Shown here: positions 1-64,000 of the stretch, in pieces | How the letters are laid out: every line of letters begins with the position of its first letter | How positions within the stretch are numbered: position 1 is the first letter of the stretch | Assembly (NCBI GenBank): GCA_018058095.1 | Contig: JAGPCO010000007.1 | Coordinates: forward strand, 1-64,000 | Source of the DNA: Kofleriaceae bacterium | GTDB taxonomy: Bacteria; Myxococcota_A; Polyangia; Haliangiales; Haliangiaceae | Direction: 5' to 3' | DNA length: 64,000 nucleotides | Translations under genes and position numbers: made by a program | The notes under the pieces: generated by a model | Told to the model about the DNA's origin: nothing | The model's input: only the letters and a program-made list of their open reading frames with translations | The model's database searches: none

Positions 1-2
1 TC

Positions 3-434
3 GCGCTGTCGCGCGGCATGAAGGGGCTGGCGATCCGCCTCGCCCGCGGCTGGAACAAGGCCTTCGGCCGCCGTGGCCGGGTCTTCGCCGACCGCTACCA
101 CGCCCGCCCGGTCACCTCACCGACGCAAATGCGCAACACCCTGCGCTACGTGCTGTTCAACCACGTGAGCCATTCGATCCGGGATTGGCGAGCCAATCCC
201 GGCCAGCTCCGTCAGCGCCTGCGCTTCTTCGAGCCCGACCGGTGGTCGTCGGGACGATGGCACCCGACGAAGTCGGGTGTCTGGGTCATCGACGGGTCGC
301 CGCCTCCCGCGGGCTCCCCGTTGAGCGCTCCGAAGACCTGGCTCGCCCGCGAGGGCTGGCTCCGCGCTGGCGGGCCGATCGACCCGGCCGAGTTGCTGGA
401 CCGACGGCCTCCACGGCCTCCACGCGCGCGATGA
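3..434 (+). CDS. REP-associated tyrosine transposase (RAYT, Y1/IS200-like), 3' part
   Basis: The reading frame is open to the left edge of the window, so this is the C-terminal part (143 codons seen) of a longer gene. The visible protein has the RAYT/Y1 pattern GWNKAFGRRGRVFADRYHAR followed by an R-x-x-LRYVLFNH helix, which in this family carries the residues after the catalytic tyrosine helix, and a tail containing APKTWLAREGW that is common in the myxobacterial and planctomycete members. RAYTs are single-copy, domesticated relatives of IS200/IS605 transposases that act on short palindromes (REP/BIME). The HUH motif lies outside the window. The tail is Pro/Arg-rich. Palindromic repeats in this window (43538, 50107, 50149, 54434) are candidate substrates, which is inference. 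Confidence 0.75.
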   Translation, partial: ALSRGMKGLAIRLARGWNKAFGRRGRVFADRYHARPVTSPTQMRNTLRYVLFNHVSHSIRDWRANPGQLRQRLRFFEPDRWSSGRWHPTKSGVWVIDGSPPPAGSPLSAPKTWLAREGWLRAGGPIDPAELLDRRPPRPPRAR

Positions 435-503
435 CGGTGACCCGCCTCGACGAGGCCTGAGCGAGTCCGGCTTTCGCGGCGCCCAGAATACGGGGTCGGA
501 CTC

Positions 504-1787
504 CTAGCCGGCCACGACGGTCTCGATCTCGATGCGGCCGGCCTCGGTCAGCACGGCGCGCGCGGCCGCCGCCGTCGCCTCGGTGCTGACCGCGCGCAGC
601 GCCGCCAGCTCGTGCACGAAGCCCTGCGGATCGCCCCAGTGCTCGAGCCCGTGCTGGATGGCCTCGGCCCGCGCCAGCGTGCCCTCGAGCCGCCACCACA
701 GGCTGGCCTCGGCGCGGCCGACGATGCGGGCCAGCCGCGCCGGCTCGACCCCGCTGGCACACGCCGACGCCACCGCCTGGGCCAGCACCACCCGCACCTC
801 GTCCCGGTCGGCCTCGGCGTGTAGATCGACGATGAGGTGGACCTCGCTGCCCAGGCGGCCACGCGCCACGCCCATCACCACCCGGGTCGCGAGGTGGCGC
901 TGGTACACCAGCGCCTGCCACAGCGGCCCGACCCCGGGCGCGGTCAGCGCCACCGCCAGCAGCTCGAGCGCGTGCAGCGCCGGGTCGCCGTCGGCCGGCC
1001 CCATCCACACCCAGCGCAGGCGCCGGACCCTGGCGCGGGCGTCGGCCACCTCGGTCCGGCCCGGCGTGACGCCAGCCGGCGGGACGGCGCGGGCCGGCCG
1101 GACCGAGGCCGGGAACGTGCCGAAGTAGCGGGCCACCGCGGCCTCGGCCTCGGCCACCTCGATGCCGCCGGCGATGACCAGGGTCGCGTTGGCGGGGACG
1201 TACCAGGTCCGGTAGAAGGCGGCCACGTCGGCCAGCGTCGCCGCCTCGATGTCCTCGTGCCGGCCGATCGTCAGGTAGCGCAGCGGGTGACCGTCGGGGT
1301 ACAGCGCGGCGGCGGCGGCGAAACGCTCCGGCCCGTACGCGGCGTTCTCGTAGCGCTGGCGCCGCTCGGCCCGGACCACGTCCTGCTGGCCGCGCAGGCG
1401 GGCCTGGTCGACCGCCGGCAGGAAGTAGCCCATGCGATCACTCTCGAGCCACAGCGCCAGCTCGAGCGCGGCCGCCGGCACCACCTCGTGGTAGGCGGTG
1501 CGTTCGGTCGAGGTCGAGGCGTTGGCGCCGACCACGCCGTGCTCGCGCAGGATGGTGTAGTGGTGGCGGCCGGCCAGGTGCAGCGAGTTCTTGAACAGGT
1601 GCTCGAACAGGTGGGCAAAGCCCGAGGTGCCGGCCCGCTCGTCGCTGGCGCCGACCCGGTACCACACGCTGACCGCGACCAGGGGGCTGGTCAGGTCGCT
1701 GTGGATCGCCACCTCGAGCCCACACGGCAGGCGGGACCGCGCCACGTCCAGGCGCGGCCCGTCGGCGCCGACCAGGGCGGCGCTCAC
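504..1787 (-). CDS. M16 family zinc metallopeptidase (insulinase/processing-peptidase type)
   Basis: 427 residues. The inverted zinc motif is H59-L-F-E62-H63 with the third ligand E141 in [12 protein letters not shown], the order expected for M16 peptidases: HxxEH, then a Glu about 76 residues later. The second half ([19 protein letters not shown], then [13 protein letters not shown]) is the standard end of the first M16 repeat, followed by the inactive C-terminal repeat. There is no signal peptide or lipobox, so export is not evident. Bacterial M16 genes often occur as active/inactive pairs, but only one is present here. Its GTG/ATG start overlaps the stop of rsmI by four bases, so it is translationally coupled as the last gene of the sigma factor-rsmI-M16 operon. 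The substrate is unknown. Confidence 0.9.
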
Positions 1788-2751
1788 CGCCGGCCCGATC
1801 GGCCCGGGTCGGGCGGGGCGGGCGGATCGAGCTCGCCGCCGCCGGCGCCGCGGTCCGGCCCGGCGGCGCCGTCGGTGCGCGCCAGCGACAGCGCCAGCTG
1901 ATACAGCTGCCGACGCGGCTTGCCGGTACGCACCACCAGGCGGGCCGCGGCGTCACGCGGGCCCAGGCCGCCGGCGAGCAGGGCGCGCAGCTCGGCCTCG
2001 ACGTCGACCGTGGTGATGCGGGCCGCCGGGTCGGCCCCGGCCACCACCAGCGTGCACTCGCCGCGCGGCGCGACCTCGGCGTACCGCGCCGCCAGCTCGG
2101 CCACCGGCGCCCGCACGTGCTCCTCGTACAGCTTGCTGATCTCGCGCGACAGGCTGGCCGGTCGGTCGGCGCCGAGGGCGTCGGCCAGGTCGCGGCAGGT
2201 GGCGGCGACGCGATCAGGCGCCTCGTAGAAGATGAGCGTCGCGACCTGGTCGCGCAGCTCGCCGAACAGCTGGCGGCGCGCCCCGGCCTCGCGCGGCGGG
2301 AAGCCGACGAACAGGAAGCGCTCGCTCGGCAGGCCGGACGCGATCAGCGCGGCCACCGCCGCCACCGGCCCGGGCACCACCTCGATCCGGGCCCCGGCGG
2401 CGACCGCCGCCGCCACCACGCGCGCGCCCGGATCGGACACGCCCGGCGTGCCGGCCTCGCTGACGATGGCCACGGCGCGGCCGGCCGCCAGGTGTGCGCA
2501 CACCTGATCGGCGCGCCCGACCTCGTTGCCCTCGAACACGCTGATGACCTGGCGATGCGGGTTGGCCGCGCCGCCGAGGTCGGCCTGGGCCAGCAGGGTC
2601 CGCACGCTGCGGGTGTCCTCGGCGGCGATGACGTCGGCGCTGCGCAGGACCCGGGCCGCGCGCGGCGACAGGTCCTCGAGGTTGCCGATGGGCGAGGCGA
2701 CCACGTACAGCGTGCCGAGCGCGGCCGCGCCGTCGCCTGCGCTGGCGCCGC

Positions 2752-2755
<4 letters not shown>
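1784..2755 (-). CDS. rsmI: 16S rRNA (cytidine1402-2'-O)-methyltransferase RsmI
   Basis: 323 residues. RsmI 2'-O-methylates C1402 of 16S rRNA in the ribosomal P site using S-adenosylmethionine. The family landmarks are in order: [20 protein letters not shown] near the N-terminus, VIAAEDTR, the SAM-site loop [28 protein letters not shown], and [12 protein letters not shown]. The C-terminal helical part (residues about 255-310) is typical. It starts inside the stop codon of the sigma-factor gene (ATGA) and ends inside the start of the M16 gene, so all three are probably made from one message. RsmI next to a sigma factor is not a fixed family arrangement. The identification itself is secure. Confidence 0.95.
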
Positions 2756-3894
<1,139 letters not shown>

Positions 3895-3910
3895 GGCAGC
3901 CACCATACTA
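3895..3910 (-). promoter_or_regulatory. Probable -10 box of the sigma-factor operon, nearly leaderless
   Basis: On the minus strand TAGTAT lies at 3910-3905, placing the expected transcription start about 3898, four bases before the ATG. There is no convincing -35. The box argues against the longer start at 3906. Confidence 0.45.
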
Positions 3911-3983
3911 CACCACCGTACGTCGGCACCCCGGCGCGGGCGGCCAACGCGACGGTGCAACTGGCGGGAGCGACAAGAGCCTC

Positions 3984-3995
3984 TATACTCAGGCC
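3984..3995 (+). promoter_or_regulatory. -10 box directly before the S41 protease gene
   Basis: TATACT at 3984-3989 is followed by six bases and then ATG at 3996. By the usual -10 to +1 distance the transcript starts on the A of the ATG. No Shine-Dalgarno sequence is present. The -35 region is weak. Confidence 0.5.
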
Positions 3996-7043
<3,048 letters not shown>

Positions 7044-7156
7044 CGCGGCGCAGCACGATCCGCCCGGCTGATGGCCCGTGTGGACTCGATGGGTTACCGT
7101 CGTGATCGTCATCGCTGAATCCGGCAGCCCGACCGGGCGTCCATAGAGCAGGCCCC

Positions 7157-7594
7157 ATGAACCACCTCCCCGTCCCCGCCGTGCTCACCGTCGTCGCGAC
7201 CGCCTTCCTGGCGGCCAGCCCGGCCGCGATCGCCGCACCCGACGACTTCATCGGCTCGTACGACGTCAAGTACGAGGAGGCCATGAACAACTGCAGCAAC
7301 GTCGGCATGAGCCTGGCCCGCGGCACGCTCACCCTCGACCGCAAGAAGGCCAAGGTCGAGGTCAACCTCGACTCGCTGCCGACGATGATGGGCCCCCCGC
7401 CCAAGGCCGGCCGCCTGCGCGCCAGCTCCAAGCAGGGCCCGACCACGATCGCCGGCCTCGATGGCCAGTTCTCGCTGGCCGGCCGGGTCGAGGCCGGCGC
7501 CGTGCAGTTCGTGCTGGTGGCCGAGTACTTCGCGAACAAGAAGCCGCTGTGCCAGCAGAGCTGGAACGTCAGCGGCGTCAAGCGCGCGCGCTGA
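7157..7594 (+). CDS. Small secreted protein of unknown function
   Basis: 145 residues. A clean Sec signal peptide (about residues 1-27, ending AAIAA-PDD) is followed by a compact domain that looks beta-rich (SYDVKYEEAMNNCSNVGM, then GTLTLDRKKAKVEVNLDSL) with two cysteines, one after the signal and one near the C-terminus (KPLCQQSW), which could pair in the periplasm. I do not recognise the family. It lies 113 bases downstream of the S41 protease on the same strand and could be co-transcribed or have its own weak promoter (TAGAGC at 7144). It ends 19 bases from the convergent YkgJ-like gene. Confidence 0.75.
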   Translation: MNHLPVPAVLTVVATAFLAASPAAIAAPDDFIGSYDVKYEEAMNNCSNVGMSLARGTLTLDRKKAKVEVNLDSLPTMMGPPPKAGRLRASSKQGPTTIAGLDGQFSLAGRVEAGAVQFVLVAEYFANKKPLCQQSWNVSGVKRAR

Positions 7595-7613
7595 GCGGCG
7601 CGCGCCCCGCCGG

Positions 7614-8200
7614 CTACGGCCGCGGCGGTGTGTCGGCGTCGGCGTAGGCGGCGCGCAGGAGCGCACGCTCGAGGGCCAGGCGCAGGGCGCGGTTGATCGG
7701 GTGCTGGACCCGGGCCGAGTCGGGATCGAGCGCGTCGGCCTGGGCCTGCAGGTCGGCCATGACGGCGACCGGGCCGCCGGCGCCGACGTGGGCGACCGCG
7801 CGCGCCACCGCCGCCGGGCGCTCGCGCTTGTGAACGTGGCAGGCGGCGAGCTCGGGCTGGCCGTGCTTGTCGCGCACGGCCGAGAACCCGAACAGCCGGC
7901 AGATCAGCGGGCGCAGCGCGTACGCGGTGCAGCCGCCCGGCAGGCGCCCGGCGGCGAAGTACACGCACGGCGCGTCGTCGCCGGCGGCGAGCAGCGCGGC
8001 CAGCCGGGCCTCGGCGGTGCCGACCGCGACCTCGGCGTCGGCCATCGGCGCCAGGTCGGCCACGGTGGCGTGCGGCTGGTGGTGGGCGCAGCAGTGCCCG
8101 CAGCCGGTCGGGCAGGCCAGGCCGGTCGCCGCCGTCAGCGCGTCGACGGCGGCGTCGGCCTCGGCCAGCACCTCCAGCAGCGGCGAGCGCCGGCCCGTGC

Positions 8201-8204
<4 letters not shown>
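7614..8204 (-). CDS. YkgJ family cysteine-cluster protein
   Basis: 196 residues from GTG. The cluster C31-P-T-G-C35-G-H-C38-C39 near the N-terminus is followed by DDAPCVYF, GGCTAYALRPLICRLFGF, and later AACHVHK. This Cys-x3-Cys-x2-Cys-Cys ... Cys ... Cys-x-x-Y-x-x-RP-x-x-CR order is the UPF0153/YkgJ signature, thought to bind zinc or an iron-sulfur cluster. The start is fixed by a GTGA overlap with the stop of the upstream glycosyltransferase, so it is the third gene of that minus-strand operon. Its biochemical role is unknown for the family. Its coupling to GT-C enzymes suggests a part in the same envelope pathway (inference). Confidence 0.85.
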
Positions 8205-10288
<2,084 letters not shown>

Positions 10289-10296
10289 CAGCTCTC

Positions 10297-12201
<1,905 letters not shown>

Positions 12202-12236
12202 GGGGTCGGAGCATACGCTACCTTCCCGGCACCCGC
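12202..12236. promoter_or_regulatory. 35-base divergent promoter of the two glycosyltransferase/sulfatase operons
   Basis: Minus strand: TATGCT at 12215-12210 predicts a start near 12203, two bases before ATG 12201. Plus strand: TACCTT at 12219-12224 predicts a start near 12231, six bases before GTG 12237; TACGCT at 12214-12219 is an alternative. The two -10 elements are back-to-back and any -35 regions would lie inside the opposite gene. Confidence 0.45.
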
Positions 12237-14905
<2,669 letters not shown>

Positions 14906-14909
<4 letters not shown>

Positions 14910-17059
14910 CCCCAGCGCCGGGTCAGCCCGGCGCCCTCGCCCGCTGGTGGCCCCACCTGCGCTGGCTGGTGTGGCTGGCGGCGACCACCCCGGCGCTGAT
15001 CCAGCTCGGCCTGCTCGTCAGCGCCATCGCCGGCCGCCTGACCTACCCGTACGACCTCGAGTGGATGGAGGGCGGCCTGCTCCAGCACGCGTACCGCATC
15101 GGCGAGGGCCACGGCATCTACGTCGAGCCGTCGATCGAGTTCATCCCGTACCTGTACACGCCGCTGTACCCCGGCCTGCTGGCCGCGCTCGGCAAGGTGT
15201 TCGGGCTCGGCTACACGCTGGGCCGGGTGGTGTCGGTGCTGGCGCTCATCGGCATCGTCGCCATCGCCGCGCGCTCGCTGGTGTTCACTGGACACCGGCG
15301 CCGCCGGCGCGGCCCACGCGGCGCGGCCCGCCGCGGCGACGAGGGCGCGGCCCGGCCGGTCGCGCTGGCTGGCCTCATCGCCGGGCTCGGCCTGTTCGCC
15401 GCCGCGTACCCGTACATGGACGGCTGGTACGACCTGGTCCGGGCCGACACCCTGGCCCTGGCGATGATCACCGGCGGCCTGGTCCTGGCCGGCGGGGTCC
15501 ACCACGGCGCCGGCTGGCGCGGCGACGCCCGCGCCGCGGCCGCCGCCGCGACCCTGGCGCTCGCCTTCTTCGCCAAGCAGACGGCGGTGCTGTACGTGGC
15601 CTGGGGCGGCCTGATCGTGGTCGCCGTCCACGCGCCCATGCTGGCGGCACGCTGGCGCGACGGCCGGGCCTGGGGCCTGGCCGCGCGCCGCGGCGTCACC
15701 TACGGCGTCGTCGCCGGCGCCATCGGCCTGGGCGGCACCGCCCTCCTGCAGCGCACCACCGGCGGCTGGTTCTGGACCTACGTCTACCAGGTCCACCAGG
15801 ACCACGACTTCAACATGGACCGGTTCTGGCGCTCGTTCGACAACATCCTGATGCACTTCCGGCCGATGACCGCGCTCGCGCTGATCGGCCTCCTCGTCGT
15901 GGTCGGCCACGCGCTGGTGCGGCGCCGGCTCTTGCCCGGCGGCGGCGCCATGCTGCTGTGGGCCGGGACCTTCGCCCTGTCGACGCTGCTCGGGGCCATC
16001 GGCTGGGGCACCGAGTTCGCGCACTTCAACGCGTACATGCCAGCCTTCCTGCACGGCGCGCTGGCCGCCGCCGCCGCCGTCGCCGTGTCGTGGCAGCTCG
16101 GGCGCCGGATTTCGGCCCGGGCCGCCGCTCGCGCCACCCGGGTGCTGGTGCCGGCGCTCCTGGCCGGCGCCGCCCTGGCCGGCCTCGGCGCCTCGGCCTG
16201 GGCCTGGCGCTGGAAGCCGGCGCACTTCACGCCGCGCCCGGCCGATCGCGCCGGCGGCGACGCCCTCATCGCCCAGCTGCGCGGCGTCGGTGGCGAGGTC
16301 TGGGCGCCGTCGCACCCGTGGTACCTGCACCTGGCCGGCAAGGAGATGTACGTCCACCGCATGGGCATCAAGGACGTGACCGCGCGCAAGCCGCGCCCGG
16401 TGCGCGGCTTCCCCGACGCCATCCGGGCCCAGCGCTTCGCCGGCCTCCTGCTCGACGAGCGCGACCTGCACCTCGAGTGGCCGCTCATCACCAGCCTGTA
16501 CCGCCCCGAGGTCGGCATCGCCCCGGCGCAGCGCCCGCGCCTGTACTCGGGCGCCAAGGTCCGGCCCGAGGCGCTGTGGGTGCCGGCGGTGCCGGCCACC
16601 GTCCCGCTCGGGGTCAAGGTCATCGCCGACTTCGAGGGCGGCCGCTTCGCCGACGGCTGGCAGCCTCAGGGCGCGGCCTGGGGCCGGGCCCCGGCCGACC
16701 GCGAGCGCGCCGGGCAGGGCCTGGTGCGCGGCTTCGGCGGCCGCTGGTTCACCACCAGCATGCACGGCGGCGACGCCGCCACCGGCACCCTGGCCTCGCC
16801 GCCGTTCACCCTGACCGGGCGCCGCCTCACCGCGCGCCTGTGCGGTGGCACCGACGCCGGCGCGCTCCGGCTCGAGCTGTGGGTCGGCGGCGGCATCGTC
16901 GCCACCGCCGCGGCCCCGGGCAGCCCGGGCGAGCAGTTCACCGAGGTCGCCATCGACGTCACGCCGTGGCGCGGGCAGGAGGCCCGGGTCATCCTGGTCG
17001 ACCAGGCGACCGGGTCGTGGGGCCACCTGTCCGTCGACGAGATCTGGCTGTGGCCGTGA
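14906..17059 (+). CDS. GT39-like membrane glycosyltransferase with C-terminal carbohydrate-binding-like domain
   Basis: 717 residues from a GTG that overlaps the previous stop (GTGA). The first helix is followed by the loop YPYDLEWMEGGLLQHAYRI, the acidic D-x-E motif of GT-C enzymes, and YTPLYPGLLAALGKVFG. About ten further hydrophobic segments reach residue 430. A soluble region then ends in a beta-sandwich (about 570-717, starting VIADFEGGRFADGW and running through SPPFTLTGRRLTARLCGG to LVDQATGSWGHLSVDEIWL). This matches the lectin-like module seen beside glycosidase domains of the levanase type. This looks like a sugar transferase whose acceptor or product is held by the attached module. 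It is coupled to the sulfatase-fold gene and shares the divergent block with two other GT-C genes. Confidence 0.8.
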
Positions 17060-17090
17060 GCTGACGGCGCCCGGCCGAGGTCGGGCCTTG

Positions 17091-17109
17091 CTACCTTCGC
17101 GCCACCCCC
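17091..17109 (+). promoter_or_regulatory. Promoter -10 before the DUF3857/transglutaminase gene
   Basis: TACCTT at 17092-17097, preceded by TTGC, is followed by 12 bases and ATG 17110. The predicted leader is about six bases, without a Shine-Dalgarno. The same GCTACCTT-N12-start layout is seen before 12237, and GCTAGAAC-N12-start before secA. Confidence 0.4.
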
Positions 17110-20100
17110 ATGCGTCTTGCTGTTGCGTTTGCGCTCGTCGTGGTGGTGTGGGGCGGGACCGCCCACGCCGCCGATCCGCTCGACCTGCCGTCGTTCACCG
17201 CGCCGGTGCCCGACCTGCTCGCGGCCGCCCGCGCGGCGCCGGCGGGAGACTGGCCAGTCGTCGTCCTGCGCGAGGAGTCCGAGCGCACGTTCGACGCCGC
17301 CGGGCGGATGGTCGAGCGCTGGCGCATGGTCTTCGTGGTCCGGACCCAGGCCGGCGTCGACGACTGGGGCACGCTGAGCAGCGAGTGGAGCCCGTTCTAC
17401 CAGGACAAGCCGGCGGTGCGGATCCGGGTCATCGCCCCCGACGGCACCACCAGCAACCTCGACCCCTCGCTCATCCACGACGCGCCGGCGGTGGAGGACT
17501 CGCCCGCGGTCTTCAGCGACCGGCGCGTCCTGCAGATGCCCCTGCCCCGCCTGCAGATCGGCAGCGTCGTCGAGGAGGAGCTCATCACCACCGATCGCGA
17601 GCCGCTGTCGAAGGCCGGCACGGCGTCGCGCTTCTACTTCGGCGCCGGCGTGCCGGTGCAGTCGTCGCGCCTGACGATCAGCGCCCCGGCCGACCGGCCG
17701 CTGCGGGTGGTGGGCCGCGCCCTCCCGGCCGGGATGGGGCCGACGGTCGCCCGGACCGGCGGCCGTCAGACCTGGCGCTACCAGCTCGGGCCCCAGGCCG
17801 CCCTGCCCCGGGGCGAGGCCGACGTGCCAGGCGAGATCGCCACGGTGCCGCAGGTCGGGCTGGCGACCGCGACCTCCTGGACCGCGGTCGCGCGCGACTA
17901 CCGCCAGGTGCTCGAGCGCCAGATCGCCGCCGGGCCCCCAGCGTGGCCGACCGGCGTCACCCGTGGGCGCGACCTCGCCAGCGTGCGCGCGCTGGTGCGC
18001 TGGCTGCACGCGCACGTCCGTTACACCGGCATCGAGTTCGGCCAGGCCGCCATGGTGCCGTGGCCGCCGGCGGAGACCCTGCGGCGCGGCTTCGGTGACT
18101 GCAAGGACAAGGCGGTCCTGCTGGTCGCGCTGCTGCGCCAGGCCGGGCTGCGGGCCGACCTGGCCCTGCTCGAGACCGGGCCCGGGCGCGACGTCGACCA
18201 CGACCTGCCCGGCATGGGCGTGTTCGACCACGCCATCGTCCGCACCGTCGTCGCTGGCCGTCCGGTGTGGATCGACGCGACCGAGGACCTGGTCCCGGTC
18301 GGCGAGCTGCCGGCGCGCGATCAGAGCCGGCTCTCGCTGGTGATCGCCGACGACACCCGCGCGCTGGTCGCCACGCCGAGCGCGACCCCGGCCAGCAACC
18401 TGGTGCGCGAGGTCCGGACCTTCGAGCTGGCCGAGGACGGCGGCGCGCGCGTGACCGAGCTCAGCCGGGAGGGTGGGGTGTTCGCCGCCGAGATGCGGGC
18501 GTGGCGGCGCGACACCCGGGCCGAGGACCTGACGCGCGCGCTGACCTCGTACGTCGAGCGAGAGTACGCGGCCAAGGCGCTCGCACGCCACGACGCGACC
18601 CCGCCGGCCGACCTCGATCGCCCGTTCGAGGTGACGGTGATCGCGACCGAAGCGTCCCGGGCGTTCTCCCGGCGCGCCAGCATCGACGTCACCCTGTTCC
18701 CCAGTGACACGCTCGACAAGGTGCCGGAGCTCGCCCGCACCAAGCCAGCCACGGGCGCGCCCGCGCGCCGGCATCCGTTCGTGTGGCATCGCCCGCACGT
18801 CTACGAGATCGAGAACCGCCTGATCATCCCCGACGGCTTCACCCTGCCGGCGCCGCCGCCGCCGCGCCAGCGCGCCCTCGGCTCCGCCTCGCTCAGCGAG
18901 CGCAGCCGGGTCGAGGGGCGCACCCTCATCGTCACCGTCCGCTTCGACAGCGGCAAGGTCCGCCTGGCGCCCGCGGAGCTGGGCGCGCTGCAGCAGGCGC
19001 TGGCCGGGATCGGCGACGAGTCGATCCGGATCTCGATCGAACACACCGGGATGGCGCTGGCCAGCCGTGGTCGGCCGCGCGAGGCGGTGGCCGAGATGCA
19101 CCGGCTCATCGCCGCCCAGCCGAAGGTGGCCGATCACCACAAGCGCCTGAGCAACGTCCTGCTCCAGGCCGGCCTCGGCCAGGCGGCCCGGCGCGCGGCG
19201 CGGGTCGCGACCGAGCTGGCGCCGACCGATGGCGACGCCTACCAGGTCCTGGCCTACGCCCTGCGCCACGACTCGTTCGGGCGCGAGTTCGGGTTCGACC
19301 ACGACCGCGCCGGGGCCCTGGCCGCCTACGCCGCGGCGCTGCAGCGGTCGCCCAGCCACGTCGGGGCGCTGCTCGACCGCGCCAGCCTGCTCGCGCGCGG
19401 CACGCTCGGCGATCGGTACGGTGCCGGCAGCGACGTGGCCGCGGCCATCACCGCCTACCGCGCCGCCGGCGCGGTGTCCGATGACGATGGACCCGAGCTC
19501 GAGATCGCCCAGGCCTTGCTGTTCCAGGCCAAGTTCGACGCGGCCGTGGCCGAGCTCGAGCCGCTCGAGAGCGGCCAGCGCCGGGACGGGCTGCTGGTGG
19601 CGGCCCTGGCCGGCGGGCGTGGCCAGGCGGCGGCCCTCGAGTTGGCGTCGCGCCGGCGCACCGGTCAGGCCCGCGACAACCTGCTCACCTCCGCCGCGGG
19701 CAGCCTGGCCGGCGTGCGCCACTACGCGCCCGCGCTCGCCCTGTTCGAGGCGGCCAACACCGAGCCGGCCCGGCTGGCCCTGATCCGTCGCTTCCGGCGC
19801 AGCGGGACACCCGCCGTGCCCCCGGCCGATCCGCGCGCCCCGATCGTGGCGCTGCACCGTCACGCCCTGGGCGACGTGGCGCCGCCGCGTCTGCCCGGCA
19901 CCGAGGTGGTCCCGCTCGCGGTGAACGTGAACGACCGGGCCGACACCACGCCCGACTTCCCGCTGGCCTACCTGCTCGACGTCGCCAGCTCCTTGCCCGA
20001 GCTGACCGTGAAGCCGCTCGGCCCCGGGCTGTGGTGGGTCGACGTCATCACCAACGGGGAGGCCGAGGCCCACCTGGTGGCGCGCGACCGGGGCCGCGCC

Positions 20101-21060
20101 GTCTACCTCGCCGCCGCCGCCCACGCCGCCCAGGTCGGGCAGGCCCTGTTCACGCTGCTCGAGCGCGGCGACCACCGCGGCGCCGACCGGGTCCTCGACG
20201 CCACCATCCCGCACCTGAACGCGCCGCTGCGCGAGCTGCGCCCGACCGGGACCGCGGCCACGCCGGCGGCGCTCGCGCTGGCGGCCGCCTTGCTGCGCCC
20301 GGCGCACCCGCGGGCGCTGGCCGCCCTGGCCGGGTGCGCCAAGGCCGGGGCCGGGCTGCGCCGGGCCTGCGTGGTGGCCCGGTCCGAGGCGATGGAGGCG
20401 GCCGGTCGCTGGACCGAGATGGCGCAGCTCGGCCCGGACCTGACCGCTGCCGGCTTCCCGGCGACCATGGTTCGCATGGTCCGGGCCCGGGCCCTGGCCC
20501 AGGCCGGCAAGCGCGCCGAGGCCCGGCAGGAGCTGGCCGACGAGCTGCGCGACCAGCCCGGATCGACGGCGGCGCTGACCGAGCTCCTCATGATCGCGCT
20601 GCACGAGGGCGTGCCAGCGACGATCGAGGCCGCGGCCAAGGCGCTGGCCGGCGCCGGCGGCGCCGACGCCCAGCAGCGCAACGCCGCGGCCTGGGCGCTG
20701 GCGGCGATCGATCGGGACCTGCCCGCGGCGCTGGCCATGATCGACCACAGCAACCTCACCGAGGCCAACATCCTCAACACCCGCGGCGTGGTGCTGGCCG
20801 GCCGCGGCGAGCTCGGCCGGTCCATCGCCGACCTGCACGAGTCGATGCGCCGGGCCGGCCGGCGCACCCCGAGCGACGCCGACTGGTACCTGGCCGGCCG
20901 GCTGGCCGAGGCCCACGGCCAGCGCGCCGACGCGCTCGCCGCGTACGGGCGGGTCAAGCCGGGCACGATCGGGCCGACCGAGCCCGCGCTGATCGACACC
21001 GCGACCATGGCCCGAGCCCAGGCGGCGGCGCTGCGGGCCGGCGCCCGCCCCGGGCCCTGA
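17110..21060 (+). CDS. DUF3857/transglutaminase-like protein with C-terminal TPR region
   Basis: 1316 residues. A signal peptide (1-20, ending AHA) is followed by a DUF3857 domain (about 50-230), then a transglutaminase-like core with a complete triad: C331 in RGFGDCKDKAVLL, H374 in GVFDHAIV, D389 in VWIDATEDL. A DUF3858-like beta region carries on to about residue 620 and the remainder (to 1316) is Ala-rich helical repeats of TPR type. Members of this group are periplasmic or outer-membrane-associated, and their reaction is mostly unproven: protease or cross-linking activity is predicted from the triad. It is the gene before secA, separated by 114 bases, with its own promoter-like -10 at 17092. 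Confidence 0.88.
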   Translation: MRLAVAFALVVVVWGGTAHAADPLDLPSFTAPVPDLLAAARAAPAGDWPVVVLREESERTFDAAGRMVERWRMVFVVRTQAGVDDWGTLSSEWSPFYQDKPAVRIRVIAPDGTTSNLDPSLIHDAPAVEDSPAVFSDRRVLQMPLPRLQIGSVVEEELITTDREPLSKAGTASRFYFGAGVPVQSSRLTISAPADRPLRVVGRALPAGMGPTVARTGGRQTWRYQLGPQAALPRGEADVPGEIATVPQVGLATATSWTAVARDYRQVLERQIAAGPPAWPTGVTRGRDLASVRALVRWLHAHVRYTGIEFGQAAMVPWPPAETLRRGFGDCKDKAVLLVALLRQAGLRADLALLETGPGRDVDHDLPGMGVFDHAIVRTVVAGRPVWIDATEDLVPVGELPARDQSRLSLVIADDTRALVATPSATPASNLVREVRTFELAEDGGARVTELSREGGVFAAEMRAWRRDTRAEDLTRALTSYVEREYAAKALARHDATPPADLDRPFEVTVIATEASRAFSRRASIDVTLFPSDTLDKVPELARTKPATGAPARRHPFVWHRPHVYEIENRLIIPDGFTLPAPPPPRQRALGSASLSERSRVEGRTLIVTVRFDSGKVRLAPAELGALQQALAGIGDESIRISIEHTGMALASRGRPREAVAEMHRLIAAQPKVADHHKRLSNVLLQAGLGQAARRAARVATELAPTDGDAYQVLAYALRHDSFGREFGFDHDRAGALAAYAAALQRSPSHVGALLDRASLLARGTLGDRYGAGSDVAAAITAYRAAGAVSDDDGPELEIAQALLFQAKFDAAVAELEPLESGQRRDGLLVAALAGGRGQAAALELASRRRTGQARDNLLTSAAGSLAGVRHYAPALALFEAANTEPARLALIRRFRRSGTPAVPPADPRAPIVALHRHALGDVAPPRLPGTEVVPLAVNVNDRADTTPDFPLAYLLDVASSLPELTVKPLGPGLWWVDVITNGEAEAHLVARDRGRAVYLAAAAHAAQVGQALFTLLERGDHRGADRVLDATIPHLNAPLRELRPTGTAATPAALALAAALLRPAHPRALAALAGCAKAGAGLRRACVVARSEAMEAAGRWTEMAQLGPDLTAAGFPATMVRMVRARALAQAGKRAEARQELADELRDQPGSTAALTELLMIALHEGVPATIEAAAKALAGAGGADAQQRNAAAWALAAIDRDLPAALAMIDHSNLTEANILNTRGVVLAGRGELGRSIADLHESMRRAGRRTPSDADWYLAGRLAEAHGQRADALAAYGRVKPGTIGPTEPALIDTATMARAQAAALRAGARPGP

Positions 21061-21153
21061 CCGAGCGGGCAGGCGCAGCGCCAAGCGCACGCGATCACGA
21101 GGAAATCTCCGTCGACGAGGTGCCCGGGAAACCCGCCGACGACGGGGCGTTCG

Positions 21154-21174
21154 TGCTAGAACCCGCCCACCCCC
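21154..21174 (+). promoter_or_regulatory. Extended -10 promoter of secA
   Basis: TGCTAGAAC at 21154-21162 is an extended -10 (TG-N-TAGAAC). The expected start is about 21169, leaving a six-base leader before ATG 21175. No ribosome-binding site is present in CCGCCCACCCCC. Confidence 0.45.
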
Positions 21175-24351
<3,177 letters not shown>

Positions 24352-24408
24352 GCGGCGGCCGCGACCTGCGGCGGTACGAACCTCACGTGCGACGGACGCT
24401 GCCGACGC

Positions 24409-24560
24409 TCAGTCGACACACGCCGAGACCCTGACCGCATCCACCTCGATGCAGTGCATCCCGTCGGGGTCGACCGGCGAGGGACCCAGGCAGGTGGTGG
24501 TCTGGATCAAGATCTACGAGCGTATCGGCTACGCCCGCGTCGGCCAGTTCGAGCGGGTCA
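24409..24560 (-). pseudogene. Possible decayed 3' end of a coding sequence
   Basis: In the 212-base gap between secA and the methyltransferase gene, the minus strand has a short frame ending at 24409 that reads TTTCLGPSPVDPDG then MHCIEVDAVRVSACVD. It has GC-biased third positions and two cysteines, like the C-terminus of a secreted protein. Upstream in the same frame are two TAG codons (near 24514 and 24526) and no start. It may be a gene remnant directly downstream of the methyltransferase. The complementary strand also reads as a fair peptide, so the call is weak. Confidence 0.22.
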
Positions 24561-24563
24561 CCT

Positions 24564-26180
24564 TCACGCCCCGCGCAGCTCGGCCTCGGTCTTGATCTTC
24601 CACGTCAGCGACGGGCCGTAGCCGGGGTCGAGCGCGAGGGAGCGCTCGAACGCGGCCAGCGCCTCGGGGTAGCGCTGGTCGGTGTCGTACAGGCAGAGGC
24701 CGAGGTTGTGCTGGGTCACCGGGCTGTCGCCGAACAGGGCGATCGACTGCTCGTACATGCGCATCGCCTCCTGGGTCAGGCCGAGCCGCTGCCAGACCCG
24801 GGCGATCTCGAACGGCAGGTCCTGGGTGCCGCCGAGGTGGTAGTAGCGCGCCCAGACCCGACCGAGCGCGCGCCGGGTCTCGCGCCGGAGGTCGGCCCCG
24901 GCGTCGTCGAGCTGCGGCAGCATGCGGTCGACCACCCGGTAGAACAGCGACGGGTCCCAGTCGGAGAAGCGCAAGAGCGCCAGCGCCGCGGCCAGGCCGA
25001 GCGGGCGGTCGGCCGGGCGCAGCTCGTCCTGCAGCAACAAGAAGTCCATCGGCCCGAACGCCTCGACGTGGGTCGCGAACGCCGCCGCCGTGCGCGCCAC
25101 CGCCGGCGGTGGCGCGTCGAGCAGGTAGCCGGTCATGACCACGGTGCCCGGCCGTGGGGTCACCGGCAGCGCCTGGCCGCCGAGGTGGCGGACCCAGGTG
25201 GCGATGGCGTGGTAGTTGACCGTCAGCGAGAAGCTGCCGTGCACCACCGGCTGCGGCGCCAGCCGGCGCAGCAGCTCGTCGGGGTGGACGTCGCCCTTGT
25301 CGGCCGACAGCAGCAGCATCGGGCCGCGCGCCAGCGCGCGCAGGTGGCGCAGGCACGCCAGCGGGCCGACCGGCACCGTCACCACCGTGTCGTGCAGCGT
25401 GCGCTGATACTCGTCGAGGATGGCGTCGAGCGCCGGGTCGCCGTAGTAGCCGGGCGCGATCGGCGCGTGCTGGTACACCAGCTCGATCCGCTCGAGCAGC
25501 GCCGGGTCACCGAGGTCGGGCTCGGGCGCGCTCCCGTGCAGCGCGGCCAGGCTCTCCGACACCACGCCGGCGTCGACCCGGAAGGCGTCGTGGCGCAGGC
25601 TGTCGAACACGTAGTTGGCGATCACCACGATCGGCCCGGCCGCCGCCGCCGGCGCCAGCACGACGCCGCTCTGGCGCAGGTGCAGCTCGGTGTCGGCCTC
25701 GGCGTCGAACCGGGCCAGGTCGAGCCGGCCAGCCTCGAGGTGGGGCCGCAGCGCCGGGTGGGCCGCACACGCCGCCAGGTTGGACTCGGCGACGTCGGTC
25801 ATGACGTAGCGCCAGGGCGCGCGCGGGCCGAGCTCGGCCCGGGCCTGCGCCAGCGCGGTCAGCTGCTCGAGAAGCAGGAAGCCGAGGCGACCGTGGCCGG
25901 CGCCGACCTCGACCAGGTGTACGGTCGGGGCCGCGTGCGGGTCGGCCTGGCCGGCCGCGACGTCGCGCAGGAAGGCGTCGATGACCTCGGCGTAGGCCCG
26001 GGCCAGGCAGCCGTTCGAGGTCACGAACCACGGCACCTGGTGGGTCGACCACGCGCTCGGGCCGCGCTGCTCGTAGTAGGTGCGCTGGAGGCCCCACAGC
26101 AGCGAGCGCGACAGACGGCGCGGCCCCTCCAGCACGTGGTCGTGGCGCGGGGCCGGGGCGGGGGCGCTCGCGTCAACCAT
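24564..26180 (-). CDS. SAM-dependent methyltransferase-like protein fused to TPR repeats
   Basis: 538 residues. The N-terminal half carries a Rossmann motif I, VHLVEVGAGHGRLGFLLL (about residues 100-117), then YVMTDVAESNLAA and VVIANYVFDSLRHDAF in the place where MidA/NDUFAF7-type methyltransferases have their N-E-L-x-D-A motif, so it may belong to that group. The C-terminal 120 residues form TPR-like helices (LPFEIARVWQRLGLTQEAMRMY, QHNLGLCLYDTDQRYPEALAAF). No signal peptide is present, so it is cytoplasmic. The ATG at 26180 lies 34 bases beyond a TTGACA sequence. The lipoprotein gene upstream is on the same strand, 40 bases away. The acceptor is probably a protein, by analogy only. Confidence 0.75.
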   Translation of the reverse strand: MVDASAPAPAPRHDHVLEGPRRLSRSLLWGLQRTYYEQRGPSAWSTHQVPWFVTSNGCLARAYAEVIDAFLRDVAAGQADPHAAPTVHLVEVGAGHGRLGFLLLEQLTALAQARAELGPRAPWRYVMTDVAESNLAACAAHPALRPHLEAGRLDLARFDAEADTELHLRQSGVVLAPAAAAGPIVVIANYVFDSLRHDAFRVDAGVVSESLAALHGSAPEPDLGDPALLERIELVYQHAPIAPGYYGDPALDAILDEYQRTLHDTVVTVPVGPLACLRHLRALARGPMLLLSADKGDVHPDELLRRLAPQPVVHGSFSLTVNYHAIATWVRHLGGQALPVTPRPGTVVMTGYLLDAPPPAVARTAAAFATHVEAFGPMDFLLLQDELRPADRPLGLAAALALLRFSDWDPSLFYRVVDRMLPQLDDAGADLRRETRRALGRVWARYYHLGGTQDLPFEIARVWQRLGLTQEAMRMYEQSIALFGDSPVTQHNLGLCLYDTDQRYPEALAAFERSLALDPGYGPSLTWKIKTEAELRGA

Positions 26181-26215
26181 GCCGGGAGCACGCCGCGCCG
26201 GCCCTCGCTTGTCAA
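26181..26215 (-). promoter_or_regulatory. Promoter with consensus -35 upstream of the methyltransferase gene
   Basis: The minus strand has TTGACA at 26215-26210. A 17-base spacer leads to CGTGCT at 26192-26187, a poor -10, which would place the start at the A of ATG 26180. The -35 is perfect. The -10 is doubtful. Confidence 0.35.
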
Positions 26216-26220
26216 CCGCT

Positions 26221-26838
26221 TCAGCGCCCGAGCGCGCCACCCAGGGCGCAGCTGGCGGCTTGCTCGATCGACCAGCTGTCGCGCTCGTTCCAGTAGCTCT
26301 CGTGCTTGCAGCGGGCGACCCACACCGGCTGGCCCTGGTCGTTCCCCAGGCGCAGCGTGACCTCGACCAGCCAGTTCTTGCCGGTGCCCTTGCCGAGCAT
26401 CTGGATCGTGCCGGTGACCACGCCGCTGGCGCGGGCGTCGGCCAGGAGCTGGCGCTGCATCGGCGGCGGCAGGTCCTCGAAGGTCGAGCCGACCCGACGC
26501 AGCGAGGTCGCCTCCACCACTGGCTCACCGTCGGTGGTGACCGCGGCCTCGCGCTGGTCGCGGTAGCGCGGGTCGGCCACCAGGTTCTGGCCGTCGACGA
26601 TGGTGAAGCCGGCGAACTCCAGCTCGCTGCGCACCTTGGCGGTGATGGCGCCGGCGTACTCCGGCTTGCACTTGTCATCGGACGACCGGCACGGGATGGG
26701 GAACAGCACCACGGTCGGGTTGGCCGGGGCCACGCCGGGCCCGCGCCGGACCTCGGGCTGGTAGGTGGTGCGGCAGGCGGCCAGCGCCAGCGCGAGGAGG
26801 ACGCACACGACGGGCCAGGAGGGCATGGGGCGACGCAT
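26221..26838 (-). CDS. Putative lipoprotein of unknown function
   Basis: 205 residues. A lipoprotein signal ends in LALALAAC with Cys at 22, so the mature protein is lipidated and probably in the outer membrane or periplasm. After a short linker come PTVVLFPIPCRSSDDKC, TAKVRSELEFAGFTIVDGQ and RQLLADARASGVVTGTIQM. This order resembles proteins that assemble a beta/alpha domain similar to TolB-N or GNA1162-type lipoproteins, where a value called FTIVDG-type is common in myxobacterial paralogues. Three further Cys could form disulfides. It is transcribed divergently from the giant TPR gene, and precedes the methyltransferase gene. The start at 26838 coincides with the predicted transcript start. 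Confidence 0.7.
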   Translation of the reverse strand: MRRPMPSWPVVCVLLALALAACRTTYQPEVRRGPGVAPANPTVVLFPIPCRSSDDKCKPEYAGAITAKVRSELEFAGFTIVDGQNLVADPRYRDQREAAVTTDGEPVVEATSLRRVGSTFEDLPPPMQRQLLADARASGVVTGTIQMLGKGTGKNWLVEVTLRLGNDQGQPVWVARCKHESYWNERDSWSIEQAASCALGGALGR

Positions 26839-26873
26839 GGCCAGGCGGTAGCACGGCGATCGACCTGGTTCAA
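26839..26873 (-). promoter_or_regulatory. Promoter of the lipoprotein gene, leaderless
   Basis: Minus strand: TTGAAC at 26873-26868, 17-base spacer, TACCGC at 26850-26845, then six bases and ATG at 26838. The expected +1 is the A of the ATG. No Shine-Dalgarno is present. Confidence 0.5.
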
Positions 26874-26972
26874 ACCAGCCCGGTCAGGGTGGTGTCAGGC
26901 CGGCGTGGCGGACCCGGCCGCCGGCGCGGGCGGATCGCCGGCGCGGAGCCCAGCACCGCGCCGGCGATCTTG

Positions 26973-26984
26973 TACTCTACCGAC
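26973..26984 (+). promoter_or_regulatory. -10 box directly before the giant TPR gene
   Basis: TACTCT at 26973-26978, preceded by TTG, is followed by six bases and GTG at 26985, so +1 falls on the G of GTG. It decides the start codon, since the upstream frame would contain the box inside the gene. Confidence 0.45.
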
Positions 26985-29900
26985 GTGATCGCTCCGGGGT
27001 CGCCCCCTGCGTCGGGGCCGGTGCTGCGCCTGCCGTTCTCGCTCGACGACGGCGCCGGCCCCGTGCGCCTGGTGCTGGCCGCGCAGCCGGTGCTCGACTG
27101 GCTGGTGGTGGACCACCTCGAGCTCGACGTGCCGGGCCAGGCGCCCGACCCGGCCGCGCCGCTCGAGCACCTGCAGCGGCGCCGGACCCGCCTGCGCGCG
27201 GCCGCGGTGCGCATCGACCAGCGCGCGCTCGACCGCCGCGCCGCCGCCGCCGCCGCCCAGCTGGCCGACGCCGGCGTGACCCAGCTGGCGGCCCGGCTGG
27301 CCGAGGGGTACGTCGCGGTGCGGTGCCGCTTCGTCGACGGGCTGGCCCAGGCCGACGTCACGTTCCACCTGTACGTCGTCGGCGCCGGCGCCACCGTCCG
27401 CGTCGCCGCCGGCGCCATCCGCGTGCTCGGCTACGTGCCGGTGCCCGGCCCGCTCATCGCCGACCGCATCCTGGCCGCCCTGCTCGGCTTGACCGACGCC
27501 GGCGGCAAGCACGAGGCCCGGGTCCGCGGCCTGTGCGACGTCGAGATCGACGTGCTCGACGCCGTGTTGTGGCAGCTGCTGCCCCCGCACGGCTGGCGCC
27601 TGCCGGCGCTGGCCGACGTCGAGCTGGCGCAGGCCCGCACCAGCAGCGACGGCATCGTCGTCGGCTACGCCCGGGCCGGCGCCCGCGCCAGCGAGGGCGA
27701 CGGCCTGCACCTGCGCGCGCTCACCGCCGCCCACGACGCCATGCGCAGCGCCGACGAGCTGCTGCGCCAGGGCGCGCTCGAGGACGCGATGCGCGGGTAC
27801 CGCGCCCTGCTGGCCAGCGGCGGGCCCGACCAGCCGGTCGTGCTCGAGCGCCTGCTGGCCATCGCGGCGGCCCGGCCCGGCTGGTTCCTCGACGGCGTCG
27901 AGCTGGCCCGGCAGGCGCTGGCGCGCTGGCCCAAGTTCATGCCGGCGCACGGCGCGCTGGCGGTCATCGCCTTCGCCCGCGGCGACGCCCGCGAGAGCGC
28001 CCGCCACTTCGGCGCGCTGGCCGACCTGGCCGCGGCCGAGCGCGACCTCGACACCGGCGCGCTGGCGGCGCTGGCCGGGGCGCGGCTGGTCCGGGTGGTC
28101 GATCCGGGCAGCGCGACCCGCCTGCTCGAGCTGGCGGTCGACCTGCGGCCGGAGCTGGCCGAGGCGGCCGACGCCCTCATCGAGCGCTACGCCGAGGACG
28201 GACGCTGGACCCTGCTGGTGGCCGCGCTGCGCGCCCGTGCGGTCCGGGCGGTCGAGCCGGTGGCCGCGGCCGGCCTGCTGGTGCGTGCGGCCGAGGTGCT
28301 GGCCGGGCCGCTGCACGACGCGGCCAGCGCTCGCGCCGAGCTGACCCGGGCCGGCGAGCTGGCCGGGGCCGACCTGTCGACCCTGCGCGCCATCGCCGTG
28401 GCCACCGCCGTCGCCGACGGCGGCGGGTCGCACCAGGGCGGAGCCGAACGCGCGTGGACCGCCCTGCTGCGCGCGGCCGAGGGCGGCGACGCGGCCGAGT
28501 CGGCGCTGGGCCGGACCGCGCGGGCCGAGGCGTGGACCGCGCTGGCGGGCCTGGCCAGCGACGACGACGAGCGTGGTGCCATGCTGCGGCGCGCGGTCGC
28601 CGCCGATGGCACCTCCGGCCCGGCCCGGCTGGCGCTGGCGCGCTGGGCCGCGCGGCGCGGCGACCACGCCCAGGCCATCGAGCAGTTCGCCAGCGCCCTC
28701 GCCGGCGGGCTCGATCCGGCCAGCCGGACCCGGGCCGAGGTCGACCGGGCCGAGTGCCTGCTCGCCGTCGGTGACCGGGCCGGGGCCGAGGGCGCGCTGC
28801 GGCGGGCCAGCGCCGAGCGGACCGTGACCGGCGCGCTCGCCCACGCCCTCCTGGCCCGGCTCGCGCTCGACGACCTGGCCGGGCTGTCGGCGGTCGGCGA
28901 CGCCGGCGACCTCACGGCGGTGGCCCAGCTCGACGGCGCCATCGCCAGCAGCGAGGCCGACGTCGACCGCGCCCTCGAGGCGCTGGCCGAGCTGGCCGAC
29001 GGTGCGCCCGCGGCCGAGCGCGACGAGCTCGACGGCCGCGCGTGCGAGCTGGCGACGGCGCGGGCGCGCCTGCGCGATCGGCGTGGTGATCGCGGCGGCG
29101 CCGCGCTCGACTGGGAGCGGGCCTACCGCCACAGCCACGGCCGCGACAACCGGGCCGCGCGCACCGCCGCGCTGGCCCGGCTCGCCACCACCGGTCCGGG
29201 CAGCGAGGACGAGCGGCGCTGGCTCGACGCCGCGCTGGCGACCGACCCGGTGACGACCGGCCCGGCCGGCCCGGTCGGCGTCGACGTCGGCGCCGACGCC
29301 GCCAGCCAGGGCGCGCTGCTGCTGCGCCGGGCCCGCCTGCTGGCGGCCACCGGCGGTGATCCGACCGCGGCCCTGCGCGACCTGGCCGCGGCCATCCCGC
29401 AGCTGACCGACCCGGCCGAGGTCGCCGCCGGGCACGCTCTCGACGCCGAGCTGCGCGAGCGCACCGGCGACCTGCGGGTGCGCGCGCAGGCCATGACCGA
29501 GCGGGCGAGCTGGACCCCGCCGGGCCCGGCCCGGCGCGCGGTCGAGCTGGCGGCGGCGCAGGCCTGGCTCGACGCCGACGCGCCCGGGCCGGCGCTCGAG
29601 GTGGCGCGCGCGGCGGCCGCCGGGCTCGAGCCGCCCGGAGCTGGCGCGATCGACCCGGCCGAGGCCGCGGCGATCTGGACCCTGGTCGGCGAAGCCGGCT
29701 GGCGGGCCCGGTCGTGGCCCGACGTCATCGCCGCCGGCCGGGCCCGCGCCGCCTCGGGCGCCAGCGCCACCACCAGCGGCCCCGGCCTGGCCGCGGTCGA
29801 TCGGTACCGCCTGGCGTTCGCGCTCGACCGCGCCGGCGAGGGCGCGGCCAGCGCGGCGCTGCTGGCGGCGCTGGTCGCGGGCGAGCTGGACGGCGGCCTG

Positions 29901-32900
29901 GCCGCCAGCGTGCACCGGCTGCGGGTCGAGCAGGCCGAGCGCACCGGCTCGGGCCGGGCCATCGCCGAGGCGCTCGAGGCGCTGGCGGCGACGGTCGACG
30001 ACAGCGCCAGCGCCAGCGCCAGCGCGACGACCCGGGCCGACGCCTGGCAGCGCGCGGCCGAGCTGCACCGCCGCGACGGCGACCTCGACGACGCTGCGCG
30101 CTGCTGCGAGGCCGCGCTGCGCCTGGTCGAGCAGCACCTGCCCGCGCTCGACTGCCTCGAGCTGGTCGAGCGTGCCCGCGGCGACCTCGAGCGCGTCGCC
30201 GTCATCCTCGGCCGCAAGATCGCGGCGACCGCCCGTCACCCGCAGCGGCAGAAGGCGCTGCTGGCCCGGCTGGGCGAGCTGTGGCTCGAGCTCGGTCACC
30301 CCGACGTCGCCCGCGCCACCTTCGCGCGCGCGCTCGAGCTCGACGGCGAGTTCCGCCCGGCGCTGCGCTTCCACGCCGCCGACGCCGCCGACCGCGGCGC
30401 CTGGGCCGAGGCCCTGGCCGCGTACCGCGCCCTGGCCGGGCGGCTGGCCGGCGACCACGCGCTCGACGACGGCGAGCTGGCGCGCGAGCGCGCGGCGGCC
30501 AGCGCCGAGCTCGAGCGGCTGGGCGCCGCGGTGCCGGCGCCGCTGCGCGAGGGCCTGGGCCTGCCGCCCGCGCCCGCGGCCGCGGCCGCCAGCCCCCGCG
30601 CCGAGGGCGGGCCCACCTCCGACGACGAGCGCGAGCCGACCCACAGCGGCCGCGTCGACAGCGCCCGCGCCACCGCCGCCGCCCTGCGCGCCGCCGCCGA
30701 GGACGCACGCCGCCTCGGCCGCCTCGGCGACGCCTTCGCCCAGCTCGAGACCGCCAACAACCTCCAGCCAGGTGACCCCGAGGTGCTGCGCGACCTGGCC
30801 GACCTCGCCGTCGAGCTGGGCGACCACCCGGCCGCGGCCGGGCACCTGCACGCGCTGGCCGAGGCGCTGGTCGCGCACGGCCGGGCCAGCCGACGCGGCG
30901 ACGTCCTGCTCGAGCTGGCCGACCTGTACGGCGACCAGCTCGGCGATCGCGAGCGTGGCCGCGCCACCCTGTGGGCGGCGGCCGAGGCCCTGACCGGGGC
31001 CCGGCGCGACGCCACCCTGCGCCTGCTCGCCACCGACGCGGTGGCCCGGCGCGACTGGCAGGCCGCGGTGCGGGCGTACCAGGCCATCGACGGCGGCCGC
31101 CGCACCGCGGCCGACCTGGTCGCGCTCGGCACCGTGCTGCACCGGGCCGGTCGTCTCGGCGACGCCAAGCGCCTGCTCGACGAGGCCGCCACCGCCGGGC
31201 GGCTCGACCCCGAGGGCGTGTTCCTGCAGCTCGCGCTGGCGCGCGAGGTCGACGCCGATCGGGCCCAGGTCGAGCGGGTGATCGGCCGCGACGACGACGG
31301 CGACGACGGCGCGCGCAGCCGGCTGACCCGCGCCCTGCACCTGTACCGCGACGTCGTCGGTGATCATCAGGCCGCGGCCGCGGTCGAGTCGGCCCTGGCC
31401 GCGCTGCCGGACGCGCCCGAGGCCAGCGTCGAGGAGGACCAGATCATCACCGACGTGCGCCCGGCGACGCGGCCCGACCTCGGTCCCGGTCCGGCCGCCG
31501 GCGGCTGGGCCGGCGAGGCCGGACCCATCGCGCCCGACCCGGTCGACACCCTGCCCGGCCAGGCCCCGGCCCCGTTTCCGGCCAACCTGGCCGCCCCGGT
31601 CCCGCGCGACGAAGCCGAGCTCATCGCCGAGCTGGCGCGCCGCCGCGGCGCCGACCCCGAGCTGCTGCACGGCTGGCTGGCCTACGCCGAGCCGCGCACC
31701 ACGGGCCGGGTCCGCGCTCACCTGCTGATGGAGCTCGCGTTCCACCTGCGCGACCACCACGGCGAAGCCGCGCGCGCCGCCGCGCTGCTGCACCAGGCGC
31801 ACGCGGCCGCGCCCGACCTGGTCGCGGTGTGGCTGCCGCTGGCCGACGTCCTGGCTGGCGGCGACGACGTGCTCGGCGCCATCGAGCTGTACGAGCAGGC
31901 CGCCGCCAGCGACGAGCTCGACCCGACGTTCCGGGCCTGGGCCCGAGCCCGGGCCGAGGCGCTCGCCAGCGACGATACCGTGATCGGCGGCGAGCTCGGC
32001 CAGGTGCCGGCCCGCACCACCCTGCCCATGCCGGCGGTGAGCAGCGATGGCTTCGAGGCCATCAGCCACGCCTTCCCCGACGCCACCACCTTCGTGCCGG
32101 AGCTCGGGCTGGTGCCGCCGCCGCCGCCGGCCGAGCCGGCGCTGGAGGCCGGCGTCAGCGTCGCGCAGGCGCGTGACCTGGCCGGCGACGGCGACCTGCT
32201 GGCGGCCATCGGCCGGGCCGAACACGCGGCCGCGCTGAGCGGCCAGCGCGATCCCGGCGTGCTGGCGGTGCTCGACGAGCTGTACGCGGCGCTGGGCGAT
32301 CTCGACGCGCAGACCGAGATCCTCGGGCGGCAGCTGCAGGCGACGATCGATCCGGCGCAGCGGGCCCAGCTGTGGCGACGGCGGGCCCGGATGTACCGCG
32401 GGGTGCCGCAGCGCGAGGCCGAGGCGCACCGCTGCCTGCTCGAGGCCCACGCCCTGGCGCCCGACGATCCCGAGCTGGCGTTCGAGCTACGCATGGCCAG
32501 CATGGCGCGCGGGCAGTGGGCGCTGGCGGCGCAGCTCCTGTACCGGGAGATCGCCGCGGCGAGCAGCGATCGCGACCGCGGCGCCCTCCACCTCGAGCTG
32601 GCCCTCATCTACGACGACCGCCTGGGTAACCCCGACTCGGCCCGGCTCAACTACGAGCAGGCGCTGCACTTCGACCCGACCATCCCGGCCGCCCTGGTCC
32701 GCCTGGCCGGGCACTACGAGGCGGCCGGCCGTGGCCGCGACGCCGCCCGCCTGTACGACGACGCCGCCGCCCTCGCCGACGGCGCGCGGCGAACCGAGCT
32801 GGCGCGCCTGGCCGACCAGGCCCGCGCCGCCGGCGGCCCCGGCGCCGACCGCGGGCGGGACCCGGCGGTGGTCCGCCTCGAGCGCGACCTCGAGGCGGCG

Positions 32901-34271
32901 CGCGCGCACGACGACGTGGTGACCACCCGCCGCCTGGCCCACCACCTGTGGGGCCAGGCCCCGGGCCACCCCGACGCCTTCGCGGTGCTGTCGGACGAGG
33001 CGCGCGCCCGTGGTGACCTGACCGCGCTGGCCACGCTGGCGACGGCCCGGGCCGCCGCGCTGCCGCCCGGGCGCGAGCGAGCCGAGGTGTGGTTCGACCT
33101 CGGCCGACGCCAGGTCCAGGCCGACCTCGTCGACGACGCGGTCGCCACCCTCGATCGCGCCTTGATCGAGGACGCCAGCCACGTCGGCGCGCTCGACACC
33201 CGGGCCGAGGTGGCGCTGCGCCTCGAGGACTGGGCCACCGCCGACGTGCTGTACGCCCACGTCGGGCCGGACCGCGGCCGGCTGGCCATCGACGACCTGC
33301 TGGTGCGTCGCAGCGAGATCGCCGAGCGACTCGGCCGCGACCGCGACGCGCTCGGACTGGCCCAGGCCGCGGCGCGCGCCAACCCGCTGCGGCGCGACGT
33401 CCAGCTGCGGGTGGCGCACCTGGCCCGCGCGTGTGGCGACCTGGCCGGGGCCCGCGCCGCGGCCCAGGCGGTGGTGGCGCTGACCGCCCGCGACGATCGA
33501 CCGGCGGCGGCGGCGGCGCGGCTCGAGCTGGCCGAGCTGGCCGAGGCCGGCGGCGACCTCGACGCGGCGGTGTCCCAGCTCGAGCTGATCCTCCTCGACG
33601 ATCCGTTCCAGCCGCTGGCGCTGGCGCGGCTGGTCGACCTGCACCGCGCCCGCGGTCGCTTCCCGATGGCGGCGCGCCACCTGCGCACGCTGATCGGCCA
33701 GACCGAGGCCCCGCGCCAGCGCGCCGCCCTGCTGGCCGACCTCGGCGATCTGCTCGGCCCGCACCTGGGCGACGACGCCGGCGCCGACGACGCCTACCTG
33801 CGCGCCGCCGACCTCGATCCCGGCAACCACACGATCATGCGCCGGCTGATCGACACGTACTGGCGCGGGCGCGAGGTCGAGCCGCTGGTCGAGGTGTGCA
33901 CCGAGCTGGCCGGCGCCGACGCGCTCGTGGTCGAGGAGATCGACGCCGCCACCCTGGCCCGCGCGGCCATCGGCCTGGCGTCGTCGGCCGCGCTGCACCT
34001 GGCCCGCCGCCTGCTGGTGGCGCTGGGTGATCCGGCGGCGACGCTGCTGGCCGGCGCGCTCGGCGAGCTGGTCGGCGACGGCGCCCGGGCCAAGCGCGGC
34101 GGCGGCGACGACGACGACGGCTCGCGCCTGACCCTGGCCGACGGATGCGCGGCGGTGCGGGAGCTGATGGGGCACCGGACCACGCCCAACGTGGCCGACG
34201 TGATCGCCGCGGCCTGGCGCCTGCCGCCCGGGGTGGGCGACGTGGTCGCCGAGGCGCTCGGCCAGGCCTGA
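26985..34271 (+). CDS. Giant tetratricopeptide-repeat protein
   Basis: 2428 residues from GTG. An N-terminal domain of about 230 residues (VLRLPFSLDDGAGPVRLVL ... RCRFVDGLAQADVTFHLYVV) is predicted mixed alpha/beta and is not recognised. The rest is almost entirely Ala/Leu/Arg-rich helical repeats of TPR type, for example ALEDAMRGYRALLASGGPDQ, RLGDAFAQLETANNLQPGDP, and NPDSARLNYEQALHFDPTIP, broken by two low-complexity linkers near residues 1190-1225 and 1485-1540. There is no signal peptide, no transmembrane segment and no catalytic motif. Such proteins act as scaffolds in myxobacterial motility, secretion and signalling complexes, but nothing here ties it to one. The very high Ala/Arg/Leu content makes the antisense frames open over kilobases. 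Those antisense frames are not genes. Confidence 0.88.
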   Translation: MIAPGSPPASGPVLRLPFSLDDGAGPVRLVLAAQPVLDWLVVDHLELDVPGQAPDPAAPLEHLQRRRTRLRAAAVRIDQRALDRRAAAAAAQLADAGVTQLAARLAEGYVAVRCRFVDGLAQADVTFHLYVVGAGATVRVAAGAIRVLGYVPVPGPLIADRILAALLGLTDAGGKHEARVRGLCDVEIDVLDAVLWQLLPPHGWRLPALADVELAQARTSSDGIVVGYARAGARASEGDGLHLRALTAAHDAMRSADELLRQGALEDAMRGYRALLASGGPDQPVVLERLLAIAAARPGWFLDGVELARQALARWPKFMPAHGALAVIAFARGDARESARHFGALADLAAAERDLDTGALAALAGARLVRVVDPGSATRLLELAVDLRPELAEAADALIERYAEDGRWTLLVAALRARAVRAVEPVAAAGLLVRAAEVLAGPLHDAASARAELTRAGELAGADLSTLRAIAVATAVADGGGSHQGGAERAWTALLRAAEGGDAAESALGRTARAEAWTALAGLASDDDERGAMLRRAVAADGTSGPARLALARWAARRGDHAQAIEQFASALAGGLDPASRTRAEVDRAECLLAVGDRAGAEGALRRASAERTVTGALAHALLARLALDDLAGLSAVGDAGDLTAVAQLDGAIASSEADVDRALEALAELADGAPAAERDELDGRACELATARARLRDRRGDRGGAALDWERAYRHSHGRDNRAARTAALARLATTGPGSEDERRWLDAALATDPVTTGPAGPVGVDVGADAASQGALLLRRARLLAATGGDPTAALRDLAAAIPQLTDPAEVAAGHALDAELRERTGDLRVRAQAMTERASWTPPGPARRAVELAAAQAWLDADAPGPALEVARAAAAGLEPPGAGAIDPAEAAAIWTLVGEAGWRARSWPDVIAAGRARAASGASATTSGPGLAAVDRYRLAFALDRAGEGAASAALLAALVAGELDGGLAASVHRLRVEQAERTGSGRAIAEALEALAATVDDSASASASATTRADAWQRAAELHRRDGDLDDAARCCEAALRLVEQHLPALDCLELVERARGDLERVAVILGRKIAATARHPQRQKALLARLGELWLELGHPDVARATFARALELDGEFRPALRFHAADAADRGAWAEALAAYRALAGRLAGDHALDDGELARERAAASAELERLGAAVPAPLREGLGLPPAPAAAAASPRAEGGPTSDDEREPTHSGRVDSARATAAALRAAAEDARRLGRLGDAFAQLETANNLQPGDPEVLRDLADLAVELGDHPAAAGHLHALAEALVAHGRASRRGDVLLELADLYGDQLGDRERGRATLWAAAEALTGARRDATLRLLATDAVARRDWQAAVRAYQAIDGGRRTAADLVALGTVLHRAGRLGDAKRLLDEAATAGRLDPEGVFLQLALAREVDADRAQVERVIGRDDDGDDGARSRLTRALHLYRDVVGDHQAAAAVESALAALPDAPEASVEEDQIITDVRPATRPDLGPGPAAGGWAGEAGPIAPDPVDTLPGQAPAPFPANLAAPVPRDEAELIAELARRRGADPELLHGWLAYAEPRTTGRVRAHLLMELAFHLRDHHGEAARAAALLHQAHAAAPDLVAVWLPLADVLAGGDDVLGAIELYEQAAASDELDPTFRAWARARAEALASDDTVIGGELGQVPARTTLPMPAVSSDGFEAISHAFPDATTFVPELGLVPPPPPAEPALEAGVSVAQARDLAGDGDLLAAIGRAEHAAALSGQRDPGVLAVLDELYAALGDLDAQTEILGRQLQATIDPAQRAQLWRRRARMYRGVPQREAEAHRCLLEAHALAPDDPELAFELRMASMARGQWALAAQLLYREIAAASSDRDRGALHLELALIYDDRLGNPDSARLNYEQALHFDPTIPAALVRLAGHYEAAGRGRDAARLYDDAAALADGARRTELARLADQARAAGGPGADRGRDPAVVRLERDLEAARAHDDVVTTRRLAHHLWGQAPGHPDAFAVLSDEARARGDLTALATLATARAAALPPGRERAEVWFDLGRRQVQADLVDDAVATLDRALIEDASHVGALDTRAEVALRLEDWATADVLYAHVGPDRGRLAIDDLLVRRSEIAERLGRDRDALGLAQAAARANPLRRDVQLRVAHLARACGDLAGARAAAQAVVALTARDDRPAAAAARLELAELAEAGGDLDAAVSQLELILLDDPFQPLALARLVDLHRARGRFPMAARHLRTLIGQTEAPRQRAALLADLGDLLGPHLGDDAGADDAYLRAADLDPGNHTIMRRLIDTYWRGREVEPLVEVCTELAGADALVVEEIDAATLARAAIGLASSAALHLARRLLVALGDPAATLLAGALGELVGDGARAKRGGGDDDDGSRLTLADGCAAVRELMGHRTTPNVADVIAAAWRLPPGVGDVVAEALGQA

Positions 34272-34330
34272 GGCGGCGCCCGGGTCCTGGCTGGCCCGCT
34301 TCGTGCTCTGCCACGAAGCGAGGACCCATC

Positions 34331-34930
34331 ATGAAGCTCCCTGTCAGCGCCCTCTTCGTCGTCGCAACCTCCCTCACCACCCTCACCACCCTCCCCAGCA
34401 GCCCGGCCCGCGCCGAAGGACCGATCGAGGACCAGGCCGACCTGCGTCGCCCGGGCGCCATGGTCGGCGCCGCGCTGGCCGGCGGCTACCTGCGGTGCGA
34501 GACCTCGTCCGGCGCCGACTGCATGCCGTCGTCGTCGAACGAGGCTGGCAGCGTGATCCTGCACGCCGGCTACCTGACCAGCCGCAGCCTGGCCATCGTC
34601 GGCCAGGCCTGGTTCATGACCCACAGCAAGGACGACATCACCGTCAACCAGGGCATCCTGGCCGCCGGCGTACGCGCCTGGCTGATGCCCAGCCTGTGGC
34701 TGCAGGCCGGGGTCGGCATCGCCCGCAACACGGTCGAGATCGGGCCTGACGCGCTGATGCTGACGCGCGAGAGCGACACGGTGCCCGCGCTCACGGCCGG
34801 GCTCGGGTTCGAGCTCATCAACCTGCGCAGCTTCGGGCTCGACCTCGGCCTGTACATGGGCCGGGGCTTCTACCGGGACGACGTCGACATCTTCAACACG
34901 TCGCTCGGCCTCGGCGCCACCTGGTACTGA
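34331..34930 (+). CDS. Outer-membrane beta-barrel-like protein
   Basis: 199 residues with a signal peptide of about 28 residues ending ARA-EGP. The mature part alternates as in an eight-strand barrel (AMVGAALAGGYLRCETSS, VILHAGYLTSRSLAIVGQAW, LWLQAGVGIARNTVEIG, FELINLRSFGLDLGLYMGRG) and ends in an aromatic residue (GLGATWY), as outer-membrane proteins do. GAGGA lies six bases before the ATG. It starts 59 bases after the TPR gene and could be an independent or trailing unit. Two Cys near the N-terminus (CETSSGADC) could form a disulfide in an extracellular loop. No specific function can be assigned. Confidence 0.75.
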   Translation: MKLPVSALFVVATSLTTLTTLPSSPARAEGPIEDQADLRRPGAMVGAALAGGYLRCETSSGADCMPSSSNEAGSVILHAGYLTSRSLAIVGQAWFMTHSKDDITVNQGILAAGVRAWLMPSLWLQAGVGIARNTVEIGPDALMLTRESDTVPALTAGLGFELINLRSFGLDLGLYMGRGFYRDDVDIFNTSLGLGATWY

Positions 34931-34956
34931 GTCGCGGGCGGCCGGCCGGCCCTGGC

Positions 34957-35322
34957 TCACGCCTGCGGCGGCGCCGGCGCCGGCCACACCTTCTCGGCGA
35001 TCGCCGCTCGCACCACGCGGCGGGCCAGCCCGACCGCGATCGCCGCCAGCACCGGTTGTAGCTGGGCCGCCCGCGTGCCGGGCGCCGGGGCGGTGCGGGG
35101 CAGGCCCGTCCGCAGCCCGACCACCATGCCGGCGGCCAGGCCGAGGCCCACGGTGGTGAGCGGGCGGGCCCGCACCAGCGCCGCCAGCGCGCGTGCGTCT
35201 GCGCCCACCTCGAGGCGCTGGCGCACGAAGCTGGTGCACACCGCGGCCGCCGCGCCGGCGCGATCGCGCCAGGTCGACGTCGACGCCGCTGGCGCCGGAG
35301 GGTCCGCCATGGTCGACCTCAC
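34957..35322 (-). CDS. Small membrane-associated protein, DUF883-like partner
   Basis: 121 residues from a GTG that overlaps the previous stop (GTGA); an internal ATG lies at 35310. The middle (VRARPLTTVGLGLAAGMVVGL) is a single hydrophobic segment after a helical stretch with basic residues, resembling the C-terminal anchor of YqjD/ElaB-type proteins. The C-terminal helix (AIAVGLARRVVRAAIAEKV) is amphipathic. It is translated together with the 85-residue protein upstream, so the two probably form a pair in or at the membrane. The function is unknown. Confidence 0.65.
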   Translation of the reverse strand: MRSTMADPPAPAASTSTWRDRAGAAAAVCTSFVRQRLEVGADARALAALVRARPLTTVGLGLAAGMVVGLRTGLPRTAPAPGTRAAQLQPVLAAIAVGLARRVVRAAIAEKVWPAPAPPQA

Positions 35323-35576
35323 GACCGCCTGTGGGTCAGGCGCATGCCGAGGTAGCCGACCGAGAAGGCGATGAGCATCGCGGTGAGCGGGCGGGCCTGG
35401 ATCGCGCCGACGAAGGCGCGGGCCAGCGACCCGGACGCGGTCGCGACCCGGTTGCCCGCGAGCACGACCTGGTGGCCGACCTCGCCGAGGGTGTCGCGAC
35501 TGGCCTGCGCCACGTCGCGCAGGTGGTCACCGAGGTGCTGGGAAGAAGTCTCGCTGGTCTCGCCGTTGCTGGACAT
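35319..35576 (-). CDS. DUF883/YqjD-like small membrane protein
   Basis: 85 residues. A polar helical N-terminus ([20 protein letters not shown]) leads to one C-terminal hydrophobic helix ([18 protein letters not shown]) ending in THRRS. This is the DUF883 plan: YqjD, ElaB and YgaM in E. coli bind ribosomes at the inner membrane in stationary phase. The start at 35576 has no strong ribosome site, but the preceding in-frame sequence is unlike the protein. It is divergent from fumC across 112 bases and coupled to the next small gene by a GTGA overlap. Confidence 0.65.
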
Positions 35577-35688
35577 GTTGGCTCGCTTGGTCTGGGTTGC
35601 CGAGTTCGGAGTGTTCGACGGCAGCTCTCGCACACCGCGTGCCAGGGCGCGCCTGGCCGGAGGCGGCCGGACCGGGCACAGTGACGCC

Positions 35689-37095
35689 ATGCGCTCACCT
35701 GCCCCGCCCACCCGGACCGAACACGACAGCCTGGGCGCGATCGAGGTCCCGCGCTCGGCGTTGTGGGGCGCGCAGACCCAGCGTGCGCTCGTCAACTTCC
35801 CCGTGTCCGGGCAGCCGCTTCCGCCCGAGCTGCTGGTCGCGCTGGCGCAGGTCAAGCAGGCCGCAGCCCAGGTCAACCAGGAGCTCGGCGTGGTGCCGGC
35901 GCCCATCGCCACCGCCATCGCCGCCGCCGCCGCCGCCGTCGCCGCCGGGGACCACGCCGACCAGTTCCCGGTCGACCTGTACCAGACCGGCTCGGGCACC
36001 TCGTCGAACATGAACCTCAACGAGGTGCTGGCCCACCTCGCCAGCGCCGCCCTCGGCCAGCCGGTCCATCCCAACGACCACGTCAACGCGTCGCAGTCGA
36101 GCAACGACGTGTTCCCGACCGCCATCCACCTCGCGCTCATCACCTCGTGTCGAGCGGCGCTCGGGCCGGCCCTCGAGCACCTGGCGACGACGCTGGCGGC
36201 CCGGGCCGCCGATCTGGCCGACGTGGTCAAGGCCGGGCGGACCCACCTGATGGACGCCACGCCGGTGACCGTGGGGCAGGAGCTGGCCGGACACGCGGCG
36301 CAGATGCGGCGCGGGCACGCGCGTGTGTGGTCGGCGCTGCCGGCGGTGGCCGAGGTGCCCCTCGGTGGCACCGCGGTCGGCACCGGCGTCGGCACACCAC
36401 CGGGGTGGCGCGCGCGGGTCGTCGCCGAGCTGGCCGCGCTGACCGGGCAGCCGCTGACGGTGGCCGGCGACGCGTTCGAGGCGCACGCGGCGCGCGATGG
36501 CCTGGTCGAGATGTCGGGCCAGCTGCGGGTGGTGGCGGTCAGCCTGACCAAGATCTGCAACGACCTGCGCTGGATGGGCTCGGGACCGGGCGCCGGGCTG
36601 GGCGAGCTCAACCTGCCGGCGCTGCAGCCTGGCTCGTCGATCATGCCCGGCAAGGTCAACCCGGTCGTGCCCGAGGCGGTGCTGCAGGTGTGCGCCCGCG
36701 TCATCGGCAACGACGCCACGGTGGCGTGGGCCGGCGCGGCCGGGGCGTTCGAGCTCAACACCATGATGCCGGTGCTGGGCGCGTGCGTGCTGGAGTCGGC
36801 CCGGCTGCTGGCGACGGCCTGCCGTCTGCTCGCCGACCGTTGCGTCGCCGGCCTCACCGCCAACGCCGACCACGCCCGCGCCCTGGCCGAGCGTAGCCCG
36901 GCCATCGCCACCGGCCTCGTGCCCTGGCTCGGTTACGCGCAGGTGGCGACGGTGGTGCAGCAGGCGCTGGCCGAGCGGCGGTCGATCCGCGACGTGGTGG
37001 TGCGGGCCGGGCACGTCGCGGCCGGGACCCTCACGCTGGCCGAGCTCGACCGCGCCCTCGACGTCGATCAGCTGGCCGGACGCCCGCGCCGCTGA
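35689..37095 (+). CDS. fumC: Fumarate hydratase class II (FumC)
   Basis: 468 residues. Iron-independent fumarase interconverts fumarate and L-malate in the TCA cycle. The family motifs are complete: [14 protein letters not shown] at the N-terminus, [53 protein letters not shown], and the fumarate-lyase signature [12 protein letters not shown] with the catalytic Ser loop. The length equals E. coli FumC (467). It could also be read as an aspartase relative, but the SSNDVFPTA and LMDATP segments fit fumarase. It stands alone, divergent from the DUF883-like pair and convergent to a GlsB-like gene. A weak -10 (CACAGT) at 35677-35682 would make it leaderless. Confidence 0.95.
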
Positions 37096-37155
37096 GCCGG
37101 GGTCGGCCCGGTCGGCCCGCGCCGTGCCGCGAGCGCGCCGAGCGAGCGCGGGCGC

Positions 37156-37413
37156 TCAGGCCGTGCGTTTGCCGAGGATGGCGCGGTACCCGGCCAGGAC
37201 CAGCATGGCGCCTGCCACCGACGCCAGCATGCCGGGCCCGTCGCCGACGTCGCCGTACCAGCCGGCGGCGCGACCGACCAGGAACGCCAGCATCGAGCCG
37301 CCGATGCCGACCAGGGCGGTCACCAGCACGTTGCCGCCGTCGCGGCCGGGCATGAGCAGCTTGGCGATGGCGCCGATGACGAGACCGATGATGAGCGCAT
37401 AGATGAATCCCAT
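37156..37413 (-). CDS. GlsB/YeaQ/YmgE family membrane stress protein
   Basis: 85 residues with three hydrophobic segments: MGFIYALIIGLVIGAIAKLL, then TALVGIGGSMLAFLVGR, then a third to KRTA. The phrase IGLVIGAIAKLLMPG followed by GGNVLVTALVGIGGS is the transglycosylase-associated (YeaQ/GlsB) signature. These small inner-membrane proteins are linked to envelope or general stress, but have no known activity. GGAGG lies six or seven bases before the ATG, so here normal ribosome binding is used. It is convergent with fumC. A second member is at 38882. Confidence 0.85.
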   Translation of the reverse strand: MGFIYALIIGLVIGAIAKLLMPGRDGGNVLVTALVGIGGSMLAFLVGRAAGWYGDVGDGPGMLASVAGAMLVLAGYRAILGKRTA

Positions 37414-37571
37414 AGAAGCCTCCAGGTGGGGTGTGTCCCCAGGCACGTGCACCGGCCGTGCCGACCGCGCCGCGCCGCGCCGATCCACACCTGGCCTGAG
37501 GCTTGCTGTCCAAGCAGGCAGCGCGCGGCTCCCCGCGCTGTTACCCCGCCTCCCGGCGGAAGAGGATTCCC

Positions 37572-38315
37572 ATGCGTACGATCCCGACCTGCATCTTCGT
37601 CTCCCTCGCGATGGCCAGCGCCTCGACCGCCCTGGCCCAGTCCCCTGGTAGCGGCGAGACCATCGACGACGCTCCCGCGGTGCCGCCCGGCACCGAACCC
37701 GACAGCGGCACGCCTGGCAAGCTGGCGCCAGCCAACCTGCCCGACGAGCCCCTGCCCGAGTCGCAGTCCGACGACGACGTCCAGCCCGAGGTGGCGACCC
37801 CCGGCATGCCCGCCGGCGGCCTGGTGCGCCAGGCCGGCGTCGGCGGGCTCATCGGCTACGGCCGGGCCGGCGTGCTCGAGCTGGGCGGCTCGGCCGGCTT
37901 CGCCGTCGCCTCCGACTACCGCAACATCAACCTGTCGCCCACGATCGGTTGGTTCTTCGCCGACAACCTCGAGGCCTCGGCCATCCTCAGCATCTCGAAC
38001 ATCAAGGCCAACGAAGCGTCGTCGACGCTGTGGTCGGCCCTGCTCGAGCCGAGCTACCACCTGCCGTTCAACCGCTCGATGTTCGCCTTTCTCGGCCTCG
38101 GCATCGGCGCCTCGCACGTCAGCGGCGTCGGCACCGGCTTCGCCATGGCCCCGCGCCTGGGTGGCAACTTCATGGTCGGTCGGTCCGGCGTGCTGACGCC
38201 GTCGCTGTCGTACCAGTACACGACGATCGACACCAACATGACCGACGACACCCTGACCGTGGTCGCGCTGACCGGCGCGGTGAAGATGAACATCGGCTAC
38301 ACCGCGATGTGGTGA
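37572..38315 (+). CDS. Outer-membrane beta-barrel-like protein
   Basis: 247 residues. The signal peptide (1-22, ASTALA-Q) is followed by an Asp/Glu/Pro-rich linker of about 65 residues (to PAGGLVR) and a C-terminal barrel-like region ([75 protein letters not shown]) ending GYTAMW, an aromatic C-terminus. AGAGGA lies before the ATG. It resembles the 34331 protein in plan. The family is not recognised. The long disordered linker before a barrel is unusual and could reach through peptidoglycan (inference). Confidence 0.75.
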
Positions 38316-38442
38316 GCGCCACGTGCGCGCGGACCCCGACGGCCGGCCCGCTGGGTCGGCCGTTCCGCGTTTCGGCATGGGCCGGCCTGGACGGCCACGC
38401 GCCGGGGCCGAGGGTGCGCCGGTTCTTGCACGACGCCTGGTC

Positions 38443-38832
38443 ATGCCCCCAATCCTCTGGACCTCGCCCTCCCGCTCCTCCGCCCTGCCACTGGCCGCCA
38501 CCCTGCTCGCCGCCGCGCTCGCGGTGGGCGCCTGCACCGTGCGTGGTGAAGGTCGCTTCACCGCGACCAGCCCGCGCCTGGTCTACGTCGAGGAGGCGCC
38601 GCCGCCCCCGCGCGTGATCGTGACGCCGGCGCCGCGCCTCGGCTACATCTGGATCGAGGGCCGATGGGACCGACGCGGCTCACGCTGGAGCTGGCGCGAT
38701 GGCCGCTGGGCCCAGGCCCGGCAAGGCCAGGCCTTCACCGCGGGCCGCTGGGAGCGGCGCGCGCGGGGCCACGTCTGGGTCGAGGGCTCGTGGCGCACCG
38801 GCGGTGTGACCACCCGCGACCACCGCCGCTGA
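38443..38832 (+). CDS. YXWGXW-repeat-like lipoprotein
   Basis: 129 residues. A lipoprotein signal ends LAVGAC with Cys near residue 30. The mature part has a Pro-rich bridge (EEAPPPPRVIVTPAPR) and then three degenerate copies of the motif W-x-x-G-x-W: GYIWIEGRW, WSWRDGRW and HVWVEGSW. This is the YXWGXW/BcpO-type repeat of surface lipoproteins with very basic, aromatic repeats. It lies between the barrel gene and the second GlsB-like gene, and could belong to the same envelope group. No enzymatic residues are seen. Confidence 0.75.
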   Translation: MPPILWTSPSRSSALPLAATLLAAALAVGACTVRGEGRFTATSPRLVYVEEAPPPPRVIVTPAPRLGYIWIEGRWDRRGSRWSWRDGRWAQARQGQAFTAGRWERRARGHVWVEGSWRTGGVTTRDHRR

Positions 38833-38881
38833 CCCGACCCGGCCCGGCCGGCGCCCGGTCGCCAGGCCCGATCGCCACCAC

Positions 38882-39151
38882 TCAACGCCGGTCGGGCGAG
38901 CCCGTCAGCGCCTTGAGCGCACGCGCCGCCGCCAGCACCACCACGGCGCCGATGAAGGCGACGAAGATGATGCCGGCCAGGCCGGGCAGCGGCGCCCCCC
39001 AGCCCATCTCGGCGAAGCCCCAGCCGCCGACGACCGCGCCGACGATGCCGAGCACGAGATCACCCAGCAAGCCGTAGCCCGAGCCGCGCAGCGCCGCGGA
39101 CGCCAGGACACCTGCCACCAATCCAACCACGAGCCATGTGATGAGGTTCAT
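38882..39151 (-). CDS. GlsB/YeaQ/YmgE family membrane stress protein
   Basis: 89 residues with three hydrophobic helices. LVVGLVAGVLASAALRGSGY and the following LLGDLVLGIVGAVVGGW fit the transglycosylase-associated protein signature (G-LLGD-VLGI-GA-VGG). It is a second copy within 1.5 kb of the one at 37156 but only distantly similar, so it is not a recent tandem duplicate. The role is unknown beyond stress association. It is convergent to the YXWGXW lipoprotein gene. No clear promoter or ribosome site precedes ATG 39151. Confidence 0.85.
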   Translation of the reverse strand: MNLITWLVVGLVAGVLASAALRGSGYGLLGDLVLGIVGAVVGGWGFAEMGWGAPLPGLAGIIFVAFIGAVVVLAAARALKALTGSPDRR

Positions 39152-39388
39152 GCCCAGGCTTGGTGCAAGATCCGGCGCAAGCGCGTCGGGCCACGCCCGC
39201 GCCCTGCCCGGCCGCGCCGGCCGCCTCCATGGCGTCGGAGGTGTGCTGGGGCGCTCACCTGCGCTCGATCAGCCTGGCCGACGGCGACGGCGACGGCGAC
39301 GCCGGCGACGCCGCAGGCGCCTGCTCGACGTCGCATCGAGACTGCCCCGACTCGCCTCGACCCGACGCGGCGCCGTGGCCGGTTGGGA
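39152..39388. other. Gap without recognised gene, GACGGC-rich
   Basis: 237 bases between the GlsB-like start and the regulator stop. A short run of GACGGC units lies near 39284-39310. No conserved frame, terminator with a T-run, or promoter stands out. Confidence 0.4.
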
Positions 39389-40894
<1,506 letters not shown>

Positions 40895-40932
40895 GGCCAG
40901 CCCCGCGAGGCACACGCTGGCTCGCCGCTTGC

Positions 40933-40945
40933 TATCTGCATCGAC
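40933..40945 (+). promoter_or_regulatory. -10 box before a small plus-strand gene
   Basis: TATCTG at 40933-40938 predicts +1 near 40945, next to ATG 40946. No Shine-Dalgarno is present. It is the main reason for believing the small gene is expressed. Confidence 0.35.
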
Positions 40946-41266
40946 ATGGCTCCCCTCCGTCTGTGGTCCGACGCGCGTCCCTCGTGGCCACCCAGCCCTG
41001 TCGTGATCGAGCTCGATCCGTCCGACCCCGGCCTGTACGCCGAGCTGGCCGGCGCGGCCCCCGAGCTCGACCTCGGACCGGGCGAGGCGCCGTTCGAGCT
41101 CTGGCTCGACCCCGCCACCGCCTCGGCGGCGCCGGCCCGCCGCGGCGGGCTCATCGGCCGCCCGCCGGTGGGCCGGTGCGCGGCAGGCGCACGACGAACG
41201 TCGCGCCCGCCCCTGGTTCGCTGCGGACCGCCACCTCGCCGCCGTGGGCGACGACCAGGCCCTTGA
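40946..41266 (+). CDS. Small acidic protein of unknown function, overlapping the kinase gene
   Basis: 106 residues. The first 75 residues look like true protein: SPVVIELDPSDPGLYAELAG, then LDLGPGEAPFELWLDPATA, acidic with a repeated LDP-type phrase. The remaining 35 are Arg/Pro-rich because the frame runs antisense to the 3' end of the histidine-kinase gene for 116 bases. It fills the space between the kinase and the regulator on the opposite strand and has a TATCTG -10 box at its start. No family is recognised. It could be a small modulator of the two-component pair, but that is only positional inference. Confidence 0.4.
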   Translation: MAPLRLWSDARPSWPPSPVVIELDPSDPGLYAELAGAAPELDLGPGEAPFELWLDPATASAAPARRGGLIGRPPVGRCAAGARRTSRPPLVRCGPPPRRRGRRPGP

Positions 41267-42380
41267 CGATGGCCAGCCCGAGCCCGGCCCCACCGCGATG
41301 GCGCGCGCCATGGCGGTAGCGTTCGAACACGTGGGCCAGCTCGTCGGGCGGGATGCCGGGCCCGTCGTCGGTCACCCGCAGCTGTAGCTGCTCGCCGACG
41401 TCGCCCAGCACCACCTCGATGGCCGCCCCGCGGGCATGGAACAGGGCGTTGCCGAGCAGGTTGGCCACGACCTGGTACAGCCGGTCGAAGTCGGCGCGCA
41501 GCGGGTGTGGACGATCGAGCCCGACCAGGGTCAGGCTGCAGCCGGCGGCGTGTACGGCCGGTTGCAGGTCGCGCGCGACCTGCCCGACCAGGTCCGACAG
41601 GTCCATCGGCCGGGCCGTGAGCCGCAACCGGCCGCTCTCGAGGTGGGCCACCCCGAGCAGGTCCTTGATCAGCCGCTCGCACCGCGCCGACGACCGGGCG
41701 ATGACCGCGACCGTCTCGAGCTGATCGGCGTCGACCAGCACCTCGGCCAGGGCGCCGCAGGCCAGGTCGATGGCCCCGAGCGGGCCCCGCAGGTCGTGCG
41801 ACACGATCGCCAGCATCTCGTCCTGGGCCTGGCGTCGGGCCTTCTCGGCCTGGCGCCGCGCGGTGATGTCGATGAGCGCCAGCACGCAGCTGGGCTCGTC
41901 GCGGTCATCGGCCTGCAGGACCAGGCCGTCGATGAGCACCTCGACCTGGGCGGCGGCCACGGCCACGGCCAGGCCGACGTCGCCGCAGCGGGCATGCCCG
42001 GCCACGAACACCCCGGCGATGAAATCGACGATCCGGGCCTGCCCATCGGGGGTGATGAGGGCCTCGAACGCCATCCCGAGCAGGTCGTGGCGCGACCGCG
42101 CCAGCAGCTGCTCGGCGGCGTGGTTGAGGTCGATGACCAGGCGCCCGACTCCGACGGTGACGTACGGCACAGGCGCCAGCTCGTACAGCGCGCGGAACCG
42201 CTCACACGCCGCGATCAGCGCCTGGTTCCTGCCGCGCAGGGTGCGGTTGGACCGCTCGAGCCGGCCGTTCTCGTCGGCCAGCGCCAGGCTGGTGCCGTGC
42301 GGGTCAGGACCAGCCGCGCTGACGCCAGGGGCCAGCGCCTCGCGCCCGGGTACACCGGGTCCGGTCGTCACCACTCCCAT
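41151..42380 (-). CDS. PAS-domain sensor histidine kinase
   Basis: 409 residues. A coiled-coil N-terminus (NGRLERSNRTLRGRNQALIA) leads to a PAS domain (about 63-170: YELAPVPYVTVGVGRLVIDL, ending VLALIDITARRQAE), then HisKA with the phospho-acceptor H195 in LAIVSHDLRGPLGAI, and a HATPase domain with the N box NLLGNALFHA, G1 DDGPGIPPDE and G2 GGAGLGLAIVKGLV. No membrane segment is predicted, so it senses a cytoplasmic signal. The GTG at 42383 is also in frame; ATG 42380 is used here, with GAGAGG upstream. Its nearest regulator (40894) lacks an acceptor Asp, so its true partner may lie elsewhere. Confidence 0.9.
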   Translation of the reverse strand: MGVVTTGPGVPGREALAPGVSAAGPDPHGTSLALADENGRLERSNRTLRGRNQALIAACERFRALYELAPVPYVTVGVGRLVIDLNHAAEQLLARSRHDLLGMAFEALITPDGQARIVDFIAGVFVAGHARCGDVGLAVAVAAAQVEVLIDGLVLQADDRDEPSCVLALIDITARRQAEKARRQAQDEMLAIVSHDLRGPLGAIDLACGALAEVLVDADQLETVAVIARSSARCERLIKDLLGVAHLESGRLRLTARPMDLSDLVGQVARDLQPAVHAAGCSLTLVGLDRPHPLRADFDRLYQVVANLLGNALFHARGAAIEVVLGDVGEQLQLRVTDDGPGIPPDELAHVFERYRHGARHRGGAGLGLAIVKGLVVAHGGEVAVRSEPGAGATFVVRLPRTGPPAGGR

Positions 42381-42570
42381 CACCCACCGACCTCTCTTGG
42401 CCGCCCTCGCGGGCGACGCCGGGTGAGCCTACACCCGGGCACGGCCCCGCGGCCGAGCCCGTCAGGCCACGATCGTGTCACGGCGACCGGGACCGGGCGG
42501 CCGGCATCCGGTGCGCGCGCTCGCCTGCGTCGAAGCGGCCGGGGCCGACGCGCCTCGGCGCGCGCTGCGA

Positions 42571-42608
42571 TTGACAGCGGCCGGGACCCCTGTCGATAGT
42601 CGCCGGCG
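42571..42608 (+). promoter_or_regulatory. Strong sigma-70-type promoter of the TatT-like lipoprotein gene
   Basis: TTGACA at 42571-42576, an 18-base spacer, and GATAGT at 42595-42600. The expected +1 is near 42607, leaving a one- or two-base leader before ATG 42609. It is the best consensus promoter in the window. Confidence 0.6.
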
Positions 42609-43526
42609 ATGCGCAGCAAGCTCCCCCTGGTGTTGACGACGTGGTTCACGGTGCTGGCCCTGGCCCTGGCCGGATGCGGCGGCGGTGGTGGTGGTGGCGG
42701 CGGCATCCGCCGCGGCACGCTCGACGCCGCCGGCAAGCAGAAGCAGCAGGCAGCGGTGGCCGCCGGCGACGCCGCCTACGCCAAGCGGGCCGACCGGGCC
42801 CAGCTCGAGGCCTCGATCCGGTCGTACGAGGAGGCGCTGGGGCTCGATGAGACCGACTACCAGACGGCCGAGAAGCTGTCGCACGCGCTGTACCTCCTGG
42901 CCGACGGCCACCTGTACTTCGAGCGCGAGCAGAAGGAGGCCGAGTTCCTGGCCACCTACGAGAAGGGCTTCGCGGTGGCCCTGCGCGGCATGGCCGCGCT
43001 GTCGCCCCAGCTCGAGCAGCGCCTGGCCGCCGGCGTCGATCTCAAGGACGCGGTCGCCCTGCTCGACGTCAAGGGCGTCGGCCTCATGTACTGGTACGCC
43101 ACCAACCTCGGCAAGTGGGGCAACGCGCAGGACATCACCGTGGTGCTCCAGTACAAGGAGCGCATCCTGGCCCTGATGACCCGGGTGTTCGAGCTCGACC
43201 CGACCTACTTCTACGGCGCGCCGTACCGCTACTTCGGCGCCTACTACGCCATCGCCCCCAGCTTCGCCGGCGGCGACCTCGACAAGAGCTGGAAGTACTT
43301 CCAGGACGGCATCAAGCACGAGCCGCGCTACCTGGCGCTGTACACGCTCATCGCCGAGAACTACGCGCCCAAGAAGCAGGACGCGGCGATGTTCGATCAG
43401 ATGATCCAGAAGGTGCTCGACGCCGCGCTCGACGTCCTGCCCGGCCTGGAGGCCGAGACCGCGATCGAGAAGCGCAAGGCGGAGCAGCTCAAGCAGCGCA
43501 AGGAGTCGGGCGAGATCCCGTTCTGA
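42609..43526 (+). CDS. TRAP transporter TatT-component-family lipoprotein
   Basis: 305 residues. The lipoprotein signal ends LALALAGC at C23, followed by a run of nine or more glycines. The mature part is all helical, TPR-like: RSYEEALGLDETDYQTAEKL, LMYWYATNLGKWGNAQDI, LMTRVFELDPTYFYGAPYRY and FGAYYAIAPSFAGGDLDKSW. The YWYATNLGKW and GAPYRYFGAYYA phrases fit the TatT (PF16811-type) family, which forms trimers beside TRAP or other transport systems. No TRAP permease lies nearby, so the partner is unknown. It ends before a palindromic repeat. The gene is single and preceded by a strong near-leaderless promoter. Confidence 0.8.
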   Translation: MRSKLPLVLTTWFTVLALALAGCGGGGGGGGGIRRGTLDAAGKQKQQAAVAAGDAAYAKRADRAQLEASIRSYEEALGLDETDYQTAEKLSHALYLLADGHLYFEREQKEAEFLATYEKGFAVALRGMAALSPQLEQRLAAGVDLKDAVALLDVKGVGLMYWYATNLGKWGNAQDITVVLQYKERILALMTRVFELDPTYFYGAPYRYFGAYYAIAPSFAGGDLDKSWKYFQDGIKHEPRYLALYTLIAENYAPKKQDAAMFDQMIQKVLDAALDVLPGLEAETAIEKRKAEQLKQRKESGEIPF

Positions 43527-43537
43527 GCCGGGGGCTC

Positions 43538-43562
43538 GCAGGCCGCTGAAGAAGCAGCCTGC
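43538..43562. repeat. Palindromic REP-like hairpin (copy 1)
   Basis: GCAGGCCGCT, loop GAAGA, then AGCAGCCTGC: a 10-base stem with one mismatch. It lies between two convergent genes and could serve as a bidirectional terminator. The same element occurs perfectly at 50107. Confidence 0.7.
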
Positions 43563-43574
43563 TCGCGCCGACGG

Positions 43575-43766
43575 CTACCAGCTGCCCTGGCGCTGGAACC
43601 AGCACGACGGGCACTGGCCCTCGAAGTACACCTCGTCCTCGAAGGTCGACCCGCAGGTCTCGCACTGCACGTAGCCGAACCGGATGTAGGCCCCGCCCCC
43701 GGCCGCCTCGATCTCGGCCGAGGAGAGCGACCTGGGCTTGAGTTGCTTCCGCGCCGGCTTCTTCAT
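43575..43766 (-). CDS. Small zinc-ribbon protein
   Basis: 63 residues. A basic N-terminus (MKKPARKQLKPRSLSSAEIE) is followed by a zinc ribbon with C35-x2-C38 and C52-x2-C55 (QCETCGS ... QCPSCWF). Zinc ribbons of this size often bind nucleic acid or act as adaptors, but nothing more can be said. The GGGGA just before ATG 43766 is a close but acceptable ribosome site. The frame upstream is open but unlike protein. It is convergent with the TatT-like gene and divergent from clpB (193-base gap). Confidence 0.65.
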   Translation of the reverse strand: MKKPARKQLKPRSLSSAEIEAAGGGAYIRFGYVQCETCGSTFEDEVYFEGQCPSCWFQRQGSW

Positions 43767-43925
43767 TCCCCATGCCTGCAGCAAGCGCTGGGCCAGCGCC
43801 CAAGCTGCGCCAGGCCGGCGGAATCCGTTCCAAGGTCGTGCCGTCGGTGCACACGATGCGCATCCCGGGCCGTCCCCAGGGTTGTGCACTGGGCCCTTCT
43901 GTACACCTGATCCCGCCCTGCCCCC

Positions 43926-43959
43926 TTGCCGGATTGGTGAGGGTGGTTACGTTCCGGCC
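43926..43959 (+). promoter_or_regulatory. Promoter of clpB, leaderless
   Basis: TTGCCG at 43926-43931, a 16-base spacer, TACGTT at 43948-43953, then six bases and ATG 43960, so +1 is the A of ATG. No CIRCE element is seen in the 193-base gap, and no clear sigma-32 consensus. Confidence 0.4.
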
Positions 43960-46631
<2,672 letters not shown>

Positions 46632-46635
<4 letters not shown>

Positions 46636-47417
46636 GCCTCGACTTCGATCCCGCGGTCGACCACTACAAGGTGCTCGGCGTCGAGTCCAAGGCCTCGATC
46701 GACGACATCAAGAAGGCCTACCGCAAGCTGGCCAAGGCCAACCACCCCGACTCGACCGGCGGCGACAAGACCAAGGAGCAGCGCTTCAAGCAGATCTCGA
46801 ACGCCTACGAGGTGCTGGGTGATCCGAAGAAGCGGGCCCAGTACGACGCCATCCGCGCCGGCGGCGGTCGTATGCCGGGTGGCATGGGCGGCGGCTTCCC
46901 CGGCGGCGCCAGCGGTGGCGGGGTCGACCTGGGCGATCTGTTCGGCCAGTTCTTCGCCGGCGGGCGACCGGGCGGCCGGGTCCGGGTCGAGCGGTTCGAC
47001 TTCGGCGACGAGGGCGGCTGGCCGCCGCACGGTGGTGGTGGCCACGGCGGCGGCGCCCGCCGCCCCGGCGCGGACGCGGTCGACGCCGAGTTCGAGAGTC
47101 GGGTCCAGGCCTCCGACGGCAGCTGGCTGACCGTCACCGGCGCCGACGTCCACTCCGACCTGCGCATCCCGTTCGACCAGGCCATGCTCGGCACGGTGGC
47201 CGAGGTCGCCACCCTCGACGGCAAGGCCAAGGTCAAGATCCCACCCGGCAGCTCGAGCGGGCGCAAGCTGCGCCTGCGCGGCAAGGGCGGCGTGGCCGGC
47301 GGTCGCGCTGGCGACCACTACGTGACCGTCCACCTCGACGTCCCGGCCGAGCTCGACGAGGAGGCCAAGCGCCTGCTGGTCGAGCTGGTCGGCCGGCTCA
47401 AGAAGCCGCGGCGCTGA
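46632..47417 (+). CDS. Short CbpA/DnaJ-type J-domain protein
   Basis: 261 residues, against about 370 for DnaJ. The J-domain is complete (DHYKVLGVESKASIDDIKKA, HPD at 38-40, NAYEVLGDPKKRAQYD). A Gly/Met-rich linker (about 76-105) and a His/Gly stretch follow. Only one substrate-binding C-terminal domain is evident (LRIPFDQAMLGTVAEVATLD, then IPPGSSSGRKLRLRGKG and DHYVTVHLDVPAEL). The zinc finger is absent. It is type II (CbpA/DjlA-like) with a reduced CTD. It starts inside the clpB stop codon (ATGA), so it is made with ClpB and is a natural J partner for a ClpB-DnaK machine. DnaK itself is not in the window. Confidence 0.9.
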
Positions 47418-47677
47418 GCGCCGGGCCCGGCGCGGCCGTCAGAGCTCGCCGCCGCCGACGCGGTCACCACCCTGGCCAAACGGGGCGTGGCGAAGTCGCC
47501 GCCCGCGCCCTACGCTGCCCCGGTGACACGACCTGATGGCGGCCGGGCGGCAGGCAAGCCGTCTTCCGGGTTGAACCGGCCTCGAACCTGCGGAATCCTC
47601 GCAGCCCGGGGCTGGACGTTTGCCGCCGCGCACCGTGGGCAAGCGGCCCGGGCCCGGTCATAGTTGAAGGAAGCACG
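47418..47677 (+). other. Gap upstream of lon with promoter-like elements
   Basis: 260 bases. CATAGT at 47659-47664 lies 13 bases before ATG 47678 and could be a -10. AAGGA before the ATG is a good ribosome site, so lon is unlike the leaderless genes. No gene is evident; several short open frames are not protein-like. Confidence 0.35.
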
Positions 47678-50106
<2,429 letters not shown>

Positions 50107-50107
<1 letters not shown>

Positions 50108-50131
50108 CAGGCTGCTGAAGAAGCAGCCTGC
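50107..50131. repeat. Palindromic REP-like hairpin (copy 2), at the lon stop
   Basis: GCAGGCTGCT, loop GAAGA, AGCAGCCTGC: a perfect 10-base stem whose first base is the last base of the lon TAG codon. Confidence 0.8.
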
Positions 50132-50148
50132 CAGGCATTTTCGATCTC

Positions 50149-50220
50149 GCAGCCTGCTGAAAAACACGGAGCCCGTCCCGTCGGCAGGAGCCGCCGGCAC
50201 GGGTTTTTCAGCAGCCTGCT
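50149..50220. terminator. Long inverted repeat after lon, probable bidirectional terminator and REP element
   Basis: Arms TGCTGAAAAAC (50155-50165) and GTTTTTCAGCA (50203-50213) enclose a second GC stem (CCGTCGGC ... GCCGCCGG). The flanks repeat GCAGCCTGCT, the unit of the hairpin at 50107. The T-run on either strand could end transcription of lon and of the convergent gene 50238-50546. Confidence 0.7.
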
Positions 50221-50237
50221 AGGCGCGGCGGAACGGC

Positions 50238-50546
50238 TCAGACGGCGACGGTGCCGAGCTGGGCGAACTCGGCGTACAGCCGCTCGACCGCGCCGATGGG
50301 CAGGTAGCCCAGGGCGGCCGCAGCCTCGCCCAGGCGCACGCCCGGGTTGCGGTCCTGCATCTGCAGGGCGCGGAACAGCTGGAAGCGGTCGAGCGCCTGC
50401 TGCTCGACCAGGTACTCGCCGAACGCGATCTCCTTGAGCCCGTCCTCTTCGACCGCGACGCCCTTGTTGGCGTACTCGAAGTACCGCGAGATGTCCTGCG
50501 CGTTCATCGCGGCGACGTTGGTCAGGGCTCGGGCGGACGAGGTCAT
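50238..50546 (-). CDS. MshEN-like small protein (possible c-di-GMP-binding domain)
   Basis: 102 residues. The core reads FGEYLVEQQALDRFQLFRAL, then QMQDRNPGVRLGEAAAALGY. This order (short helix, LxxxQLxxAL, Q, then RLGExxxxLGYL) matches one half of the MshEN/T2SSE-N fold found at the front of type II and IV pilus ATPases, some of which bind c-di-GMP. The N-terminal part (ISRYFEYANKGVAVEED) is helical. It stands alone without an ATPase domain, an unusual setting. AGGAG sits before ATG 50546; the in-frame ATG at 50507 is an alternative. It is convergent with lon across the repeat element. Confidence 0.5.
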   Translation of the reverse strand: MTSSARALTNVAAMNAQDISRYFEYANKGVAVEEDGLKEIAFGEYLVEQQALDRFQLFRALQMQDRNPGVRLGEAAAALGYLPIGAVERLYAEFAQLGTVAV

Positions 50547-50761
50547 GGCGGCTCCTGGGTCAGACCAGAGCATGGCCTGTGCCACCTGGCGAGCCCCTTG
50601 CCGCGGCGAGGGATCAACGGCTTGCCCCAGGTCGCAGCCGGGATCCGGGCCTCGGTGGCGGCGGGAGTAGCCGGCAGGCTGGCCACCAGGCGAGCCGATC
50701 CGACGGTGGGCGCCGGGGGCCCGGACCAGGCCGCCGGGGAGCCCGAGGTGGCAGGACGCGC

Positions 50762-50773
50762 TACCCTGCGCGG
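50762..50773 (+). promoter_or_regulatory. -10 box directly before the sugar dehydrogenase gene
   Basis: TACCCT at 50762-50767, six bases, then GTG at 50774: +1 is the G of GTG. It supports a GTG start, as does the lipoprotein signal that follows. Confidence 0.45.
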
Positions 50774-52069
50774 GTGCCAGCCACCCGCCTGATCACCCCG
50801 ACGCTGCTTCTTGGCCTGGTCGCCACCGTCGGCTGTGGCAACGACCCGGCCCGGACCGGCACCCCAACCACTCCGCCGCCGACCGACCCCGGCCCGACGG
50901 GGCCGCCGCCGACCACCGCTCAACCCATGGGCGGCCGGGCCGACGCTGCGCCCATCCCGCCCCCACCGCCTGGCAGCGCCGCGCTCGCCCCGGTGCCAGC
51001 GGCCACGGTGGCGCCGCTCGGCCTGCGCAAGCTCGTCGGTGGGCTGCGCCGCCCGGTCGCCCTGTTGCCGGCGCCGGGCGATACGACGCGGCTGTACATC
51101 GTCGAGCAGCCGGGCCGCATCCGCGTGCTCGAGGGCGGGTCCCTGCGGCCCGAGCCGTTCTACGACATCACCGGCAAGGTCTCGACCGGCAACGAGCAGG
51201 GCCTGCTCGGGCTGGCGTTCCACCCCGGCTACGCCACGAATCGGCGCCTGTACGTCAACTACACCGATCCCGACAAGGACACCCACGTCGTCGAGTACCG
51301 CGCCAGCGCCGACGGCCTGCGGATCGACCCGAACACGGCGCGCGAGCTGCTGGTGGTGGACCAGCCGTACTCGAACCACAACGGCGGCCACCTCGCGTTT
51401 GGCCCCGACGGCAAGCTGTACGTCGGCCTGGGCGACGGCGGCTCGGCCGGCGACCCGCTCGGCGCCGGCCAGGATCTGAAGCAGAAGCTCGGCAAGATGC
51501 TGCGCCTCGACGTCGACGCGCCGTCGACGGCGAAGGCGCCGACCGAGATCGCGCTGTACGGCCTGCGCAACCCGTGGCGCTACGCCTTCGACCCGGCCAC
51601 CGGCGACCTGTACATCGGCGACGTCGGCCAGGACCAGTGGGAGAACGTGTACGTCGTCGCCGCCGGTGATCGCCTGGTCCACAACTTCGGCTGGAACGTG
51701 AGCGAGGGCGCGCACTGCTTCCGCAGCAAGGAGTGCGACCAGCGCAACTTCACCGCGCCGGTGGCCGACTACGCGCACGCCGAGGGCTGCTCGATCACCG
51801 GCGGCCAGGTCTACCGCGGCGCCGCCCTGCCCGAGCTGGCCGGCGTGTACTTCTACGCCGACTACTGCACCGGCCTCCTGCGCAGCTTCCGCTGGTACCG
51901 CGCCCCCGACGAGCGCGCCGGCGGCGTCATCCGCGACCACTGGGACTGGAAGGCCACGCTCGACCGCGACGGGGTGCTGGCCCAGGTCTCGTCCTTCGGC
52001 ACCGACGCCGCCGGCGAGCTGTACGTCGTCCTCCTGACCGGCTCGATCTACCAGCTGGTCCGGCGCTGA
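50774..52069 (+). CDS. PQQ-dependent aldose sugar dehydrogenase-like lipoprotein (YliI/GSDH family)
   Basis: 431 residues from GTG. A lipoprotein signal ends ATVGC with Cys near 21, followed by a Pro/Thr linker of about 60 residues. The catalytic part is a six-bladed propeller of the soluble glucose dehydrogenase family: LRRPVALLPAPGDTTRLYIV, GNEQGLLGLAFHPGYATNRR, PYSNHNGGHLAFGPDGKLYV, then YGLRNPWRYAFDPATGDLYI and GDVGQDQWENVYV. The His in NHNGGH is the family's general base and binds the PQQ site. It oxidises sugars at the cell surface, passing electrons to quinone or cytochrome. The cytochrome-like lipoprotein at 52640 lies nearby on the other strand. It ends two bases from the convergent cupin gene. 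Confidence 0.88.
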   Translation: MPATRLITPTLLLGLVATVGCGNDPARTGTPTTPPPTDPGPTGPPPTTAQPMGGRADAAPIPPPPPGSAALAPVPAATVAPLGLRKLVGGLRRPVALLPAPGDTTRLYIVEQPGRIRVLEGGSLRPEPFYDITGKVSTGNEQGLLGLAFHPGYATNRRLYVNYTDPDKDTHVVEYRASADGLRIDPNTARELLVVDQPYSNHNGGHLAFGPDGKLYVGLGDGGSAGDPLGAGQDLKQKLGKMLRLDVDAPSTAKAPTEIALYGLRNPWRYAFDPATGDLYIGDVGQDQWENVYVVAAGDRLVHNFGWNVSEGAHCFRSKECDQRNFTAPVADYAHAEGCSITGGQVYRGAALPELAGVYFYADYCTGLLRSFRWYRAPDERAGGVIRDHWDWKATLDRDGVLAQVSSFGTDAAGELYVVLLTGSIYQLVRR

Positions 52070-52070
52070 C

Positions 52071-52604
52071 TCAGCCGGCCCCGGGGCCGCCGGGCAGCGA
52101 CGGGTCGGGCGCCTCGCCGTGCCAGTAGTCGCGGGTGGCGGTGTGGTCGAGCATGGTGCGCAGGGCGCGGACCAGGACCTTGCCGGAGTCGGGGTAGACC
52201 ACGACGTCGGACGGGTCGCGATCGCCGATGACCAGGTAGCGGCACACGACGTCGGTGTGGTTGTACAGGCAGTGGCCGTCGGCGGCGCCGGCCGGGAAGC
52301 GCACGTAGTCGCCGGCGACCATGACGTGGCGGGCCGCGCCGATGCGGGCGGTCAGCGCGCCGTCGAGGACGAGCACGTGCTCTTCCTCGCGCAGGTGGTA
52401 GTGAGCCGGGTTGTTCTGCTTGCCCGGGGCCAGCTCCTCGATCGACACGCCGATCTTGTACGGCTGCGGGCCGGTCGCCTCCGACAGGTGGCGGTAGCGG
52501 ATGGCGAAGTGGTCGCCGTGGTGGAACTCGGTCCACGCCACGTCGCCGGTGTGGATGGGCTGAGCCGGATCGGGCGAGGACGTCGGGGGCGGCGGGGTGG
52601 TCAT
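52071..52604 (-). CDS. Cupin domain protein
   Basis: 177 residues. The cupin motif is complete: H68-x-H70-x4-E75-x6-G (AHYHLREEEHVLVLDG) and the second half GDYVRFPAGAADGHCLYN with H111, giving three His and one Glu for a metal. It has no signal peptide, so it is cytoplasmic. The Pro-rich N-terminus (MTTPPPPTSSPDPAQP) is followed by a beta-rich body. The domain is common in sugar isomerases and dioxygenases, and the reaction is unknown. It is convergent with the sugar dehydrogenase. Its start coincides with a -10 (TAGCCT at 52616-52611), so it would be leaderless. Confidence 0.8.
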   Translation of the reverse strand: MTTPPPPTSSPDPAQPIHTGDVAWTEFHHGDHFAIRYRHLSEATGPQPYKIGVSIEELAPGKQNNPAHYHLREEEHVLVLDGALTARIGAARHVMVAGDYVRFPAGAADGHCLYNHTDVVCRYLVIGDRDPSDVVVYPDSGKVLVRALRTMLDHTATRDYWHGEAPDPSLPGGPGAG

Positions 52605-52616
52605 GCCCGCAGGCTA
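52605..52616 (-). promoter_or_regulatory. -10 box directly before the cupin gene
   Basis: Minus strand TAGCCT at 52616-52611, six bases, then ATG at 52604. Expected +1 is the A of ATG. The space to the upstream gene's stop (52640) is only 35 bases. Confidence 0.4.
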
Positions 52617-52639
52617 CGGCACCCGGTGCCGCGCCGTCG

Positions 52640-54364
52640 CTACTCGATGGCGACGATGGTCTCGGTCCACTGCGCGATGTGGTTACCCTCGGCCAGCACC
52701 TGGAACGGCAGGCGCACCGCCGGCGCCGAGGCCGGCAGCCCGGCCGCGGCGCGCTCGGGGTAGAACGGCGCCAGCCACAGCTGCGGCGCCTGGGTCCCGA
52801 CCGAGCGCACGCCGAACGGGCGGCGCGTCGCCACCGTCAGCCACAGCACGGTCTCGCTGCCCCCGGTCGCGGTCGGCTCGTGGCTCACGAACGGGGTCCA
52901 CTTCGGCCACGAGTTGTAGGTCGCGGCGACCTCGGCCTCGGCCAGGCGAACCGGCGCCCCGCTCCCGTCGGCCCGCACCACCCACAGCTCGGCGTTGCGG
53001 TTGTCGTAGCTGCTGCCACCGACCGCGCGGTTGAACAGGACCCACTGCCCGTCGGGCGAGAACGACGGGTAGTACGGGTACGACCCTGCGCTCGGCTCGA
53101 CCAGCGAGCGCGGCGCGCCGACGGTGCGCGCGGTCGGGTCGTAGTCGAACACCACCAGGCGTCCGCTCGAGGTCCAGACCTCGTCGCCGGAGATCAGCTC
53201 GGTCGCCACCACCTGCAGGCCGCCGGGGGCGACGTCGGGGTGGGAGATACGCGAGGCGCCGTGGATGACGCTCATCTGCCCGGTGCCGAGGTCGGTCACG
53301 CGCAGGCCGTCGGTCGCGGTGGTGAACATGTCGCGGTTGTTGGGGTGGATGGCGGCGAAGTTCCACTGCTGCGCGCCCTCGGCCAGGTACGGGGCCAGGC
53401 CGTCGACGGCGACCGCGTTGCCGACGTTGAGGTTGCCACCCTCGCGCCGGAACGCGACCACCGTGCCGTCGCGCGACACGGCGTGGCAGCCGACGCAGCC
53501 GGTCTGGCCGACCGGCGGGTAGAACCGCTCGGGCGGCGCCGCCGCCGTGGTCATGTCGTAGCGCATGACCGCGCGCTGGGTCGTGTTCCAGTAGTACACG
53601 CCGCCGCGCACGTCCTCGGCGGCGATCCGCAGCGCCTCGCTGCCCTCGATGAACGTGGTCGGCGCGGCGCTGGCCAGGCCGCGCACCCGCACCGTCAGCT
53701 CGACGCCACGCGCCCCGGTCGAGAGCCGGGCCCACAGGTCGGCGGCGAGCGTGTGGTACGTCGACGCCGCCAGGCGCGCCACGTAGGTGCGCAGGGTGAC
53801 GAAGCCGCCCGACAGGGTGAGCTCGTACACGTCCTTGCCGGCGGGATCGGTCCAGTGCACGTCCATCTCGCCGAGGTTGGGCGGTACCACCGCGCCGGCC
53901 GGGGGGTAGGCGATGGTCAGCGCCTGCGACGGATCCAGCGTCGCGCCGGCGAACTGCCCGGCCGCGCCGGGGTCGGCCGTACCGGGCACGGTCTGGGTCA
54001 GGAACACCTCGAACGGCGCGTCACCGGCCAGGCCGTCGACGGATCCGACCACGCGCCCCGGGCCGGCCGCGCTGGCCGACACCACGAGGGTCGCGCCGCT
54101 GACAGCGCCGAAGCCGCCCGGCTCGACCGCGAAGGCGGTGGAGGAGGTCACGTCGGTCTCGCTGCCGTCGGCGCCAACCCGCAGCGCGGTCACCGTCGGC
54201 GTCACGTCGACCACGCCGTCATCGACGCGGATGGTCGGGGCCGACAGTCGCACCACCAGCGAGGCGTTGCCCTCGGCGGCGTCGATGTCGTCACCTCCAC
54301 CCGAGTTGGGTCCACACGCGAGCAGGCCAGCGGCGAGGATGACGGCGGACGCCAGGGTTCTCAT
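52640..54364 (-). CDS. Lipoprotein with a CxxCH haem motif and TolB-like propeller
   Basis: 574 residues. The lipoprotein signal (GLLAC, C17) precedes an Ig-like region (about 30-130: LVVRLSAPTIRVDDGVVDVT), a linker, a second beta region with YPPAGAVVPPNLGEMDVHW, then a single c-type haem motif in TGCVGCHAVSRDGTVVAF (about 305). The remainder has propeller-type repeats (SGRLVVFDYDP, YYPSFSPDGQWVLFNRA, RNAELWVVRADGSG). Haem attachment with a periplasmic propeller suggests electron transfer or a scaffold. It may function with the PQQ dehydrogenase nearby (inference). The ATG at 54364 follows a -10 box. Confidence 0.78.
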   Translation of the reverse strand: MRTLASAVILAAGLLACGPNSGGGDDIDAAEGNASLVVRLSAPTIRVDDGVVDVTPTVTALRVGADGSETDVTSSTAFAVEPGGFGAVSGATLVVSASAAGPGRVVGSVDGLAGDAPFEVFLTQTVPGTADPGAAGQFAGATLDPSQALTIAYPPAGAVVPPNLGEMDVHWTDPAGKDVYELTLSGGFVTLRTYVARLAASTYHTLAADLWARLSTGARGVELTVRVRGLASAAPTTFIEGSEALRIAAEDVRGGVYYWNTTQRAVMRYDMTTAAAPPERFYPPVGQTGCVGCHAVSRDGTVVAFRREGGNLNVGNAVAVDGLAPYLAEGAQQWNFAAIHPNNRDMFTTATDGLRVTDLGTGQMSVIHGASRISHPDVAPGGLQVVATELISGDEVWTSSGRLVVFDYDPTARTVGAPRSLVEPSAGSYPYYPSFSPDGQWVLFNRAVGGSSYDNRNAELWVVRADGSGAPVRLAEAEVAATYNSWPKWTPFVSHEPTATGGSETVLWLTVATRRPFGVRSVGTQAPQLWLAPFYPERAAAGLPASAPAVRLPFQVLAEGNHIAQWTETIVAIE

Positions 54365-54402
54365 CGCCGGTGATCGTAGGCCGGTGCGGCGGCGGTTCGC
54401 AA
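54365..54402 (-). promoter_or_regulatory. Promoter of the cytochrome-motif lipoprotein gene
   Basis: Minus strand: TTGCGA at 54402-54397, 18-base spacer, TACGAT at 54378-54373, +1 about 54366, leader two bases before ATG 54364. Confidence 0.5.
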
Positions 54403-54433
54403 TGTGGGCAAGCGTGACGACCACGACGGCCTC

Positions 54434-54446
54434 CAGCAGGCTGCTG
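54434..54446. repeat. Half copy of the REP-like palindrome
   Basis: CAGCAGGCTGCTG, the unit shared with 43538 and 50107, standing alone between the lipoprotein start and the dehydrogenase stop. Confidence 0.5.
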
Positions 54447-54522
54447 AACGGCGCCAGGTGACGTCGCCTCGCGCACGCCGGCCTACATGCCGGACCGGGA
54501 CCCACCCGCGCGCCGCTGGCCT

Positions 54523-55593
54523 TCAGCCGGCGGCGACGGCCCGGCACACCGCGGCGGTGAAGCCGCGGGTGTCGGTGCTGCCACCGAGGTCGCGGGTCCG
54601 GGTCGCGCCGTCGGCGAGGGCGGCCGCCACGCCGCGGCGCAGCCGGTCGCCGGCGCCGCCCTGACCGACGTGGTCGAGCAGCATGGCGGCCGACAGCATG
54701 AGGGCGGCCGGGTTGGCCACACCCTTGCCGGCGATGTCGGGCGCGGTGCCGTGGACGGCCTCGAAGATGGCCGGCCCGGTCGCGCCGGCCGGGGCGCCCT
54801 CGGCCGGCGCGCCGAGGTTGGCGGCCGGGGCGACCCCCAGGCCCCCGACCAGGCCGGCGATGAGGTCAGACAGGATGTCGCCGAACAGGTTCATCGTCAC
54901 GATCACGTCGAACCGCTCGGGCGCGGTGACCAGCTTCATGGCGCAGGCGTCGACGATGACGTCGTCGAACTGGATCTCGGGGTAACGCGGCGCGATGGCC
55001 CGCCCGGTGTCGAGGAACAGGCCGTTGGACAGCTTGAGGATGTTGGCCTTGTGCACCAGCGTGACGCGCTTGCGGCCGTGCTTGCGCGCGTACTCGAACG
55101 CGTAGGTGATGATCCGCTCCGAGCCGTACCGGGTGATGATGGCGATCGACTCGGCCGCGGTCCGGCGCGGGTCGACGTAGTGCTCGACGCCGGCGTACAG
55201 GTCCTCGGTGTTCTCCCGGACCATGACGATGTCGACGCCGCTGTAGCGGGACGGCACGCCGGCCAGGGTGCGGGCCGGGCGGACGTTGGCGTACAGGTCG
55301 AAGTGCTGGCGCAGCGCGACGTTGACCGAGCGGAAGCCGGCGCCGATGGGGGTGCCGAGCGGGCCCTTGAGCGCGACCTGGTGCTGCTGGATCGAAGCGA
55401 TCGTCGCCGCCGGCAGCGGGTCGCCCAGGCGCTCGGCCGCGGTCATGCCGGCCAGCTGCCGGTCCCAGGTCACCGCGCCGCCGGCGGCGGCGATCGCCTC
55501 GCAGGTGGCGGCGGCGATCTCGGGGCCGATGCCGTCGCCCTCGATCAGGGTGGCGGTCACCGGGGACGACGACGAGGACGGAGCAGCGGTCAT
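54523..55593 (-). CDS. Isocitrate/isopropylmalate dehydrogenase family enzyme, likely NAD-dependent isocitrate dehydrogenase
   Basis: 356 residues. The beta-decarboxylating dehydrogenase fold is clear: LIEGDGIGPEI, KGPLGTPIGAGFRSVNVALR, DLYANVRPARTLAGV, VDIVMVRENTEDLYAG, VHKANILKLSNGLFLD, NLFGDILSDLIAGLVGGLG and FEAVHGTAPDIAGKGVANPA. The S-x-N-x3-R substrate site with RENTEDLYAG fits NAD-dependent isocitrate or homoisocitrate enzymes better than LeuB, which has a different motif there. It catalyses oxidative decarboxylation of isocitrate to 2-oxoglutarate. The ATG at 55593 overlaps the stop of the Rieske gene (ATGA), so it belongs to the kinase-regulator operon as its last gene. Ser/Ala linker at the N-terminus. 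Confidence 0.88.
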   Translation of the reverse strand: MTAAPSSSSSPVTATLIEGDGIGPEIAAATCEAIAAAGGAVTWDRQLAGMTAAERLGDPLPAATIASIQQHQVALKGPLGTPIGAGFRSVNVALRQHFDLYANVRPARTLAGVPSRYSGVDIVMVRENTEDLYAGVEHYVDPRRTAAESIAIITRYGSERIITYAFEYARKHGRKRVTLVHKANILKLSNGLFLDTGRAIAPRYPEIQFDDVIVDACAMKLVTAPERFDVIVTMNLFGDILSDLIAGLVGGLGVAPAANLGAPAEGAPAGATGPAIFEAVHGTAPDIAGKGVANPAALMLSAAMLLDHVGQGGAGDRLRRGVAAALADGATRTRDLGGSTDTRGFTAAVCRAVAAG

Positions 55594-55951
55594 GGCGGGC
55601 CTCCGGGCAGGGCGTGGGCGTAACGCGGTCGCGGGTCGATCTCGATCTGCCCGGCGTGCTCTCGCACGTCGAAGCGGGCCAGGCAGGTCTCGGGTGAGGC
55701 GTCGAGCGCGCCGGTCGCGCACGAGAAGCGCCAGCCGTGGACCGGGCACACGACGTGGCCGCGGCTGACGATGCCGTCGGCCAGGTCGCCGCCCTGGTGC
55801 AGGCAGCGCCGGGCCAGCGCGAACAGCACGCCGCCGGATCGGCCGAGCACGATGGCCCGGTCGCCGACGACGACGGGGCGCAGCTCGCCGTCGCCGACCT
55901 CGTCGGCGCGAGCCACCGGGTGCCAGGTCGTGGGTGGCGTGGTTGGCGCGG

Positions 55952-55955
<4 letters not shown>
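55590..55955 (-). CDS. Rieske [2Fe-2S] ferredoxin-type protein
   Basis: 121 residues. Ligands are C51-x-H53 in RRCLHQGGDLADG and C70-x2-H73 in VVCPVHGWRFSCATGAL, the standard Rieske order with about 16 residues between. The preceding beta strands (VGDGELRPVVVGDRAIVLGR) fit the small NirD/biphenyl-ferredoxin group, which moves one electron to an oxygenase or reductase. It is not membrane-bound. It lies between an NtrC-type regulator and an isocitrate dehydrogenase-like enzyme, both joined by ATGA overlaps. No partner oxygenase is in the window, so its electron acceptor is unknown. Confidence 0.9.
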
Positions 55956-57516
<1,561 letters not shown>

Positions 57517-57520
<4 letters not shown>

Positions 57521-58821
57521 CGCGCCCCCGTCGGCCGTGCCGGTGGAGCCGGGCCGGCCGCCGCCGCCAGCTCCGGCAGCGCCGGCAGGCGGACCAGCGC
57601 GGTGGTGCCCTGCCCGGGCGCCGACCGGAACTCGAGCGTGCCGCCGTGCTCCTCGACGATGCGCCGGCAGATGCCGACGCCGAGGCCGGAGCCGCGATCG
57701 GCCCGGGTCGAGAAGAACGGCTCGCCCAGCCGGGCCAGGACCTCGGGCGGCATGCCGAGGCCGCGATCCTCGACCCGGATCAGCGCGCGCTCGGCGCCGC
57801 TGGCGTCGAGCTCGTGCTCCAGCTCGACCACGATCTCGTCACCCGGGCGGGTCGCCAGCGCGGCGTTCGACACCAGGTTGATGATGACCTGCTCGATCTT
57901 GCGCTTGTCGATCGCACACAGCGGGCGCGCGCGCAGGCGGCGGCTGAGCCGGCGCTGGCGGACATCTCGGTCGTAGGCCAGGAGGTGCAACGCCTCTTCG
58001 ATGACCGCCCCGAGGTCGGCCGGTTCACGGGTCACGCCGCGCCCCTCGGTCGCACCCGGGAGGTCGCCGGCGGTCGCGAAGTCGCGGATCTCGTCGACCA
58101 TCGCCACCAGGCGGGTCTGGGCGGCGACGATGACGTCGAGCAGCTCGATCCCCTCGGGGTCGGCCGCCAGCCGCGCCTTGAGCGCCTCGGCGTAGCCGAC
58201 CAGGGCCAGGTGACGCGACAGCTCGTGGGCGATGCCGGTCACGACCCGACCGACCGCGGCCAGCTGCTCGGCCGCCACCAGCCGGCTGGTCGCGACCTCG
58301 AGCTCGTCGTGGGTGGTGGTCAGCTCGGCCGCGGCGGCGCTGGCCCGGCGCTGGGTCGCCACCAGCGCCGACTCCTGGCGGTCGAGCCGGCTGGCCAGGT
58401 CGGCCCCGCGCCGGCGCAGCACCCGGCGCTCGAGCCCGAGCAGCAGGCGCGGCGCCAGCAGCGCGGCGTCGACCGGCTCGTCGAGCACGGCGCCTGGCCC
58501 GACACGGCGGTCGAGCCCCTCACGCGCCTCGATCGGGACCGCCGCCGCCGACACCAGCACGACCAGGTCGGGGTCGCGCGCGGCCAGCCCATCGATCCAG
58601 GCCGGGGTGGTCGCCCGATCGGCCCCGGCGCCGATGACCACCGCCGCCAGCGCCTGGTCGTCGAGCCAGGCCTCGACGTCGGCGCGCTGGGCCGAACGCA
58701 CGATGGTCGCGCCCAGCTCGATGTGCTCGGCCAGCGGCCCGGGGGGCGCCCGCCACGCCAGCTCCCGGGCCAGATCGCCGACCAGCTCGGGACCAGACGC
58801 GACCAGGGCCACCGTGCTCAC
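57517..58821 (-). CDS. Soluble histidine kinase with pseudo-receiver N-terminus
   Basis: 434 residues from GTG. The N-terminal 130 residues (VALVASGPELVGDLARELAW ... LVVLVSAAAVPIEAREGLDR) look like a receiver fold without its acidic pocket. A coiled coil (ADLASRLDRQESALVATQRR) precedes HisKA with H199 in GRVVTGIAHELSRHLALVGY. HATPase boxes are IINLVSNAALAT, VEDRGLGMPPEV and FFSTRADRGSGLGVGICRRI. This is the NtrB/AtoS class with the HEL-type H box that normally pairs with NtrC-type regulators, and its stop overlaps the GTG of such a regulator. No membrane or PAS domain is seen. The promoter at 58833 is sigma-54-type. Confidence 0.9.
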
Positions 58822-58832
58822 GCAGGAAGTCT

Positions 58833-58848
58833 GGCAAGAAGGCGTCCA
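58833..58848 (-). promoter_or_regulatory. Sigma-54 (-24/-12) promoter of the kinase-regulator-Rieske-dehydrogenase operon
   Basis: The minus strand reads TGGACGCCTTCTTGCC from 58848 to 58833. GG and GC are ten bases apart, as required, and TTGC is intact. The expected +1 at about 58822 leaves a one-base leader before GTG 58821. The operon encodes an NtrC-type activator, so self-activation fits. Confidence 0.6.
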
Positions 58849-58861
58849 TCCGTCTAGACGT

Positions 58862-58879
58862 TGTCCAGCGCAATGGACA
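58862..58879. promoter_or_regulatory. Perfect inverted repeat operator candidate
   Basis: TGTCCA, six bases, TGGACA. It is a perfect 6-base inverted repeat between divergent operons, close to the sigma-54 element. The half-site TGTCCAG recurs at 58918. Confidence 0.55.
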
Positions 58880-58917
58880 CATGTGGCCGCAAGGAATGCG
58901 CAAACCAGCGAAATCAG

Positions 58918-58959
58918 TGTCCAGATACCTGGAATGGCGCTTGGATGTCTGGTGACCAG
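58918..58959. promoter_or_regulatory. Two further inverted repeats upstream of the ECF sigma gene
   Basis: TCCAG-ATAC-CTGGA at 58920-58933 and CTGGT-G-ACCAG at 58949-58959. Related in sequence to the 58862 repeat and roughly 70-110 bases from the sigma-54 element, suitable for enhancer sites of an NtrC-type activator. The second one lies next to the ECF gene's ribosome site. Confidence 0.5.
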
Positions 58960-58971
58960 GAGGACGTTTCC

Positions 58972-59568
58972 ATGCCGACCCGCTCACCTCGTTCCCGCCG
59001 CCCTGCCGCCGTCCCTGCCCGCCCCCGCTCGCCTCACCGCGTTGTATCGAGCGGCGCCCCGCTCGGGGCTCCGATCGACGCCGGCACGGTCCGCTACGTG
59101 TTTGCGGTGGCCATGAAGTACGTCCGCGACGAGGACGCGGCGTGGGACGTGACGCAGAACGCGCTGCTCGCGGCCCACCGCCACCGCGACTCCTTCCGCG
59201 GCGACTCGGCCTACTCGACCTGGCTGTACCGCATCGCCGCCACCTCCGCGCTGATGTTCCTGCGCCAGCGCCGGCGCCGCAGCCGCGAGGTGCTGGCGCC
59301 CAGCAGCACCGAGCCCTCGCCGCTCGACCTCGCCCCGGCCGCCACGCCGACGCCCGAGGATGCGCTGGCCGATCACCAGCTGGTCGCGGCCATGCGTGCG
59401 GCGGTGGCTGGCCTCGGCGACAAGTACCCGGCGGTGTTCTGGATGCGCTACGGCGAGGGCCGCAGCGAGACCGAGATCGCCCGCCGCCTCGGCGCCAGCC
59501 TGCCGGCGGTCAAGACCCGCGCCCATCGCGCCCTGCTGGCGGCGCGCCGCAGCCTCGACGCCGGGTGA
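58972..59568 (+). CDS. ECF-type RNA polymerase sigma factor
   Basis: 198 residues. After a basic 40-residue N-terminus, region 2 reads VFAVAMKYVRDEDAAWDVTQ and FRGDSAYSTWLYRIAATSAL, and region 4 reads LGDKYPAVFWMRYGEGRSET then EIARRLGASLPAVKTRAHRA. Regions 1 and 3 are missing, as in the ECF (group 4) class. No anti-sigma gene is adjacent. AGGAGG lies nine bases before ATG 58972; an in-frame ATG at 58945 is an alternative. It is divergent from the kinase operon across 150 bases with palindromes that could control both. Its targets are unknown. Confidence 0.9.
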   Translation: MPTRSPRSRRPAAVPARPRSPHRVVSSGAPLGAPIDAGTVRYVFAVAMKYVRDEDAAWDVTQNALLAAHRHRDSFRGDSAYSTWLYRIAATSALMFLRQRRRRSREVLAPSSTEPSPLDLAPAATPTPEDALADHQLVAAMRAAVAGLGDKYPAVFWMRYGEGRSETEIARRLGASLPAVKTRAHRALLAARRSLDAG

Positions 59569-59594
59569 CGGCATGCGGGCTGGCGTGCGCCGTG

Positions 59595-59605
59595 TAGGAT
59601 GAGCC
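59595..59605 (+). promoter_or_regulatory. -10 box directly before the methyltransferase gene
   Basis: TAGGAT at 59595-59600 predicts +1 near 59607, on the GTG start at 59606. No Shine-Dalgarno sequence is present. Confidence 0.4.
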
Positions 59606-60478
59606 GTGCCCAAACCCGCCGCCGACGACGCCACCGCCCGCGAGATTCCCCCGGGCGTGTCGCGCGCCATGCTGCACGAGCTCCACCTGCTGACGCGCGA
59701 CGGCGCGCTCAACGCCGACGCCCGTCGCAAGCTCAAGCAGATCCGCCACCTGGTCGGCCTGATCGAGCCCGCCGTGCGCGACGTGCTCGATCGTCAGCCC
59801 AGCCCCATCATCGTCGATTGCGGCGCCGGCAAGAGCTACCTCGGCTTCCTGCTGTACGAGATGCTGCTCGCCAGCGCGGGCCGTGGCGAGCTGATCGCCA
59901 TCGAGCACCGGGCCGAGCTGACCGCGGCCGCGGCCGCCCGGGCCGCCCGGTTTGGCTACGACCGCCTGCGCTTCCTCGCGACGTCGATCGGCGAGAGCGA
60001 ACACGCGGCGACCGGGGCCGGCCTGCCCGAGCGGGTCCACCTGGTCACCGCGCTGCACGCGTGTGACACCGCCACCGACGACGCCATCGCCCTCGGCGTG
60101 CGCCGCCAGGCCGATCACATCGTCGTCGTCCCGTGCTGTCAGGCCGAGGTCGCGCGCCAGCTCGGCGCCGCCGGCCGTCGCGACAGCGGCGCCTCGGCCG
60201 AGCTGTACCGGCACGCCTGGCACCGGCGCGAGTTCGGCTCGCACCTGACCAACGTCGTGCGCGCCCTGGCCCTGGAGGCGGCCGGCTACCAGGTCACGGT
60301 GACCGAGCTGACCGGGTGGGAGCACTCGATGAAGAACGAGGTGATCCTCGGCCGCCGGGTCCACCGCGACAACCGGCAGGCGCGGGCCCGCCTCGACGCA
60401 GTGCTGGCCGAGTTCGCGATCGAGCCGGCCGTGATCCGGCACCTGCGCAGCGTGGCCGCGCCCACCGAAACTACGTGA
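59606..60478 (+). CDS. SAM-dependent methyltransferase, Methyltransf_32-like
   Basis: 290 residues from GTG. Motif I is IIVDCGAGKSYLGFLLYEML (about 68-87). After EHRAELTAAAAARA the pattern LVTALHACDTATDDAIALGV and then VVVPCCQAEVARQL appears: the ALHACG/D and PCC marks of the group that includes TRM13/METTL25-type enzymes. Members modify RNA or protein; the target here is unknown. No membrane segment. It starts 37 bases after the ECF sigma gene, but has its own -10, so it need not be co-transcribed. A possible conserved end is TELTGWEHSMKNEVILGR. Confidence 0.8.
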   Translation: MPKPAADDATAREIPPGVSRAMLHELHLLTRDGALNADARRKLKQIRHLVGLIEPAVRDVLDRQPSPIIVDCGAGKSYLGFLLYEMLLASAGRGELIAIEHRAELTAAAAARAARFGYDRLRFLATSIGESEHAATGAGLPERVHLVTALHACDTATDDAIALGVRRQADHIVVVPCCQAEVARQLGAAGRRDSGASAELYRHAWHRREFGSHLTNVVRALALEAAGYQVTVTELTGWEHSMKNEVILGRRVHRDNRQARARLDAVLAEFAIEPAVIRHLRSVAAPTETT

Positions 60479-60727
60479 ACTCGTTCGCGATCCCGCGTCT
60501 GGCCTACAGCAGCGGCGGGTGTGCGTGGCGGTGTGGTGAAGGGCGATCCACACCGAGCTGACCGCAGAGGCACGACGCGGCGTCGCGAACGCGGCTCGCG
60601 CCACGCTGTCACAGCCGGTCGGATCCAAGTACGCGGACCGCCGCAGATCGGTCGCACTGTCGCAGCTGGCCCGACAGGTGCTTGGAGTGGCCACGCTCAC
60701 CGAGCTTCAACCCAGGAGTCCCGCTAC
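60479..60727 (+). other. Gap without recognised gene
   Basis: 249 bases between the methyltransferase stop and the metalloprotease start. AGGAG lies before ATG 60728. No T-run terminator, palindrome or protein-like frame stands out. Confidence 0.4.
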
Positions 60728-61660
60728 ATGTCCAAGCGTTTCGGCTTTGCGTCCACGGTCCTGCTCGCCTCGTGCACCGCGCTCACGCTCGGTGCCTGCC
60801 AGGGAGAGGACGACGACACGGTGCTCAGCTCGGAGGAGTACGCGGGTGACCAGATCGACGGCGAGGAGCCGGCCTGGAAGCGCGGCTGCGGCGTGGTCGA
60901 GCCGAGCGACGCGGCCAAGCAGACGATCGAGGCCGAGGTCGCGGCGGCGATGGCCGTCCGCACTGGCCTGAGCGACGTCACCGGCGGCGTCATCCCGGTG
61001 TACTGGCACGTCATCAACAACGGCACCACGCTGTCGCAGGGCAACATCCCCGACTCGCAGATCACCGCGCAGATTGGCGTGCTCAACGCCGCCTACGCCA
61101 GCACCGGCTGGACGTTCCAGCTGGTGTCGACCGATCGCACGACCAACGCGAGCTGGTACACGTGCTCGGGCGGCAGCTGCGAGACGCAGATGAAGAACGC
61201 CCTGCGCCAGGGCACGGCCGACGACCTCAACATCTACTCCAACAACATGGGCGGCGGCCTGCTCGGCTGGGCCACCTTCCCGTCGAGCTATGGCAGCCAG
61301 CCCAACCTCGACGGCGTCGTCCTGCTGTACTCGTCCGTGCCCGGCGGCACCGCCGCGCCGTACAACCTGGGCGACACCGGCACCCACGAGGTCGGCCACT
61401 GGATGGGCCTCTATCACACGTTCCAGGGTGGGTGCTCGAAGCAGCCCACCACCGGTGGTGACCGGGTCTCTGATACGCCGGCGGAGAAGTCCCCGGCCTA
61501 CGGCTGCCCGACTGGCCGCAACTCGTGCGCCAACATCGCCGGCAACGACCCGATCACCAACTTCATGGACTACACCGACGACGCCTGCATGAACACCTTC
61601 TCGGCCGGGCAGGACGTTCGGATGGACTCGCTGTTCACGACCTACCGCTTCGGCAAGTAG
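60728..61660 (+). CDS. Secreted M43 (pappalysin-type) zinc metalloprotease
   Basis: 310 residues. The signal is of lipoprotein type (LTLGAC, Cys near 24), followed by an acidic propeptide-like region (EDDDTVLSSEEYAGDQIDGE). The zinc motif is HEVGHWMGLYH at 220-230, HExxHxxGxxH of the metzincins, with a Met-turn in TNFMDYTDDACMNTFSAGQ about 60 residues later. These two with the Cys pairs (SCETQ, GCSKQ, GCPTGRNSC) are the M43B/cytophagalysin pattern. It degrades extracellular protein, in line with a predatory or scavenging lifestyle (inference). AGGAG precedes the ATG. The protein ends without a sorting domain. Confidence 0.92.
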   Translation: MSKRFGFASTVLLASCTALTLGACQGEDDDTVLSSEEYAGDQIDGEEPAWKRGCGVVEPSDAAKQTIEAEVAAAMAVRTGLSDVTGGVIPVYWHVINNGTTLSQGNIPDSQITAQIGVLNAAYASTGWTFQLVSTDRTTNASWYTCSGGSCETQMKNALRQGTADDLNIYSNNMGGGLLGWATFPSSYGSQPNLDGVVLLYSSVPGGTAAPYNLGDTGTHEVGHWMGLYHTFQGGCSKQPTTGGDRVSDTPAEKSPAYGCPTGRNSCANIAGNDPITNFMDYTDDACMNTFSAGQDVRMDSLFTTYRFGK

Positions 61661-61682
61661 CGGCGCGGCCCGCCTCGACGGC

Positions 61683-62636
61683 TCACAGGTCGAGGTCGAA
61701 CGTGACGCGGGCGCCGACCTTGAGCGAGCTCAGGTCGGCGTCGTCGTTCCGGAAGGTCCGCTCGTACGACAGGCCGAGCGCCACGCCGGGGAAGAAGAAC
61801 CGGGCGCGCAAGGCGCGGCCACCGACGGCGACGCCGGCGTGGACCCCGTGGGCCAGGCGCGACCAGTCGGTCTCGTCGGTCTGGCCGAGCCAGCCCAGCT
61901 CGGCCTCGACGAAGGCGTTGGTCAGCGTGCGCCGGTAGACCACCGGCGCGACCAGATCGGCCCCGAGCAGGAGGCCGCTGCGGGTGCCGTCGGCCGCCTT
62001 CGGGAAGGCGGCGCTGGCGCCCAGCTCGAGGCCAGCGTACAGGGCGTGGCGCTCCCCGACCGTGCGCCCCAGCAGCAGCCGGCCGGCGCCTCCGGCCGAC
62101 AGGTCGACCTGGCCACCCTGGACCAGGACGATGCCCTTGCCGCCACCCGACATCGACACCTGCCAGCGATCGTCGGAGATCTGCCGCCCGCGGAACGCCA
62201 GCTCGGGCTCGATCCAGAACGGACAGTCGGCCTCGGCGCGCTGATGAGCCAGGCCGAGCAAGGCCTGGACGCGGCTGGCCACCAGCAGGTCGCGCACCCG
62301 ATCGAGGCGACGACCCCGGCTGACGAACGCCTGCTCGACCGGCCCGCCCAGGCGCGTGATCTCGTCGCCGAGCCAGCCGGCCAGGCGCGCGCGGGCGTCG
62401 GGCCCGACCCGGCACGCCGAGTCGAGCGCGGGCTCGAGCAGCCCCTCGAGCTCGAGCCGGTCGACGCCCCACCCGGTCGCCTGGGCGACGGTGACGATCC
62501 GCTCGAGGTCGCGGTACAGCGCGGCGGTGGCCGGCTCGGCCGGACGTGGCCGGGCCGCGCCGCAGGCCGCCAGCAGGGCGGCGGCCAGCACGCCGCTCGT
62601 CACCACGACGAAGGTCAGGCGACGAGCGGTGGCCAT
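61683..62636 (-). CDS. Putative lipoprotein with beta-barrel-like C-terminus
   Basis: 317 residues. The signal ends LLAAC (Cys near 25). A helical part (about 35-135: ALYRDLERIVTVAQATGWGV, RARLAGWLGDEITRL) is followed by strands typical of a barrel or beta domain: CPFWIEPELAFRGRQI, GGKGIVLVQGGQVDLSAGGA, RTVGERHALYAGLELGASAA, and KVGARVTFDLDL at the end. A lipid anchor plus a barrel-like end is unusual. The family is not recognised. The ATG at 62636 is eight bases after the previous stop, so it is in one operon with the upstream lipoprotein gene. Confidence 0.7.
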   Translation of the reverse strand: MATARRLTFVVVTSGVLAAALLAACGAARPRPAEPATAALYRDLERIVTVAQATGWGVDRLELEGLLEPALDSACRVGPDARARLAGWLGDEITRLGGPVEQAFVSRGRRLDRVRDLLVASRVQALLGLAHQRAEADCPFWIEPELAFRGRQISDDRWQVSMSGGGKGIVLVQGGQVDLSAGGAGRLLLGRTVGERHALYAGLELGASAAFPKAADGTRSGLLLGADLVAPVVYRRTLTNAFVEAELGWLGQTDETDWSRLAHGVHAGVAVGGRALRARFFFPGVALGLSYERTFRNDDADLSSLKVGARVTFDLDL

Positions 62637-62643
62637 GCCCGGC

Positions 62644-63882
62644 TCAGTTCGGCGGCGGGTTGGTGAACCCGACGACGGCGTGGCCAGCCAGCAGCGAGAC
62701 GTTCGCGACCGGGCTGTCGAGCAGGTTCAGCCGCGAGAACGACGCGCGGGTGCGGGTCGTGGTCCCGGCCGCCGCCTGCAGCAGCGCCATGTACGCGGCC
62801 GGCACGGTGACGGTCGACGAGCCCAGCGCCGCGCACTGGATGCGGACACCGGACGTGGCCACCGCCGGCATGGCGAACGGCGACAGGCCCGCGGTCGGCG
62901 CGTCGGTCGTGGTGATCTGCACCACCGAGGCGGTGGCGCTGCCGACCGGACAGTTGACCGCGGTGCAGCTGAGGGTGAGCGCCGCGCCGTTGGTCGGGAT
63001 GGCGTTGAGCTTGTTGAGCTCGGCCGTCTCGAGCACGAAGTCGTCACCGACGTCCCCGGCATCCGAGGTGAACGTCGGGATGTGGTTGCCACCACCGGCG
63101 GTGAGCGCGATGGTCGCGGTGAAGTCGTTGGCCATGAACGCCGGGTCGGGCGCCGACGGCGTCGGCCCGGCCAGCGCCAGGTTGACGTGCGAGCCGGCGG
63201 CCGGGATGTTCTCGGCCACGAAGGCCGGGTTGGCGTAGACGATGGTGTTGGCGCCGCCGAGGCCGACGATCGGGAACGCGCCGTTGTTGCCGGCGTTGGT
63301 CGCGCCGCTGATGCGGACGAAGCGGTTGGTCGTGTTGCCGGCGTTGTAGGTGACGTCGAGGTCGGTCAGGGTCGCGGTGCCAGCGGCCGGCCCGGCGGCG
63401 ATGGTGCCGCCGGTGCTGACGGTGTTGGTGTGGGCGCACACGTAGCCGGCGCCGGCGCTGTACGCACACGCCGGGTAGGTCGGCGCGTTGGTCCCGGCCA
63501 TCGTCACCTGCAGCACGCCCTCGTCGGCGCCGATGGCCGAGGCCCCGGCCTGCGCGGCGTTGAACATCCAGGCCTTGCAGCCGATGGGCTGCCCCGGCTG
63601 CTCCTCCATCACCGGCGCGCCGAGGTTGGCGACGTCGTTGATGGCGGCGCCGAGCACCACGCCCTGGCCGAAGAACGTGCCCGAGGTGCCCGGGTTGAGC
63701 ACGGCGGTCTCGGCGACCGAGATGGTTCCGGTGAAGACGGGCGCCGGCGGGGCATCGGGCGGCGCCGCGTCGATCGTCGGGGCCGAGTCGGCCCGCGGCG
63801 GGGGGGCATCGGGGGTCCCGGCGTTGTCACCACAGGCGACCACGATCGACAACAACGCTGCAGCCAAGGTTCCACTACGCAT
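62644..63882 (-). CDS. Putative lipoprotein, Thr/Ala-rich beta protein
   Basis: 412 residues. The lipoprotein signal ends SIVVAC (Cys near 17). A linker rich in Asp, Ala and Pro (GTPDAPPPRADSAPTIDAAP) is the usual form of myxobacterial surface lipoproteins. The rest is beta-rich, with repeated G-x-N-T phrases (YNAGNTTNRFVRISGATNAG, VGLGGANTIVYANPAF) and two or more Cys pairs (CAYSAGAGYVC, CTAVNC). No enzyme motif is recognised. GGAGG lies before ATG 63882. It follows a partial gene by 23 bases and precedes another lipoprotein by seven, so it is in a minus-strand operon that enters from the right. Confidence 0.7.
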   Translation of the reverse strand: MRSGTLAAALLSIVVACGDNAGTPDAPPPRADSAPTIDAAPPDAPPAPVFTGTISVAETAVLNPGTSGTFFGQGVVLGAAINDVANLGAPVMEEQPGQPIGCKAWMFNAAQAGASAIGADEGVLQVTMAGTNAPTYPACAYSAGAGYVCAHTNTVSTGGTIAAGPAAGTATLTDLDVTYNAGNTTNRFVRISGATNAGNNGAFPIVGLGGANTIVYANPAFVAENIPAAGSHVNLALAGPTPSAPDPAFMANDFTATIALTAGGGNHIPTFTSDAGDVGDDFVLETAELNKLNAIPTNGAALTLSCTAVNCPVGSATASVVQITTTDAPTAGLSPFAMPAVATSGVRIQCAALGSSTVTVPAAYMALLQAAAGTTTRTRASFSRLNLLDSPVANVSLLAGHAVVGFTNPPPN

Positions 63883-63905
63883 GTGATCCTCCATCCACGT
63901 TCGCG

Positions 63906-64000
63906 CTAGTAGGCGCATTGATATAGGTAGAAGCCGAGATCAGCGTCCACGGCCCCCCGCTGGCCGAGGAACATAGCCGAGATCGAGACGCCCTCGTAAC
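63906..64000 (-). CDS. 3' end of an unidentified gene entering from the right edge
   Basis: The frame ends with TAG at 63906-63908 and stays open to the edge (30 codons: begins YEGVSISAMFLGQ, ends FYLYQCAY). Third positions are mostly G or C and the peptide looks natural, like the end of a secreted or barrel protein. The stop is 23 bases before the lipoprotein start. Too short to identify. Confidence 0.4.
   Translation of the reverse strand, partial: YEGVSISAMFLGQRGAVDADLGFYLYQCAY

Follow-up and report, generated by a model that had tools for sequence, protein, structure and literature searches.

The window, by which we mean the whole 64,000-nucleotide stretch of DNA analysed here, carries an ECF sigma factor gene that is separated by a 150-base intergenic region (58822-58971) from a divergently oriented kinase-regulator operon (Table 1). 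The GTG at 58821 is backed as the kinase start by alignment to related kinases, and the H, N and G motifs of the kinase appear intact by eye. In the receiver of the NtrC-type regulator, Glu67 (codon 57320-57322, minus strand) occupies the phosphoacceptor column of the alignment, where relatives have either Asp or Glu, and one residue of the usual acidic pair is absent. The two proteins differ from a canonical phospho-activated two-component pair in that the phosphoacceptor Asp is not conserved in the regulator receiver, and in that the kinase gene is not adjacent to the regulator gene across the family. A second NtrC-type regulator gene is found elsewhere in the window (39743-40858, minus strand), and its product shares 47% identity with the regulator considered here.

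The isocitrate dehydrogenase, Rieske and regulator genes probably form one operon. A preliminary description of this DNA had tied the locus to electron transfer and the TCA cycle; we found no evidence that the switch proposed below controls the Rieske or isocitrate dehydrogenase genes, the link consisting of gene overlap only. No anti-sigma gene was seen adjoining the ECF gene. The gap between the ECF gene and the downstream methyltransferase gene is only 37 bases in the window. In several relatives, the ECF gene is directly followed by a small gene whose product is probably exported (L063:8483-8884, L062:8661-8990 and L069:9977-10525), and this gene is missing here.

Table 1. Positions of the genes and sequence elements of the locus, in window coordinates.
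Feature	Position	Strand	Remarks
Isocitrate dehydrogenase family protein gene	54523..55599	-	Overlaps the Rieske gene
Rieske 2Fe-2S protein gene	55590..55955	-	Overlaps the regulator gene
NtrC-type regulator gene	55952..57520	-	Receiver, AAA+ domain with GAFTGA, Fis-type HTH
Soluble-type histidine kinase gene	57517..58821	-	GTG start; degenerate N-terminal receiver-like region
Kinase-facing GG-N10-GC of the preliminary description	58848-58833	-	TGGACGCCTTCTTGCC; judged a chance match
Dyad 1, candidate regulator-binding site	58843..58860	.	CGTCCATCCGTCTAGACG; 19 bp from dyad 2 in most relatives
Dyad 2, perfect	58862..58879	.	TGTCCAGCGCAATGGACA; 6-bp arms
Conserved CAA-rich block cAAnT-N4-GnAAT, between dyads 2 and 3	58902..58915	.	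From gap-free alignment; window 2 bp shorter here
Dyad 3	58918..58935	.	TGTCCAGATACCTGGAAT; overlaps the -24 element of the ECF promoter
ECF-facing sigma-54-like promoter	58930..58945	+	TGGAATGGCGCTTGGA; -24 GG intact, -12 GC replaced by GG
Third inverted repeat of the preliminary description	58949..58959	.	5-bp arms; downstream of the ECF -12 element
Ribosome-binding site AGGAGG of the ECF gene	58958..58963	+	
ECF sigma factor gene	58972..59568	+	Regions 2 and 4

The dyad array and a predicted ECF-facing promoter

Three dyads, starting at 58843, 58862 and 58918, are spaced 19 and 56 bp apart in the window, whereas most relatives have 58 bp for the second distance. All three copies share the consensus TGTCCA-N6-TGGACA across the order and class. 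Chance expectations were obtained from 3000 dinucleotide shuffles of 58822-58971. GTCCA-N6-TGGAC, a consensus read off the window and the related loci, was matched at no fewer than 9 of 10 positions three times against 0.009 expected, and none of the 3000 shuffles reached this count. Generic inverted repeats with 5-bp arms numbered five against 1.2 expected (P = 0.024). The block between dyads 2 and 3 is IHF-like in some relatives, and a role of that kind may be supposed for it.

The preliminary description had listed three inverted repeats, all of which are present. Those at 58862-58879 and 58920-58933 (5-bp arms) are the conserved dyads 2 and 3. The repeat at 58949-58959 has no counterpart in the leaders of relatives; it was discarded as a binding site and is probably due to chance. 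Dyad 1, whose core lies at 58844-58859, had been overlooked, as had the ECF-facing promoter element.

A GG-N10-GC element directed toward the ECF gene is found at a near-fixed distance in 27 of 27 relatives, with a T preceding its second G in 25 of them. Among consensus matches near the gene, it ranks first or joint first in most relatives and second in L007. The window element scores 11.7 with a promoter matrix (PWM) from whose building set the window was excluded, a score equalled or passed at 8 of 127956 positions on both strands of the 64 kb. At its -12 position, the window has G in place of C (TTGG), whereas GC is present in all 27 relatives. The leader geometry is kept, with a predicted +1 at about 58956, the AGGAGG at 58958 and the ATG at 58972. 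The imperfect -12 box is presumably used in the source species, where the promoter may be weak given this substitution and the 2-bp shorter spacing between dyads 2 and 3. The genome has a single rpoN gene.

In most relatives, the centre of dyad 2 lies at -87.5 or about -97.5 from the predicted ECF +1, two positions that are one helical turn apart. The -24 box mostly overlaps dyad 3 in the kinase-containing lineages, and mostly lies about 10-11 bp, or one helical turn, beyond that place in the kinase-less genus.

Conservation and specificity of the array

An ECF gene divergent to a kinase-regulator pair, or to the regulator alone, was present in nearly all members of the order that were found, as well as in G035 and G366 of the class. 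The surrounding block (Lon, a glucose-dehydrogenase-like protein, a small protein, isocitrate dehydrogenase, Rieske protein, regulator and, where present, kinase on one side; ECF factor and methyltransferase on the other) is kept whole or in part, so the loci can be taken as orthologous. A scan of named genomes returned mostly distant ECFs and was of use only in placing the family as Kofleriaceae-like. Gap-free anchoring of 20 relatives gave the pattern tGTCCA...GTCTaGACa.tGTCCA......TGGACg......cAA.t....G.aAt.acttGTCc.......TGGAc, and the dyads are kept across order and class. In the regulator tree, absence of the kinase maps to one supported clade of 12 genomes (98/92) and to G035. The regulator, the sites and the ECF gene are retained in that clade and in the one further case of kinase loss.

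The relatives that show this conservation are also those from which the dyad and promoter models were derived, apart from the held-out genomes G366 and G017. Dyads and a sigma-54 box are present in G366, where the dyad spacing is 25 bp and not 19 bp, while G017 has a sigma-54 box (TGGCACGGGATGTGCT) and one clear dyad only. The dyad pair is absent from 18 paralogous ECF genes of the same genomes. A search for the array pattern that allowed up to one mismatch gave matches in 12 of 36 genomes, one in each and at this locus, bar one doubtful extra match in the genome of the window; this match has one mismatch, no dyad 2 beside it and no clear promoter context, and was not accepted as a further target.

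In G021, the best match to the regulator is only 43% identical and no orthologue is present; the dyads are absent and a sigma-54 box (TTGGCCCGGAGCTTGC) is kept. Its ECF gene (L078, G021:C365) adjoins a homologue of g50238, the arrangement that a deletion of the isocitrate dehydrogenase, Rieske, regulator and kinase genes would produce. We take the regulator to be the probable binder of the dyads because about 27 relatives conserve the array, each genome has essentially one array, and array and regulator were lost together in one genome. It is therefore very likely that the dyads act on the ECF gene as enhancer sites for the NtrC-type regulator encoded in the adjoining operon, as the preliminary description had suggested for its repeats.

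Alternative readings of the region

It had also been suggested that the kinase operon is transcribed from a sigma-54 promoter at 58848-58833 in a positive, self-amplifying circuit, with the same enhancers also serving the ECF gene. The GG-N10-GC letters with TTGC are there as described, and the +1 would fall at 58822, one base before the GTG. Moreover, a TAnnnT element stands between the start codon and dyad 1 in some relatives but not in the window. This reading is nevertheless very unlikely, and the promoter was rejected as a chance match that is not conserved. One GG-N10-GC is observed in the 150 bases against 1.5 expected (P = 0.80), a site scoring at least as high arises readily in shuffles (P = 0.48), and the PWM score is 2.9 against the 11.7 of the ECF-facing element. 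None of the 21 comparable relatives, in which the dyad pair could be placed, has a GG-N10-GC at the homologous kinase-side place. The -24 TGG of the site is half of dyad 1, and a transcript starting there would be left without a leader. Because the kinase-facing promoter is unsupported, so is the self-amplifying loop, and self-limitation of the regulator operon is likelier. In two relatives (L027 and L046), dyad 1 adjoins or runs into the start codon of the kinase or regulator gene, so that bound activator would cover a promoter at that place and should hinder the operon.

This position of dyad 1 could also mean that the main role of the dyads is as an autorepressor operator for the kinase-regulator operon, with the ECF gene transcribed from another type of promoter, such as an autoregulated one of the GGAAC type. 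GGAAC or GGAAT does occur in the promoter element of many relatives. We regard this explanation as improbable, since roughly half of the relatives have no GGAA, whereas GG-N10-GC is found in all 27 and in the held-out genomes, and since the distance between promoter and dyads differs by one helical turn from lineage to lineage, as would be expected of an enhancer. An autoregulated GGAAC-type promoter was itself rejected, as only part of the relatives carry GGAAC. Least probable of all is that another DNA-binding protein occupies the dyads. Binding by the adjacent regulator is a prediction from sequence, and TGT-N12-ACA-like sites serve other Fis-type HTH proteins, for example PpsR (TGTC-N10-GACA); against this stand the strict linkage of the array to the regulator gene, their co-loss in G021 and the single array per genome.

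A proposed sigma-54 to ECF relay

We consider it probable that the 150 bases serve as a sigma-54 switch dedicated to the divergent ECF gene and worked by the neighbouring NtrC-type regulator. The regulator would bind the three TGTCCA-N6-TGGACA dyads. Dyads 1 and 2, some 85-105 bp ahead of the predicted start of the ECF transcript, would act as an enhancer, and dyad 3 reaches the -24 box. Active regulator would then remodel sigma-54 RNA polymerase at 58930-58945 and presumably turn the ECF gene on, after which the ECF factor could redirect transcription to its own regulon. As the kinase-regulator operon begins within or beside dyads 1 and 2, the position of these sites suggests that bound regulator would probably limit its own synthesis by repression.

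The switch appears to belong to a known type of circuit, in which sigma-54 relays to an ECF factor, as in HrpRS-hrpL and QseF-rpoE. Its candidate components are a -24/-12 promoter (in the relatives, G366 and G017, with the window departing at -12), a GAFTGA-containing activator with upstream enhancer sites, and rpoN. No description of the window locus was found in the literature. In Pseudomonas syringae, the enhancer-binding proteins HrpR and HrpS activate the ECF gene hrpL (ECF32), whose sigma-54 promoter lies in the intergenic region of a divergent gene pair (PMC8999054, PMC5263251). The window likewise has a sigma-54-like promoter before an ECF gene in such a region. However, the partner gene of hrpL is a HrpL target, whereas the divergent gene here belongs to the activator's own operon, and the proteins of the two systems are family-level relatives only.

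The QseE/QseF system of Escherichia coli acts through sigma-54 on rpoE P2 and on glmY, where three UAS (TGTN12ACA or TGTCN10GACA) are used with the assistance of IHF (PMC6075780, PMC8745638). Both systems combine an NtrC-type regulator with an ECF gene as sigma-54 target, a predicted one in the window, and TGTC-N10-GACA, to which the Fis-type activator QseF binds (PMC8745638), also describes the window dyad. Unlike QseF, the window regulator scores far below the cut-off of the GlrR model (PRK15115, NCBIfam equivalog; 296.9 bits against 763), for which reason its identification as QseF/GlrR was rejected. The ECF gene here is also dedicated and adjacent, while rpoE is read from several promoters and its product has an anti-sigma factor (PMC8103513). 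In Streptomyces coelicolor, the CseBC two-component system turns on the ECF gene sigE (ECF39) at the level of transcription (PMC8999054); this system belongs to another lineage and group, and that review mentions no sigma-54 promoter for it.

Glu stands in place of the phosphoacceptor Asp in the source species and several relatives, and the kinase has been lost at least twice with the regulator, enhancer sites and ECF gene kept. From this one might speculate, tentatively and with more doubt than confidence, that the switch is shifting from phosphorylation to another input, the relay being driven by regulator dose, a ligand or a partner.

Few sigma-54 to ECF relays have been described, and both parallels that we found are from gammaproteobacteria. 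The window relay appears to be part of a gene block that is stably kept in a myxobacterial lineage, and its operator is simple and readable. Loss of the kinase in part of the tree would provide a natural test of how a two-component switch keeps its output while losing its input.
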